Source: Acetobacter ascendens (GTDB lineage Bacteria; Pseudomonadota; Alphaproteobacteria; Acetobacterales; Acetobacteraceae). From it: a stretch of DNA of 64,000 bases. This document shows positions 1-64,000 of the stretch, one piece after another. The DNA is taken from positions 1,473,501 through 1,537,500 of the forward strand of contig NZ_CP015164.1 in assembly GCF_001766235.1 (NCBI RefSeq), written 5' to 3'. Within the stretch, counting starts at the first letter, position 1. Each line of letters begins with the position of its first letter. A program made the translations under genes and the position numbers. The notes below the pieces were generated by a model that was not told the origin of the DNA, made no database searches, and was given only the letters and a program-made list of their open reading frames with translations.

Positions 1-440
1 AATGTCTTCGTATGTGTCCCATACAATGCCTCTGGGCCTGTTCTGTCGCAGATAGTTCCAGACGTTTTCTATGGTGTTGAACTGCAGGCTATAGGGAGAG
101 ATCGTGAGCAGACGGATGTTACCAGGGACGGTCAGCATCGTGCTGGACTGGTACCAGCTGCCCCATCACGAATGAGGACGGCCACAACTTCTGGCTCGAC
201 TTGGGCGCTGATTTTCTGGAGATGAAGACTCATCATCCGCGTGTTCACTCCAGACGGCACCCCTGCTCAGGCAGATGGTCTCAAAAAGCCACGTAGACTA
301 ACAACGATTGTTCTGCATCATTTCCGGACGCGAGCCGACAGGCGCCCAAAGGCGGGCGTGAGTTCCCTGCCCCCGGCCTTGCCCTGATACCGCATCTCTA
401 TTGTCCTGCCGGCGGTGTTGATTTTCACCGAGAGAACTGA
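1..440 (-). pseudogene. IS630-family transposase remnant, running off the window edge
   Basis: Conceptual translation of the minus strand gives broken pieces of an IS630-type DDE transposase. A segment ending in WAPVGSRP lies upstream, a segment containing LIRDGAAG (usually DGAGWH) lies in the middle, and a C-terminal piece contains SPYSLQFNTIENVWNYLR, the family's P-Y-S-P-x-L-N-P-x-E-x-x-W motif with its catalytic Glu. The pieces sit in different frames with in-frame stops, so the gene is dead. The 3' end continues beyond base 1. Confidence 0.7.
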
Positions 441-482
441 TGGCGTAGACAACTCGCAGTGTCCTAAAAGGATACTAAAAAG

Positions 483-750
483 TTGACTGTCCAGATGAAG
501 GAAACCATGATGTATCGCTTAGTCCGCATCGGCATGGATACCTCGAAAAAAGTGTTCCATATCCACGGCATAGATGCCGAAAAGCGGGGTGTGCTGAGCC
601 GGAGACTGAGCCGACATCAGATGATCGGTTTTTTCGAGAAACGTCTACCGACAATGATTAGCATTGAAGCCTGTGGTGCCTCCCATCACTAGGCCAGAAC
701 CCTTGGCGCACTCCGCCATGAGATGCGGGTGATGACGCCACAGCTTGTCA
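483..750 (+). pseudogene. IS110-family transposase N-terminal fragment
   Basis: The reading frame encodes the N-terminal RuvC-like part of an IS110 transposase: IGMDTSKKVFHIHGIDA followed by SIEACGASHH. An in-frame TAG at 690-692 interrupts it, and the family sequence resumes directly after (ARTLGALRHEMRVMTPQLV) before a second stop near 750. Only about 90 of the usual 330-400 residues remain. It is non-functional debris lying between other IS remnants. Confidence 0.8.
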
Positions 751-759
751 GATAGACTT

Positions 760-1085
760 GTAACGATTTTGTGCCGGTCGTCTGAGCGTTTTAAGCTCGT
801 ATCAGGAGACCGACGAGACCATGAAACATACGGAAGAATTTCGCAGTATCAGTCGACTGATCTGACAGCGCCTAAAGCACAGACGAACCTCGCTCGGAAG
901 AATGAGCGCCTTCGTCTGGAAAACCGTGTCCTGTGGGAGGAAAGAGAAATATTAAAAACGATCTCGGGAGTATGCTCGCCAGTGCGGCATAGAAACAGGT
1001 CGTGCTATTGATCCAGAACAGGAGGGCATGTTCCAAAGCCTGAAGCAGGTTCGCCACTCAGTCAGAACGGATCACCTCAATCAGC
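760..1085 (+). pseudogene. IS3-family OrfA remnant
   Basis: An ATG at 821 begins MKHTEEF, as IS3 OrfA proteins commonly do, but the frame stops after 14 codons. Another frame then gives NERLRLENRVLWEEREILK, the leucine-zipper end of IS3 OrfA. The intervening helix-turn-helix part is deleted or shifted. I cannot find the OrfB integrase. The end of the remnant is approximate. Confidence 0.6.
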
Positions 1086-1225
1086 ACTCGGTCGTAGGTA
1101 CAGGTCAGTATTTAAACTAAGCTAGTATAAGCACCTAGCGTTATTTTTATAAAGAGATGTAAGAGGAGCAAGAAATTTACCATACCTGAAAAAATGTCTA
1201 TTTTCTGCGCTTTTTCAGAATAATT

Positions 1226-1315
1226 TGGCGGATGGGGTGGGATTCGAACCCACGGTACGGTTCCCCGCACGCTGGTTTTCAAGACCAGTTCCTTAAACCA
1301 CTCGGACACCCATCC
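1226..1315 (-). tRNA. tRNA-Ser (anticodon TGA)
   Basis: Read on the minus strand this is a 90-nt class II tRNA. A 7-bp acceptor stem GGATGGG/CCCATCC is followed by discriminator G and an encoded CCA. The anticodon loop is CTTGAAA (anticodon TGA), a long variable arm follows, and the T-arm is GTGGG-TTCGAAT-CCCAC. The long variable arm and the TGA anticodon identify a serine tRNA reading UCN codons. It lies between the IS debris and efp; tRNA genes are frequent integration boundaries, but I see no integrase next to it. Confidence 0.95.
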
Positions 1316-1474
1316 TCATGTCATCCATCTGAGGACCTGCCGCCTTATAAACAGGATATGGCCACCCTGTCCAGCGGGAGAAAACACGATATATCAAGTG
1401 CAGCAAACTTGCTCTTCGGGCGTCAGGCTTGTACAAGCCCCATCCTTAATGGACATTCCTTTCAGGGACGAATT

Positions 1475-2041
1475 ATGAAACAGCAGGCAAACCTGATCCG
1501 CGCCGGTCAGGTGATTGAGCATGATGGCCGCCGCTGGACGGTGCTGAAACAGCAGATCATCACCCCCGGCAAGGGCGGAGCATTTATTCAGGTTGAAATG
1601 CGCGACCTGAAAACCGGCAACAAAACCAACGAACGCTGGCGTACCGCTGATAGCGTTGAACGCTTGATGACGGAAGACAAGGAATACCTGTATTCCTACA
1701 CCGATGGCGAACTGCTGGTTCTGATGGACCCCGAAACCTATGATCAGCTGACCGTTCCTGTGGATCTGCTGGGTGATCAGGCCCCGTTCATTCAGGATAA
1801 CATGACCATCAACCTGCATCTGATTGAAGGTGACCCGGTGGGTATTGATCTGCCGCCGCAGGTTACGCTGGAAGTTGTGGAAGCTGATCCGGTTGTAAAA
1901 GGCCAGACAGCATCTTCCTCCTACAAACCTGCAAAACTTTCCAATGGTGTAAAAACCATGGTGCCGCCCTTTATTGAATCGGGTGAACGTATTGTGGTTC
2001 GGACGGAAGACGGTTCCTACGTCGAACGCGCCAAAGACTGA
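1475..2041 (+). CDS. efp: Translation elongation factor P
   Basis: EF-P binds the ribosome between the P and E sites and relieves stalling on polyproline stretches. The product from this ATG is 188 residues, the usual EF-P length, with KOW-like, central OB and C-terminal OB domains. The loop PGKGGA places the modifiable lysine at about residue 33, which in many bacteria is beta-lysylated by EpmA. The frame is open further upstream through the tRNA, but the AGGGA 5-9 bases before 1475 and the family length support this start. It is followed by the suhB-type gene on the same strand with a 39-bp gap, so they are probably co-transcribed. Confidence 0.96.
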   Translation: MKQQANLIRAGQVIEHDGRRWTVLKQQIITPGKGGAFIQVEMRDLKTGNKTNERWRTADSVERLMTEDKEYLYSYTDGELLVLMDPETYDQLTVPVDLLGDQAPFIQDNMTINLHLIEGDPVGIDLPPQVTLEVVEADPVVKGQTASSSYKPAKLSNGVKTMVPPFIESGERIVVRTEDGSYVERAKD

Positions 2042-2080
2042 TCCCTTCCGTTTTTCTCTCCAGAGCAGGACAAAACTACA

Positions 2081-2917
2081 GTGGCCATGCGTCTCTCCCC
2101 CGTCATGATGGTGATGCAAACAGCAGCCCAGAAGGCGGCCAAGCGTCTCCTGCGCGATTTTAACGAAGTCGAGCAGCTTCAAGTCAGCATCAAAGGGCCG
2201 GGAGACTTTGTTTCCCAAGCTGATCTGCGTGCAGAACAGACCCTGCGGGAAGAGCTGGAACGCGCCCGCCCCGGCTATGCCTTCTTTATGGAAGAATCCG
2301 GCAAATCCGGCAGCGATAACTGGACATGGCGTTGGGTGGTAGACCCGCTGGATGGCACCACCAACTTCCTACACGGTATTCCGCACTGGGCTATTTCCAT
2401 TGGCTTGCAGCGCCGCCTGCCTGATGGGCGTATCGAGTTGGCCGCAGGGCTGGTTTACAACCCGGCAGCGGGTGAAATGTTCTGGGCAGAAAAAGGCACC
2501 GGCGCCTATCTGAACGAACGGCGTATCCGTGTATCCGCACGACGTGACATGCAGGAATCCCTGTTTGCCACGGGCATTCCGTTCGCCAAGGTGCCTGCAC
2601 GTATGCGCCTGCCGTTTGCGCGTGTGCTGGGTGCCCTTATGCCGCGTGTAGCCGGTGTGCGCCGCTTTGGTGCTGCAGCGCTTGATCTGGCATGGGTAGC
2701 TGCCGGGCGTTACGAAGGGTATTGGGAATTCGGCATCAAACCGTGGGATTGTGCCGCCGGTGCGCTTATCGTGCGCGAAGCTGGTGGGCAGGCGACAGAC
2801 GCCGCAGGCGTTGATCTGGATGATCTGCCTGACGATGTCATGATTGTTGCTGGCAACGGCAACCTGCACAGCAAACTTCTGGAAGTGGTGGCAGATAGCC
2901 TTAAAGACGGCAACTAA
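2081..2917 (+). CDS. suhB: Inositol-1-monophosphatase family protein (SuhB-like)
   Basis: A Mg-dependent, Li-sensitive sugar-phosphate phosphatase of the IMPase/FBPase superfamily. The signature motifs are present: EES near residues 71-73, DPLDGTTNF at about 88-96 and KPWDCAAG near 225, which together form the three-metal active site. Its 278 residues are normal for the family. The start is taken as GTG at 2081 because an AGCAGGA lies 10 bases upstream; an in-frame ATG at 2087 is possible. SuhB homologues can hydrolyse inositol-1-phosphate or related phosphates and also act in rRNA antitermination; the true substrate cannot be read from sequence. Confidence 0.92.
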   Translation: MAMRLSPVMMVMQTAAQKAAKRLLRDFNEVEQLQVSIKGPGDFVSQADLRAEQTLREELERARPGYAFFMEESGKSGSDNWTWRWVVDPLDGTTNFLHGIPHWAISIGLQRRLPDGRIELAAGLVYNPAAGEMFWAEKGTGAYLNERRIRVSARRDMQESLFATGIPFAKVPARMRLPFARVLGALMPRVAGVRRFGAAALDLAWVAAGRYEGYWEFGIKPWDCAAGALIVREAGGQATDAAGVDLDDLPDDVMIVAGNGNLHSKLLEVVADSLKDGN

Positions 2918-2942
2918 CTTTTCTGCCCCAGATTACCATCTA

Positions 2943-2978
2943 AAAAGCCTGCCTCATTAAAGTGAGGCAGGCTTTTTT
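2943..2978 (+). terminator. Rho-independent terminator after suhB
   Basis: A perfect 14-bp inverted repeat (AAAAGCCTGCCTCA / TGAGGCAGGCTTTT) with a 6-base loop ends in a run of T. It would end the efp-suhB transcript; the A-run on the other side would also let it act in reverse. Confidence 0.93.
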
Positions 2979-3049
2979 GTTCTTCATATGTTGCTTTTTG
3001 ATTTCTAGCTCTGGCATTCCGCGCCGGAATAGATCATCTAGTATTTATC

Positions 3050-6007
3050 ATGCAGACATCCTTCCCCTCCGCTTACGATGCCCCAGCACTGGTTGCATAT
3101 AAGGGAGCCTATTCCCTTCTTACGGAAGATGGAGAGGTTCTCCATTTGTCTGCGCAGGATGTTAGGCAAAACCTGCAAAACATGCCTTGTCCGCTTGTTA
3201 TTCATGCCCCCGCATTGGCGCGACGGTTAGATTTACCACCTCCAGGGCAACCAGCACCGTGGCTGGATTTATTAGAGCTATTTGCCTTTGTGCACCCTGC
3301 CACACCTGTGGCCCCTACCCCACGCGGTTTGGCACTGGCCTTGGGTATGCAAGATGAAGATATAGGCGCTGCAGAGGCTGATCTGCTGCCACGTCTTCTT
3401 TCTCTTCTCCTTACCAATCTGGCTCGTCAGAACAGCGGCACAACAGCAGAACATCTTGCTGCCCTGACTGTAAGGCTTGGCCAGGCTGGATGGATCTGGA
3501 GCGGTACAGTTGCCGAAACCTTAGGACTGCATCAAAAACTAACTCCGCAAGGCAAATTACCCGAAACAATGCTGCAACCAGGGGATGCCCTGCGTATCTG
3601 GCGTTTTTTGCCAAAATGGGAGGAAACACCCCTTCCCCCTCCGCCAACATCTTACCCCATTTCCCCCGTCGAGGCACGCGAGCAGCTTACCAAAATGTTG
3701 GGTGAAGATGCCGAAATCCGCGCCGGACAAGCCGACTTCGCATCAGTTGCCACGGGAGCCTTTGAACCACGCAATGTACGTGGAGACCCCGCCATTGTAT
3801 TGGCGGAAGCAGGCACCGGTACCGGCAAAACCCTTGGCTATATTGCCCCCGCCAGCCTTTGGGCGGAACGGAATAAAGGGGCCGTTTGGGTCAGCACCTA
3901 TACGCGCCACCTGCAACGGCAAATTGAGCAGGAAACCCGTAGGCTCTATCCAGATCAAACCACGCATCGACAGCGCGTTGTGTTGCGCAAAGGGCGGGAA
4001 AACTATCTGTGCCTGCTGAACATGGAAGAAGCCGTTAACACTGCGGCCTCTCGCCCTGCCGGTATTACCATAGCCCTTATCATGCTAGCCCGCTGGGGCT
4101 TAGCCACCGCAGATGGAGACCTGTTTGGGGGAGACTTGCCCGGCTGGTTTGGGGATCTGTTCGGCCAAGGGAATCTGATAGGCGTGGCAGACCGGCGCGG
4201 CGAGTGCATTCACGGGGCATGTGCCCATTATCAGCATTGTTTTGTTGAACATTCCATCCGCCGTGCGCGTGAAGCTGATCTGGTTATTGCCAACCATGCT
4301 CTTGTCATGGCGCAGGCGGCCTATGCTCAAGCGGGCATGAGCGATGATGCAGATGAAACGGATGATCCCTCTGCCCCATCCCGCTATATATTTGACGAAG
4401 GCCACCATCTGGCCGATGCCGCAGATAGCGCCTTTTCTGCCGAACTTTCCGGGCTGGAAGCCGCCGAGTTACGGCGTTGGCTACTTGGCGCGGAAGGACG
4501 GCGCTCGCGCGCACGCGGCTTAAAGCGACGCTTGGATGATCTGGTTGTTGGCCACCTAAAACTGGAAACACCCCTAGAAGCTGCTCTTATGGCGGCAACA
4601 GCCCTTCCGGCCCCCGGTTGGTCTTCACGATTAGGGCAAGAACAAGCGGATGAACCACCGCCCCCAGAACCTCCTGAAGATATCTGGCTATTTCCGCTTG
4701 AACCAGAAGCCCCTCAACCGGTTTTGGAAAATCCTACAGAAGTTTTTCTACGGCTCCTGCGGCAGCAGGCTCTTGCCAGAACGCAGGAAGGTGGAAAACA
4801 GCACGTTTATGCTGCCCTTGAATGTGATCTGCACCCTTTGGTTCCAGATCTGGCAGAAGCCGGGCACCTTCTGGCCCGCGCATTAACACGCCTTGTTGAA
4901 CCTTTACGCACCTTGGTGGAACGCCTGCACGCGCGCTTGGAAGAAGACGCCGAAACGCTGGATTCCACAACACGCGGGCGTATAGAAGCCATGACACGCG
5001 CCTTGCGCCGTAGAGCCATCTCTCGGCTGGATGCGTGGATTGCTATGCTAAGCGCACTAGACACACCACCTGAGCCCGATACCACACCTTCCCACGTGCA
5101 CTTCATCCGGGTTGAGCGGCGCGAAAAACAGCGCATGGGAGAACAGGATGTGGGCCTTTACCGCCATTGGCTAGACCCCACCATTCCGTTTGCTGGCATC
5201 ATGGCTATACCCGCACAAGGTATGTTGATTACATCTGCCACCTTGCGTGACCAGCAAACAAACGAACCAGATAGCGATAACGCAGAACAGGCGTGGGAGG
5301 CGGCCGAGGCACGCACCGGGGCTAATCACTTCCCCTCTCCACCTCTGCGCGCCAGCTTGGCCAGCCCGTTTGATTATGCCCGCCAGACGCGCGCCTATAT
5401 TGTAACTGACATAGACAACAGCAGCATTGTTGATCTGGCAGCCGCATTTCGCACGCTTTTCTTGGCATCCGGCGGTGGTGGCTTAGGGCTGTTTACGGCC
5501 ATTTCCCGCTTGCGCGGCGTGTATGATCGTATTACCCCAACACTGGAAGAAAACGGTCTGCCTCTCTACGCTCAACATGTAGATGCGATGGACAACAATA
5601 CGCTCGTAGATATTTTCCGAACGGAAGAACATGCCTGCCTATTAGGCACAGATGCGATGCGAGACGGTGTGGATGTGCCCGGAAATGCGCTACGGTTGGT
5701 TGCCTTTGAGCGTGTGCCGTGGCCCCGGCCAGACATTCTGCACCGTGAACGCCGCATTCATCTTTCTGGAGGTGATCCGAAATCTTTTGATGAACGGATT
5801 GCGCGCCTGCGGTTACGTCAGGCCTTTGGTCGGCTTATTCGCCGCCAATCTGATCGGGGGGTTTTTGTCCTGCTAGACAGGCGGACCCCTACCCGCTTGC
5901 TCAGTGCTTTTCCCGAAGGCGTGGAAGTACGCCGTCTTGGGTTGGCTGATACAGCGCGGGAACTTGCTGCCTTTTTGGCAGATACAGAAAGGGCCGATCA
6001 AAACTGA
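3050..6007 (+). CDS. DinG/XPD-like ATP-dependent DNA helicase
   Basis: A superfamily 2 helicase of the iron-sulfur DinG/YoaA/XPD type, expected to unwind DNA 5' to 3' in repair or replication-conflict processing. Walker A is GTGTGKT at about residues 255-261. The DEAH-type box is DEGH at 449-452. Four cysteines fit the Fe-S cluster: one in ENYLCLLN (about 321) and three in the GECIHGACAHYQHC segment (about 385-398). C-terminal motifs include ITSATLRD and RQAFGRLIRR. The first 200 residues, with a WLDLLELFAFVHP segment, resemble the position of the DnaQ-like exonuclease in some DinG proteins, but I see no acidic catalytic set. At 985 residues it is long for the family. It follows a terminator and is probably its own unit. 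Confidence 0.9.
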   Translation: MQTSFPSAYDAPALVAYKGAYSLLTEDGEVLHLSAQDVRQNLQNMPCPLVIHAPALARRLDLPPPGQPAPWLDLLELFAFVHPATPVAPTPRGLALALGMQDEDIGAAEADLLPRLLSLLLTNLARQNSGTTAEHLAALTVRLGQAGWIWSGTVAETLGLHQKLTPQGKLPETMLQPGDALRIWRFLPKWEETPLPPPPTSYPISPVEAREQLTKMLGEDAEIRAGQADFASVATGAFEPRNVRGDPAIVLAEAGTGTGKTLGYIAPASLWAERNKGAVWVSTYTRHLQRQIEQETRRLYPDQTTHRQRVVLRKGRENYLCLLNMEEAVNTAASRPAGITIALIMLARWGLATADGDLFGGDLPGWFGDLFGQGNLIGVADRRGECIHGACAHYQHCFVEHSIRRAREADLVIANHALVMAQAAYAQAGMSDDADETDDPSAPSRYIFDEGHHLADAADSAFSAELSGLEAAELRRWLLGAEGRRSRARGLKRRLDDLVVGHLKLETPLEAALMAATALPAPGWSSRLGQEQADEPPPPEPPEDIWLFPLEPEAPQPVLENPTEVFLRLLRQQALARTQEGGKQHVYAALECDLHPLVPDLAEAGHLLARALTRLVEPLRTLVERLHARLEEDAETLDSTTRGRIEAMTRALRRRAISRLDAWIAMLSALDTPPEPDTTPSHVHFIRVERREKQRMGEQDVGLYRHWLDPTIPFAGIMAIPAQGMLITSATLRDQQTNEPDSDNAEQAWEAAEARTGANHFPSPPLRASLASPFDYARQTRAYIVTDIDNSSIVDLAAAFRTLFLASGGGGLGLFTAISRLRGVYDRITPTLEENGLPLYAQHVDAMDNNTLVDIFRTEEHACLLGTDAMRDGVDVPGNALRLVAFERVPWPRPDILHRERRIHLSGGDPKSFDERIARLRLRQAFGRLIRRQSDRGVFVLLDRRTPTRLLSAFPEGVEVRRLGLADTARELAAFLADTERADQN

Positions 6008-6025
6008 TCGGCCCTGCCTGAAAAA

Positions 6026-6229
6026 TCAATCTACTTTCAGATTGGTTGCAGCCTGCTTGCCGCGTTCTTCAACCAGATCGAAAGAAACTTTCTGTCCGTC
6101 ATTCAGGCCACGCAAACCCGCTGCCTGCACTGCGGTAATATGCACGAACACATCTTTACCGCCATCATCTGGGGCAATAAAGCCATAACCCTTGGTGGCG
6201 TTAAACCATTTTACTGTACCGGTCGGCAT
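6026..6229 (-). CDS. Cold-shock domain protein (CspA family)
   Basis: A 67-residue single cold-shock domain that binds single-stranded RNA and DNA as an RNA chaperone. It begins [18 protein letters not shown], which contains RNP1 (KGYGFI), followed by VFVHI (RNP2). The start is the ATG at 6229, which gives the standard CspA length; the open frame extends 15 codons further upstream without family similarity. It is convergent with the helicase gene, whose stop lies 18 bases away. Many csp paralogues are constitutive, so cold induction cannot be assumed. Confidence 0.95.
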
Positions 6230-6372
6230 GAGCGGGATAGTCCTTGTTCTTCTCAACGTTTTGTCCTGCAGCACACCGTGTGCAGTTCAGGATATACCCC
6301 ATCCCCCCATGACCAGCCGTAATTGTCAATCATAATTCGATCATCGGCCACAGCAGAAACAGGCTAAAAGCC

Positions 6373-7041
6373 CTATGGGTTTAGATTACTTTTCAGGAAA
6401 GCAACGCTGCGTTCCTGCGCTTCCTGATAAGCTTTGGCATTAAAAGAGCTTCTTTCCGGGCAGCCAAAGCCGTGTCCGGCATCATCGTACACGTAAAGTT
6501 CAACTTCCGGGTGTGCCTGCCGAATGGCGGTAATATCAGTATGCGGAATACTTGCATCCTGTTCACCAAAATGCAGTTCTACCGGGCAACGCGGAGTCTC
6601 ATTCCGACTGGCAGCAATACCAGCCCCATACCAGCCAACAGCCGCGGCAAAATCATCTGTCTTGCACGCAGCTTCCCACGCCAATGTACCGCCCCAGCAA
6701 TAGCCGATAATACCTACCTTACGAGGCTTGAACACAGAGGCGGCTGCCTGAATATCCAGTAATGTTTTGGCAAGCGGAATCTGTGCCCGCAATGCCAAGC
6801 CCTCTTTCACACCTTCTGCTGAATAATCTAGCTCTACTCCACGTTGCACACGGTCAAACAAAGCTGGCGCAATGACGTGGAATCCAGCCTTGGCAAAGTT
6901 TTCGCAAACCTGCCGGATATGGTGGTTCACACCAAAAATTTCCTGAAGCACCACAAGTGTGTAAGGATGATGGCTGCCTTCGGTTTCCCATGCAGAAAAC
7001 TCATGTCCATCCGCAGCCTGAAGTGTAGTGATATGACCCAT
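6373..7041 (-). CDS. Dienelactone hydrolase family protein
   Basis: An alpha/beta-hydrolase of 222 residues. The nucleophile elbow is GYCWGG with Cys-115, and the predicted triad is completed by Asp-162 (EQDAS) and His-190 (AGHGFG). QEIFG near residue 33 carries the glutamate that interacts with the nucleophile in true dienelactone hydrolases. The Cys-Asp-His set is that of carboxymethylenebutenolidase, which opens dienelactones in chloroaromatic catabolism, but no such pathway is nearby, so the natural substrate is unknown. It has a good RBS (GGAGG) and no signal peptide. It is divergent from groES. Confidence 0.9.
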   Translation of the reverse strand: MGHITTLQAADGHEFSAWETEGSHHPYTLVVLQEIFGVNHHIRQVCENFAKAGFHVIAPALFDRVQRGVELDYSAEGVKEGLALRAQIPLAKTLLDIQAAASVFKPRKVGIIGYCWGGTLAWEAACKTDDFAAAVGWYGAGIAASRNETPRCPVELHFGEQDASIPHTDITAIRQAHPEVELYVYDDAGHGFGCPERSSFNAKAYQEAQERSVAFLKSNLNP

Positions 7042-7097
7042 GTGAGCACCTCCTATCTGTTGTCAGGTTACAGCAAATAGAAACTTTATCCACATTC

Positions 7098-7126
7098 CTT
7101 GACTCTGCCTTTGGGCAGACCTATCT
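7098..7126 (+). promoter_or_regulatory. Predicted heat-shock (RpoH-type) promoter of groESL
   Basis: CTTGAC at 7098-7103 and CCTATCT at 7120-7126 are separated by 16 bases. This matches the alphaproteobacterial sigma-32 pattern CTTGAC-N16/17-CYTATNT. The predicted start of transcription falls at the edge of the CIRCE element just downstream. Confidence 0.72.
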
Positions 7127-7132
7127 CCTTTT

Positions 7133-7159
7133 CTGGCACTCCCGAGGTGGGAGTGCTAA
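7133..7159 (+). promoter_or_regulatory. CIRCE operator (HrcA binding site)
   Basis: CTGGCACTC-N9-GAGTGCTAA matches the CIRCE consensus TTAGCACTC-N9-GAGTGCTAA with two mismatches in the left arm. HrcA bound here represses groESL and is itself folded by GroEL, which gives feedback control. It sits between the predicted promoter and groES. Confidence 0.95.
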
Positions 7160-7252
7160 CGTAACGCGGCGTTATGTTACGCGCGACAAAGTGGATGGAG
7201 CTGCTTTCTGTTAAGGGCGCCATCCCAAAAAATGAATGTGGAGCGATCCATA

Positions 7253-7546
7253 ATGACGAAGTTTCGTCCCTTACACGACCGGGTAGTTGTCCGTCGCCTT
7301 GAAGGCGAACAGAAGACCGCTGGCGGAATCATTATTCCTGATACAGCTCAGGAAAAGCCTATGGAAGGCGAAGTGGTTGCAGTTGGTCCGGGTGCCCGGA
7401 ATGAACAGGGCCAGATTGTGGCGCTTGATGTTAAGGCCGGTGACCGTGTCCTGTTCGGCAAATGGTCCGGCACAGAAGTGAAGATCGATGGCGAAGAGCT
7501 GCTGATCATGAAGGAAAGCGACATCATGGGCGTAGTAACCGCCTGA
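7253..7546 (+). CDS. groES: Co-chaperonin GroES
   Basis: The 97-residue heptameric cap of the GroEL folding chamber. [12 protein letters not shown] is at the N-terminus, the mobile loop [18 protein letters not shown] follows, and the sequence ends KESDIMGVV. The ATG at 7253 is chosen because it gives the family's usual [11 protein letters not shown] start; the open frame begins 7 codons earlier. The gene lies in the groES-groEL operon downstream of the CIRCE operator and heat-shock promoter. Confidence 0.97.
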
Positions 7547-7570
7547 TTTTGCGCTGATCCGCATTTTTAA

Positions 7571-9232
<1,662 letters not shown>

Positions 9233-9269
9233 GTCTTAGATTATAACTAAAAAGTCTTTTAAACTGCCT

Positions 9270-9306
9270 AACGGGTGGAGGGATTATATCCCTTCACCCG
9301 TTTTTA
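9270..9306 (+). terminator. Rho-independent terminator after groEL
   Basis: The arms ACGGGTGGAGGGA and TCCCTTCACCCGT pair around a short AT loop and are followed by TTTTTATTT. It marks the end of the groESL operon and of the conserved segment; base composition turns AT-rich immediately beyond. Confidence 0.9.
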
Positions 9307-9426
9307 TTTGTACACGGCTATAATTAAACCTAATGTTTTGATAAAAAGTATTGGATGCTATAAACCTTCGTAAAGATTTTCACGGGCAACTACTTTTATT
9401 ACCCCATTCGTCAGGTGCAGGCAAAA

Positions 9427-11643
9427 ATGCTGGAAACAAAAACTTTTCGTGGGTTACCTTTTTCATTATCTCCAGCGCTCACAGAAAAGATTTGGAATTT
9501 CCAATCTGAATCCACGCAGATCCAGCAACTTTTCCTAAGCCCTTCAGGACGTATAAAAGAACCCGACGGCTCCAACGCATGGTTGTGGAAGATTGAAAAC
9601 CATCAGCTCCTTATCCTTGCAAACGATGGAGATCTTGCATGGCAGTCAACTGGCATGGAATATCGGGCTGATGGAAGATTAGTTATTTTTCTCGAAACCC
9701 CAAAACATGACCTCTGCGCCATTTTAGAAGAGCAAGCATCTTCATCTAAGCCTCTCCTCACCGAAAAAACTACTAATGCTGTTCTCCCTACACAAAACAT
9801 GGAATCTACAGAATTAGAGGATTCTGAATTTATATTCCCCAGCAATCTAGAAATTGTTCCTACAAAAGTAAAAAAGGTGCTGATTATAGGATCCAGTATC
9901 GGCGCCTTATGCCACGAACAACTCACACAACAATATCTAGATATTCGGTTTGATTTTATACCCTACGACTTTGTAGCTCCGCTGCCTGTATCCTTACCTA
10001 TTCCACTAGAAGATTATGATTTTGTATACCTCCAGCCCTCTTTGCGCTCCATTTTAGGAGATGATATTATTTGGGGTACGCGTTTTAATGTGCCAAATTT
10101 TGCTCAGAATATTCTGACAAATGCTCAAAAGACACTCAAAAACTTTATTCAGCATGTTCTGGATTATGCCGCTTTATTCAATACTCCTTTATTAGTTTCA
10201 AACTTCCTAACTCCCCAGATTCCTCCCCGGCCTTTTTCGCGAGATCCCGGCGTTAATATGTCTGTATCCACTATTATTCAAACACTAAATGTTCTACTTG
10301 ATACAGAATTAGATAAGCATCCTCAAATAAAACTTTTGGATATGGAAGCAGTCGCTTCAATTGTTGGTAAACGTTATATTCAAGATGATACAATATATTT
10401 TAATACCCATAACGGAATCATCTTTCAGGATTGGGATGATTTTGGCCCCTTTGAACAAGGCAGCCCTCTCCCATATCTGCAAACCATTTATCCTAATAAA
10501 CACAATATTATAGGAACACTCCTTTTCCGTCAGATGATATGGGGACTACGCACCCTATGTCAGACTGACTGCGTCAAAACAGTTATTTTCAGTTTAGATA
10601 ATACGGTGTGGCGCGGAAAACTCTCAAAGAATGATTCTGGCACCCAAACTTTGCCTATGCCAAGGCAAGATGGTTGGCCAATGGGCATATGGGAAGCAAT
10701 CCAGTATTTGCGGGGGCGCGGCATAAAAGTTTGTCTTTACGCAGACGGGAATGAAGCAGATATACAAGCTCAGTGGGATAAAATCATTGAACCCAAATTT
10801 TTGGCTTTAGAAGATTTTGATTACGTTGCTGTTAATTCTGCACCTATAAACAGTATTATACCTGATATCTGTTCAAAATTTTCTGTACAGCCGGCAGAAA
10901 TTGTTTTGGTTGATGCTTCTGCCATACGTAGAGCAGCCATTACAGAATCTTTTCCTGATATACGCACTATAGGAAAAAATCCTTATCTTACCAGGCGTAT
11001 CCTGCTTTGGGCAGCAGAAACACAGGCAGATTTTAAACAAGCCGTGCCCCATAAAACAGAAAAATTAGAAATACCGCCAGCCCCTTCTGCTGCAATGCAG
11101 GCTCCAGCCGCCAATTTTACATCACAGTCACTAAAGATGTTGCAGTTTATGGAATGCAAGGTTTCTGCGCATCAGATTATTTCATCCGATGATAGGCTTT
11201 TAGAAACCCTGCCTTCTTTAATTAAAAATTCCCTGACATCAAAGGCAGAAGATGTAAATATTACTCGGGAAACTATAACCTCTTTTACATCCTTGGACTC
11301 AAAAAAAATGCTCTTAATCTTCTCCGTAAAAGACAGATTTGCTGATTACGGCCCTTCTGCGGCCATGTTTATTGATGACCATACAATAAATCGTTTCATT
11401 TTATCTGCACGTGTACACGGAATGGTTACTGAAACCTTTATGCTTTCTGAGGCCGCGCAACTTATTCGCAATCAGTTTGGTGAAGGCGATATTACAATCT
11501 CCCTTCCCATGACATCCAATATTTCCTTATTCCGAAATATGTACGCGCAAGCAGGTTTTCTACCCAAAGACCATAAAGGTGGTACTGAGGTATTTTATTT
11601 ACCTGCCGGTCTATTACCCCCTGCAAGCCCGCATGTTTTTTAA
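9427..11643 (+). CDS. FkbH-like protein with degenerate HAD active site
   Basis: About 738 residues with the FkbH architecture. An N-terminal beta-rich module (about 1-110) is followed by an SGNH-like domain beginning VLIIGSSIGA (about 150-380), a HAD-IIIC-like domain (about 385-555) and a C-terminal GNAT-like domain (about 585-738). FkbH enzymes dephosphorylate a phosphoglyceryl donor and load glyceryl units on a carrier. Here the nucleophile motif DxDxT is SLDNT (Ser-389 in place of Asp), the DDN motif is DAS, and the motif III lysine is not visible, so phosphatase chemistry should be lost. ATG 9427 is preferred (GCAGG 5 bases upstream); a GTG at 9415 is possible. It is the first gene of the AT-rich island. 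Confidence 0.72.
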   Translation: MLETKTFRGLPFSLSPALTEKIWNFQSESTQIQQLFLSPSGRIKEPDGSNAWLWKIENHQLLILANDGDLAWQSTGMEYRADGRLVIFLETPKHDLCAILEEQASSSKPLLTEKTTNAVLPTQNMESTELEDSEFIFPSNLEIVPTKVKKVLIIGSSIGALCHEQLTQQYLDIRFDFIPYDFVAPLPVSLPIPLEDYDFVYLQPSLRSILGDDIIWGTRFNVPNFAQNILTNAQKTLKNFIQHVLDYAALFNTPLLVSNFLTPQIPPRPFSRDPGVNMSVSTIIQTLNVLLDTELDKHPQIKLLDMEAVASIVGKRYIQDDTIYFNTHNGIIFQDWDDFGPFEQGSPLPYLQTIYPNKHNIIGTLLFRQMIWGLRTLCQTDCVKTVIFSLDNTVWRGKLSKNDSGTQTLPMPRQDGWPMGIWEAIQYLRGRGIKVCLYADGNEADIQAQWDKIIEPKFLALEDFDYVAVNSAPINSIIPDICSKFSVQPAEIVLVDASAIRRAAITESFPDIRTIGKNPYLTRRILLWAAETQADFKQAVPHKTEKLEIPPAPSAAMQAPAANFTSQSLKMLQFMECKVSAHQIISSDDRLLETLPSLIKNSLTSKAEDVNITRETITSFTSLDSKKMLLIFSVKDRFADYGPSAAMFIDDHTINRFILSARVHGMVTETFMLSEAAQLIRNQFGEGDITISLPMTSNISLFRNMYAQAGFLPKDHKGGTEVFYLPAGLLPPASPHVF

Positions 11644-11787
11644 AATAAACACTCAATATCAGATAACGTCTGCTGAATCTTATAGAGAAAATTCACGGAT
11701 CAGGGCTAAAAAGCGTTGCATCTTTTTCTGGTTCGGTAAACAACCAAAGAACCATGTGAAACAGGAGTTTGAGGAGGTATTAGTAAA

Positions 11788-12162
11788 ATGAAAAGACTAA
11801 TTATGGATTTGGATGACACTCTAACGCTTACAGATGCATCCAAGTCCTACTCTAAAAAAAGACCCAATATTGAAGTTGTTGAAAAACTACGTGAATACAA
11901 GCAGGCAGGTTTTGAAATTGTCATCCAAACTGCTCGCAATGTACGTACTTATAATGGCAATGTAGGTAAAATAAATGCAAATACGCTACCCGTTATCATA
12001 GACTGGCTACGCAAGCATGATATTCCTTTTGATGAAATCTATGTCGGCAAGCCATGGTGCGGCACTGAAGGCTTCTACGTAGATGATAAAGCTATCCGTC
12101 CTGATGAGTTTTTGAAATATTCCTCCGAAGAAATCAGGAAACTCCTGAAAATCGACAATTAA
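11788..12162 (+). CDS. Small HAD-family phosphatase (capsule-locus type)
   Basis: A 124-residue HAD hydrolase. The nucleophile motif is DLDDT with Asp-7 and Asp-9, IQTAR provides motif II, GKPWC holds the motif III lysine region, and YVDDKA holds the acidic motif IV, so the active site looks complete. There is no cap domain, so it probably acts on a macromolecular or exposed phosphate. Similar small HAD proteins occur in capsule and LOS clusters beside nucleotidyltransferases, which is the arrangement here. It has an excellent RBS (AGGAGGT) and sits 14 bases upstream of the next gene, in an apparent operon. Confidence 0.78.
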   Translation: MKRLIMDLDDTLTLTDASKSYSKKRPNIEVVEKLREYKQAGFEIVIQTARNVRTYNGNVGKINANTLPVIIDWLRKHDIPFDEIYVGKPWCGTEGFYVDDKAIRPDEFLKYSSEEIRKLLKIDN

Positions 12163-12176
12163 CCGATGGAATATCC

Positions 12177-13757
12177 ATGACGTCTTTTTCCCTCATCCTG
12201 TCTGGTGCATATGTTGACCAGGAATTAGCCATTGAATTTGGCCGTATTCCTCCTTCCTTTCTACCTATAGGCGTTACACGTCTTTACGAAACCCAGATTA
12301 AAGCGTTGTCTAAACTGGGTTCTGTCTATTTGACACTGCCTGAAGATTTTCATATTCCGCATTATGACATGCAACGATTGGAAGAGTTGGGCGCAATTAT
12401 TGTGCGTGTTCCCAGCGATCTATCTCTAGGCAATTCCATCATCTATGCACTGAACTATATTGAAACTTCAGCTGAAACCTTACGTCTACTCCACGGTGAT
12501 ACACTCGTAGAAGGATTAGACCTTGAACAAGTTGATGCTTTGGCAGTGCACCATGAAAGTGATGATTACGCTTGGGCTTCTGTTAGCGTCCAAAAAGACA
12601 ATACTGTCTCAGACTTGCAGGCAATCCAGTTAGAAGCAACCCCACCACAACCCCAGCATATTATTTGTGGTTACTTCTGTTTTTCCAAATCTCGCCATCT
12701 TGTACGGGCGCTTACGCGCACCGGAGGAAGCTTTATTAAAGGTATCGCCTTATACGCAAAGGAACATACCTTAAAAGCCATTTACCCTGAGAAATGGTAT
12801 GATTTTGGGCACCTGCAAACCTATTTCCGCTCACGCCGCAGTGTCACAACACAACGCGCATTCAATTCTCTCTACATTGATGATCGTATTGTGCGCAAAT
12901 CCAGTGATGACCATAAAAAAATGCATGATGAAGCCGCATGGCTCCAGAATGTACCTGCTGATATTAAACCGTTTACAGCACGTCTTTTAGATACGTCTGA
13001 AAACTCTTACACGATAGAATACGAATACGCACCTACCCTGTCGGAATTGTTTGTTTTTTCCAGCATAGGCAAAGCCACATGGGAAAGTATTCTAGAATCA
13101 TGCTTTGAATTTCTTTCCATTTGTCAAAAGCATTCTACACCTGAAATCAAAGGCAATGATATTCTCAAGCGCCTTGCAATAGACAAAACCTATGATCGAA
13201 TTACCCAATATTCTAAAGCGACGGAGTTTGATATTAATCATCCACTGACGCTCAATGGTAAAAAATTACCCTCTCTTAGACAAATTGCAGATGAAATGAT
13301 CAGCAATATTGATCTTTCGTCTGTTCGTAATGCATCTATTATGCATGGAGATTTTTGCCTTAGTAATATTCTTTACAACTCGCGTGCACGCCGTATTTGT
13401 ACAATCGATCCGCGCGGTTATATTCCAGTTACTGGCTCAAGCATTTTTGGCGATATTCGATATGACTTTGCCAAACTATGGCACTCATTCGGAGGGTTAT
13501 ATGACCTGATTATTGCAGGCCATTATCTTTTTGAGGCTGAAACTCCTTATAATTTCAGCATCTCCTTCCCATCAGGACCACATCATGAGTGGGTGCAAGC
13601 TGATTTCTTGCACAGGCTCCCTAATAATATAAATAAAACTGAAGTAAATTCTTTAACTGTTTTGTTGTTTGTCAGCATGCTACCACTACATGCAGACAGA
13701 CCAGATCGGCAAAAAGCTTTTATTGCCAATGCAGCTCGTCTTTATCAGCTTATATAA
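12177..13757 (+). CDS. Nucleotidyltransferase-like / APH-kinase fusion protein
   Basis: A 526-residue two-domain protein. Residues 1-230 resemble a sugar-1-phosphate nucleotidyltransferase fold (SFLPIGVTRLYETQ, HGDTLVEG) but lack the canonical G-x-G-x-R loop. Residues 240-526 carry an aminoglycoside-phosphotransferase/choline-kinase fold with HGDFCLSN (catalytic Asp-392) and IDPRG as the metal site. The kinase half looks active, and its expected substrate is a small alcohol. The gene lies between a HAD phosphatase and a second nucleotidyltransferase, so the three probably build a nucleotide-activated head group. The chemistry is inferred from folds; the substrate is unknown. Confidence 0.68.
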   Translation: MTSFSLILSGAYVDQELAIEFGRIPPSFLPIGVTRLYETQIKALSKLGSVYLTLPEDFHIPHYDMQRLEELGAIIVRVPSDLSLGNSIIYALNYIETSAETLRLLHGDTLVEGLDLEQVDALAVHHESDDYAWASVSVQKDNTVSDLQAIQLEATPPQPQHIICGYFCFSKSRHLVRALTRTGGSFIKGIALYAKEHTLKAIYPEKWYDFGHLQTYFRSRRSVTTQRAFNSLYIDDRIVRKSSDDHKKMHDEAAWLQNVPADIKPFTARLLDTSENSYTIEYEYAPTLSELFVFSSIGKATWESILESCFEFLSICQKHSTPEIKGNDILKRLAIDKTYDRITQYSKATEFDINHPLTLNGKKLPSLRQIADEMISNIDLSSVRNASIMHGDFCLSNILYNSRARRICTIDPRGYIPVTGSSIFGDIRYDFAKLWHSFGGLYDLIIAGHYLFEAETPYNFSISFPSGPHHEWVQADFLHRLPNNINKTEVNSLTVLLFVSMLPLHADRPDRQKAFIANAARLYQLI

Positions 13758-13768
13758 GGAATTTGTCT

Positions 13769-14500
13769 ATGATTGTTATACCTATGGCAGGTCTATCACG
13801 TCGATTTACAGAAGCAGGGTATAAATTACCTAAATATATGCTGCCTGTCGGCGATAATACTGTTTTTTCTCTTGCTGTTGGAAGTTTTAAAAATTATTTT
13901 TCGCAAGAAAAGTTTGTTTTTATTGCACGTGATGTAGAAAATACAAAAAGTTTTATCGCCCAAGAATGCCAAAAAATGGGCATTAAGGACTTTGAAACAA
14001 TCATTCTTGATGCTCCCACAAAAGGACAAGCAGAAACAGTTGAGCTGGGCATTGTGAGGAGCAAGTACCCCTTAGAAACCCCGTTAACTATTTTCAATAT
14101 TGACACATTCCGCAAAAATTTCTCTTTTCCTTCCGAGCCTTGGTTTGCTCATTCAGACGGCTATCTGGAAGTATTTAAAGGGACTGGACAGAATTGGTCT
14201 TATGTTGGTCCAGAGAAAAATAGTAGTGAACCGCGAGTTATTTGCACAACAGAAAAAAAACCAATATCTGATTTATGTTGCGATGGTTTGTACTATTTTG
14301 CACGTGCCTCTGATTTTCTACGGGCGCTAAAGGAAGAAAAAAAATCTCCTTCTATGCCTGAACTTTATATTGCTCCACTTTATAATCATCTTATTAAACG
14401 TGGATCTTCTATTTATTACAAAATAGTTAATAATAATGATATCATATTTTGTGGGGTTCCCAAAGAATATGATGATGTCATAAAAAATATATCTCCTTAG
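13769..14500 (+). CDS. Nucleotidyltransferase (sugar/polyol-phosphate type)
   Basis: A 243-residue protein with the nucleotidyltransferase signature near the N-terminus: PMAGLSRRF, then YKLPKYMLPV, which supplies the catalytic loop and lysine. FNIDTFRK near residue 110 gives the metal-binding aspartate. It resembles single-domain transferases such as LicC/RmlA relatives in capsule clusters, which couple CTP or another NTP to a phosphorylated compound. The ATG at 13769 is taken because AAGGA lies 7 bases before it; TTG 13763 is the alternative. It starts 11 bases after the kinase fusion and is followed by a strong hairpin. Confidence 0.8.
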   Translation: MIVIPMAGLSRRFTEAGYKLPKYMLPVGDNTVFSLAVGSFKNYFSQEKFVFIARDVENTKSFIAQECQKMGIKDFETIILDAPTKGQAETVELGIVRSKYPLETPLTIFNIDTFRKNFSFPSEPWFAHSDGYLEVFKGTGQNWSYVGPEKNSSEPRVICTTEKKPISDLCCDGLYYFARASDFLRALKEEKKSPSMPELYIAPLYNHLIKRGSSIYYKIVNNNDIIFCGVPKEYDDVIKNISP

Positions 14501-14517
14501 AAATATCCTAGTTACTT

Positions 14518-14558
14518 CAATACGCAGCAATATTTATTTGAAATATTGCTGCGTATTG
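14518..14558 (+). terminator. Perfect 17-bp hairpin after the nucleotidyltransferase
   Basis: CAATACGCAGCAATATT and its exact complement flank a 7-base loop. It lacks a strong T-run, so it may be a terminator or a processing/stabilising hairpin at the end of the HAD-kinase-nucleotidyltransferase operon. Confidence 0.75.
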
Positions 14559-14667
14559 ATAAACTTTATCAATCATAGAGAATAATTTGCCATTTTGCCG
14601 ATTATAGTTATGGCATAAACAAACCCTAGCGGAACCGCATTGATTTTCGTAATATCCCACTGAGAAA

Positions 14668-16809
14668 ATGATAAAGGCAAGTATGATGGATTACGAAGAA
14701 GTTCTAAAAAATCGACAAGAGGTTCTAGATCTTGTTAATGCAGGAAACATACAAGAAGCTTTTTCTCGGTTAATTGAATGCTCTTATACTTGCCCTGAAG
14801 ATAATAGCCAGCATTCTGCAGCCATTAAAGCTATTCAGGAGCAAATCATTGAAGGTCTTATCCGCCTAACGTCAGACCAAAATTATCGTGAAATTTTCAT
14901 TATTCTCAATCGTCTCATAAGCTTTTTTGGTCTTAGTCATCGTCTTTGTCTCGAAATTGGGCTTCTTAATCTATCACGCAAGATTGACCTGGATTTCCAG
15001 ATACAGTTTTTAAAAAGTTTACCGCCAGAAATACTCAATGATCCCATTATCCAACTAATCCAAGCAGAAACATTGCGCTTGACGAATAATCCTGCCGCAG
15101 CCTGCACAATTTATAATTCTCTTCCCCCCCGTGAAAGCTGGTGGCCTTTTGACCCCTTGTGGGAAAGTCTGACGCAAGGGCTTACAAAACATTTACTGGA
15201 AATCAATACAAAGTTTCTTCACAGGCAGACAGGCAATTCTACAGGATGGCATATGGAACCGCATGCCCTTAACGCTCTCATCGCAGGCCTTATTCGTCCC
15301 AATTCTGGAAATGCGAACGATTTCCGGCACCACATCGAAAGAATTATGTGGCATACCCCCGTCCCGAACACGGATGTTGGCGGTTTAACTGTTGCATTTC
15401 TTGCTACACATATCACGGACTTGGACCCTGACAAAGCTGCCATAGCCTTTCATTTGGCCGTCTCCTTTGAGAAGCGGCATGAAATTAATCTTATCCTACA
15501 AAAAGAAGAATTTATTGTTACAAAACTTGCTTATCATCCGCTTTTTATAAAATATTTTGATATTTTTTCTCAGAAAAATCTTTCTTACCGAGATAAATTT
15601 AATGATATTCTTGATATATTCCTTAAATCTTCTTTCTGCAAAAATTTTGTAGAAGGAGATATGAAAGCTTTTAACTTTAGCTCCTTGTTCAGCACGAATG
15701 TATGGGCAACAGAAGTTCTTTCTCGCTACAGAAAACGTCTGCCCCTACAAAGTATTCGGGGAGTGCCATTCCTTGCGCAACCACGTCATGCCATTTTTCC
15801 TAAAGTAGGGGGAGAAAACCACCTCTTTATTGGTATATTTGGCCAAATGCGTGATCCACGTGGCAGTTTTTCCAAAGTTATGGAATATCTCTATAAAGAT
15901 ACACAAGATTGGCGGGCTAAAGGCAAAACGGTTAGTATCGGCATTTCCACTTGGGATCAGACGGGACAGAAAAAGATTGAAGATGGAAGCCCTACGAGCG
16001 AATTTGCTCATCGGGTTCCTGAACCTATCAAGAAAATTCTAACCGAACATCATATCCATACACTTGCAGAGTTCCGTAATCTTCTACCCTCCACGGCAGA
16101 AGCCATTCAGAAAGCATCTTATTCTAATGAAACTGTAAGTCTGGAGCTTCTTCACGAAATTGCCCAAAGTTGCGGTTTTGATAGTTCTGATATTTTCATT
16201 AATATTTCTACAGAAAACCAATATATGGATGATATCGGACGTGAGTTCCGTGCATTTTACAAAAATGCTGGCTCAGGCGTGGAAAATCAGGCGCGTATGT
16301 GGCACCGTATTGCAGGTTTATATGATCTGACGCACCAAGCTACAGAACGAAAAGGTGCCGCTATAGGCACAATGGCCCTTATACGCCCTGATGTGCTATT
16401 CGAGAATTCTTCCATTTCCAACTTGGCAAAAACCACTGCTACTGAAACATCTGCGCCTACAGCGGTATGTGACTTTGACCCACAAGCATGCTGGATTGAA
16501 GGTGTAGGAGACCGTTACTTCGCGGGGAGCGCTCAGGCCGTAGCAAGAACTTTTGATGCCAAAGACTTGATCCTACAAATTATTCGGGATCCCACATTAT
16601 CGGAACTCTATCATGATCGGCCTTTCTGGCACCGTTTTGCACAGACCGTTTTTTACGAAAGCGATGTATTCTTGCAAAACTCCACCGCCATTCATATGCG
16701 GTTTCTAAGGCAGAACATTGATCTTAATATTCTGAAAGCCGCTTTAAAAGCCGATTACGAGCAGACGACAAATGAAAGCATAAAAAAACTCATCCAAGAC
16801 CACATATAA
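14668..16809 (+). CDS. Large protein of unknown function, possible glycosyltransferase-like
   Basis: About 713 residues, no signal peptide and no transmembrane segment visible. Residues 1-350 are mostly helical with an Ala/Leu pattern suggestive of TPR-like repeats (GNIQEAFSRLIEC, NNPAAACTIYNSLP). After residue 380 the sequence changes to alternating strands, with LFIGIFGQMRDPRGS opening a Rossmann-like half and MALIRPDVLF near residue 575. An opening IGIFGQ-R pattern plus a later R-P-D motif occurs in some uncharacterised surface-polysaccharide glycosyltransferases; this is only a weak resemblance. The start may be 14683 or 14686, where AAAGG is better spaced. Hairpins lie on both sides, so it may be transcribed alone. 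Confidence 0.6.
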   Translation: MIKASMMDYEEVLKNRQEVLDLVNAGNIQEAFSRLIECSYTCPEDNSQHSAAIKAIQEQIIEGLIRLTSDQNYREIFIILNRLISFFGLSHRLCLEIGLLNLSRKIDLDFQIQFLKSLPPEILNDPIIQLIQAETLRLTNNPAAACTIYNSLPPRESWWPFDPLWESLTQGLTKHLLEINTKFLHRQTGNSTGWHMEPHALNALIAGLIRPNSGNANDFRHHIERIMWHTPVPNTDVGGLTVAFLATHITDLDPDKAAIAFHLAVSFEKRHEINLILQKEEFIVTKLAYHPLFIKYFDIFSQKNLSYRDKFNDILDIFLKSSFCKNFVEGDMKAFNFSSLFSTNVWATEVLSRYRKRLPLQSIRGVPFLAQPRHAIFPKVGGENHLFIGIFGQMRDPRGSFSKVMEYLYKDTQDWRAKGKTVSIGISTWDQTGQKKIEDGSPTSEFAHRVPEPIKKILTEHHIHTLAEFRNLLPSTAEAIQKASYSNETVSLELLHEIAQSCGFDSSDIFINISTENQYMDDIGREFRAFYKNAGSGVENQARMWHRIAGLYDLTHQATERKGAAIGTMALIRPDVLFENSSISNLAKTTATETSAPTAVCDFDPQACWIEGVGDRYFAGSAQAVARTFDAKDLILQIIRDPTLSELYHDRPFWHRFAQTVFYESDVFLQNSTAIHMRFLRQNIDLNILKAALKADYEQTTNESIKKLIQDHI

Positions 16810-16816
16810 GTTACTT

Positions 16817-16867
16817 TATATAGTTGCTCTAGGTAAATCAAAACATCCTATCTAGAGCAACTATATA
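16817..16867 (+). terminator. Perfect 16-bp hairpin between the unknown protein and the SGNH gene
   Basis: TATATAGTTGCTCTAG and its exact complement are separated by 19 bases and followed by TTTGATTTTT. It fits an intrinsic terminator for the upstream gene, although the long loop could also carry regulatory structure for the next one, whose start is about 28 bases on. Confidence 0.75.
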
Positions 16868-16894
16868 TTTGATTTTTACTAGATGGATATTCAT

Positions 16895-18487
16895 ATGACC
16901 CAAAATATATCTTTATCCTTAAACTCGTTACTTGAAAAAAACTCACAAATATCATCGCAATCTAAAAAAACTCTCCAAATTCCATCGGAAGCTTCTTTTA
17001 TTGAAAGCACGCATGGAAGTGGTTTAGGTGCTATAAACCGTCTTATTTTGCAAGGGAATGCCAAGGTTCAGAACGGTCGGCGTAAAGGTATTCATCCAAC
17101 CTATTTAGCGCCACCATCCATGTTTCCAGCTACTGTGAGATCAGAACATCTCACAGCTTTCCATAAAGCTTGTCGGAAAAAACAAGCAACCATTATGGTT
17201 ATGGGAGATAGTATATTTGCAACCGCAAGTGATATGGTTTGCCATACAGAGAATGCTACTTATTCATGGTTGGAAACACTCCAACAACAAATCCCACATG
17301 TAAGATTTACATTTATCAATGCAGCTGCAGGTGGACGGTCTTGGAAGGATATGAACTCACAAGTTACTCCAGCACCCGAATGGATAAATCCACCACAAAA
17401 CATGAATTGGAAAGAAGCGGTCCGGTATTATCAGCCCGATCTGCTTCTTCTGCATAGTGGTGGTAATGACGTTGGAAATTTCAACCCTCTTGATGTGAAA
17501 GAATTAATCGCTTTCTTTTTAAGCGCACCTAAATCACCATCAATTATTTTAGGCTTAACGCATCACCCTTCTCAGGCATCCACTATTAATGGTTATGCAA
17601 CACAAGAATATCAGGAAGGTCTGGACGGTATCATCAAGTGGTTGCGTACATATGCGCAACGAGAAGGATTTGGTTATCTGGATTTTCACCGCTGGCATAG
17701 CATGCGGCGTGATGGATTTGATCCCTGTGAACTCGCTCTTACACGTGTAATCCCCGAAGAAGGATCTGGCCTACCATCTTTTGGCTCTTATATTTCGGAA
17801 ACTCCCCATAATTATTGGGATTTTCCTACCTGCGAAAACGAAAATCAGATTGCTGCCAATAATTGTACAGATTTTGCTCTTGCATTCGAATTAGAAAAAA
17901 AGCCTGCTTTCCTTTCTCTGAATCTCAGCTCTGGATACTCTAGCGCATTTCATCCACCCTACTCCAATAAACTACATGTATTTTTTGACGATGACAGCGG
18001 TTTTATTGCTTATTCTTGGAGTGATGGCACACACCCAGATGAAGATAAAAAACGAATAACAAATATTCCTATTCCGTGTTTCCCTGCTCTTTTTAATATT
18101 ATGGTTAAGGGAAGCCGCCTTGTTTTTTCAATATGGGTGCCTCTTTCGCATACAAACTGGCAACCAGAACATCTCAACACTCTAGGCACAGGTTATCAAT
18201 ATGTTTGCGATGAAACTATAATTAGATTTGGAAGTCCCTTTACCCCTCGCCTAGAATGGGCGGGCTACAATAGATTGCGTATTTTTAATCTCTGCGTTGC
18301 TAATGCTTCTGTAGTTAGTAAAAATGCAGTCAGAAATATGCCTGATCGCACAGACAATGATTTGTATGAACACACCTACGCAGCCGGAGGTTCTGGCCAT
18401 TATCATATGAATGCTTATGGCGTGCGAGATATTCTTACTCCAGTATTTAGAGCGCAAAATTGGAGCGAAAATGGCTTTCCAACATAA
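16895..18487 (+). CDS. SGNH/GDSL-type hydrolase with large inserted domain
   Basis: A 530-residue protein with SGNH blocks: MGDSIF (Ser-106), a Gly block in NAAAGGRSW, HSGGNDVG (Asn-191), and a C-terminal GHYHMNAYGV near 501-509 that matches the usual D-x-x-H-x-N-x-x-G block and would supply His-504. An alternative DFH at 263-265 lies earlier. Between the Asn and C-terminal His blocks is an extra beta-rich region of about 200 residues. SGNH enzymes are esterases or O-acetyltransferase partners acting on glycans and lipids. No signal peptide is seen, which suggests a cytoplasmic role or export by another route. ATG 16895 is favoured by GGA spacing; ATG 16883 is possible. Confidence 0.72.
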   Translation: MTQNISLSLNSLLEKNSQISSQSKKTLQIPSEASFIESTHGSGLGAINRLILQGNAKVQNGRRKGIHPTYLAPPSMFPATVRSEHLTAFHKACRKKQATIMVMGDSIFATASDMVCHTENATYSWLETLQQQIPHVRFTFINAAAGGRSWKDMNSQVTPAPEWINPPQNMNWKEAVRYYQPDLLLLHSGGNDVGNFNPLDVKELIAFFLSAPKSPSIILGLTHHPSQASTINGYATQEYQEGLDGIIKWLRTYAQREGFGYLDFHRWHSMRRDGFDPCELALTRVIPEEGSGLPSFGSYISETPHNYWDFPTCENENQIAANNCTDFALAFELEKKPAFLSLNLSSGYSSAFHPPYSNKLHVFFDDDSGFIAYSWSDGTHPDEDKKRITNIPIPCFPALFNIMVKGSRLVFSIWVPLSHTNWQPEHLNTLGTGYQYVCDETIIRFGSPFTPRLEWAGYNRLRIFNLCVANASVVSKNAVRNMPDRTDNDLYEHTYAAGGSGHYHMNAYGVRDILTPVFRAQNWSENGFPT

Positions 18488-18547
18488 CAATTAGAATATT
18501 CACTTTGAATAGTAAAAAATTCCTATTTTTTATAAAAGGATACTATC

Positions 18548-20524
18548 ATGAATATCAAAATTTCTCTTATCTCTATGAGCGCTCTTTTATTTCCTTCTGT
18601 TGGAATTGCACAAACATCATCGCATTCTATTTCGGAATATTCGACAACATCTATTGTGCCCTGTATATGGGTAAAAGATGCCACAGGCAGCGGATGGCAA
18701 ATCGGTGATATAGCAACCGTTTATAATGATGGCTCTGTTATAGAAATTACAAAAGTTAACAAAAACGGATCTATTGCAGATTTTATCGTAAAGAAATATG
18801 CTAAAAATCTAAAAAACTATCAGGGAAAGCAGTATTGGAGCCCTAATCCTCACGCTGAAAATGATGCAGATCCGCTCCATAAAGCTGCATGTTTTCGTGT
18901 AAACACAACTTCACTCAATGTCTTTCCTGCAGAAACGTCTCAAAGTATAATGAATGACGCAAACACATCTGCAAAACAAAAAAATATTCAAACACTATTT
19001 GATCTTGTCTTTTCTGCACCTTCTCCATATTTTTATTTAGATAAAACATTAAGCTATTCTTTTGAAAATAGTCCTCCCCTTACACTTCCCAATTATCTAG
19101 ATAAATCAACAACGCCCTACACATCAGCATCTGCCGTTATCAATATGCTAGAGGCAGATACTTCCATGTTTCCTCAATCCACATTATCAGGTCTTTCCTT
19201 CCCATACGCTGGAGACAGCTTTCCCACTCTGAGTGTTCCTCCTCGGGATTTACCAACTCTGACATTAGGCCGTGTCGATCAAGGACGTGTTGACAATACA
19301 GCACCTTCTTTCTCGGTCAATTATGTAAATAATGATCCGGTACATGGCAGAAATTCCATAGACCATATCAATAAACGTAATATTGATATTAATACGATTG
19401 TTACCCCAGAGGCGATTTCTTCAACACGCAGCTTGAGCAACCTTCTTGAAGATGATGGAATGCAAGGATACGGGCAGCAAAACTATGCTTTCCAAAATGT
19501 TTTACACAAAAAAGGCTTGAGCTGGTCTTGGGCGACAGCTGAGGAACTAGATGAAACCCAAGGCCTCGACTATACTTACGGAGATCGCAATGCTCCGTCA
19601 TTCGGGCAGCTTTCAACTGTAGAATTTGTAGCAGAACACAACTTAAACGCTGTTGGTTATGATTTAGCAGCCACTAGCTATGCTTCACAAACAGCCCACC
19701 GCATCAATCAACTCGCATCCAATGGCCTTTGGGAACAATATGCGCCGTTCTGGAAACCATATACACTCTTCGCCCCTCACCAGATGATTCGTGTTGTAGA
19801 TCCGCGTTCCGGTATGCAGCATCTATTTGTAAGTGACCAAGGAGGCACGAGTGGCGGGATTTTGCCTCGTTTTGAGTTTACTGGAACACGCAAGATTAAC
19901 GATGCGTCGGTTAATTGGTTATATCTTGGTCCATTAAAAGCACAAATCGGCCTTGCTTTTTCTGCTTCATCTAATTGTCATATCCCTACATATCCTGAGA
20001 ACTACAACGGAAATAAAGTACCTGCCTGCTCAGAAATTGGCGCCGCTTTTGCTGCTCCTGCACATATTTATAATACGGTTTTTGATGCTTCTGCTTCTGT
20101 ATTCGTTCAACCCGGCATTCACTCATGGGCTCGAACTCAAGCAGACACTTATCTAGATTTGACCGCAGATGGTACTTTTTCTAGTCTTAACAAACACATT
20201 TTGGGCTACGAAAGCAAAGAGCATGCCTTGGAATATCGTATAAAAAAAGAAGAAAATAATAAAATTCAAAATAATAATTCAATTTTTTCTATAAAAGATA
20301 CTGGTGAATTGACTATTCAGTCTTTAACCACCAAACATGACGCAAATATCAATGGCAAAGTCACCATTGGGGATACTCTTAAACTACCGTTCAAGAGCAA
20401 AGAGGAAATAAAACAAACTACATCAGCAAAACCTGGAGAAATTATTTACGATACAACAGATGATGCCCCAGTAATTTACACAAAGCACGGCTGGAAGATC
20501 ATTCCATTAATAAGTTTGAAATAA
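18548..20524 (+). CDS. Secreted protein with tail-fibre-like C-terminus
   Basis: A 658-residue protein with a typical signal peptide (about 21 residues, cleavage near GIAQ). The middle is rich in Ser, Thr and Asn and has no motif I recognise. The last 75 residues (TGELTIQSL, then NGKVTIGDTLKLP, then KPGEIIYDTTDDAPVIY) have the pattern seen at the ends of bacteriophage tail-fibre and receptor-binding proteins, which often trimerise. No phage genes surround it. It follows the SGNH gene by 60 bases with an AAAGGA RBS, so the two may work together at the cell surface. Function unknown. Confidence 0.62.
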   Translation: MNIKISLISMSALLFPSVGIAQTSSHSISEYSTTSIVPCIWVKDATGSGWQIGDIATVYNDGSVIEITKVNKNGSIADFIVKKYAKNLKNYQGKQYWSPNPHAENDADPLHKAACFRVNTTSLNVFPAETSQSIMNDANTSAKQKNIQTLFDLVFSAPSPYFYLDKTLSYSFENSPPLTLPNYLDKSTTPYTSASAVINMLEADTSMFPQSTLSGLSFPYAGDSFPTLSVPPRDLPTLTLGRVDQGRVDNTAPSFSVNYVNNDPVHGRNSIDHINKRNIDINTIVTPEAISSTRSLSNLLEDDGMQGYGQQNYAFQNVLHKKGLSWSWATAEELDETQGLDYTYGDRNAPSFGQLSTVEFVAEHNLNAVGYDLAATSYASQTAHRINQLASNGLWEQYAPFWKPYTLFAPHQMIRVVDPRSGMQHLFVSDQGGTSGGILPRFEFTGTRKINDASVNWLYLGPLKAQIGLAFSASSNCHIPTYPENYNGNKVPACSEIGAAFAAPAHIYNTVFDASASVFVQPGIHSWARTQADTYLDLTADGTFSSLNKHILGYESKEHALEYRIKKEENNKIQNNNSIFSIKDTGELTIQSLTTKHDANINGKVTIGDTLKLPFKSKEEIKQTTSAKPGEIIYDTTDDAPVIYTKHGWKIIPLISLK

Positions 20525-20647
20525 TACGATCCATGTTATTAAAATATTAAATAATCTGCGTAAAAATATTATGGGAAGTTACTCATGATCTATCTTGAAT
20601 ACTTGGCATAGCACCTCCTTTATAATCAATACCCATTCTGCTTTTTA

Positions 20648-20800
20648 GAGCCCTTTTGGAAAAGGCCGATGACGCCGAAATAAGTATGGACGAGACCTCT
20701 ACATTAACACGAGAATGACGGAAATCCGTTATTTCCTGATGCTATATGTGCGCTCAGTGAGGCTGATTTGGCGTCAGATTACGATTTTCCAAAAGGGCTC
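20648..20800 (+). mobile_element. 153-bp MITE with IS5-type ends
   Basis: The element starts GAGCCCTTTTGGAAAA and ends with the exact complement, and the similarity of the arms extends inward (TGACGCC on both sides). It has no coding capacity. TTA occurs at 20645-20647 and again at 20801-20803, a 3-bp target duplication. The outer 15 bases are the same as the terminal repeats of the neighbouring IS5-type element, which is the likely source of transposase. Confidence 0.85.
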
Positions 20801-20815
20801 TTAGAGCCCTTTTGG

Positions 20816-20934
20816 AAATTCACGGATGAGCGTTTCGGCGTAGCATGAGGCTTCCCATGGCGATGTGGATCATGGCCTCTGCGACGTCGATCCGCTGTTC
20901 GTAGTCCTTCACAAGGCGACGCCAGCGGATCATC
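20816..20934 (-). pseudogene. IS5-type transposase, C-terminal fragment
   Basis: The minus strand encodes WRRLVKDYEQRIDVAEAM followed by IHIAMGSLMLRRNAHP and a stop, the conserved end of IS1031-like IS5 transposases. It stops abruptly at the IS66 terminal sequence beginning at 20935. The matching N-terminal part is at 23268-23551. Confidence 0.82.
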
Positions 20935-21031
20935 GTAAGCGGCCGCTTGAGACCGCCTTATGAGTGAGGATTGTGAGTGGTAAGTTACCGTCGTTAACGA
21001 CGTCGTTATTGACGTTGTTTGGGAGGTAGCT

Positions 21032-21391
21032 ATGGCTCAAGAAATCCTGATTGGCGTTGAACGCCGTCGCCGCTGGTCGGATGAACGCAAGCTTGCGATA
21101 CTGGCTGAAGTTGGTGTGGACGGGGCAAGTGTATCGGATGTGGCCCGTCGGCATGACCTGACCCGTCAACATCTTTACCAATGGCGGACGTCTTTCCGCC
21201 ACAGACTGTCTTCCCCGGATCAGTCTGTGGCGTTTGTTCCTGTCGCTGCAGTGAAGACACCTGCTCTGGTCTCTGGCGATGATAATGAAGGGCTGGCCAT
21301 TATGCTGCGTAATGGCCGCAGTATCAAGGTGACGGGACATCCTGCAGAAGAGTTTCTGGCGAAGATCATCCGGATTGCCGAGACAGCATGA
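21032..21391 (+). CDS. tnpA: IS66-family accessory protein TnpA
   Basis: A 119-residue protein with an N-terminal helix-turn-helix of the IS66 Orf1 type (RRRWSDERKLAILAEV, then SDVARRHDLTRQHLYQWR). The RBS GGGAGG is 10 bases upstream of the ATG. Its stop overlaps the tnpB start in ATGA, the usual IS66 translational coupling. The gene itself is intact, but the element is truncated. Confidence 0.88.
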   Translation: MAQEILIGVERRRRWSDERKLAILAEVGVDGASVSDVARRHDLTRQHLYQWRTSFRHRLSSPDQSVAFVPVAAVKTPALVSGDDNEGLAIMLRNGRSIKVTGHPAEEFLAKIIRIAETA

Positions 21392-21602
21392 TTGGCGTGG
21401 GCAACGGTGTGCGCGTCTATCTGGCCTGCGGGGTGACGGATATGCGCAAGGGCATATCGGGGCTGGCCGCACTTGCACAGGACAGGCTGCGTCAGGACCC
21501 GACATCGGGCGCTCTCTTCGCCTTTCGCGGTCGCCGGGGGGACAGGATCAAGCTTCTGACGTGGGACGGTCAGGGGTTCTGCCTTTATTACAAGGTGCTC
21601 GA
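21388..21602 (+). pseudogene. IS66-family TnpB, truncated by IS1380
   Basis: It begins MIGVGNGVRVYLACGVTDMR and continues through GALFAFRGRRGDRIKLL to FCLYYKVL, typical of IS66 Orf2. After about 71 residues it runs into the IS1380 end at the TCGA target and loses the remaining 45 or so residues. Confidence 0.85.
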
Positions 21603-21787
21603 CGCGGATTTCTCACACTTGAGGCAATTTCGGTTCATTTTGTAGAATTCAGTCATCCCACAGGAGCCCGATCTGGAATATTGACGATATTCTGCTTCTG
21701 GCGGCGGGTTCTGAACGCAGTGAGGGTGTCACGGCCTGAGAAGGCAGTGTTGGTGGAAGCTATGTGGTCTGTGCACTGTCTGTTTCT

Positions 21788-23173
21788 TCAGATGGCCTGC
21801 CGGAGCCTTCGCAATCGTGCATGAGCGAGGGCGAATTCATGCTGACAGGGGAACATGTCCGGCATGGACAGGACAATCCGACGGACGCTGAGCGTTACAC
21901 GTGTCGCGATTTTGAGCAGTCGTGCGCGTATGGTGCCACAGGTCGCCGTCTCCAGGCTGGTCTGGCCAAGGGCCAGTCTTTGCAGAGCGGTCAGCAGGAC
22001 ATAGGCTGCGGCCGAGAACCACAGCCGGAGCTGGTTGGCCCGGATGGTGTGGGACGAGGTCCTGTCTGAGAACAGATCCATCTGGCATTCCTTGATGCGG
22101 TTTTCCATATCCCCGCGTGCGCAGTAAATCTGTTCGTAGAGATGGCGGGGGTCGGACATTCCCTGCGGTAGCGTGGTGACAATAAAGCGATGATAGCGGT
22201 TGCCGTGGCGCCATTCGGCCTTGGCCACCACCCGCCTGCGGCGCGTCCAGCTGTCCTTTGTGATCCAGTCAAAGGAGGCGAAACCGCGCGCAGCTCTGCC
22301 TGTCGTGGCGGCTTCGTCACGAACCTCAGCGGACAAAGAGGCAATCCGGTCATACAGGCGGGTGTTGCCTGCAAGCCCGAACAGGAAGTCAACGTGGTTG
22401 TCTTCGCACCATGTCATCAGACTGTCCCGGGCGAAACCGCTGTCCCCACGCACCAGGATACGCACCCGGGGCCAGCGGCTCCTGATCTGCTTCACGATCC
22501 GGCGGATGTCTGCCAGTGCTTCCTTCCCCGGGTCCCTGTCTGCCGTGCGCAGGGTAGCGCTGAGGAGATGGTCCCCGCAGAAGATGTATAACGGCAGATA
22601 GCAGTTATGGCCGTAATATCCATGAAAGGCCCGGCCTTCCTGATGGCCATGGATACGGTCATCGGTGGCATCCACATCCAGAACGATCCGGGCGGGTGCG
22701 CGCTCATGCTGGTCCATGAAAAGCGTCACGAACAGGGTAGCCAGGGCCTCATGATCAGCAATGATGCGGCAGTAACGATCTGCCTGCTGCCCACTGCGCT
22801 CCAACCGGTTCAGCGTGGATTTTCCTGCCAGTGCCGCACAGTTGGCCCGGCTTCCTGACAGACGTCCCGATACCAGACCCATGACAGGATCATGACGTAA
22901 AGCGTCATGGTCATTAAGGTCTTCATAGCCCAGTGCCAGGTCCATGATCCGCTGACGGACAAGGTCTTCAACCCGGTATTCCACAAAGCCGGGATGCCGT
23001 TCATCGCGAAAACAGGCAGCAAAGCGGCGGCTGAGACCCAGAATGTCATCAGCCTGCTTCACCAGAATGACGCCCCCATCCGAACTCATGCGACCCCCGT
23101 CAAAACGGGCCACAACACGCCGTCCACAGGAGGCTGGAAACTCATACGCGCCTGCGCTACACTCTGTCTGCAT
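21788..23173 (-). CDS. IS1380 transposase, copy 1
   Basis: A 461-residue DDE transposase of the IS1380 family, uninterrupted. It carries FDGGRMSSDGGVILVKQAD near the N-terminus, the LDVDATDD acidic motif near residue 167, RGDSGFARD near 245 and ENRIKE near 350, consistent with an intact catalytic core. It differs from copy 2 by one residue that I can see (Asp versus Gly in QRIM-D/G-LALG). The start codon lies in the arm of a hairpin described separately. Confidence 0.95.
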   Translation of the reverse strand: MQTECSAGAYEFPASCGRRVVARFDGGRMSSDGGVILVKQADDILGLSRRFAACFRDERHPGFVEYRVEDLVRQRIMDLALGYEDLNDHDALRHDPVMGLVSGRLSGSRANCAALAGKSTLNRLERSGQQADRYCRIIADHEALATLFVTLFMDQHERAPARIVLDVDATDDRIHGHQEGRAFHGYYGHNCYLPLYIFCGDHLLSATLRTADRDPGKEALADIRRIVKQIRSRWPRVRILVRGDSGFARDSLMTWCEDNHVDFLFGLAGNTRLYDRIASLSAEVRDEAATTGRAARGFASFDWITKDSWTRRRRVVAKAEWRHGNRYHRFIVTTLPQGMSDPRHLYEQIYCARGDMENRIKECQMDLFSDRTSSHTIRANQLRLWFSAAAYVLLTALQRLALGQTSLETATCGTIRARLLKIATRVTLSVRRIVLSMPDMFPCQHEFALAHARLRRLRQAI

Positions 23174-23241
23174 CGGGTTCGTTTATTGCTTATGAAAAAT
23201 TATTTTGTACAAAACAGACTTTTTCATAATCTAACCCGATG
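23171..23241 (-). promoter_or_regulatory. Leader hairpin enclosing the IS1380 transposase start (copy 1)
   Basis: On the minus strand CATCGGGTT (23241-23233) pairs exactly with AACCCGATG (23179-23171), whose ATG is the transposase start codon. Inside the loop TTATGAAAAA pairs exactly with TTTTTCATAA, and TTTTGTACAAAA is itself palindromic. A transcript entering from outside would fold the start codon into a stem. Confidence 0.65.
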
Positions 23242-23267
23242 TACAACCCTTCTGTGAGATTTCCGCG

Positions 23268-23551
23268 TCGAGCATCAGACAGACATCATGAATGGTCTGG
23301 AACAGGAAACGGCGCATCAGCCTGCGGAACCACCAGTAAACCGTTTGCCATGGGCCAAAATGAACCGGAAGCATCTCCCAACCGCAGCCTGAGCGCACGA
23401 GATAGCGCAGAGCATTGATGATCTCACGGAAATCGGTTGTCCGTTTCCGACCACGCCGGTTCGCAGGGGGCATCAGAGGCGCTATGCGCTCTCATTCCTC
23501 ATCTGTCAGATCAGACGGATAGCGTTTCGTCTTGCGTGTAATTCCGGCCAT
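23268..23551 (-). pseudogene. IS5-type transposase, N-terminal fragment
   Basis: From an ATG at 23551 the frame reads MAGITRKTKRYPSDLTDEE and then a TGA at 23492-23494 where the family has Trp. It continues ERIAPLMPPANRRGRK and ALRYLVRSGCGWEMLP to HDVCLMLD, where it meets the IS1380 end. It is the counterpart of the C-terminal fragment at 20816-20934; about 100 central residues are absent. Confidence 0.85.
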
Positions 23552-23729
23552 GCGGCCTCGTTGTGCTGGCGTCCACATCCTGCCTTTGAATCACACTCAA
23601 AACCTCTTGAAAACCTATCATAGCGAATTTCCAAAAGGGCTCTTAGTGTATAAATGGCGTTGTTTACAATTTCTGAAAATATTTTATAATCAAAAGAGGT
23701 AGAAATCTTTCCTTAATAGAGAATCTTAT

Positions 23730-25832
23730 ATGCTTACTCCAATAAATGAAATTCTAACCATTGAACAATTAACCGGTCATTCTTGGGCTTGGGGACCAGC
23801 TAACCATCCTGTGCAATCTACCACATTTGGATTTACCCCAGATGGCCTGATTACAGGGTGGGACAATCATCCCCAAGAAATAAGCTGGAAACTTGATGAT
23901 AATGGCTTAAAAATATTTTCTGCGGAAGGTAAGTGTTCTTGGATATTTAATATAGCCGATAAATTAGGAGACGAAATTCGCCTATTTGGAAGCTGTCAGC
24001 AACCAGGCTTCCAATATTTGGTTTATCAACTCATTGCGCCGTTGGCTCCTCCCAAAGCTAAAGAGGAAGGTATCCGCTTGGTTATCTGGGATCTAGATGA
24101 CACCTTCTGGAACGGTACTTTGTCTGAAGGTGAAATTACCCAAATTCCAGAAAACATTAATATTGTAAAAGAATTAAACCGCAGGGGGATTGTAAATGCC
24201 ATCTGCTCTCGGAATGATTTTTCGAATGTAGAAAGCAAGTTAAAAGAGCTTGGTGTTTGGGACGAATTTATCTTCCCGCGCATTGAATGGGGGCCTAAAG
24301 GCCCGCTGATTAAGGACATCGTTGAGCAAATTCAGCTACGTCCTGCCAGCATTTTATTTATTGACGATAATGTAACAAACCTTAACGAAGCACTGCACTT
24401 TGTTCCGAGCATTAACGTCGCTGAGCCAACCATCATCCCAACCCTATTGGCAGACCCCAAATTTAAAGGTAAGCCCGACCCAACTTGCAAACGCCTCAAA
24501 CAGTATCGTGTGCTGGAAGCAAAGCAGAAAGATAAGTCTGCTATGGGCGGCGATAACATCAGCTTTTTGCGCGACAGTAATATCCGGATTAGTTTCCATA
24601 CAGATATTGAACAGCAATTCCCGCGTATTCATGATCTTGTAAATCGTACAAATCAGCTGAATTTTACAAAAAAGCGCTGGCCGGAAGATATTGAAGAAGC
24701 GAGAAAAATTTTTGAAGCCGAATTACAGGAAGAGTTCAACAGCAACGTAGGTTACGTAAAAGTATCTGATGCTTATGGTAACTATGGGATTTGCGGTTTC
24801 TATTTCATTCAGCGTGATACTTGCAAGCACTTCCTGTTCTCATGCCGCACCATGAATATGGGCGTGGAGCAAGCTGTATGGCAAAAACTTGGACGCAAAC
24901 ATATTGAGATTCAAGGTAAAGTAGCTAGCCGCCTAGATATGCCGCTGGTTGATTGGGTCAGCTTTGTACCTGATATTGACCATGCAGATGATGGTATAGC
25001 TGGAACAGCACCGCGACCTACAGTATGTTTGCGTGGTGCTTGTGATATGATGATGACAGCGCACTTCCTACGGACAGATGTAGAAACCAAAGAAGAATTC
25101 AATTACCCGTATGAAGGTTGGGAAATTGCGACGACTCTACGTTCTGCACTAGTCAATGAAGCACTTGAACGTCCGATCAACCGCCAAATTATTGCGGCAC
25201 TTCCTGGTATTCCTGAAAATAGGTTTGCCACAGCCACTTGGGATGAAACAGCGGATGTTTATGTATTTACATTTGGCCAAGAAACTTTCCATGGGCTCTA
25301 CCGTTCTAAAACCACAGGCATGACTATCCCTATGGGAACTTACGCGCTTCCTTATTACTTGCCCGGTGGCCCATTTGAGAAGTTCGATTATACCAGCGTT
25401 CCTTATGAGGAAATTCAAGACAAACTCCCCAACACGACTAGGGATCAGTGGAACTTTTTTAGATCAGAATTTTCATTTATTGGTGGCTTTAACAAAGATA
25501 TATTTGTTAAAGATTTGAGAACTTTATTCACCCGCCTAAAACGTGCTGGAAAAACCATTATCATTGTTGGCCTAAACAGCAAAGTGGGACGAGACTTGGG
25601 TATTCTTTCTGCTTTCGGTCAGGTTAACGAACTTACACTACCTGTAGCCCGCGAATTTGGGGTTGATTTCATAGATGCGCATCAATTTGTGAAATCTGAA
25701 AATGATCTGGCAAAAGATGGAAGTTTTGGCGGTTCTCATTATGAGCGCCGCGTATATAAACAGATATCTGATGCCATTTTGAATATTGTGCACAACAAAA
25801 TCAAAAATATGAAAACTATTTTGCCTTACTAA
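23730..25832 (+). CDS. FkbH-like HAD-IIIC phosphatase with intact active site
   Basis: A 700-residue protein. An N-terminal beta-rich module (1-100) precedes a HAD-IIIC domain with DLDDT (Asp-121, Asp-123), CSRND, WGPKGP and FIDDN (about 211-214), all catalytic elements present. A GNAT-like domain follows (about 330-420, VSDAYGNYGICG and FLFSCRTMNMGVEQA), then a C-terminal SGNH-like domain (about 435-690, opening LRGACD and closing DGSFGGSHYERR). FkbH proteins form glyceryl-carrier intermediates from a phosphoglyceryl donor; no ACP or PKS is present here. It shares its module set, in altered order, with the degenerate FkbH-like protein at 9427. It lies beyond the IS nest and was probably once adjacent to the rest of the island. 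Confidence 0.8.
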   Translation: MLTPINEILTIEQLTGHSWAWGPANHPVQSTTFGFTPDGLITGWDNHPQEISWKLDDNGLKIFSAEGKCSWIFNIADKLGDEIRLFGSCQQPGFQYLVYQLIAPLAPPKAKEEGIRLVIWDLDDTFWNGTLSEGEITQIPENINIVKELNRRGIVNAICSRNDFSNVESKLKELGVWDEFIFPRIEWGPKGPLIKDIVEQIQLRPASILFIDDNVTNLNEALHFVPSINVAEPTIIPTLLADPKFKGKPDPTCKRLKQYRVLEAKQKDKSAMGGDNISFLRDSNIRISFHTDIEQQFPRIHDLVNRTNQLNFTKKRWPEDIEEARKIFEAELQEEFNSNVGYVKVSDAYGNYGICGFYFIQRDTCKHFLFSCRTMNMGVEQAVWQKLGRKHIEIQGKVASRLDMPLVDWVSFVPDIDHADDGIAGTAPRPTVCLRGACDMMMTAHFLRTDVETKEEFNYPYEGWEIATTLRSALVNEALERPINRQIIAALPGIPENRFATATWDETADVYVFTFGQETFHGLYRSKTTGMTIPMGTYALPYYLPGGPFEKFDYTSVPYEEIQDKLPNTTRDQWNFFRSEFSFIGGFNKDIFVKDLRTLFTRLKRAGKTIIIVGLNSKVGRDLGILSAFGQVNELTLPVAREFGVDFIDAHQFVKSENDLAKDGSFGGSHYERRVYKQISDAILNIVHNKIKNMKTILPY

Positions 25833-25844
25833 TTAAAATAACAC

Positions 25845-25874
25845 TCCTTGCCTGATTATTATTTCAGGCAAGGA
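25845..25874 (+). terminator. Hairpin after the intact FkbH-like gene
   Basis: TCCTTGCCTGA and TCAGGCAAGGA form an 11-bp perfect stem with an 8-base loop, 13 bases after the stop codon. The following sequence is AT-rich (ATTACTTATATTT). It probably marks the right end of the accessory island. Confidence 0.75.
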
Positions 25875-25919
25875 ATTACTTATATTTATAAGTATTATTT
25901 AAAATATATTCCCTCGACT

Positions 25920-26030
25920 CAAAACTGATAGTCTCAACATGGCGGTGAGGCATCTATCGTAACGTATTACGATGTGTCTCCAACCATCGAGTCTGCCGAA
26001 CATGATCTCGATACGATTTCGACGTTTGTA
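25920..26030 (-). pseudogene. IS5-family transposase scrap (IS427-like)
   Basis: The minus strand encodes KYKRRNRIEIMFGRLDGWR followed by HIVIRYDRCLTAML, the C-terminal region around the catalytic Glu of IS427-like IS5 transposases. Only about 40 residues remain. The 26045-26180 stretch beyond it holds no gene that I can identify. Confidence 0.65.
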
Positions 26031-26520
26031 TTTTTGCGTGTCTTACCTGAGGTGAAGGGATCGAAGAACTTTTGATTAATTCCGCACTATCCTGATTTCA
26101 GGTCACTGAGCAGGTCTTGATGGTTTTTTTGCGATGATATTTGTTCTGCATCTGAGGCAGAGTGGAGACTATACTCTGAATTGCTACGCGATGGCGCTAA
26201 TCCGCTCGAGGAATAGAAAGCGACGCATATTATAGACAATATTGGCCAGCCCGATCCTCATGGTGGTACGGATGATGTCCACTGTCCAGATGAACAGTCC
26301 CATCTGTGATTTCTGGTCGGCAAAGACATGCTCGACGCGGATTTCTCACACTTGAGGAAATTTCGGGTCATTTTGTAGAATTCAGTCATCCCACAGGAGC
26401 CCGATCTGGAATATTGACGATATTCTGCTTCTGGCGGCGGGTTCTGAACGCAGTGAGGGTGTCACGGCCTGAGAAGGCAGTGTTGGTGGAAGCTATGTGG
26501 TCTGTGCACTGTCTGTTTCT

Positions 26521-27906
26521 TCAGATGGCCTGCCGGAGCCTTCGCAATCGTGCATGAGCGAGGGCGAATTCATGCTGACAGGGGAACATGTCCGGCATGG
26601 ACAGGACAATCCGACGGACGCTGAGCGTTACACGTGTCGCGATTTTGAGCAGTCGTGCGCGTATGGTGCCACAGGTCGCCGTCTCCAGGCTGGTCTGGCC
26701 AAGGGCCAGTCTTTGCAGAGCGGTCAGCAGGACATAGGCTGCGGCCGAGAACCACAGCCGGAGCTGGTTGGCCCGGATGGTGTGGGACGAGGTCCTGTCT
26801 GAGAACAGATCCATCTGGCATTCCTTGATGCGGTTTTCCATATCCCCGCGTGCGCAGTAAATCTGTTCGTAGAGATGGCGGGGGTCGGACATTCCCTGCG
26901 GTAGCGTGGTGACAATAAAGCGATGATAGCGGTTGCCGTGGCGCCATTCGGCCTTGGCCACCACCCGCCTGCGGCGCGTCCAGCTGTCCTTTGTGATCCA
27001 GTCAAAGGAGGCGAAACCGCGCGCAGCTCTGCCTGTCGTGGCGGCTTCGTCACGAACCTCAGCGGACAAAGAGGCAATCCGGTCATACAGGCGGGTGTTG
27101 CCTGCAAGCCCAAACAGGAAGTCAACGTGGTTGTCTTCGCACCATGTCATCAGACTGTCCCGGGCGAAACCGCTGTCCCCACGCACCAGGATACGCACCC
27201 GGGGCCAGCGGCTCCTGATCTGCTTCACGATCCGGCGGATGTCTGCCAGTGCTTCCTTCCCCGGGTCCCTGTCTGCCGTGCGCAGGGTAGCGCTGAGGAG
27301 ATGGTCCCCGCAGAAGATGTATAACGGCAGATAGCAGTTATGGCCGTAATATCCATGAAAGGCCCGGCCTTCCTGATGGCCATGGATACGGTCATCGGTG
27401 GCATCCACATCCAGAACGATCCGGGCGGGTGCGCGCTCATGCTGGTCCATGAAAAGCGTCACGAACAGGGTAGCCAGGGCCTCATGATCAGCAATGATGC
27501 GGCAGTAACGATCTGCCTGCTGCCCACTGCGCTCCAACCGGTTCAGCGTGGATTTTCCTGCCAGTGCCGCACAGTTGGCCCGGCTTCCTGACAGACGTCC
27601 CGATACCAGACCCATGACAGGATCATGACGTAAAGCGTCATGGTCATTAAGGTCTTCGTAGCCCAGTGCCAGGCCCATGATCCGCTGACGGACAAGGTCT
27701 TCAACCCGGTATTCCACAAAGCCGGGATGCCGTTCATCGCGAAAACAGGCAGCAAAGCGGCGGCTGAGACCCAGAATGTCATCAGCCTGCTTCACCAGAA
27801 TGACGCCCCCATCCGAACTCATGCGACCCCCGTCAAAACGGGCCACAACACGCCGTCCACAGGAGGCTGGAAACTCATACGCGCCTGCGCTACACTCTGT
27901 CTGCAT
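26521..27906 (-). CDS. IS1380 transposase, copy 2
   Basis: A 461-residue intact DDE transposase, identical to copy 1 over nearly all of its length, with Gly instead of Asp in QRIMGLALG. The acidic motifs (LDVDATDD, RGDSGF, ENRIKE) are present. Together with copy 1 it provides an active transposase and 1.6 kb of direct-repeat homology around the FkbH gene at 23730. Confidence 0.95.
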   Translation of the reverse strand: MQTECSAGAYEFPASCGRRVVARFDGGRMSSDGGVILVKQADDILGLSRRFAACFRDERHPGFVEYRVEDLVRQRIMGLALGYEDLNDHDALRHDPVMGLVSGRLSGSRANCAALAGKSTLNRLERSGQQADRYCRIIADHEALATLFVTLFMDQHERAPARIVLDVDATDDRIHGHQEGRAFHGYYGHNCYLPLYIFCGDHLLSATLRTADRDPGKEALADIRRIVKQIRSRWPRVRILVRGDSGFARDSLMTWCEDNHVDFLFGLAGNTRLYDRIASLSAEVRDEAATTGRAARGFASFDWITKDSWTRRRRVVAKAEWRHGNRYHRFIVTTLPQGMSDPRHLYEQIYCARGDMENRIKECQMDLFSDRTSSHTIRANQLRLWFSAAAYVLLTALQRLALGQTSLETATCGTIRARLLKIATRVTLSVRRIVLSMPDMFPCQHEFALAHARLRRLRQAI

Positions 27907-27974
27907 CGGGTTTTCTTATAGCTTACGAAAATTTCTTTTGTGCAAAACAGACTTTTTCATAATCTAACCCGATG
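27904..27974 (-). promoter_or_regulatory. Leader hairpin enclosing the IS1380 transposase start (copy 2)
   Basis: The outer arms CATCGGGTT and AACCCGATG are the same as in copy 1 and again include the ATG. The inner arms TTATGAAAA and TTTTCGTAA still pair, using one G-U wobble, and TTTTGCACAAAA keeps the inner palindrome. Base changes relative to copy 1 therefore preserve the structure. Confidence 0.65.
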
Positions 27975-28766
27975 TACAACCCTTCTGTGAGATTTCCGCG
28001 TCGACGCGGGATCGGATGACTGACTTGCCTGCGTTAGACCACTGGATATGCCGGGACATGGGTTTGATGTGTGGCTTCTTGTGATGAATTTTTGAGACAA
28101 AACCCTGCTTTTCCATGAAATCTTCATTGGCTTTGGACCGGTAAGCAATATCAGCCCAAACTGTTGATGTCGTATTGGTTTTATCCCGCAGGCCTTCGTG
28201 CAGCCTGACACCATCACCGACGGCTACATCCGTTGCTTTCCATTTCCGTATCAGCCTGAACTTCTGGTCGATAGAGATGTGGGATTTGTAGCCAAAGAAA
28301 GGCATAGCGAGATCCGTTGACGGGATCGTTCCGTCCTCCTACGGCTTCGCCTTCGTGAACTTCAGCGTCCAACGCGCATGATGGTGCTTATGGGACAACT
28401 GTGACGGTTTATCCCGCCAGTCTTGGAGGATCCATCCTTGCCGGAGATCCGTCTTCTTAGCATTAGTATTGCGCTGTTTGGGAACTGCCACCAATGTCGT
28501 GTCCAGGCTCTGGCCTGACATGAGCAGATAACCGGCGTTCGCAAAATCGCGTCAAACCGGAGCAAACGGTGGACGTCCATCTTTGGTCCTGTCTGAATAG
28601 GCCTGAGCCCCTCCAAATCAGGGTGGAACACTTCCAAAATCCACAGTCCGGGAAAACGCTTCGAGCTGATCGCCCAGCCCGCTCAACCGGGCAAGACGCT
28701 CTTCAACATCAAAGAAAGCAGAGGGTTTTTCGAACCCTCCAGGTTCTGCAATATCACGCATAAAAA

Positions 28767-29010
28767 TCAGGCCACGCGAAACGGTGGCGCCGACCAGAAG
28801 GGGCGTCTCCACTCCATGCTTTCCCAGAGCAGCGCCATCTGTGCGGCTGTCAGACATGCAACGCCTTCTGCCGGGAGAGGCCACGGAAAGCATCCTCTCT
28901 CCAGCACTTTGTAATAAAGACCGAACCTCTGACCATACCACATCAGAAGCTTGATCCTGTCCACTCGACAACCGCGAAAGGCAAAGAGCGCAGACGATCC
29001 ACTTATTTGT
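28767..29010 (-). pseudogene. IS66-family TnpB fragment
   Basis: The minus strand reads ALFAFRG, DRIKLLMWYGQRFGLYYKVL and LTAAQMALLWESMEWRRP before a stop at 28767, the C-terminal part of IS66 Orf2. It overlaps in content with the fragment at 21388 but has diverged from it, so it comes from a different IS66 copy. The upstream border near 29010 is approximate. Confidence 0.75.
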
Positions 29011-29372
29011 TCGTCAACTAGTAAAGGTCGCTCATCTTCAACCTACTCAGATATCAATGAGTCCTGAGCCTAGCAGTTCATGCGCAATACATGCCTGTCC
29101 AACAGGATATTCAAAACTTACGACGATATTGTTGATATCTGCTGTCATGCTGGAACCAGCTCATAAACCAGCTATGACGCATTATGTCACTCAGCTTACA
29201 TAACTGGACCCATGGATCATAGTTAAAAACAGGTTATTATAATCTGCCTTTACCTAATTTTAATCCGGTAAAAATGAATCTACCTTGAATATTGTTCCGG
29301 ATAAGATATGATTAAATTCTTACATTAACCAAACATAGCGCCAAAACAATATATCTGGAGACTGTCATCAAC
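29011..29372 (+). other. Intergenic region with predicted amtB promoter
   Basis: No gene is visible. TTGAAT (29285-29290), 16 bases, then TATGAT (29307-29312) resembles a sigma-70 promoter about 60 bases before the amtB start. I see no sigma-54 GG-N10-GC element, which often drives amtB. The first part may include unrecognised IS debris. Confidence 0.4.
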
Positions 29373-30773
29373 ATGCCGGGGCAATATGTCACTATGACAG
29401 CAAAAAAACACATAAACCCGTTGACCAAAATGGTCACTCTTATTGGAGGCGGTATCCTCTTCCACGTTGGTGCTACATCCAGTCACGCGGCAGATACCCT
29501 TCCTTCTATCGATACAGGTGATACAGCATGGATGTTGGTCAGCACCGCCCTTGTGCTGATGATGACAATCCCTGGTCTGGCCCTGTTTTATGCAGGCATG
29601 GTACGTAAGAAAAACGTGCTGGCGACACTTATGCAATCCTTTGCGCTGTGCTGCATTATCTCCATTGTCTGGATGGTTGCTGGATACTCCCTCGCCTTCA
29701 CCACCGGGTCTCCGTGGATTGGCGGATTGGGCCGTATGTTCCTGAACGGTATTGGCGCCAACATTCACAATGGTGCGGATATCGGCTTTACCCTTGGCGC
29801 AGATTCCCCCAACGCCACGACAATGACCATTCCTGAGAGCATCTTCATGATGTTCCAGATGACATTCGCCATCATCACCCCGGCCCTAATCTCCGGTGCC
29901 TATGCTGAACGTATGAAGTTCAGCGCCATGTGCGTGTTCTCCATCATCTGGTCTCTCATTGTGTATGCCCCTATCGCCCATTGGGTCTGGAGCCCTATTG
30001 GTTGGCTGGGTGGCCTTGGCACGGCAGACTTTGCCGGTGGTACAGTCGTGCATATCAACGCGGGTGTTGCAGGTTTGGTGTGCGCTCTGGTGCTGGGCCG
30101 TCGCAAAGGTTACGGGCAGGATGATCTCTCTCCCTTCAACCTGACATATGCCGTTATCGGTGCTTCCCTGCTGTGGGTTGGCTGGTTTGGCTTCAATGCT
30201 GGTTCTGCTGTGGGTGCCAATGGGCGCGCAGGCATGGCCATGGCTGCCACCCAGATTGCTGCTGCTGGTGCTGGCGTATCCTGGATGCTGATTGAATGGC
30301 TGCGTTCGGGCAAACCAACTGTGCTGGGTGTCATTTCTGGTGCTGTTGGCGGTCTGGTGGCTATCACTCCTGCCGCTGGTTTTGTGCTGCCGGGCAGCGC
30401 GCTGATTATCGGCCTGATTACAGGCGTTGTCTGCTACTGGGGTGCCACATCCCTGAAGCACATGATGGGCTATGATGACAGCTTGGATGCCTTTGGCGTG
30501 CATGGCGTAGGCGGTATTGTTGGTGCGCTGCTGACCGGCCTGTTTGCCTATGGTCCGCTTTCTGCAACAGATTCAAACCCCTCCGGCATTACGGGGTCTG
30601 TGCATCAGCTTATTGTTCAGTCAGAAGCCGTGCTGGTGACCATTGTATGGTGTGCTGTTGTATCCTTCATCATTCTGAAAGTGGTTGATCTGGTTATCGG
30701 CCTACGCGTTACACCGGATGAAGAACTGGAAGGTCTGGATATGTCCCTACATGGGGAACGTATTAACGACTAA
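29373..30773 (+). CDS. amtB: Ammonium transporter (AmtB family)
   Basis: A 466-residue inner-membrane ammonium channel. After a cleavable-looking N-terminal segment (cleavage near SSHAAD) come about eleven hydrophobic helices. The two pore histidines lie in VVHINAGVAGLV and FGVHGVGGIVG, and GLALFYAGMVRKKNVL is the conserved first-helix motif. A start at ATG 29394 is an alternative. The gene is usually paired with a PII gene (glnK), but none lies next to it here; IS remnants occupy the upstream side. A terminator follows. Confidence 0.95.
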   Translation: MPGQYVTMTAKKHINPLTKMVTLIGGGILFHVGATSSHAADTLPSIDTGDTAWMLVSTALVLMMTIPGLALFYAGMVRKKNVLATLMQSFALCCIISIVWMVAGYSLAFTTGSPWIGGLGRMFLNGIGANIHNGADIGFTLGADSPNATTMTIPESIFMMFQMTFAIITPALISGAYAERMKFSAMCVFSIIWSLIVYAPIAHWVWSPIGWLGGLGTADFAGGTVVHINAGVAGLVCALVLGRRKGYGQDDLSPFNLTYAVIGASLLWVGWFGFNAGSAVGANGRAGMAMAATQIAAAGAGVSWMLIEWLRSGKPTVLGVISGAVGGLVAITPAAGFVLPGSALIIGLITGVVCYWGATSLKHMMGYDDSLDAFGVHGVGGIVGALLTGLFAYGPLSATDSNPSGITGSVHQLIVQSEAVLVTIVWCAVVSFIILKVVDLVIGLRVTPDEELEGLDMSLHGERIND

Positions 30774-30813
30774 CCCTTTTGCAAACACTTCGGGTTCTAC
30801 CAGTTATACAAAG

Positions 30814-30848
30814 CCCTCTCCCATTTATTTGGGAGGGGGTTTTTGTTT
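30814..30848 (+). terminator. Rho-independent terminator after amtB
   Basis: CCCTCTCCC and GGGAGGGGG pair around ATTTATTT and are followed by TTTTTGTTTTT. Confidence 0.92.
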
Positions 30849-30971
30849 TTCTTATAAAAATAGCATCCCCCATTCATTTCGCTGCCACAGTTTGCGATAC
30901 TATTATTTATGGGAGTGAAAAACGGCATCGGGTCGTTTTTTGATTCGCCCCTTTGCATGAGGTTTTATTTT

Positions 30972-31436
30972 ATGAACTTTTCTGCACGCACCGGCTTGAC
31001 TGCATTACTGCTTGGTTGCGCAACTGCTCTTGCCGCTCCTAGCGCCCATGCACTGACGGCCAAGGAATGCCACGCTAAATTCAAGGAAGCCAAAGCGGAA
31101 AACACGCTTAACGGCCAGACATTTAAAGCATTTAAAGCCGCCAACTGTGATGCCACCACGGCAGAAACAGCTCCAACCACCACCAGCAAACCAGCAGAAA
31201 CCGCACCAGAAGCTGCCAAACCGGCAGCACCTGCTGCTGTAAGTGCTTCTGGCGCGACCTTCCCTTCTGCGGTCGATCCTCAGTATTCCAAGCTCAGCGC
31301 TGGTAAAGCCCGCATGAAAACCTGCCTGGATCAGTACCACACCAACAAATCCAGCAATGCCAATGGCAACATGAAATGGATTCAGAAAGGCGGCGGTTAT
31401 TACAGCGAATGCAACAAGCGCCTGAAAGGCGAATAA
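30972..31436 (+). CDS. Small exported cysteine-containing protein (PsiF-like repeats)
   Basis: A 154-residue protein with a signal peptide (cleavage near AHALT). The mature part has an N-terminal module with two cysteines (KECHAKFKEAKAENTLNG and ANC), an Ala/Pro/Thr-rich linker of about 55 residues, and a C-terminal module with two cysteines (MKTCLDQY, GGGYYSECNKRLKG). The modules resemble the short PsiF-type repeat of periplasmic proteins. Function is unknown. The start is ATG 30972, with GAGG 9 bases upstream. Confidence 0.7.
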   Translation: MNFSARTGLTALLLGCATALAAPSAHALTAKECHAKFKEAKAENTLNGQTFKAFKAANCDATTAETAPTTTSKPAETAPEAAKPAAPAAVSASGATFPSAVDPQYSKLSAGKARMKTCLDQYHTNKSSNANGNMKWIQKGGGYYSECNKRLKGE

Positions 31437-31448
31437 TCTAACGCTCAG

Positions 31449-31483
31449 AAGGCAGAAGAAATTATGTTCTTCTGCCTTTTGTT
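31449..31483. terminator. Bidirectional terminator between convergent genes
   Basis: The perfect 12-bp stem AAGGCAGAAGAA / TTCTTCTGCCTT has a 6-base loop and T-rich sequence following. It lies between the small exported protein gene and the convergent protease gene. Confidence 0.88.
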
Positions 31484-31490
31484 TTTTATA

Positions 31491-34364
<2,874 letters not shown>

Positions 34365-34447
34365 GATCTTCCTCTGTCGGGCAGAAAGCTTGATGCGCTT
34401 TTTCTCCCCTGTTCTTTCCTTGTGGGCAGCATTACAACCAAATCCTG

Positions 34448-36718
34448 ATGGCGCAGAAACCCTTCCCCAATATACCTATGCAGGATTCTGGCAACTTAAC
34501 GGCCAGTGCTTGCAGCACCACACGCATTTCCGTGCTGCTGCCTATGCCTTTTGCCGGGCCTTTTGATTACCGCGCGCCAGCAGATATGGATTTGCAACCC
34601 GGTGATATTGTTGTCGTCCCACTGGGTAAGCGGCAGGAAACCGGCGTGGTATGGGATGCAACATCTTCACTTCCCGCCGATCTGGCCCCACCAGTCACAG
34701 AAAAAAAGGTGGATGCAGCGCGCCTGCGCCCTGTAGTCTGCCGGCTTGATCTGCCACCTTTATCAGCAGAACTGCGCCAGTTCATAGATTGGGTGGCCGC
34801 CTACACGCTTACCCCTCCAGGTATGGTGCTGGCCATGACTCTGCGGCTCCATATGCGCGCAGCCCCTACCCCCACAATGGGATGGGCCTTGGCAGAAAAC
34901 CCTGATCTGAACGCTCTGCGCCTTACCCCTGCACGCCAAAAGGTGCTGGACCTTCTGGCGGATGGCAACCACCGCACCACGACAGATATTACCAATGCCA
35001 CAGGTGTAAGTGCTGGCGTGGTAAAGGAACTTGCCAATGCAGGCGTGCTGCGTCCTGTTTCCCTTGGGCCAGAGCGCCCATTTGGCCAACCCGATGCCCA
35101 CTATAACCCGCCTGTGCTGGAAGGTGAGCAGCAAAGTGCCGCAGTAGCTCTACGCCAGACTGTTACGGAAAATCGTTTTTCCGTAACCCTGCTGGAAGGG
35201 GTAACCGGCTCTGGCAAAACAGAAATCTATCTGGAAGCCATTGCTGCCTGTCTGGAACAGGGCAAACAAGCCCTTATTCTTCTGCCCGAAATTGCACTTT
35301 CCGCCCAATGGATGGAACGTTTCTCCCGCCGTTTTGGCGTACAGCCCGCTGTATGGCACTCCGAAATCGGGCAGCGTGCCCGCAGGCTTACGTGGCTTGG
35401 GGCAGCTGATGGTTCTGCCTCTGTAATTGTTGGGGCCCGCTCTGCCCTGTTTCTACCCTTCCATAATCTCGGCCTGATTATTGTGGATGAAGAACACGAA
35501 GCCCTGTTCAAGCAGGAAGAAGGCGTGATCTACAATGCGCGAGATATGGCCGTGGTGCGTGGGCAGCTGGCGCGTTTTCCTGTGGTTGTGGTTTCCGCCA
35601 CACCCAGCTTGGAAACACTAGCAAACGTAGAGGCTGGCCGGTATCGACATCTTGTTCTACCCACCCGGCACGGAGGGGCAGAACTGCCGGAACCCCGCGT
35701 GCTGGATTTGCGCGATCATCCCCCACCTAGGGGGCTTTTTCTCTCCCCCGAACTGGTGGAGGATATTGGTGCCACGCTGGAACGGCAGGAACAGGTTATG
35801 CTGTTTCTCAACCGGCGCGGCTATGCTCCCCTGACACTTTGCCGATCCTGCGGGCACCGTATGGAGTGCCCGCATTGCACGGCGTGGCTGGTGGAACACC
35901 GCAACCGCAAGGTGCTCTCCTGCCACTATTGCGATCACACAGAACCCATGCCCCCCGCCTGCCCGCAATGCGGATCAGACCACAGCCTGACCGCCATAGG
36001 CCCGGGTATTGAACGCATTACGGAAGAAGCACGGCAACTCTTCCCCGATGCCCGCTTGCTGGTGATGTCCAGCGATACACTTGGTGGCCCCGCCGCCACA
36101 GCGGAAGCTGTTGCCAAAATCTCGCGCCGGGAAGTGGACCTGATTATCGGTACGCAGATTGTTGCCAAAGGGTGGCACTTTCCGCACCTCACGCTTGTAG
36201 GTGTGGTCGATGCAGACCTCGGGCTTGGCGGGGCAGACCTGCGGGCTGGGGAACGTACCATCCAGCTTTTGCATCAGGTAGCAGGCCGTGCAGGCCGTGC
36301 GTCCTCCCCCGGGCTGGTTATTCTGCAAAGCTATGCCCCTGAACATCCGGTAATGCAGGCGCTGCTTTCGGGGGATTTTGATGCCTTCATGCAGCAGGAG
36401 GCCGCACAGCGTAAACCGGGGTTCTGGCCCCCTTACGGACGGTTAGCTGCTTTAATTGTAAGTGCAGATACACCTGTTGCCGCAGATGAAGCCGCCGCCC
36501 AACTGGGCCGCACTGCCCCTTATGGAGAGGGCATACAAGTACTTGGCCCTGCCCCAGCCCCGCTGGCCGTATTACGCGGGCGGCACCGCAGGCGGTTGCT
36601 GCTGCGCACGCACCGGAATATTGCGGTGCAACCTATCCTGCGCCGTTGGCTGGGCATGGTAAATCTGGCCAGAAACGCCAAAGTGGACGTAGATATAGAC
36701 CCCGTTTCCTTTCTCTGA
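34448..36718 (+). CDS. priA: Primosomal protein N' (PriA helicase)
   Basis: A 756-residue 3'-to-5' helicase that restarts replication at collapsed forks. It has an N-terminal 3'BD-like segment starting near ISVLLPMPF, Walker A GVTGSGKTEIY near residue 250, and DEEH. The zinc-binding insertion carries CRSCGHRMECPHC, CHYCDH and CPQCGS, and helicase motif VI is HQVAGRAGRA. The true start may lie at ATG 34478, since the first residues are not conserved. Confidence 0.95.
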   Translation: MAQKPFPNIPMQDSGNLTASACSTTRISVLLPMPFAGPFDYRAPADMDLQPGDIVVVPLGKRQETGVVWDATSSLPADLAPPVTEKKVDAARLRPVVCRLDLPPLSAELRQFIDWVAAYTLTPPGMVLAMTLRLHMRAAPTPTMGWALAENPDLNALRLTPARQKVLDLLADGNHRTTTDITNATGVSAGVVKELANAGVLRPVSLGPERPFGQPDAHYNPPVLEGEQQSAAVALRQTVTENRFSVTLLEGVTGSGKTEIYLEAIAACLEQGKQALILLPEIALSAQWMERFSRRFGVQPAVWHSEIGQRARRLTWLGAADGSASVIVGARSALFLPFHNLGLIIVDEEHEALFKQEEGVIYNARDMAVVRGQLARFPVVVVSATPSLETLANVEAGRYRHLVLPTRHGGAELPEPRVLDLRDHPPPRGLFLSPELVEDIGATLERQEQVMLFLNRRGYAPLTLCRSCGHRMECPHCTAWLVEHRNRKVLSCHYCDHTEPMPPACPQCGSDHSLTAIGPGIERITEEARQLFPDARLLVMSSDTLGGPAATAEAVAKISRREVDLIIGTQIVAKGWHFPHLTLVGVVDADLGLGGADLRAGERTIQLLHQVAGRAGRASSPGLVILQSYAPEHPVMQALLSGDFDAFMQQEAAQRKPGFWPPYGRLAALIVSADTPVAADEAAAQLGRTAPYGEGIQVLGPAPAPLAVLRGRHRRRLLLRTHRNIAVQPILRRWLGMVNLARNAKVDVDIDPVSFL

Positions 36719-36748
36719 CGTTTCTGAACGCTGAGCCTGAAAAAAAAC

Positions 36749-37111
36749 TTACTTTTTTGCAGTCGCTGTATCGTTGGCGGGCTTGGCGGTGCTGGTCAGC
36801 ACTGTGGAAATTGTGCCACGCAGCACCATAACACGCACGTTTGGTGCAATTTCCACTTCCACTTCTTCCGAATCATCCTTGGAACGCTGCACAATACCTA
36901 CAACGCCACCTGCTGTTACAATACGGTCTCCCCGGCGGAGGGATTTTAGCTCTGCCTTAAGCTGCTTCTGCTGTTTTTGCTGGGGACGGATCAGCAAAAA
37001 ATACATAATCGCAAAAACGGCCACAAACGGCAGGAAGGACATCAGGCTAGAGCCCCCACCGGCACCTCCAGCACTCTGGGCGTAGGCGGCGGGAATAAGG
37101 AAATTGGACAT
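36749..37111 (-). CDS. yajC: Preprotein translocase subunit YajC
   Basis: A 120-residue single-pass inner-membrane protein that associates with SecDF to support Sec export. A short Gly-rich N-terminus precedes one hydrophobic helix (about residues 23-41), then RPQQKQQKQ and the conserved GDRIVTAGGVVGIV. The start is ATG 37111 with AGGAAAG upstream. It is convergent with priA and divergent from the DUF815 gene. Confidence 0.95.
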   Translation of the reverse strand: MSNFLIPAAYAQSAGGAGGGSSLMSFLPFVAVFAIMYFLLIRPQQKQQKQLKAELKSLRRGDRIVTAGGVVGIVQRSKDDSEEVEVEIAPNVRVMVLRGTISTVLTSTAKPANDTATAKK

Positions 37112-37260
37112 CAAGCAGACTTTCCTGAAAGGCGTGTTGCGAAAACAGAGAAAGTGACCATAATTTTCAATCCCCGTGCGTCAAGCACCTGCGCGGATGA
37201 AAACGCCCTACGCCCGTAATTTTATAACCAATATCGGCGACAAACAGGATTGATACCCCG

Positions 37261-38130
37261 ATGGATACACCGACACTCCCTGTTCTGGAACGCATTGCCT
37301 CCGCTCTGGAGCGGCTTTCTCCTCCACCAGCCACGCTGGAAGGTGTAGATACCGCCGATGCCTTTGTCTGGCTGCCAGAACGCGGGCGCCTGCTGCCTAT
37401 TCCGTATGTTGCACACGTACCGGTTGATCTGCTGCGCGGGGTGGATCTGCAACGCAAGATCCTGATTGAAAACACAGAGCACTTTGCACGTGGCCTGCCC
37501 GCCAACAACGCCATGCTCTGGGGTGCTCGCGGCATGGGCAAATCCTCATTGGCAAAAGGCGCACATGCCTTGGCCAATCAGGTTGCTGGCAAACCATGCA
37601 CCCCCGGTAAAGGTGCTATCGCCCTGATTGAAATTCAGCGTGAAGATCTGGCAACCCTGCCCCTGCTGCTCAGCCTGCTGCGCGAAAACCCGCGCCGCTT
37701 TATTCTGTTCTGCGATGATCTGTCCTTTGAAAAGGAAGACCGGGATTACAAAGCCCTGAAATCCGTTCTGGATGGTGGTATTGCCGGGCGGCCAGAAAAT
37801 GTTCTGTTCTACGCCACATCCAACCGCCGCCATCTGATGCCGCGCGACATGATTGAAAATGAACGCGCAACTGCCATTAGTCCCTCCGAAGCAACAGAAG
37901 AAAAAGTCTCGCTTTCAGACCGATTTGGCCTGTGGCTTGGTTTTTATACTTGTGAACAGGATACGTTTGCAGACATGGTGCGAAGCTACGCGCGTGCACG
38001 TAACTTAACCATTGCTGACGAGGACCTGATGGCCCGCGCCAATGAGTGGGCGATTACACGCGGAAGCCGCTCCGGACGTGTGGCTTTCCAGTTTATTGAG
38101 GACCTGACGGCAGAGCTGGCAGAACATTAA
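37261..38130 (+). CDS. DUF815 family P-loop ATPase
   Basis: A 289-residue AAA-like protein. The P-loop GARGMGKSS is at about residues 88-96, with Walker B ILFCDDLSFE near 155 and FYATSNRRH as a sensor-like segment. DUF815 proteins are widespread in proteobacteria; I know of no settled function. It stands next to yajC on the opposite strand; secD-type genes are not in view. The IS200/IS605 element begins just after its stop. Confidence 0.9.
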   Translation: MDTPTLPVLERIASALERLSPPPATLEGVDTADAFVWLPERGRLLPIPYVAHVPVDLLRGVDLQRKILIENTEHFARGLPANNAMLWGARGMGKSSLAKGAHALANQVAGKPCTPGKGAIALIEIQREDLATLPLLLSLLRENPRRFILFCDDLSFEKEDRDYKALKSVLDGGIAGRPENVLFYATSNRRHLMPRDMIENERATAISPSEATEEKVSLSDRFGLWLGFYTCEQDTFADMVRSYARARNLTIADEDLMARANEWAITRGSRSGRVAFQFIEDLTAELAEH

Positions 38131-38142
38131 TTTCTCTGACCT

Positions 38143-38300
38143 GCTCACCGGCCTGAAGGCCGATGGTTCCGGTATGGGCATGCATTAAACTGCCCTCCTG
38201 GTGCTTCCTGCTTCAATGGGCCGCCTGACGCGGTATCCCTCTACAGGCTTCAACGGGCAGTCCGCCCACCGTAGGATGTTCTTTGCGGCGTTGATATCCG
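38143..38300 (-). ncRNA. Predicted omegaRNA/reRNA region of TnpB
   Basis: TnpB guide RNAs in this family come from the 3' end of tnpB and the element's right end. This interval covers the last 110 bases or so of tnpB plus the downstream GC-rich hairpin. The placement comes from family knowledge; the RNA's boundaries and guide cannot be fixed without the element end. Confidence 0.4.
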
Positions 38301-39405
38301 CGTTTTCAGTGTGTCCGCAGGCAGTGCAGATAAAACGTGCCTGACTGGCCCTATTTGCCGGGTCCACACTTCCACAGACTGAGCAGGTCTGGCTGGTGTA
38401 GGCGGCTGGCACCTCAATGAGCCTACCACCCCGGTCCGCCAGCTTGTATCCCAGCAGAGTGCGGAACATTCGCCAGCCTTGATCGAGAATACTACGGTTG
38501 AGCCCGGCTTTCTGCCGGACATTGCGGCCCGACTCTTCAACCGAGCCTTTAGCGGATGCGGACATGCTCCGCACCTGCAATGCCTCCACAACAACCGTGC
38601 CGTGGTTCTTGGCGATGGTCGTGCTGAGTTTGTGGAGGAAATCCTTGCGAGCATTGGCCACTTTGGCATGCAGGATCCGCACGCGCCGCACGGCCTTGCG
38701 CCGGTTGGCGCTGCCCTTCTTTTTGCGGGAGACGGTCCGTTGTGCCTTGCGAAGCGTGCGCAGGGCCTTCCTGCCAAAGTCTCCCGGCGCGATGGTCTCT
38801 CCGCTGCTTGTGGCGGCGAAAACGGCCACGCCCATGTCGATCCCGACCGCAGGCAGAATCGAGGGCGCAGGTTCCTCGACCTCGCGCTCCCACTGGACGG
38901 ATGCGAACCACTGCCCGGATCGTCGGGAGATCGTGATGTTGCGGATTACACCAGGCAAATCATACCAACCCCGGAAAGCCACCCATCCGAGTTTTGGAAG
39001 TTTAATGCGACCTACCTTCTTCCCTGTTCGTTCGACACGTAGCGACGTGGGATCAGGAAAACGGAAACTGTCGTGCAGGCCCTTGCGATGGAGTGACGGA
39101 TAGCCAGAGCGCCCGGAGAAGAAATTTTGATAGGCCCGGTCGAGATCGCGCAACGCCTGTTGCAGCGGGTGGATTGGCGCTTCGCGCAACCAGTCCACAT
39201 CCCGGCGCAGATCAGTGAGTTCACGACATTGCCCGGCAAACGAAATTGATTTGCCGGTTCTATCCTTATGGCGCTGCCACCAATCCCGCCTCTGTTCCAG
39301 CGCGAGATTGTAGACTGCGCGGCAAGCACCTGCGATTCGGGCCAGCGTAAGCCCCTGCTCCGCGTCTGGATAGAGCCGGTAGATGTTGGCCTTGCGCTGG
39401 ATCAT
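38185..39405 (-). CDS. tnpB: TnpB RNA-guided nuclease (IS200/IS605 OrfB)
   Basis: A 406-residue TnpB with all RuvC residues: Asp-190 (GIDMGV), Glu-274 (VVVEAL) and Asp-370 (ENADINAAKN). The zinc ribbon is formed by Cys-341, -344, -360 and -363 (CSVC, CTAC). The N-terminal helix-turn-helix-type domain starts IQRKANIYRLYPDAEQ. TnpB proteins cut DNA at sites set by an omegaRNA and promote retention of the element. No interruption is seen, so activity is plausible. Confidence 0.93.
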   Translation of the reverse strand: MIQRKANIYRLYPDAEQGLTLARIAGACRAVYNLALEQRRDWWQRHKDRTGKSISFAGQCRELTDLRRDVDWLREAPIHPLQQALRDLDRAYQNFFSGRSGYPSLHRKGLHDSFRFPDPTSLRVERTGKKVGRIKLPKLGWVAFRGWYDLPGVIRNITISRRSGQWFASVQWEREVEEPAPSILPAVGIDMGVAVFAATSSGETIAPGDFGRKALRTLRKAQRTVSRKKKGSANRRKAVRRVRILHAKVANARKDFLHKLSTTIAKNHGTVVVEALQVRSMSASAKGSVEESGRNVRQKAGLNRSILDQGWRMFRTLLGYKLADRGGRLIEVPAAYTSQTCSVCGSVDPANRASQARFICTACGHTENADINAAKNILRWADCPLKPVEGYRVRRPIEAGSTRRAV

Positions 39406-39427
39406 CGTTAAAAGATAACATCAGTCT

Positions 39428-39841
39428 ATGGCTGATGACAACGACTATAGGCGTGGAAGACACTGTGTTTTTACACTTCATGCCCATTTGGTCTTCGTGA
39501 CAAAATATCGCCGCCGTGTCTTCACCGCCGCGATCCTGAAGGATATGCAAACTGTCTTCGAAAAAGTCTGCACAGACTTCGAAACCCATCTGGTGGAATT
39601 CGACGGGGAGGATGATCACGTGCATCTTCTCGTGTACTATCCGCCCAAGGTGGCTTTGTCGGTTCTCGTGAACAGCCTCAAAGGGGTCTCAAGCCGCAGG
39701 TTGCGGCAGATGCATCCAACGCTTACTCGCCGCTATTGGCGCGAGGTTCTCTGGTCGCCCAGTTATTTTGCAGCGTCCTGTGAAGGTGCCCCGCTCTCTA
39801 TCATCCGACAGTATATCGAACAGCAGAGAACACCTAACTGA
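39428..39841 (+). CDS. tnpA: IS200/IS605 TnpA, Y1 HUH transposase
   Basis: A 137-residue single-strand DNA transposase. The HUH motif is His-64 and His-66 (DDHVHLLV), and the nucleophile Tyr-129 lies in IIRQYIEQQ. It starts RRGRHCVFTLHAHLVFVTKY, as in the family. The gene is intact. Confidence 0.94.
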   Translation: MADDNDYRRGRHCVFTLHAHLVFVTKYRRRVFTAAILKDMQTVFEKVCTDFETHLVEFDGEDDHVHLLVYYPPKVALSVLVNSLKGVSSRRLRQMHPTLTRRYWREVLWSPSYFAASCEGAPLSIIRQYIEQQRTPN

Positions 39842-40010
39842 ATGGTCGGAACGGCCCTATCTCCGGCCTAAACGTCGGAGCTCGCGATCCTAAAAAACGA
39901 GCCAGCCATGCGCTCCCGTCTTGCTTCTTGCGTCACGATGCGTTGAGATAGCATTCGCAACAGCGGCATCAAAACGGCGCCGCACAGTATTCTTTGTGAT
40001 TTGAGGCGAA

Positions 40011-41129
40011 ATGGATCAGACCGCTCAGGCCGATTCCTCCACCCAAGAACTGGCTGTTGAAGCCAGAAAGGGTAAAATAGATCTGCGGCGTGTCAGATCC
40101 AACCCGGACTACTGGTACCCTGTTGCTTGGTCTCGGGAGCTTAAGTCCGGCAAAACCATTGGCACGCGCTATGCCGGCACGCCTATTGCCTTGGTGCGCC
40201 CGGATGCTGGCCCCGTGTTTGCGCTGGAAGATCGCTGCGCCCACCGGCAGGTGCCGCTCAGCAAAGGCACGGTGGAAGGTGCCTCTGTTAAATGCTGCTA
40301 TCACGGTTGGGCTTATGGCCGATCTGGCCGATGCATTGATGTGCCCTACCTGGGCAAGGGCAAACTTCCTAACGGCGTACGCACCTTCCCCTGCCGGGAA
40401 CAGAACGGCATGATCTTTGTTTTCCCCGGTGACCCGGAAAAAGCAGACACCGTGCCCCTGCCCGCACATCTGGCCCGTGCCAGCAACCCGGCCTACAAAA
40501 CCCGTTACTTTGGCACCACCATTGGGTGCCATTACAGCTTCATGCATGAAAACCTGATGGATATGAATCATCAGTTCATGCACTCCAAACAGATGGGGCA
40601 GATGAAGCCGCGCTTTTTGGGCCAGAAGCGTGAGCCAAAGCTGGTGGAAGCCCGCTACAGCTTTGCCCGTACCAGCGGCAAACAGCCTTTTGGTGAAGCC
40701 CTGATTTTTGGTGAACGCCGCGATTCTTCGGAAAAATTCCAGCATCGCGATGTCATGACCATTCGTACAGAATATCCGTATCAAACCCTGCGTATCCAGA
40801 CCGGAGATGAAGACCCGGTAATGGATTTGTGGATTGTTTATGTGCCGCAAAGTGCGGATGAACTCACCAACCGCACCTTTGGCCTGCTTTCCGTTAAGCG
40901 GCCCAAAATTGGTAGTTTGCTGGATATTGCATGGCCTTTCCTTGTGGCCTTTACCAACCGCATTTTTGCCGAAGACCGCGAAATTGTGGAACTGGAGCAG
41001 AATGCGTGGCGCGAACTGGGAGGTGACCATAACGTAGAAGTTTTTCCCGTTATCAACGCCTTGCGTGAGCTTCTAACCGAATGCGGCATTCCCCCAGAAC
41101 CAGCGCAGACGCCTCAACCCAATGCCTGA
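40011..41129 (+). CDS. Rieske [2Fe-2S] aromatic ring-hydroxylating oxygenase family protein
   Basis: A 372-residue oxygenase component. The Rieske cluster ligands are CAH (Cys-76, His-78) and CYHG (Cys-95, His-98). The catalytic domain shows HENLMDMNHQFMHSK near 178-192, matching the Asp/His mononuclear iron facial triad. It most resembles single-component terminal oxygenases of the vanillate demethylase/PaO type. No reductase or ferredoxin gene is adjacent, so the electron donor is unknown, as is the substrate. RBS GAGG is present. It overlaps the next gene by 8 bases. Confidence 0.85.
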   Translation: MDQTAQADSSTQELAVEARKGKIDLRRVRSNPDYWYPVAWSRELKSGKTIGTRYAGTPIALVRPDAGPVFALEDRCAHRQVPLSKGTVEGASVKCCYHGWAYGRSGRCIDVPYLGKGKLPNGVRTFPCREQNGMIFVFPGDPEKADTVPLPAHLARASNPAYKTRYFGTTIGCHYSFMHENLMDMNHQFMHSKQMGQMKPRFLGQKREPKLVEARYSFARTSGKQPFGEALIFGERRDSSEKFQHRDVMTIRTEYPYQTLRIQTGDEDPVMDLWIVYVPQSADELTNRTFGLLSVKRPKIGSLLDIAWPFLVAFTNRIFAEDREIVELEQNAWRELGGDHNVEVFPVINALRELLTECGIPPEPAQTPQPNA

Positions 41130-42114
41130 TACCGCCCCGACCGAACTGGAAGCCCCGCCCTATCACCTGCGCCCTCTTTGTGCGCAGGATGCCCCTGCTC
41201 TCCACCATCTGGTGAATGATTGGGAGGTAGTGCGGATGCTCAGCCGCCTGCCTTTTCCCTACCCACGGGAACTGGCGGATAGCTGGATAGCTTCCACACA
41301 GCAGATGCAGCAAAAAGGAGAAGGCTATCATTTTGCCATTCTGGATAAGAATGGCACTTTTATTGGCTGCATTGGCTTAGGCATTCAAACTCCTGCCAAT
41401 TCTGCGCGCATTGGGGTGCTAGGATATTGGATTGGCCGCCCCTACTGGGGGCAAGGCATTGCCACGTGCGCTGCCGAACGCGTAACCAGTTGGGCGCTGG
41501 CGTATCTGGAAATTTCCAGTATCCGCGCAAATGTGGCGGTAGATAATATTGCCTCTGCCCGCGTGCTGGAACATGTTGGTTTTCAGCAAATCGGAACAGA
41601 CAAACAAGTTTTTGCTTCACGCGGGAGCGAACAGCCTATGCTGGTTTTTGAAACCACGCGCAACATGCAGGATGCACGCCGCGCATCAGCATCGGCTCCC
41701 GCATCATCTGCCCCAAAAAAGCTGGTTCTGGTTTCCGCCGCGGCACTCATTGATACACAAGGCCACATTTTGCTCGCCCGCCGCCCAGAAGGGAAAAGCA
41801 TGGCAGGCTTATGGGAATTTCCGGGTGGCAAAATAGAAGCTGGAGAAACACCAGAAGCCGCTTTGATGCGTGAATTGCATGAAGAACTGGGGCTTGATAT
41901 GTCCCGCGCCTGTTTGGCACCGTTTACCTTTGCATCCCATTCTTACCCCACATTTAATCTGCTGATGCCGCTTTATGTCTGTCGGCGCTGGCAAGGCACG
42001 CCTGTCCCCAAGGAAGGGCAAAAACTGGCGTGGGTTGCCCCGCAGGATCTGCGCAAATACCCCATGCCCGAAGCAGATCTGCCGTTTATTCCGCTGCTTC
42101 AGGCATTGCTTTAA
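41122..42114 (+). CDS. GNAT acetyltransferase-Nudix hydrolase fusion
   Basis: A 330-residue two-domain protein. Residues 1-185 form a GNAT N-acetyltransferase of the RimJ/RimL type (YWIGRPYWGQGIAT as the acetyl-CoA loop). An Ala/Ser linker leads to a MutT-type Nudix domain (about 203-330) with a complete box ending REL-HEEL-G (GGKIEAGETPEAALMREL, then HEELGLD). The Nudix part probably removes oxidised dGTP. The joining of the two activities in one chain is real in this sequence, with no stop between. Confidence 0.92.
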   Translation: MPDTAPTELEAPPYHLRPLCAQDAPALHHLVNDWEVVRMLSRLPFPYPRELADSWIASTQQMQQKGEGYHFAILDKNGTFIGCIGLGIQTPANSARIGVLGYWIGRPYWGQGIATCAAERVTSWALAYLEISSIRANVAVDNIASARVLEHVGFQQIGTDKQVFASRGSEQPMLVFETTRNMQDARRASASAPASSAPKKLVLVSAAALIDTQGHILLARRPEGKSMAGLWEFPGGKIEAGETPEAALMRELHEELGLDMSRACLAPFTFASHSYPTFNLLMPLYVCRRWQGTPVPKEGQKLAWVAPQDLRKYPMPEADLPFIPLLQALL

Positions 42115-42159
42115 AGTATTCGGGAGCAGATTTGACCTTTTATAGGCCGCTTGTTATGC

Positions 42160-43623
42160 CTACTCTCGGCTATACAAATCCTGCACACGCACAATATCGT
42201 CTTCCCCCAAATAAGGGCCAGACTGCACTTCTATAAGGGTAAGCGGGATACGGCCGGGATTTTCCAACCGGTGCAGCATACCAACCGGCAGATAAACGCT
42301 TTCATTCTCCCGCACGAGAATTTCATCATTTCCACGGGTTACAAGCGCTGTGCCTTCCACCACCACCCAGTGCTCTGAACGATGGAAATGTTTTTGCAAA
42401 GAAAGCTTCTGCGCCGGGTTCACGACAATGCGCTTAACCTGAAAACGGTCTCCCTGCGTTAAGCCCTCATAAAATCCCCATGGTCTATATGTGCGGGCAT
42501 GGTGTGTTGCCTCTATACGCCCTTCTGCCTTCAGGCGTTGGACAATGTTTTTAATATCCTGTGCCCGATCCTTATGGGCAACCATTACGGCATCCTGTGT
42601 CACCACAATGGTTAGATTTTCAACACCCAGCGCAACAGTCAGGGTGCCATCTGTGCGAATGTAGGAATCATGCACATCTTCCAGCATCACGTTGCCATAA
42701 ACTGCGTTGGCGTTTTGGTCCTTCGCGCTCAATTCCCATAAGGAATCCCAGCTTCCGATATCGGACCACCCAAAATCAGCAGGCACCACAGCCGCTTTAT
42801 CCGTGCGTTCTGCCACTGCATAATCAACTGAAATATCAGGAGACTTTTTAAAACTCTCTACATCCAGACGTTCAAAATCCATGTCTGTCTGACGTTTTTC
42901 TACAGCTTGACGCACGCATTCATATAATTCGGGCTCGTATTTTTGGAGTTCGTGTAAAAACGTACTGGCACGCGCAACAAACATGCCCGAATTCCACAAA
43001 TACTTGCCGCTTTCCAAAAACCGATGCGCTGTTTGCACATCCGGTTTTTCAACAAACCGGGCTACGCGGCATACACCAGAAAGGCCCGGCAGTAGTGCGC
43101 CTTCCTCTATATATCCGTACCCTGTTTCCGGGCGGGAGGGCTTCATACCAAATGTAACAACGTATCCGGCCTGGGCTGCCTGAACAGCACTTTCCAATGC
43201 CTTATACAAACGCTGCGTATTCGTTATGGCGGCATCTGCGGCCATAACCCATAATACGGCATCCGGGTCTTTTTCCGCTGCCACAAAAGCAGCTGCCGCA
43301 ATGGCCGGGGCAGAATTACGGCCCACAGGTTCCAGTACAATGCGCGCATCCTGCACACCTACATCGCGCAACTGTTCCGCTATAATAAAACGATGTTCTG
43401 CATTGCAGATCACAACCGGGCCGCACAGTTTGGCTGCCACGCCACGCAGGGCCGTTTCCTGCAACAGGGTTTTTTCTGTTAGCAACGGCCAGAACTGCTT
43501 GGGGTAGCTCCCGCGTGAAACAGGCCACAGGCGGCTGCCAGAACCGCCAGAAAGAATAACGGGCACAACCTCCTGCGCATTGGCTACATGAACAGAAGTG
43601 GCTGTTTCTTTCTTACCGGACAT
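42160..43623 (-). CDS. manC: Mannose-1-phosphate guanylyltransferase / mannose-6-phosphate isomerase
   Basis: A 487-residue bifunctional type II PMI enzyme that supplies GDP-mannose for exopolysaccharide and LPS. It opens ILSGGSGSRLWPVSR (nucleotidyltransferase loop), with FVEKPD as a second nucleotidyltransferase motif and VDYAVAER following. The C-terminal cupin carries QKHFHRSEHWVVVEG and YLPVGMLHRLENPG with the metal-binding His residues. The start is ATG 43623 (GGA 7 bases upstream); TTG 43659 and ATG 43635 are alternatives. It could feed acetan-type polysaccharide or whatever glycan the accessory island decorates. Confidence 0.93.
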   Translation of the reverse strand: MSGKKETATSVHVANAQEVVPVILSGGSGSRLWPVSRGSYPKQFWPLLTEKTLLQETALRGVAAKLCGPVVICNAEHRFIIAEQLRDVGVQDARIVLEPVGRNSAPAIAAAAFVAAEKDPDAVLWVMAADAAITNTQRLYKALESAVQAAQAGYVVTFGMKPSRPETGYGYIEEGALLPGLSGVCRVARFVEKPDVQTAHRFLESGKYLWNSGMFVARASTFLHELQKYEPELYECVRQAVEKRQTDMDFERLDVESFKKSPDISVDYAVAERTDKAAVVPADFGWSDIGSWDSLWELSAKDQNANAVYGNVMLEDVHDSYIRTDGTLTVALGVENLTIVVTQDAVMVAHKDRAQDIKNIVQRLKAEGRIEATHHARTYRPWGFYEGLTQGDRFQVKRIVVNPAQKLSLQKHFHRSEHWVVVEGTALVTRGNDEILVRENESVYLPVGMLHRLENPGRIPLTLIEVQSGPYLGEDDIVRVQDLYSRE

Positions 43624-43761
43624 GCATAAATCCATCAGATTTTTGAAATATTCGTCCAAGTTAAATCACCGCAAGCCTGTTTTGTGAAGGCTGCATGCAC
43701 AGAACTTGACGATAGCCAATATCCGGGCTTACCCTGCTTGCCAGCAAGGTGTTGAGCCCTG

Positions 43762-43817
43762 CCCTCGTGATTTGTAAGGCCGGCTTGCGGCGAGGTAAAA
43801 GAAACGCGCTAAAGAGG
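43762..43817 (+). ncRNA. SAM-II riboswitch upstream of metZ
   Basis: CCTCG and CGAGG form P1. Between them are the conserved TGATTT and a TTGC, and after P1 come GTAAAAG and the conserved GCTAAA, in the order and spacing of the SAM-II pseudoknot. SAM-II aptamers occur upstream of methionine genes in alphaproteobacteria, where SAM binding lowers expression. The aptamer lies 126 bases before the metZ start, with a hairpin-rich stretch between. Confidence 0.85.
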
Positions 43818-43943
43818 CTCTGACACGGCATTTGGCCGGCTGTCATGGTTTCCACGGTCAATTTAAGAGATTGAGCTGCTCTGGCAGGCACATGGGCCTG
43901 TCTGCTGCTTGGTCTGACACGCCAGAACCGGATACAAAGACCC

Positions 43944-45152
43944 ATGAGTGACAACAAGATTGCATTTTCTGAAGCGTGGCGCCCTGCAACCCGTCAGCTC
44001 CATGCTGGTGTGGAACGCACGGAATATGGTGAAACCAGTGAAGCCGTGTTTCTGACCTCCGGCTTTGTTTATGACAACGCTGAACAAGCCGCCCGCACCT
44101 TCCGCGGTGAGGAAGAACACTATCAGTACAGCCGCTTTGGCAACCCCACGGTTGCTGCGCTGGAACGCCGGCTGGCTGATCTGGAAGGTGCAGAAGCCTG
44201 TGTGGCAACTGCTACGGGCATGGGTGCAGTCTCCTCCGCCCTGCTCAGCCACGTTAAAGCCGGAGATCGGGTTGTTGCCTCCCGCGCACTGTTTGGCTCC
44301 TGCCACTGGATTGTTGCCAACCTTCTGCCCCGTTATGGCGTAGAAACCGTTTTTGTAGATGGCTGTAATCTGGACGAATGGGCAAAAGCACTTTCCCAAC
44401 CTACAGCCGCCGTGCTGCTGGAAAGCCCATCCAACCCCATGCTTGATATTCTGGATATCAAGGCCATTTCAGACCTTGCCCACAAGGCTGGCGCGATTGT
44501 GGTGGTGGATAACGTCTTTGCGTCCCCTGTGTTCCAGAAGCCTCTCCAGTTGGGTGCGGATGTTGTTGTCTATTCCTGCACCAAGCACATTGATGGCCAA
44601 GGCCGCGTGCTGGGCGGGGCCGTGCTGGGCCGCAAAGACTGGATTACGGAAACGCTTCAACCTTTCACCCGCAATACGGGCAACGCGCTTTCACCTTTCA
44701 ACGCATGGGTGATGCTCAAGGGGCTGGAAACACTTTCTCTGCGCGTTAACGCCATGGCAGCCAACGCCGCAGCTGTGGCCGATTATCTGGCATCTGCCCC
44801 CGGTATTGTAAGCGTGCGCTATCCGGGCCGGGCAGACCACCCGCAATATGAACTGGCCAAACGCCAGATGAGCGGCAGCGGAAGCCTGATTGCCTTTGAG
44901 GTAAAGGGCGGCCAGAAAGGCGCGTTTGCATTCATAGATGCCCTGAAGCTGATTGCTATTTCCAATAACCTTGGGGATGCACGCTCTTTGGTGACACATC
45001 CTGCCACAACCACCCATTCCAAGGTGAGCGCAGAAGACCGCGCAGTTCTGGGCATTACGGATGGCGCCATTCGCTTTTCCGTCGGGCTGGAAGACAGTGC
45101 AGATCTGATAGATGATCTGGCCCGTGGTGTTGCGGCCCTTCAGGCTATCTAA
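43944..45152 (+). CDS. metZ: O-succinylhomoserine sulfhydrylase
   Basis: A 402-residue PLP enzyme of the Cys/Met metabolism family that makes homocysteine from O-succinylhomoserine and sulfide. YQYSRFGNPT, the TGMGAVSSALL phosphate-binding region, VVDNVFASP and YSCTKHIDGQGR (PLP lysine in SCTKH) are present. The GQGR after the lysine and the overall match favour MetZ over cystathionine enzymes. Expression is probably controlled by the SAM-II riboswitch upstream. Sulfide handling later in the window (SQR-like gene) is separate. Confidence 0.93.
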   Translation: MSDNKIAFSEAWRPATRQLHAGVERTEYGETSEAVFLTSGFVYDNAEQAARTFRGEEEHYQYSRFGNPTVAALERRLADLEGAEACVATATGMGAVSSALLSHVKAGDRVVASRALFGSCHWIVANLLPRYGVETVFVDGCNLDEWAKALSQPTAAVLLESPSNPMLDILDIKAISDLAHKAGAIVVVDNVFASPVFQKPLQLGADVVVYSCTKHIDGQGRVLGGAVLGRKDWITETLQPFTRNTGNALSPFNAWVMLKGLETLSLRVNAMAANAAAVADYLASAPGIVSVRYPGRADHPQYELAKRQMSGSGSLIAFEVKGGQKGAFAFIDALKLIAISNNLGDARSLVTHPATTTHSKVSAEDRAVLGITDGAIRFSVGLEDSADLIDDLARGVAALQAI

Positions 45153-45161
45153 ACAACACCT

Positions 45162-45207
45162 GCATTGTCCCTCCCCTCCGCCATAACAGGATCGGGAGGG
45201 ACAATGC
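45162..45207 (+). terminator. Perfect 14-bp hairpin after metZ
   Basis: GCATTGTCCCTCCC and its exact complement enclose an 18-base loop. There is no strong T-run, so it may terminate weakly or protect the 3' end. Confidence 0.65.
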
Positions 45208-45271
45208 TTGGCATAACAGATGGGTTCGTGATAGGTGCAAGCACCATCCCGTACCACAAACAGGATATTCC

Positions 45272-45742
45272 ATGCCCGACTGGGCCACTTCTCCCCTTTT
45301 GCAAGATCCAGAAGAAGCCATGAACGAGCTATTTTCCTCACTGCCCGTCTATGAGGCCGTTACGGAGAATGTGCGCGTGCAAGTGCAGGTGTTCTGGCTG
45401 CCAGACCAATCCGAACCGGATGAGCAGTCCTACTGCTGGGCCTATCGTATCCGCATTGGCAATGATGGCACCCAACCTGTGCAGCTTCTGGAACGTACGT
45501 GGCACATTACGGATACAGCCGGGCACACAGAATATGTACACGGTTCTGGCGTAGTGGGAGAACTGCCGGTTATTCAACCCGGTGCGCTTTATGAATATAC
45601 CTCCGGGGCATCCCTTACCACGCCGGGCGGATTTATGAGCGGACACTACCTGATGCAGGATAAAAGCAGCGGCAGACGGTTTGATGCCAGCATTCCTGCT
45701 TTCAGCTTGGATAGCCCCTTTCTGCTCCGCCAGATCCACTAA
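45272..45742 (+). CDS. apaG: ApaG family protein
   Basis: A 156-residue beta-sandwich (fibronectin-III-like) protein. The family core runs YEAVTENVRVQVQVFWLPDQ, AYRIRIGNDG and LLERTWHITD through GVVGELPVIQPG and GGFMSGHYLM. In enterobacteria apaG lies with ksgA and apaH and affects Co/Mg resistance; the biochemical role is unclear. ATG 45272 has ACAGGA upstream; ATG 45320 is an alternative nearer to the usual 125-residue length. folE follows 39 bases later. Confidence 0.93.
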   Translation: MPDWATSPLLQDPEEAMNELFSSLPVYEAVTENVRVQVQVFWLPDQSEPDEQSYCWAYRIRIGNDGTQPVQLLERTWHITDTAGHTEYVHGSGVVGELPVIQPGALYEYTSGASLTTPGGFMSGHYLMQDKSSGRRFDASIPAFSLDSPFLLRQIH

Positions 45743-45781
45743 TCCGCCCCATCATATCCCTATCTTTTTCTGGAGTGTGGC

Positions 45782-46393
45782 ATGAGCGTGCCTCCGTCTG
45801 ATACATCTAAGCGCCCAACACAAGCAGAAGCAGAACAGGCTGTGCGCACCCTGCTGCGCTGGGCTGGCGATAATCCGGACCGTGAAGGCCTACACGATAC
45901 CCCTGCCCGTGTTGCCCGCGCTTACACCGATTTTTTCTGTGGGTATGAGATTGATCCCGCAGCCCTGTTGCGCCGCACCTTTTCCGAAGTGGAAGGGTAT
46001 GATGAAATTGTGCTGCTGCGCGATATCCGCTTTGAAAGCCATTGCGAACACCATCTGGCCCCCATTATCGGGCGCGCACATGTCGCTTACCTGCCACGCC
46101 AGCGCGTTGTAGGCATTTCCAAATTGGCACGTGTGGTAGATGCCTATGCCAAGCGCCTGCAAATTCAGGAACGGCTTACGGCCCAGATTGCCAATACCAT
46201 CAATGATGAGTTGGAACCCCACGGGGTTGCCGTTATTATTGAATCTTCCCACGAATGCATGACAACACGCGGCGTGCATAAGCCCGGTGTTTCCATGGTG
46301 ACCAGCACCATGCTGGGCGTTTTTCGGGAAAATTCAGATACACGGCGCGAACTGATGGCAATGCTCAACCGCCCTGCCGCCTGCGAATTCTAA
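45782..46393 (+). CDS. folE: GTP cyclohydrolase I
   Basis: A 203-residue enzyme that converts GTP to dihydroneopterin triphosphate, the first step of tetrahydrofolate synthesis. Zinc ligands are in [11 protein letters not shown] and [30 protein letters not shown] is the conserved core. It probably belongs to the apaG transcript. The shared terminator with the convergent PfpI gene follows. Confidence 0.96.
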
Positions 46394-46403
46394 AAGAAAA
46401 ACC

Positions 46404-46433
46404 TCTCTCCCATCCAGTTTATGATGGGAGAGA
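46404..46433. terminator. Bidirectional terminator between folE and the PfpI gene
   Basis: TCTCTCCCATC and GATGGGAGAGA form an 11-bp perfect stem, with A-rich sequence on one side and A/T-rich on the other. Confidence 0.85.
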
Positions 46434-46448
46434 AAAAGCCTTTGAGCC

Positions 46449-47027
46449 TTAGATGCTCACATTTGCCCCCAGCACCTTAAGGAACTGAGCCAGCCACGCT
46501 GGATGTGCTGGCCATGCTGGGGCTGTTACCAGCTCACCATCTGTTACGGCTTCTGTGACCGGAATATCAGCATAAGTGCCGCCAGCCAGCTCCACATCTG
46601 GGCGGCAGGCTGGATAAGCCGAAACTTCACGCCCCTTAATAATACCCGCAGCAGCCAGAAGCTGTGCCCCGTGGCAAATTGAGGCAATTGGCCTATCGGC
46701 AAATGCTTTTACAATTTCCAACACCCGCGCATTCAGGCGCAGATATTCAGGCGCGCGCCCACCGGGAATAATCAGCCCCAGATACTCATCGGTATCAATG
46801 GCATCAAAATCTGCATTCAGCACAAACGCATGGCCGGGCTTTTCGCTATATGTCTGCGCGCCTTCAAAATCATGAATAGCCGTCAGCACCTTATCGCCCG
46901 CTTTTTTGCCGGGGCAGATCACGTCCACCTTATACCCCACCATAAGCAGGGCCTGATAAGGCACCATGATTTCATAGTCTTCTACGTAATCACCTGCCAA
47001 CATCAGTAGTTTGACATCATCAGTCAT
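46449..47027 (-). CDS. DJ-1/PfpI family protein
   Basis: About 192 residues with the glutamine-amidotransferase-like fold of PfpI/DJ-1. The nucleophile cysteine lies in [10 protein letters not shown], and an upstream glutamate occurs in [10 protein letters not shown]. Members act as glyoxalase III/deglycase-type enzymes or peptidases; which applies here cannot be told. ATG 47027 is favoured by GGGA spacing. It overlaps the end of moaB by 8 bases, so they are co-transcribed. Confidence 0.88.
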
Positions 47028-47574
47028 GATGACCATTCCCTTTCAAGCCTTCGCGCAAACGCGGCATTAACTCCACAAAGTTACAGGGCCGGTGGCGGCT
47101 ATCAAGCTGGAAGACCAGAATATCATCCCACCCATCCTTCACCGCCCCAGTAGAACCCGGCAGCGCAAACAGATACGTGCCACCCGCCACACCTGCCAAC
47201 GCACGAGACTGAATGGTGGATGTGCCGATCTTGCGATAAGATAGCATACGGAACAGCTCACCAAATCCTTCAATGTGTTTTTCCAGCACGCTTTCAAAAG
47301 CTTCTGGCGTAACATCACGGCCAGTTACGCCTGTGCCACCGTTTGTAATAACAACATCCACCTGCGGATCAGTAATCCACTTGCGCAGTTGTGCTGCTAT
47401 CTTGTCTGCATCGTCCGAGATAATGGCCCGATCAGCCAGAACATGGCCCGCACCTTCCAGCCGCGCAACAAGCGCTGCGCCAGAGGTATCTGTTTCCAGC
47501 GTGCGCGAATCCGAAACGGTAAGCACAGCAATACGAACAGGAAGAAACGGCAGGTTGGTATCGATTTTAGACAT
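47020..47574 (-). CDS. moaB: Molybdenum cofactor biosynthesis protein MoaB
   Basis: A 184-residue MogA/MoaB-type protein that adenylylates molybdopterin before metal insertion. VLTVSDSR at the start, [17 protein letters not shown] as the molybdopterin-binding motif and [14 protein letters not shown] near the end are typical. The ATG at 47574 gives the normal length; the open frame extends upstream without similarity. Acetic acid bacteria use molybdoenzymes such as aldehyde oxidoreductases, but none is in this window. Confidence 0.93.
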
Positions 47575-47792
47575 TGAGAGAATCTTATCTCCATAATTCT
47601 GATGCAGAACTGCACCATATGGCCGTAATAATGGCCTATTTTTATATAAAAAATCCATTAAACTGCACAACAGCGACTACAATCGCATAAAAAATGCTTT
47701 AGAAAACGGGAACCGCAGTATCCCGAAACCCAAGGCCACACTTTTTTCTGCTGAAATATGAGGTGGTCGAAAGAAATAAAAATTAAGGGAAC

Positions 47793-49259
47793 ATGATTAA
47801 ACGCCTTCACCTCCATTTTCCTTTTCGCGCCTTATGGCCGACCTGCCTGCTTGTTCTATCTCTTTTCGTTGTTTTACCTGCGCACGCACAGTTGCTGACA
47901 GGTGGAAACAGCGCCGTAGGCCTCTGGCCCAGCTTGCAGGTGGATAATGAAGCCGATCAGGTTGAAGATCCTGGCCCCTTTTTTTCTGCACCGTATGGCA
48001 AGGATCATTTCTTTGGAAACTGGTGGGGCGCACAGCCTTGGCTGCTGAGCCACGGCATCCATATCCTGGCAGACGTGCATGAAGAACTTGCAGGCAACTT
48101 TCGCGGTGGCCGCAGGAAAGGCGTGGATAATGCCGGACAGGTGGGTGTTGAACTGGATGTGGACTGGGGCAAGCTGACCAATGCCGACATCATGAAAGGG
48201 TTCTGGACCCACATGATGGTGGTGAACGGGCATGGCCGTAACCTGAGCACAGATTACATTGGGGATTCACTGGGCGGCGTGCAGCAGATTTATGGCGCAC
48301 GTGGTAACGTGGTGGCCCATCTTGTTTACCTGTATGGTGAACACGCTTTTCTGCACAATCATGTAGATATCAGCGCGGGCTGGATTCCGGTTGGCAGCTT
48401 TTTTGCCGCTTCACCACTGTTTTGTATGTACATGAACGTTGCCATGTGCGGGAACCCGGCCCCCACCAAATACACAGAAGGCGCACGAGACTGGCCATCC
48501 GGTAACCTCGGTTTTGTTGCCCGTGTTATGCCCACAAAACAAGCCTATATTATGGCTGGCCTGTTTGCTGTTTCCCCGCACGCGTATAACGGCGGTATTT
48601 CTGGCTGGGCATGGGCGCAGGATGGCTTGGGTAAGTTCTCATCCCCGGTGGAAATTGGTTGGCTTCCTTCCTTTGGGCGCAATCATCTGGTGGGCCACTA
48701 CAAGGCTGGGTTTGGCTACGACAACTCCAAATACAAAAACCTGCTAAACGACGTAAACGGCAATGCATGGGTGCAGACAGGCGCACAGCCGCAATACGAG
48801 GCAGGCCGTGCAAGCGCGTGGTTTATGGCTGACCAGATGCTGATGCGGAATGGGGATGGCCCCACCAATGGCCTGATCGCTCTGGCGGGTTGGATGTGGT
48901 CTGATGGTAAAACCACCGCCATGTCTCACCACGTATGGGCCGGCATGACAGAAACCGGTGCCGCATGGGGCCGCCCGAATGATAGCGTTGGCGCCATGTT
49001 CCAGTGGATGACCATGAGCCGCGCCTCTGTTCTGCAGCAGGAAGCTGCATTAGCTGCTGGCGTGCCCTTCCCCGATAACCAGTGGGGCAAGGTATGGGGC
49101 ATTCAGACCCACGAAAACATCTACGAAGTGTTTTACAACGCACATGTTGCCAATGGCATGTCTTTGCAGCCGGACTTCCAGTATATCAACCGTCCGGGCG
49201 GCTCCACCGTGTTCCATGATGCCGCCGTGATGGCGCTTCAGTTTAACGTGGTGATGTAA
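47793..49259 (+). CDS. oprB: OprB-family carbohydrate-selective porin
   Basis: A 488-residue outer-membrane protein with a signal peptide (cleavage near LPAHAQ). WGAQPWLLSHGIHILADV near the start is an OprB feature, and the rest alternates aromatic and glycine-rich strands typical of a 16-strand barrel. OprB porins let sugars through the outer membrane, which is important for periplasmic sugar oxidation in acetic acid bacteria. Its last 17 bases overlap the end of the convergent ATPase gene. Confidence 0.9.
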   Translation: MIKRLHLHFPFRALWPTCLLVLSLFVVLPAHAQLLTGGNSAVGLWPSLQVDNEADQVEDPGPFFSAPYGKDHFFGNWWGAQPWLLSHGIHILADVHEELAGNFRGGRRKGVDNAGQVGVELDVDWGKLTNADIMKGFWTHMMVVNGHGRNLSTDYIGDSLGGVQQIYGARGNVVAHLVYLYGEHAFLHNHVDISAGWIPVGSFFAASPLFCMYMNVAMCGNPAPTKYTEGARDWPSGNLGFVARVMPTKQAYIMAGLFAVSPHAYNGGISGWAWAQDGLGKFSSPVEIGWLPSFGRNHLVGHYKAGFGYDNSKYKNLLNDVNGNAWVQTGAQPQYEAGRASAWFMADQMLMRNGDGPTNGLIALAGWMWSDGKTTAMSHHVWAGMTETGAAWGRPNDSVGAMFQWMTMSRASVLQQEAALAAGVPFPDNQWGKVWGIQTHENIYEVFYNAHVANGMSLQPDFQYINRPGGSTVFHDAAVMALQFNVVM

Positions 49260-51948
49260 AACTTTCTTGCGGGCGCAGGCTTAACATCCTGCCCCGCAAT
49301 GGCGCGAACAGTTGCGCATGGCACGTAAAAATAAGAATCTGAAAGCGCGTAGCGGCTTCTGCCAGCACATCAAACAAACGTTCCAGCCGCATTGGATCTG
49401 CAAAAGTAAGTGCATCATCCAGCACCAGAATGGCCGGCACACCGCGCCCATGCAGCATTTCAGCAAAGCCCAGACGCACCAGAACAGCTATCTGCTCGCG
49501 CGTACCATCAGAAAGATCTACCACATCTTCGCGCTGATTGCGTGAAAGGGCAGCCACCCCGAAATCTGCATCCATTTCCAGTTCAGCACCGGGAAACAAT
49601 GCTGAAAATGCGGGCTGCATGGTTTTTACCAGTGGCCCCATATAGCGCGCTGTTTGCTCTTGCTCTGCCTTGCTTAAAACCTGATCAAGCAAAACAAGGG
49701 CAGACCTATCCCGCGTGCAGGCAGCCACTTCCATATTCAGGCGCTGCTGAAGCCGATCTGCCTCCGCTATACGTTCATCCAGCCCTTCACCTTCTGCGCC
49801 ACGCACGCGGGTTTCGCGCTCACGTATATCTTCACGCAGGCGGGCTATGGTTTCTCCATCTGTTTTCTGGGCCTGTTCGCGCCGCTGAATGCCGCTTTCC
49901 ACCACAGCCAAAGGCCGTTCTTTTTGGCGTGCGTGCTCACAATGCTCCACGGCTGCCTGTGCAGCGTCCTGCTCCTGCTGGCATAGCTGCTTACGTTGGG
50001 CCAGTGTCGCATCTGGCTCACGCTCCTGCCAAAGTGCCAACTCTCGCTGCACACGGGCCAGCCCGGCTTCCTGCTGCTGTTGGGCTGCATTGGCTTTATC
50101 CAATGCAGCTTTGGCCGTTATAAACACCTGTTGCGTATCGCGCTCTTTTTCTCTGGCGCGCTCTACTGCTACTGCTGCTTCCTGCTCTTGCTGTACGGCT
50201 TCCTCTGGCAGGCAGTTGAGGGCACACTCATCAACACTTCCGATCTGACTAGCCAGATTTTGCGCCAAGGTTTGTTTTTTCTGTGTGTAAGCGGCTTCTT
50301 CTCTGGCCAGATCATGCCGCAATTCCAGCAAAACCTGATCGGGGTTTGCGCCCTTTTTATTGGGCACCGTGGCGGCAAAAACGGCCTTGGCTTCCTTAAG
50401 CTGACGCTCTGCCAAACAGCGCTTTTCATACTGTTGTTCGGCATCTTCTACATTCAGGCATCCAGCCTGTTGCAAAAGATCGGTTAATGCGGCTTGAGCT
50501 GTCTGTAACGCCTGCTGCAATTCAACCGTATCCCCGCCAACAGAAGGGGCAATAATAAACCGGCCGATGCCTTCTATCTGAAGTTCTGCAGGAGCATGTA
50601 ACAGGCTTTTACCCGATGCGCAGGCTTTGCCATTTAACACAACACGCTGCTGCGCTTGTGGTAGCAAATCCATTTCCAACACAGTTGCCTGCGCTTGCAA
50701 CTGTTGCTCCAGCGTTGCCACTTTTTGGGCTGCCTTACGCAGGCGCTGAATTTTGGCTTCATCCATAGGCAACGCATCAAACGCTGCCTGTGCCTGCTCT
50801 ATTTGGGCAAAGCTTTCTTGCACATGCTTTAAGTTTTCACGCTGGCGTAAAAGCGCTGCTTCCATATGCTGCACTTCGCGCTGCTGCATGACATGATGCA
50901 AAACAGCACGCCGCACCTGATGCTGCTGCACGGCCTTCTGGCATTCAGCCTGTGCAGCCTGATACCGCAGATTGGCAGCTTTTTCGTGCTCTGCCAGTTC
51001 TGCAAGTTCTTGCGTACTGGCTGCAATCAACTGCTCCAGCCGGGCGCATTCGGCCCGGTATTCTTTCCGCCGTTCCTCTTCATCCCGAATATTCTGGAAC
51101 TGCTGCACCGCTGCGGCTTTTCTGGCTTGAGCAGCTTTTTCTTCTGCATCCAAATTGCGCAGGCGGTCACGCTCTTCACGCAGCTTATGCAGTTCCTGCT
51201 CTTCCTGCTTTTGCCGTTCTGGGTTTTCCTGCTCACGCAACATGCGGCGAGTTTGCTCAAGCAGAACCATATCTTCTTCCAGCGCAGTACGTTTGGCGTG
51301 AAGATGTTTCAGATTTTCCGCAGCTTGGGCCTGATCATCCAGAAGTTGCTTATAACGCCCTGTCGGTCTGCCGGTCGCGGCTGTTTGCAACTGCCCCAAC
51401 CGCGCCTTTACACGTTCCAGCAACGCCCCCGCAGCGGCAATGCCTGTTACTTCCTGAACACCTTGTTCCAAACAGTTCTGAATACTGGAACGGCCTGCAT
51501 TATTAAGAATGGGGGCAGCAAAACTTTCCCCTTGGCGCACCAAAAGAGCGTTCCACAAACCCGTTGCTTCGCTTTTGCCGTTTTTCTCCAGCTCTAGCAG
51601 AGCATTCAGGTGTTCTTCTGCTGTGTCTCCATCAAAACGCTCTTGCCCCAGCTCAAGACGCGCAAAGGCGCCCTTCATGAAGCGTTTTTCTAACCAACAG
51701 GGCTTACCGCTCCATTCAAATCCTACACCAATATGGGGTGCACCGCCGCCATAAGGCTGCATGTCTTTTACGGGTTGAGCTTTAGAGCCATGACGCAAGG
51801 TTAACGCAGCACGCAGGGCCATCAGCAAAGTGGATTTACCAGCCTCATTCGGGGCAGCCAGCACATTCAGCCCTTTGCCCAAACCTTCCAGACGCACTGG
51901 AGAAGCAAACCGGCGCACACATTCAAGCTGGATATCTGTCAGAATCAT
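49243..51948 (-). CDS. SMC/SbcC-like coiled-coil ATPase (YhaN type)
   Basis: A 901-residue ABC-type ATPase. The Walker A motif is APNEAGKST near residue 33. Long Gln/Glu/Ala-rich coiled coils run from about 190 to 740, the signature is LSDGTREQ near 825, and Walker B is ILVLDDALTFAD near 850. The middle (about 430-470, IEGIGRFIIAP) is a small globular segment, and I see no CxxC zinc hook, which separates it from classical SbcC. With the adjacent nuclease (4-bp ATGA overlap) it should form an SbcCD/Mre11-Rad50-like DNA end-processing complex. Confidence 0.88.
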   Translation of the reverse strand: MILTDIQLECVRRFASPVRLEGLGKGLNVLAAPNEAGKSTLLMALRAALTLRHGSKAQPVKDMQPYGGGAPHIGVGFEWSGKPCWLEKRFMKGAFARLELGQERFDGDTAEEHLNALLELEKNGKSEATGLWNALLVRQGESFAAPILNNAGRSSIQNCLEQGVQEVTGIAAAGALLERVKARLGQLQTAATGRPTGRYKQLLDDQAQAAENLKHLHAKRTALEEDMVLLEQTRRMLREQENPERQKQEEQELHKLREERDRLRNLDAEEKAAQARKAAAVQQFQNIRDEEERRKEYRAECARLEQLIAASTQELAELAEHEKAANLRYQAAQAECQKAVQQHQVRRAVLHHVMQQREVQHMEAALLRQRENLKHVQESFAQIEQAQAAFDALPMDEAKIQRLRKAAQKVATLEQQLQAQATVLEMDLLPQAQQRVVLNGKACASGKSLLHAPAELQIEGIGRFIIAPSVGGDTVELQQALQTAQAALTDLLQQAGCLNVEDAEQQYEKRCLAERQLKEAKAVFAATVPNKKGANPDQVLLELRHDLAREEAAYTQKKQTLAQNLASQIGSVDECALNCLPEEAVQQEQEAAVAVERAREKERDTQQVFITAKAALDKANAAQQQQEAGLARVQRELALWQEREPDATLAQRKQLCQQEQDAAQAAVEHCEHARQKERPLAVVESGIQRREQAQKTDGETIARLREDIRERETRVRGAEGEGLDERIAEADRLQQRLNMEVAACTRDRSALVLLDQVLSKAEQEQTARYMGPLVKTMQPAFSALFPGAELEMDADFGVAALSRNQREDVVDLSDGTREQIAVLVRLGFAEMLHGRGVPAILVLDDALTFADPMRLERLFDVLAEAATRFQILIFTCHAQLFAPLRGRMLSLRPQESFTSPR

Positions 51949-53093
51949 GCTGCGGCACCTTCCACTTCATGCCAGAACAGGAACAGCCTTTGCAGGGCCT
52001 CTCTTGCTACAGCACCTTCCTCACCTCCTCGCTCAACCATCTGCAACAGTTCTTGGGCTGCTACCTTTACGGTTGCTGAAGCATCAAGCCGCTCCAGATC
52101 CTGTGCCCCTGCTGCCAGTTGAGGTGCGCCAGTTATGCGCAAACACGCCACAGCACTTTGTAAGCGCGTGTGAATAACGCTTTCGTATTTACGCAAATCA
52201 TCCACACCCAACAGGCCAGAAACTTCCAGCCATGCCATAACAACACTGGGGTTATCCGGGTTTATGCCTCTTACGCGGGCTTCCAATGCTTCAATATCTT
52301 CACCGTTAGTCAGCACAATGTCTTCCAACTTACGCCAGATATACTTGCCCGTGCGGTGCCGGGAGATAACAGGCTGCGCACATGGACCATCCACTGTTAC
52401 CACCAGTGTTTCCCCACCGCCTGCGCCACCCGTTACAAAGCGGTCTGTTTCCGGGGTGCCAGAATAACAGGTGCGGGCATCAATCTGGCAAAAGCCATGC
52501 CAGTCCCCCAACCCCAGATAGGCAAGCCCGGCCTGTTTGGCCCGATCCAGCGCAATAGGGTTGTGCTCGGCCTCTTGTCCATTGCTAAACCCCACAACAG
52601 ACCCATGCGCCAACCCAATGCGCAAAGCATCTGGCGGTGTCACCTCATCATTCATGTAATCTGTTAAATCAGAAAGCGTATGGCGGCGCTTGAGCACGGC
52701 AGGCAACAGCCACGTATTATGTGCTTTATCTATCTGCACTGCTTGCGGGCATGTATGCAGATGCACGTTATCCGGCACAGCATCTTCACGCCTTAAACGC
52801 GCCCACACACCCTCTGGCGAATCTGCATCGTGGTTGCCGGGGATAAGATGCCACTGCACATCGGGGAACTGCCGCATCCGCTCCATGGGCTGATGCAATG
52901 TGCGTCTTTCTGGCGTTTCATGTTCATAAATATCACCCGCCACCAGCACGCAGGTTGCACCTTCCTGCCGGGCCAAAGCACCAATGTTGCGCACAACATC
53001 TACACGTGCGGCCTGTAGCGCGCCCAAGGTATCATCATCTGCAAAACTAAATGTCTTGCCGATCTGCCAGTCTGATGTGTGGATAAATTTCAT
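51945..53093 (-). CDS. SbcD/Mre11-like metallophosphoesterase (YhaO type)
   Basis: A 382-residue calcineurin-like phosphoesterase. It shows SDWQIGK (usually SDxHxG, with Gln replacing the His), AGDIYE, GNHDADS, LAHGSVVG and GLGDWHG. The other metal ligands are kept. It is the likely nuclease partner of the ATPase encoded directly downstream, whose ATG overlaps its stop. The His-to-Gln exchange may be normal for the YhaO subgroup, but it affects a position that binds metal in Mre11. Confidence 0.87.
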   Translation of the reverse strand: MKFIHTSDWQIGKTFSFADDDTLGALQAARVDVVRNIGALARQEGATCVLVAGDIYEHETPERRTLHQPMERMRQFPDVQWHLIPGNHDADSPEGVWARLRREDAVPDNVHLHTCPQAVQIDKAHNTWLLPAVLKRRHTLSDLTDYMNDEVTPPDALRIGLAHGSVVGFSNGQEAEHNPIALDRAKQAGLAYLGLGDWHGFCQIDARTCYSGTPETDRFVTGGAGGGETLVVTVDGPCAQPVISRHRTGKYIWRKLEDIVLTNGEDIEALEARVRGINPDNPSVVMAWLEVSGLLGVDDLRKYESVIHTRLQSAVACLRITGAPQLAAGAQDLERLDASATVKVAAQELLQMVERGGEEGAVAREALQRLFLFWHEVEGAAA

Positions 53094-53407
53094 GAACTCT
53101 GGCGCACTCCATCACGCAACTGGCAGAAAAAATTTCACTTTTCCATGACATACCCAGATCGTGAGCAGCCATCTCTTAACCTCACTTCATCTTATCTTAT
53201 CATTAGGTTAGATATAATTCACACCCTCGCCATCTGGCCTGACCCGCGTTAAGCGCAACCCCCCTCATCACTCATGGCATCACGCCAAAGATTATATTTT
53301 ATTTTAAGAAGCATGCTGATACTGCGAGATTCGCTTAAACCCGCCCTGTCTGGCCGGAAATGGCATGCCCCCTAATGTGAAGCAAAGAGGTTAAAGACAG
53401 CACAGAC
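53094..53407. other. Intergenic region between divergent transcription units
   Basis: No gene or RNA is seen. An AT-rich stretch with CTTATCTTATCATTAGG near 53195-53215 and TATAATT nearby could hold promoters, but I cannot assign them. Confidence 0.3.
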
Positions 53408-55492
53408 ATGACAACAGAAACACCGGCAGCATTCCGTATGGGATCTTGGAAGACATTGTTTCTTCCCCTGTCACGCAGCATCTTCGCACATGGCTGGTTT
53501 CTGTTTTGTCTGCGCACGTGGCTGTCTGCTGTTCTGGCACTTGCCACGGCTTTCTGGCTCCAGCTTTCTTCCCCCGGTTCTGCTGCTGTTACGGTTATGA
53601 TTTTGGCGCAGCCCACACGTGGGCAGGTGCTTTCCAAAGCACTTTACCGGCTGGCTGGCACAATTATCGGGGCGTTTGTCGCTCTTTTTCTGACAGCCTG
53701 CTTTAATCAAGAACGCGGGGTTTTTCTGGGCGGCGTGGCGCTGTGGCTCACCCTATGCACCATTATGGGCACACTAGAGCGAGACTTCCGTGCCTATGCG
53801 GCCATGCTTTCTGGCTACACTGTAGCCATTGTGGGCATTAGCTGTATTGATAACCCGGCTTCCATCTTTGATGTCACTGTTAACCGTGTGTCCGCCATTG
53901 TGGTTGGTATTGCAGCCACCGCTGCCATTAACGATGTGTTTGGCTCCCCCACCGCGTTTGAAAAACTGGCAGCCAACTTACGTCGCACAGGCGAAATGGT
54001 GCAACGCATTGCGCGTGATGCCGTAGCCGGCCACGGTGTGCCGGATGACATGACATGCGCTGGTTTGGCGGGGGAAATTATTGCCCTGACATCTCAGGTT
54101 TCATTCGCCAAAACCGAGCTTGCTGATGCCAAGCTGCGCCTTGCGGGTGCACGCTCTGCCATGGTGGCGCTACTGGAAATGCTCACCTGTAGCCGTGCCA
54201 TTGCCAATGTGCTGCGCCGGGGCAACATCTCCGGCCCCATACTTAAGCACATCCGCACATCATTTGGTGATGGCACCCCAGTAGAATCTCCCCTTCAGGC
54301 TGTGCATGATCTGGAAGATCTGGCTAAGGAAGCCCACGCAGAGGAAGCCTCGCTTGGACCAACACTGGATGAAGCATGGTTGATCGAACGCTCCATGGCG
54401 CTTCTGTCTGATGCACGTTGGGCCGCAGATGGCATAGATGCGCTCCAGCATGGGCAACGTGCCCGCACACAAGCACCAGAACTCAAGATCGATCAGCATC
54501 ATGATGTTATTGCAGCCCTACTTAACGGCTTGCGCACCCTGATTGGGTTTTCTGTTGCAGCCGGGCTTTGTATTATCTCGGATATCCCTGCTACCTATAG
54601 CGCGCTTTCTCAGGTCGCCATTATTCTCACTTTGGCTGCTACCACTTATAATGCGCGCGGTTTTGGCATGGGGGCCCTTATTGGCACACCATTGGCAATT
54701 GCTGTGGCTGCGGTGCTAAACTTTGGGGTATTACCCCACGGCGCAGACATGCCTTTTCTGGCAATGGCTATTCTTCCAATTATCTTTGGAGGGTGCCTGC
54801 TGTTAATGAACCCTAAAACAGCGACTATTGGGTTTAACGCGGGCGTTTTCTTCTTTGTTATTCTGGGTGTGGCCAACCAGCAAAACTACGAACCCTCAGC
54901 GTTTATAGACCGCAACGTGCTGTACCTATTTGCAGCTATTATCATCTTTATCTCACTGGTGTTGTTGCTACCACCTTCTGCTACGGGTAGGCGCTTTAGG
55001 GTTGGTATTACCATTGGGCACGATTTGCTGCTCCAGTTTGAAGGACATGGTGAACAAGCCGGTTCTGCCCTGATCAGCCGCCATTATGATCGGCTGTGCC
55101 GCATTCTGGAGTGGAACCGCTACCTCCCCAACAATAAGGCAAAACAGCGCGTTTTCTCGCGCCTTGCCAGTCTGGATGAATTGAACGTGGAATTGGCACG
55201 TGCACGCCGCCATCTGCAACGTGCCGCCACCATTCCTGCAATCCGGCTGGATGCGGAATCTGCCTACCGCGCCACCATTATCTACAATGTGGATTCAGCG
55301 CTTTACCGCATGAAGCGCAAGGCACGCGTTTTGCTGGATCATTCCATCAACCTGCCACATGGCCAGATGGCAACGGCTCTTGCTGCCGTATCCGCCATGG
55401 TTGGCGCCATACATCTGCTGGAACATAACCGTTCCGCTTTGCATCTGTACGATCTTATCCCTGTGCCAGATCAGCAATGGAAGGCCCGCTAA
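53408..55492 (+). CDS. FUSC-family inner-membrane efflux protein (AaeB-like)
   Basis: A 694-residue protein with two hydrophobic halves (about 30-165 and 370-515), each followed by a cytoplasmic helical region, as in AaeB/FUSC transporters. SSPGSAAVTVMILAQPTRGQ in the first half is a family hallmark. With the DUF1656 and HlyD-type genes right after it, it forms an efflux operon probably handling aromatic or other weak acids, which fits an acid-producing organism. The substrate is not shown by the sequence. Confidence 0.9.
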   Translation: MTTETPAAFRMGSWKTLFLPLSRSIFAHGWFLFCLRTWLSAVLALATAFWLQLSSPGSAAVTVMILAQPTRGQVLSKALYRLAGTIIGAFVALFLTACFNQERGVFLGGVALWLTLCTIMGTLERDFRAYAAMLSGYTVAIVGISCIDNPASIFDVTVNRVSAIVVGIAATAAINDVFGSPTAFEKLAANLRRTGEMVQRIARDAVAGHGVPDDMTCAGLAGEIIALTSQVSFAKTELADAKLRLAGARSAMVALLEMLTCSRAIANVLRRGNISGPILKHIRTSFGDGTPVESPLQAVHDLEDLAKEAHAEEASLGPTLDEAWLIERSMALLSDARWAADGIDALQHGQRARTQAPELKIDQHHDVIAALLNGLRTLIGFSVAAGLCIISDIPATYSALSQVAIILTLAATTYNARGFGMGALIGTPLAIAVAAVLNFGVLPHGADMPFLAMAILPIIFGGCLLLMNPKTATIGFNAGVFFFVILGVANQQNYEPSAFIDRNVLYLFAAIIIFISLVLLLPPSATGRRFRVGITIGHDLLLQFEGHGEQAGSALISRHYDRLCRILEWNRYLPNNKAKQRVFSRLASLDELNVELARARRHLQRAATIPAIRLDAESAYRATIIYNVDSALYRMKRKARVLLDHSINLPHGQMATALAAVSAMVGAIHLLEHNRSALHLYDLIPVPDQQWKAR

Positions 55493-55493
55493 C

Positions 55494-55694
55494 ATGGAAT
55501 TACGCCCTGTTCTGGACATAGGCGGGCTGCTTGTTTCGTCCTTTGTTGTCCATGCCGGATTGGCTATTGCCACCCTGCTGGCTCTTAACCCGGTTCTATC
55601 CAAAGTACGTGCCCGCCGCGTGGTATGGAACCTGCCTCTGGCTGAATTTGGCATTTTGATATGCCTTATCGGCCTTTACACTATTTTGTTGTGA
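55494..55694 (+). CDS. DUF1656 small membrane protein
   Basis: A 66-residue protein with two hydrophobic helices (about 13-33 and 45-65) and the family start MELRPVLDIGGLLV. DUF1656 (AaeX-type) proteins lie between FUSC and HlyD genes in efflux operons. The ATG directly follows the FUSC stop, which shows tight coupling. Confidence 0.9.
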   Translation: MELRPVLDIGGLLVSSFVVHAGLAIATLLALNPVLSKVRARRVVWNLPLAEFGILICLIGLYTILL

Positions 55695-55709
55695 AAGGGC
55701 TTTCCGACC

Positions 55710-56672
55710 GTGTTTGAGCGCGCACGCCGCGTCCTGCAGTTTATCACAACGGGGACCATTCTTGCCATTGCAGCCGTTGTTTGCTTCGTACTGTGGGATT
55801 ACTACACAGCCGCCCCCTGGACCCGAAACGGACAAGTACGTGTACAGGTTGCAGATATTGCCCCACGTGTTTCAGGCCAGATTATTGCTGTGCGCGTGCG
55901 GGATAACCAGTTCGTGCACGCTGGGGACATTCTGTACGAAATTGATCCGTTTGACTTTAAGGTGGCGCTGGCAACAGCAACGGCTATGGTTAACCAGCGC
56001 AAAGCGGATATGGCGCTGAAAGACACGCAGGAATTCCGGCGTGACAAGCTGACAGATGCTGCTGCCTCCCGCGAAGAAAAGCAGGTTTATCAAGCCACGG
56101 CAGACATTGCCAAAGCTGCTTATGCGCAGGCATTGGCAAATCTTTCCCAAGCAAAAATCAACCTTGATCGTACATATGTGCGCAGCACGGTAACAGGCTA
56201 TGTCAATAACCTCATCATGCGTGTGGGTGATTATGCAACTGCTGGCAAATCCAATGTTGAGGTAATTGATGCCTCATCCTACTGGGTGGATGGATATTTT
56301 GAGGAAACCAAAATCCGCTCCATTCATGTTGGGGACCGCGTGCGGCTAGACCTTATGGGGTATCGTGAACCCATGTGGGGCCATGTTGTTAGTCTTACGC
56401 GTGGCATTGCAACGGCCAACGCGGCAACCGCAACGCAAGGCCTGCCATCTGTTGATCCTGTTTATACTTGGGTGCGTCTGGCGCAGCGTATTCCTGTACG
56501 TGTGCAGATAGATAGCATTCCTCCCGGCACCCAGTTGGCCGCTGGCATGACCAGCACCGTGACTGTTGTGGGCAGCAAAGGCAAACGCGCACATGATACA
56601 CTCACTGAAGCATTGGATCGTATGCACGATGCCTTAATGGGTGGCACAGGTGGCAGTGGGCTACGCCATTAA
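55710..56672 (+). CDS. HlyD-family periplasmic adaptor (AaeA-like)
   Basis: A 320-residue membrane fusion protein with one N-terminal helix (about 12-30). Next comes a lipoyl/barrel half (VRVQVADIAPRVSGQIIAVR), a helical hairpin, and the second half beginning NLDRTYVRSTVTGYV. It uses a GTG start with GAAAGGG upstream. It should link the FUSC pump to an outer-membrane channel not encoded here. Confidence 0.92.
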   Translation: MFERARRVLQFITTGTILAIAAVVCFVLWDYYTAAPWTRNGQVRVQVADIAPRVSGQIIAVRVRDNQFVHAGDILYEIDPFDFKVALATATAMVNQRKADMALKDTQEFRRDKLTDAAASREEKQVYQATADIAKAAYAQALANLSQAKINLDRTYVRSTVTGYVNNLIMRVGDYATAGKSNVEVIDASSYWVDGYFEETKIRSIHVGDRVRLDLMGYREPMWGHVVSLTRGIATANAATATQGLPSVDPVYTWVRLAQRIPVRVQIDSIPPGTQLAAGMTSTVTVVGSKGKRAHDTLTEALDRMHDALMGGTGGSGLRH

Positions 56673-56713
56673 ACAGGATAGACGCACCCCTCAGGCACTG
56701 GCAGAAAGAAGGC

Positions 56714-57478
56714 ATGCTGTATTCTTTTTTTCGTTCAGAAGTTTGCGCTGCAACGGCTCTCTGCCTGGCAGTTTTTCTACCCTCTATTGCCTGTGGGGCA
56801 GAAAAAACCCAAAGCCCAACGCTTAATATTGCAGCGCCTTGCCTGAGCAGCCTACATATTCGTGCTCAAAAAGGCGTAACGCAGCCTGAACCAGAAAATG
56901 GCCAATGGCCTGCGGGCATTCAACTAACTACTAACTCAGACGGTAGCCTATCTGTTGCAGGGCAAAGCTGTGGGGCAGATACCAATCTTACGCTCACCAC
57001 CTCGCCGAATATGCCGCTGGTTATTACCAGCACAGGCAAAGCATCCATTCAGGTGGATGACCGCAAAAGCCCCGTTTTTCTTCAGGCAGGCAGGGGAGCC
57101 GTAACACTAGGGCGTGCTGCTGAACTGAACGTTGTGTCTGATTCCACAGGCACTATCAGCATTCCTGTATTGGCGGACTCTGCGCGTTTGCGTTCCACAG
57201 TTTCTGCCCCGTTTATGATCGGGAAAGTGCAAGCGCCGGCCCTGGCTGTTTATCTTGGTGGCTCTGCTGCCTTTACAGCCCGGCAAGGCACGCTGGAAGC
57301 GTTGGAAATTACATCCAACAGCACAGCAGATGCTGTATTTCATGGTGAAACATCTGTGGCAGCCCTGCATGTTGAAAATGCGGGCAACATTTTGGTGGAT
57401 AAAGCCACAGGCACCTTGGCTACAGAGCGTGATGGCAAAGGGAAAATTATTGTAACCTCTACCCAAGGCAACCCCTAG
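56714..57478 (+). CDS. Exported protein of unknown function, beta-solenoid-like
   Basis: A 254-residue protein with a signal peptide (cleavage near IACGAE). The mature part is rich in Val, Thr, Ser and Ala, with short repeated strands such as GAVTLGRAAELNVVSDSTG and LHVENAGNILVDKATG, resembling the right-handed beta-roll of DUF2807-type (GIN) head domains. Two cysteines early in the mature part could form a disulfide. It lies 41 bases after the HlyD gene and may share its transcript. Function unknown. Confidence 0.65.
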   Translation: MLYSFFRSEVCAATALCLAVFLPSIACGAEKTQSPTLNIAAPCLSSLHIRAQKGVTQPEPENGQWPAGIQLTTNSDGSLSVAGQSCGADTNLTLTTSPNMPLVITSTGKASIQVDDRKSPVFLQAGRGAVTLGRAAELNVVSDSTGTISIPVLADSARLRSTVSAPFMIGKVQAPALAVYLGGSAAFTARQGTLEALEITSNSTADAVFHGETSVAALHVENAGNILVDKATGTLATERDGKGKIIVTSTQGNP

Positions 57479-57580
57479 CCCGCATTCTGCGCTGTAAATG
57501 CGGATCGAGCATGGTCTTTCAATATGAAAGCCCTTAAAAACATCGGTGCACTTTTAACCGATATATCAAGGACTCTCTAA

Positions 57581-57817
57581 ATGTCTGATACCCTGCCCGA
57601 CCGCCTTTCCGTAAACCCGGAAAGCCCTTTTTATAATGAAGACCTGCTGGCCCGGGGCATTGGCGTGCGCTTTAAGGGCGTAGAAAAAACAAACGTTGAA
57701 GAATATTGCATCAGCGAAGGGTGGGTGCGTGTGGCTGTAGGCAAAACGGTAGATCGGCGCGGCAACCCGCTTACCATGAAGCTGAGCGGCCCGGTTGAAG
57801 TGTGGGTCAAGGACTGA
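57581..57817 (+). CDS. DUF3297 family protein
   Basis: A 78-residue soluble protein beginning MSDTLPDRLSVNPESPFY and carrying GIGVRFKGVEKTNVEEYCI, matching the DUF3297 family of short proteobacterial proteins. No function is known to me. Confidence 0.85.
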   Translation: MSDTLPDRLSVNPESPFYNEDLLARGIGVRFKGVEKTNVEEYCISEGWVRVAVGKTVDRRGNPLTMKLSGPVEVWVKD

Positions 57818-57834
57818 CCTGCCCTCCACACATA

Positions 57835-57879
57835 TCCCAAATACAATTAAATACTTTATTAAATTGTAGATGTTTGGGA
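57835..57879 (+). promoter_or_regulatory. Inverted repeat upstream of the SQR-like gene
   Basis: TCCCAAA-TACAATT pairs with AATTGTA-(GATG)-TTTGGGA around an AT-rich centre. It lies about 40 bases before the start of the SQR-like gene. It may be an operator for a sulfide/persulfide regulator or the terminator of the DUF3297 gene; sequence alone does not decide. Confidence 0.4.
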
Positions 57880-57918
57880 TAGTGCACCCACGTCAACGTG
57901 AGATTCAGGGAGACTTCC

Positions 57919-59178
57919 ATGACTCAAACAGAAAACTCCACAACACCAGATCTACGCTACACTGTTGTTGTCGTGGGTGGTGGATCGGCCGGTATTGCCG
58001 TAGCAGCGCGCCTGCTGCGTGAACGCTCCACACTGGATATTGCCATTATCGACCCCGCAACCACCCACGCCTATCAGCCGGGCTGGACACTGGTTGGCGC
58101 AGGCGTAATGAAGCTGCGGAGCACGCTGGATCAGGAAGGTGGCGTTATTCCCAAAGGCTGCACATGGCTGCGTGCTGCTGCGGCATCCTTCCAGCCAGAT
58201 GACAACATGCTTACGCTGGAAGATGGCCGCACCGTTGCTTACAACCGCCTGATTGTTTGCCCCGGCCTCCAGCTTGATTGGAACAAGATTGAAGGCCTGA
58301 CAGATACGCTGGGCCGTAACGGCGTGTGCAGTAACTATTCCAAAGATACTGTGGAATATACATGGACATGCATTCAGTCCCTTTCCGGCGGCACGGCATT
58401 GTTTACCCAGCCGCCTATGCCTATCAAATGCGCTGGTGCGCCGCAGAAAATTGCCTATCTGGCATCTGATTACTGGCGCAAGCAAGGCACGCTTAACCGC
58501 ACTAATGTAGATTTCTGCATGACGGGTGATGCGCTATTTGGCGTTGGTTACTATCGCCCCGGTTTGCAGGAAGCCGTGGATTATTATGGCATTAACGTAC
58601 TGTACAAACACACGCTGATTGCCGTAAACGGGCCGGAACACAAGGCAACCTTTGCCGTTACCGGGCCAGATGGCAAAGTTACAAATGTGGTGAAAGAGTT
58701 TGACATGCTGCATGTCACCCCACCACAGAGTGCTCCGGACTTCATCAAGAAAAGCCCCTTGGCAAATGAAGGTGGTTGGCTGGATGTAGACCCCAGCACG
58801 CTCCAGCACACCAAGTATCCGCTTATCTTTGGTATGGGCGATGTTATCGGCACATCCAACGCCAAAACCATGGCCGCTGCCCGTGCGCAAACCCCTGTGG
58901 TGACAGCAAACGTTCTGGCATCCCTGGATGGCAAGCCGCTGACAAGCAGCTACGATGGCTACGGTGCCTGCCCGCTAACCGTTGCCTATGGCAAGATTAT
59001 TCTGGCTGAGTTCCTGTATGGCGGCAAACCTGCCCCCAGCTTCCCTTACGATCAGCGCAAGCCTAGCCGCTTTGCTTGGTTCCTGAAGACAATCGTATTC
59101 CCCCGTGTTTACTGGGATATGATGTTGAAGGGGCGTGATATTGAAATGCCGCACCATCCTGAATGGGTGAAAAAGTAA
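57919..59178 (+). CDS. Sulfide:quinone oxidoreductase-like flavoprotein (type II-like)
   Basis: A 419-residue FAD enzyme with TVVVVGGGSAGIAVAARLL as the FAD-binding Rossmann motif. PPMPIKCAGAPQKIAYLASD carries the redox-type cysteine of the SQR family in the context seen in type II (mitochondrial-like) SQRs, and FGMGDVIGTSNAKT is the second FAD motif. It oxidises sulfide and reduces quinone at the membrane surface. The start is ATG 57919 with GGGAG 6 bases before it. Only one clear catalytic cysteine pair candidate is visible (CAGAP and YGACPL), so a related NADH:quinone type remains possible. Confidence 0.82.
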   Translation: MTQTENSTTPDLRYTVVVVGGGSAGIAVAARLLRERSTLDIAIIDPATTHAYQPGWTLVGAGVMKLRSTLDQEGGVIPKGCTWLRAAAASFQPDDNMLTLEDGRTVAYNRLIVCPGLQLDWNKIEGLTDTLGRNGVCSNYSKDTVEYTWTCIQSLSGGTALFTQPPMPIKCAGAPQKIAYLASDYWRKQGTLNRTNVDFCMTGDALFGVGYYRPGLQEAVDYYGINVLYKHTLIAVNGPEHKATFAVTGPDGKVTNVVKEFDMLHVTPPQSAPDFIKKSPLANEGGWLDVDPSTLQHTKYPLIFGMGDVIGTSNAKTMAAARAQTPVVTANVLASLDGKPLTSSYDGYGACPLTVAYGKIILAEFLYGGKPAPSFPYDQRKPSRFAWFLKTIVFPRVYWDMMLKGRDIEMPHHPEWVKK

Positions 59179-59217
59179 GCTCCCGCCTTTCTGATTTCTC
59201 TTTCAGAAAACAGATAT

Positions 59218-59254
59218 AAAAAAGCCTCCCGATATTTTCGGGAGGCTTTTTTGT
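59218..59254. terminator. Bidirectional terminator between SQR-like gene and hpnN
   Basis: AAAAAGCCTCCCGA and TCGGGAGGCTTTTTT pair around TATTT, with an A-run on one side and a T-run on the other. The two flanking genes converge on it. Confidence 0.93.
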
Positions 59255-59280
59255 TACCTACTCTTATGGCCTGCTTTTTA

Positions 59281-61875
59281 TCAGGCCTCGTCTATAGGCC
59301 GCTTAGGCAGCAGAGCTGGCACAAACACAAGTGTGGCCAACAGCGTGCAACCCAGAGAAAGCAGCAGCAACCGCCCCATACTGGCTGTGCCCGGATGGTG
59401 CGAAAGCGCCAGAGAGCCAAAGGCCGTGCCTGTTGTAAGGGCGGAAAACAGCACAGCGCGCGCGGTAGGAGAAGCCAGCGGATATTTTACGCCATCCCGC
59501 CAGTTCATAACGAAATAGATGTTGAAGGAAACCCCAACCCCAAGCAGCAGGGGCAGTGCAATAATGTTGGCAAAGTTTAGGGTTTCGGGCAGCAGCACAA
59601 TCAGAATAACCGTCATCAAAGCGGAAAGCAGCAGCGGTGCCAGCACCAGCGCCATATCCTTAACGCGGCGCAGAGCCAGCATGAGAATAACGGCAATCAT
59701 CACAATAGCTGCACCGGCGGCCTGTTCAAACGCCTTCACAATGGAACGTGCGCTTTCCACAATATCAACCGCGGTGCCAGCCATTTGCGGCTCTACCTTC
59801 TGCAGAGAAGCCACAAACTTACGCAACGCACCAGAATTGGACATCACACCCTTAGGATGCACTTCCACCAAGGCGCGGCCATCTGGCAGCAGGTAATCAT
59901 CTGCAATTTCAGGGGGCACATCCTTGATACTTACAGACGTTGCCTGAAGCATAGTGCGCAGCTGATCCAGCTCTGTCGGTAGGAAGCGGACCAATGCGGT
60001 ATTAGCTGCCTGCACAGTGGCATCTGGAGCTTCTGCCAGCTTGGCCAGAGCGGCCTGAATACGGCGAAGCGGATCCTGCGCTGGCAGTTTATCCAGCACA
60101 CCAGCCAAGGCGACAGATGTATCATGCGCTGATTTACGCAGATCATCCGCTGTGGGGGCGGCTTTAGGCTGCGGCACAATAAGCGTTGGCAACAGAATAG
60201 AAGCTGCATCCTGAATCAGTGCCAGTTTCTGCTGCTGTTGGGTTGGCACAAAGGAGCCAAGCCACATCACATCATTCACATCTGGCAGATTAGACAGCCG
60301 CGTGGTTTCTTTTTCTGCATCCGCAAGAGAATGCACTAGCAGCTCTGCACTGTAAGGAGATGTCTGAGGGTTGTTGATCAACAGCTTAAGGGCGCGCATC
60401 CCTTCCGAGTTCGGGTTTTTAGTATGCAGCGGGTCACCATCAAACTGTAAGCTGGGCACCAGTGCCAAACCCACCAAAGCCACCAGCGTAAAAAAGCCCA
60501 GAAGCAGCTTGCGCATATGACGGATTTTAATATCCACCGGCTTCATGAACGCATAACCCATGCTAGGGCAGTTTAGCGGCGGGTGGCAGATTTTCAGCAG
60601 CGAAGGTAAAAGCGTGGTGGTGCAAATAAAGGCCACCAACATACCAATACCGGCAATAAGACCAAGCTGTGCAACACCCAGAAAAGCTGTAGGCGTAAAG
60701 GCCAGAAACCCAGCAGACGTTGCCAGTGCAGCCACAAGTATCTGATGCCCGGTTTCTTCACCCGTTAGGCGCAGAGCTTCAAACACGCCCTCTTCACCCG
60801 GCTGCGTGGGGGTTTGGGCACGGAAGCGGACAGAAAACTGGATGGCAAAATCCACCGCAATGCCAACAAACAGAATAGCGAATGCCACGGAAATCAGGTT
60901 CAGCGTACCCACGGCCACAGCAGCAAAACCGGTCGTCAGCAACAGGCCCACAACAAGCGTGACTACAATAGGCAGCACCACACGCCATGTTCTGACAGCA
61001 AGCGTAAGCCATAAGGTAACAAGTGCTAAAGACCCCAGAAGCCCTGCCACCATGCCTTCTGCCACGGTTGCAAACTCTTCATCATCCAGTTGCACCTGCC
61101 CGGTCAGATAAACCTTGGCATGCCCGTTTTTAACAAATTCCAAAGAACTGACAGCCTGCCGCATGGTATCTGCGGCGGCCCCACCCGGCTGAAAGGACCC
61201 GTAATCCAAGATCGGCTTGGTGATAACAAACTGATAGTTACCCGCCAGATCAGAGAGCTTGCCGCCCAAAAGCTGCTGCCAAGACATAGCCTCAGCATGC
61301 CCAGCCACAGCCTGTTCCAGCGTATTAGCAAAACCAGACAAAGGCGCCTGAAAGCCAGATAGATTAGCCTGATCCTGTTTTACACCCTCTGCCATAAGGG
61401 AAAGAGCACCAAACAACCCACGTGCTGAAGGGTCCTGCGCCAACGCCGCCAAGAATGGCTGCGCTGTAATGGTATCATTCAACACCTGAGAAAGGGGCTG
61501 AGGCTCCAGAAACATCAAACCATTGCGCAGCAGATACGGGTTGGCATCTGGCCTATGCGCAAAAGAAAAGTGTTTATGATCGGAACTTATCTTGGCAGCC
61601 AGTTCCCGCGCTGTTTCCTGCCCTTCTTCTGGCATTTTAGCCTGAATAACAGCTACCAGAAGGTTTTCCTTCTGGGGGAACAGACGCCCCATTTCATCGG
61701 AACGCTGCTTCCACTCCAAACGGGGGGAAAGCATTTTGCTGGTATCTGTCGTTACTCCCAGACGGGTCATGCCAGCGTAAACGCCTGCCCCCGAAAGCAC
61801 GAGAAACAACGCCACAACAGCCCAGGCATGGCGAGCGCAGAACGTAATGAAACGACCTATGGGTGCAAACAGCAT
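59281..61875 (-). CDS. hpnN: Hopanoid transporter HpnN (RND/MMPL type)
   Basis: An 864-residue RND-family membrane protein. A first helix near residues 18-35 precedes a large periplasmic loop, then a block of hydrophobic helices with FVGIAVDFAIQFSVRFRAQ. The same arrangement is repeated in the second half, ending LLLGVGVSFNIYFVMNWRDG. HpnN moves hopanoids to the outer membrane in alphaproteobacteria. The ATG at 61875 is taken; an upstream TTG frame extends 12 codons. The next gene is hpnL, which supports the assignment. Confidence 0.9.
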   Translation of the reverse strand: MLFAPIGRFITFCARHAWAVVALFLVLSGAGVYAGMTRLGVTTDTSKMLSPRLEWKQRSDEMGRLFPQKENLLVAVIQAKMPEEGQETARELAAKISSDHKHFSFAHRPDANPYLLRNGLMFLEPQPLSQVLNDTITAQPFLAALAQDPSARGLFGALSLMAEGVKQDQANLSGFQAPLSGFANTLEQAVAGHAEAMSWQQLLGGKLSDLAGNYQFVITKPILDYGSFQPGGAAADTMRQAVSSLEFVKNGHAKVYLTGQVQLDDEEFATVAEGMVAGLLGSLALVTLWLTLAVRTWRVVLPIVVTLVVGLLLTTGFAAVAVGTLNLISVAFAILFVGIAVDFAIQFSVRFRAQTPTQPGEEGVFEALRLTGEETGHQILVAALATSAGFLAFTPTAFLGVAQLGLIAGIGMLVAFICTTTLLPSLLKICHPPLNCPSMGYAFMKPVDIKIRHMRKLLLGFFTLVALVGLALVPSLQFDGDPLHTKNPNSEGMRALKLLINNPQTSPYSAELLVHSLADAEKETTRLSNLPDVNDVMWLGSFVPTQQQQKLALIQDAASILLPTLIVPQPKAAPTADDLRKSAHDTSVALAGVLDKLPAQDPLRRIQAALAKLAEAPDATVQAANTALVRFLPTELDQLRTMLQATSVSIKDVPPEIADDYLLPDGRALVEVHPKGVMSNSGALRKFVASLQKVEPQMAGTAVDIVESARSIVKAFEQAAGAAIVMIAVILMLALRRVKDMALVLAPLLLSALMTVILIVLLPETLNFANIIALPLLLGVGVSFNIYFVMNWRDGVKYPLASPTARAVLFSALTTGTAFGSLALSHHPGTASMGRLLLLSLGCTLLATLVFVPALLPKRPIDEA

Positions 61876-61989
61876 GATGAACGACAGGATCCCAAAATAA
61901 TCACAGCCCAAGCAGAAGGGGCTGTCATGGTTTGCCCAACCCCCCAGCCAGAAGCAAGTGATGATGTAAGCAGGGCTCTGTTTTCCTTT

Positions 61990-63000
61990 TTACAGACCCG
62001 TGCGAGAAAAGGGCATTTTACGCAGGCGCTCGGCATAAGGGCGCCATGTATGCTCAAGCCATTGCCACAGCATAAGAGAGGGCAAACCCCAAGCAATTTC
62101 ACGCAAACGTTTGATGAGAGAAAGCGCAATAGCAACCGCAGGCGGCATACCAAAAAGGCTGCCAACCATAATGTAGCCCCCTTCTGACACACCAAGAGCA
62201 CCGGGCACGGCAAACCCGGCTGATTTAGCTGTTTCCCCCACACCTTCGATCACAAATCCGGTAGCAAGAGAGCTCCCATGCCCCATGAAGTGCAGAATCA
62301 GCCACACCTCAACAGCCCCTAAAGCCCATGCGCAAAACTGCAATATCAGACCAGTAACCGCGTTGCGGCCTGATTTATACAGCGCGAGCACTTCCTTATT
62401 AAGGCCGCGAATACCATCAACACCGCTCCACCCCAGATGAGCGGCTATGCGGATAAGCAATTTTTCTATGAAAGCCACGGCCCCAAGCCACTGGCTGATA
62501 AATACGCCGCCACCTATGGCCAAAAGCACCAATGCGCTTTCCAGCAATCGGTCTGTAACGGCGGAACGCTTGACCAAAAACAGCAACATAACCAAGCCGC
62601 TGAGGGTAAATACCACTTGGCTCAGCAACTCGATTGTCAGATCGCAAATTGTTGCGGCTGCCGCATGTTTCAGGCCCAAACCGCGGCGGGCCAACAGGCG
62701 GGAGGACATAACCTCCCCGCCAACCTGTGCAACGGGAAGAAGATTATTTATGCCCTCTCGCACACAGCGGAGCATAAAATAGGCTCTTAACGGCAGAACC
62801 GGGCCAAAAGTGCGCCCTGCAATGGTGCGCCAAGCAGAAGCAGAAAGAAAAACCTGCACGCCATGAAAGGCAATGGCGGCCAAAATGCCCCAACCACCTG
62901 TCATAACAAGAGAAAAAATAGAGAACACCCCAAACTGGGCCAGCATCCATATGGTCAACCCCAAACCGAAAATCCCGGCAATGAGAGTGACCCGCTTCAT
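61990..63000 (-). CDS. hpnL: Hopanoid-associated membrane protein HpnL
   Basis: A 336-residue polytopic membrane protein of the lysylphosphatidylglycerol synthase TM family. VGGEVMSSRLLARRGL, EGVGETAKSAGFAVPGALGV and SEGGYIMVG are family landmarks. It has six to eight hydrophobic segments. HpnL is genetically linked to hopanoid synthesis but its activity is not established. It lies upstream of hpnN on the same strand with a 114-bp gap. Confidence 0.88.
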   Translation of the reverse strand: MKRVTLIAGIFGLGLTIWMLAQFGVFSIFSLVMTGGWGILAAIAFHGVQVFLSASAWRTIAGRTFGPVLPLRAYFMLRCVREGINNLLPVAQVGGEVMSSRLLARRGLGLKHAAAATICDLTIELLSQVVFTLSGLVMLLFLVKRSAVTDRLLESALVLLAIGGGVFISQWLGAVAFIEKLLIRIAAHLGWSGVDGIRGLNKEVLALYKSGRNAVTGLILQFCAWALGAVEVWLILHFMGHGSSLATGFVIEGVGETAKSAGFAVPGALGVSEGGYIMVGSLFGMPPAVAIALSLIKRLREIAWGLPSLMLWQWLEHTWRPYAERLRKMPFSRTGL

Positions 63001-63070
63001 GCTCCCTCCATCCTTTTTCTGGCTTGGCTTTTACACTTTCGGTTGGTGCAGCCTAACACAGCCCATTTAT

Positions 63071-63556
63071 TCAGCCTTTGATCTGGCGCAGTAAGGCCAG
63101 AGATTCCACACACGCAGCAGCGGCTTCGCGCCCTTTGTTGTGGATATCATCAGCAGAGCGTACCTGTGCCTGCTCTTCTGTATAAGTTGTCAACACACCA
63201 AAGGCGATAGGCGTTTCTGTGGCCAAAGAGGCCTGAAGAATGCCCATTGTGGCGCCTAGGCTGATAAATTCAAAATGCGCTGTATCCCCTTTTACAACGC
63301 AACCAAGGCAGATAACGCCTTCATAATTGCCTGTTTTGGCAAGTGTCTGTGCCAGAAGTGGCATTTCAAAGGCACCGGGAGCCGCAAAAACATCACCGTC
63401 TTTCACAGTAATGTTATGTTCAGCCAGCCACGCAACAGCACCATCACGCAAGCCGCCCGTTACAACTTCATTAAACCGGCTAACAATAATGGCCAAACGT
63501 GGCGCAGGAGAAAGCGCCTTAAGATCCGGCAAGGAAACGGGGGAACGTGTACCCAT
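63071..63556 (-). CDS. ribH: 6,7-dimethyl-8-ribityllumazine synthase
   Basis: A 161-residue enzyme of riboflavin synthesis that joins the butanone phosphate and the ribitylaminouracil. IIVSRFNEVVTGGLRDGA, PGAFEMPLLAQ, CLGCVVKGDTAHFEFI (with the catalytic His) and FGVLTTYTEEQA match the family. It follows the ribA-type gene in the same direction. Confidence 0.96.
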   Translation of the reverse strand: MGTRSPVSLPDLKALSPAPRLAIIVSRFNEVVTGGLRDGAVAWLAEHNITVKDGDVFAAPGAFEMPLLAQTLAKTGNYEGVICLGCVVKGDTAHFEFISLGATMGILQASLATETPIAFGVLTTYTEEQAQVRSADDIHNKGREAAAACVESLALLRQIKG

Positions 63557-63593
63557 CAGTTAAACACCCTTTAATCATTCGCTTATTTAAAAA

Positions 63594-64000
63594 TCAGACA
63601 ACCACATCTGGTTCGGCATCAGCGGCAACAAACTGCCCAAGATGATGCCCCATACGCCGGCGCTTGGCTTCCAGATAGGCACGATTATGCACTGTGGGCG
63701 GAATTTCCAGCCCAATCCGGCGACGTACCATAAAACCGCGCGCTTCCAGAGCACGCACTTTATCTGGGTTATTCGTCAGCAAATCCAGCTCGCCTACGTC
63801 AAGGCTGCGCAATATGCCCGAAGCCGCGCGCCAATCTCGGGCATCTGTTGCAAAACCCAGCCGATGGTTGGCATCTACCGTATCCAGCCCGGCATCCTGT
63901 AGCTCGTAAGCGCGGATTTTATTGACCAACCCGATGCCGCGCCCTTCATGTCCTCGCACATAAACCAGCACGCCACATTCCGCCTTCCCTATAGCCCGAA
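63594..64000 (-). CDS. GTP cyclohydrolase II domain (ribA or ribBA), 3' part only
   Basis: The reading frame is open to the right window edge; 134 codons plus the stop are seen. YVRGHEGRGIGLVNKIRAYELQ holds the conserved RGHEGRGIG-type motif, and TDARDWRAASGILRSL and LLTNNPDKV follow, as in GTP cyclohydrolase II. Whether a DHBP synthase domain (RibB) is fused upstream lies outside the window. It is in a riboflavin cluster with ribH. Confidence 0.92.
   Translation of the reverse strand, partial: RAIGKAECGVLVYVRGHEGRGIGLVNKIRAYELQDAGLDTVDANHRLGFATDARDWRAASGILRSLDVGELDLLTNNPDKVRALEARGFMVRRRIGLEIPPTVHNRAYLEAKRRRMGHHLGQFVAADAEPDVVV

Follow-up and report, generated by a model that had tools for sequence, protein, structure and literature searches.

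Does the gene that lies between groEL and amtB in the window (the whole 64,000-nucleotide stretch of DNA analysed here) encode an FkbH-family enzyme, or a protein that has kept the fold of the family and lost its chemistry? OzmB is an FkbH-family glyceryl transferase/phosphatase, and in FkbH/OzmB a cysteine carries the glyceryl group. The family (TIGR01686) comprises glyceryl transferase/phosphatases that load glyceryl derived from 1,3-bisphosphoglycerate onto carrier proteins, as was proposed for Mad7 and Mad14 (PMC7489565).

The FkbH homologue and its domains

The open reading frame is uninterrupted from a GTG at 9415 (742 aa) or an ATG at 9427 (738 aa) to the stop at 11643, and its GC content is 41% as against 56% for the adjacent groEL. 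The gene and its domains are as follows.

9427..11643, + strand: predicted FkbH-like pseudoenzyme; open ORF with a weak TIGR01686 match
9427..9867, + strand: N-terminal domain, residues about 1-147, beta-rich; equivalent segment in a second FkbH-family protein of the window (FkbH2), strands in a low-confidence model
9868..10563, + strand: SGNH-like domain, residues about 148-379; GSS for the family GSC, with H328 and D320/D321 retained (alignment)
10564..11028, + strand: putatively dead HAD-IIIC domain, residues about 380-534; D389S, S439A, K474I and D497A (alignment)
11194..11640, + strand: C-terminal FkbH acyltransferase (GNAT-like) domain, residues about 590-738; TNQFN absent, C661A (alignment, about 70 family members)

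The protein scored 39.9 bits against the TIGR01686 cut-off of 146.65, over residues 387-715 of the 742-aa form, but this cut-off is weak as a sole criterion, since FkbH2, whose motifs are intact, also falls below it (129.2 bits). A Pfam search of the protein gave zero matches, leaving the SGNH label of the first-pass annotation without Pfam confirmation, and a PDB search with the single sequence gave no match. The AlphaFold2 model, built from an alignment with one relative, had a pLDDT of 47.8, which is too low for a fold search. The closest intact relative in the same genome is the FkbH at G000:C1:2308654, 0.8 Mb from the gene (36% identity, E 4e-125), and residues 13-73 of FkbH2 match the N-termini of intact FkbH proteins encoded at the groEL locus of other genomes (tblastn). 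By its homology to family members in all of its domains, and by the tree described below, the protein is an FkbH homologue by descent.

Loss of catalytic residues

Alignment to relatives showed that all four HAD motifs are broken. Motif I reads SLDNT as against DLDNT or DLDDT, motif II YADGNE as against SKND (CSKND), motif III NSAPINS as against NWxPK, and motif IV VDASA as against VDDNP. The HAD nucleophile Asp at residue 389 is replaced by Ser, the motif II Ser at 439 by Ala, the motif III Lys at 474 by Ile and the second motif IV Asp at 497 by Ala, while the acid/base Asp at 391, the Thr at 393 and the first motif IV Asp at 496 are retained. An alternative Asp acting as nucleophile was considered and rejected: none aligns at this column in the protein or its closest orthologues, and no common Ser takes its place, since L006 and L041 carry Gly where the window protein and L035 carry Ser.

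As a base rate, FkbH-family sequences were collected from plasmids of Streptomyces and Rhizobium as well as within the genus, within the family and in 240 genomes sampled over the class. With few exceptions, the roughly 70 distinct sequences obtained preserve the nucleophile, SK, Lys and DD; the nucleophile is absent in this set only from the clade of the window protein, described below, and from L054. The plasmid search matched only distant HAD-IIIC relatives, all of them intact. The losses that the first-pass annotation had read from the sequence (SLDNT, DAS and NSAPINS) are thus borne out.

The other domains are affected as well. In the acyltransferase domain, NSLTSKAED replaces the family KTNQFNTTG and LSARV replaces MSCRV, so that the SCR cysteine is lost; the family, FkbH2 included, shows hardly any variation in TNQFN and SCR. 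The earlier statement that fold landmarks and domains remain accordingly holds for the GNAT-like domain as a fold and fails for its motifs. In the SGNH-like domain, Cys157 is replaced by Ser, so that the GSC of almost all intact relatives becomes GSS. In the HAD region, 42 of the 61 family-invariant residues are retained, and the losses lean to core catalytic residues (4/7 vs 13/61; hypergeometric 0.03, for a core set picked post hoc). Catalytic residues have been lost while fold residues were retained, as expected of a pseudoenzyme, and since the protein fails every catalytic criterion tested, it should not be classed among the FkbH glyceryl transferase/phosphatases.

A degenerate clade under purifying selection

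A survey of 49 genomes of the genus turned up degenerate orthologues in G320 (91% identity to the window protein), G210 (53%) and G307 (about 41%), so that four Acetobacteraceae species, with G000 being that of the window, carry the degenerate form. The four sequences are monophyletic in a maximum-likelihood tree, with support of 98-100 with or without the HAD columns; the stem branch is long, and the exact attachment point of the clade is to be taken with caution. The copies in G000, G320 and G210 are full-length, while that in G307, which has a GC content of 64% within a GC-rich locus, ends after the HAD domain. All four members carry S439A, D497A and E501R, as well as C157S with H328 and D320/D321 retained, and the acyltransferase motifs of G210 are degenerate like those of the window protein. 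A sequencing error or an isolated wreck is ruled out, as the orthologues at 91% and 53% identity share the losses.

Between the window and G320, dN/dS is 0.19 for the whole gene (95% bootstrap 0.12-0.28) and 0.135 for the dead HAD domain (95% bootstrap 0.05-0.30); dS to G210 is saturated, which precludes a ratio for that pair. The intact FkbH paralogue of the same genomes has a value of about 0.07 between G000 and G320 (ratio of the dN and dS values). The pseudoenzyme is less constrained than the intact paralogue, yet not free of selection. Compared with its G210 orthologue, the window protein is best conserved in the HAD domain, at 62% identity against 53% overall. At the same time, the pseudoenzyme is the fastest-diverging gene of the island, with 53% identity to G210 as against 69-87% for its neighbours, which also fits relaxed selection. 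From these comparisons, the pseudoenzyme appears to be conserved across species under purifying selection, with relaxed selection possible on the older branches.

Further losses at the groEL locus

A second loss of the nucleophile was found in G295, where L054 has SLDNT, SKDD, NRLPK and VDAN. In the tree, L054 groups with L007, in which the SCR cysteine is lost and the HAD nucleophile is intact, and not with the window clade; the loss in G295 is therefore independent. L054 is probably part of one full gene, its N-terminus lying at the end of another contig (L055) with overlapping sequence. The groEL-locus FkbH of G030 is half-lost, with the SCR cysteine gone and the HAD nucleophile intact, and this protein, although outside the clade, also has Ser at the Cys157 position. 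The groEL-locus FkbH genes of G295 (L067, L072) and G030 (L064) degenerated separately. Each of the species in which a copy is degenerate (G000, G320, G210, G307 and G295) also has an intact FkbH paralogue.

The island and the proposed partner FkbH2

The gene order groEL, pseudoenzyme, EcbF, NT_APH, NTase, 713-aa protein, SGNH534 is common to G000, G320 and G210, whereas G313, G321 and G324 have groEL, FkbH2 and an intact FkbH at the same site. The genes downstream of the pseudoenzyme in the window, and FkbH2, are as follows.

11788..12162, + strand: EcbF/BcbF-type capsule phosphatase (EcbF), DLDDT intact; TIGR01689 194.9 bits, above the cut-off of 162
12177..13757, + strand: protein with a C-terminal APH-type kinase domain (NT_APH); PF01636 just above cut-off
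13763..14500, + strand: sugar-1-phosphate nucleotidyltransferase-like protein (NTase); sub-threshold NCBIfam matches, module conservation
14668..16809, + strand: 713-aa protein ("TPR713", a name of convenience); 69% identical in G210, 30% in G283
16883..18487, + strand: GDSL/SGNH hydrolase of 534 aa (SGNH534); PF13472 and PF00657 above cut-off
23730..25832, + strand: FkbH2, FkbH-family protein with HAD motifs and SCR cysteine intact; different domain order

The N-terminal part of the protein encoded at 12177-13757 is nucleotidyltransferase-like by inspection, and the 713-aa protein has no match in Pfam or NCBIfam, TPR included. Positions 18548-20524 encode a putative secreted protein of 658 aa without a Pfam match, the C-terminal segment of which recurs in several otherwise unlike proteins of the genus. 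EcbF, NT_APH and NTase (11788-14500) form a three-gene module with EcbF first, adjacent in most genomes examined, and the module occurs in many Acetobacteraceae genera in contexts other than FkbH (L108-L125). EcbF as a specific substitute for the lost HAD activity was rejected because the module is this widespread in other contexts.

FkbH2 had been described as carrying intact DLDDT, WGPK and DDN, which it does. Its domain order is beta domain-HAD-acyltransferase-SGNH as against beta domain-SGNH-HAD-acyltransferase in the pseudoenzyme, and it is, by sequence comparison, a member of a different subfamily. No FkbH2 could be found in either G210 or G307, both of which carry the pseudoenzyme; its absence from G210, a draft assembly in about 140 contigs, is not absolute, and no FkbH2 remnant was seen before amtB in this genome. 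A transposase gene interrupts FkbH2 in G320 (L071 1192-4601), with junctions that read as a 4-bp AGCT target duplication, and the pseudoenzyme of this genome is intact. In G283, which belongs to another genus, FkbH2 (46%) adjoins a relative of the 713-aa protein, and no match of the pseudoenzyme query accompanies it. Taken together, these occurrences show that FkbH2 and the pseudoenzyme are separable, and FkbH2 as an obligate partner was rejected.

The G283 island (L175 6469-14167) encodes FkbH2, the relative of the 713-aa protein, and nucleotidyltransferase-like and HAD proteins. In the window, FkbH2 is flanked, in the manner of a composite transposon, by a pair of near-identical transposase ORFs that point the same way (21788-23173 and 26521-27906), and an IS66-like first ORF is found by inspection at 21032-21391.

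What the pseudoenzyme may do

The reading that we prefer, and to which we give about an even chance, is that the protein has been kept for a non-catalytic binding role in a surface-glycan or phospho-metabolite cassette. The FkbH chemistry that would have been lost is the capture of an activated acyl phosphate (e.g. 1,3-bisphosphoglycerate), its dephosphorylation and the transfer of the acyl group onto an acceptor or carrier. Since selection appears to have kept a folded protein, this protein would most likely act by binding, as a scaffold, a ligand-binding or a regulatory subunit, and the chemistry would fall to proteins that are intact, for instance the EcbF phosphatase, FkbH2 and the FkbH paralogue at a distance of 0.8 Mb. 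A scaffold or regulatory role with a partner other than FkbH2 is possible. A bolder version would make the clade a dedicated non-catalytic FkbH branch, dead in all catalytic domains and serving as a binding or regulatory subunit in surface-glycan assembly of the Acetobacteraceae, with the further independent inactivations at the same locus as a sign that FkbH scaffolds were recruited more than once to a non-enzymatic task; this we regard as doubtful.

The most serious alternative, although in our judgement an unlikely one, is a decaying relic, with an intact FkbH elsewhere covering the function and the groEL-locus copy drifting towards a pseudogene. Such decay would leave behind what is seen here: an intact paralogue in all five species with a degenerate copy, a nucleophile lost independently in G295, a copy degraded in part in G030, the truncation in G307 and the fastest evolution of the island. 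Against it, there are three full-length ORFs at 53-91% identity with a dN/dS of 0.19, the dead HAD domain is at least as constrained as the remainder, and the new residues are common to all four clade members. It is more improbable that a new enzyme has arisen, in which activity persists in the SGNH-like domain, with Ser for the family Cys, while the HAD and acyltransferase domains play a structural part. C157S throughout the clade and the kept H328 and D320/D321 would suit this idea, but a Pfam GDSL match, a canonical GDS block and DxxH are absent, the SGNH-like domain is not more constrained than the HAD domain, and G030, outside the clade, has Ser at this position too.

Most improbable is the model of the first-pass annotation, in which FkbH2 is the active enzyme and the pseudoenzyme its dead partner. 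Both are encoded in the same island, FkbH2 is intact, and FkbH2 neighbours an intact groEL-locus FkbH in G313, G321 and G324. However, FkbH2 is split in G320 and went undetected in G210 and G307, the two proteins differ in subfamily and domain order, and in G283 FkbH2 travels with the relative of TPR713 instead. The first half of that model, a pseudoenzyme, stands, with losses common to related species and a dead domain under purifying selection, while co-occurrence speaks against the partnership.

Comparison with known systems

Pseudoenzymes in general are already well known. A literature search on FkbH and pseudoenzyme found no paper in the collection covered, and searches on HAD pseudophosphatases and Acetobacter HAD-IIIC gave nothing useful. 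The groEL locus offers a natural series, from intact (G313/G321) through half-lost (G030) and separately lost (G295) to long dead but maintained (G000/G320/G210) and truncated (G307), and thereby a test of how a multidomain enzyme becomes a non-enzyme. The label 'HAD-IIIC family phosphatase' may mislead on function.

The pseudoenzyme has the fold landmarks and the domain content of the FkbH family and is 36% identical to the intact member of the same genome, but it lacks the HAD nucleophile, the motif II-IV residues, TNQFN and the SCR cysteine. The closest solved relative of the family profile, PDB 3slr (BF1531, uncharacterised, HAD-IIIC domain; E 5e-21), keeps DLDNT, SKN, NWENK and DDNP, which the pseudoenzyme does not. 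FkbH2 resembles it in the HAD-IIIC and acyltransferase-like domains and in a similar N-terminal domain, and differs in its intact motifs and C-terminal SGNH-like part. The EcbF/BcbF protein (TIGR01689, 11788-12162), encoded by the next gene downstream, belongs like the pseudoenzyme to the HAD-IIIC superfamily; in contrast to it, this protein is single-domain, has DLDDT intact and belongs, in many genera, to a module that lacks FkbH.
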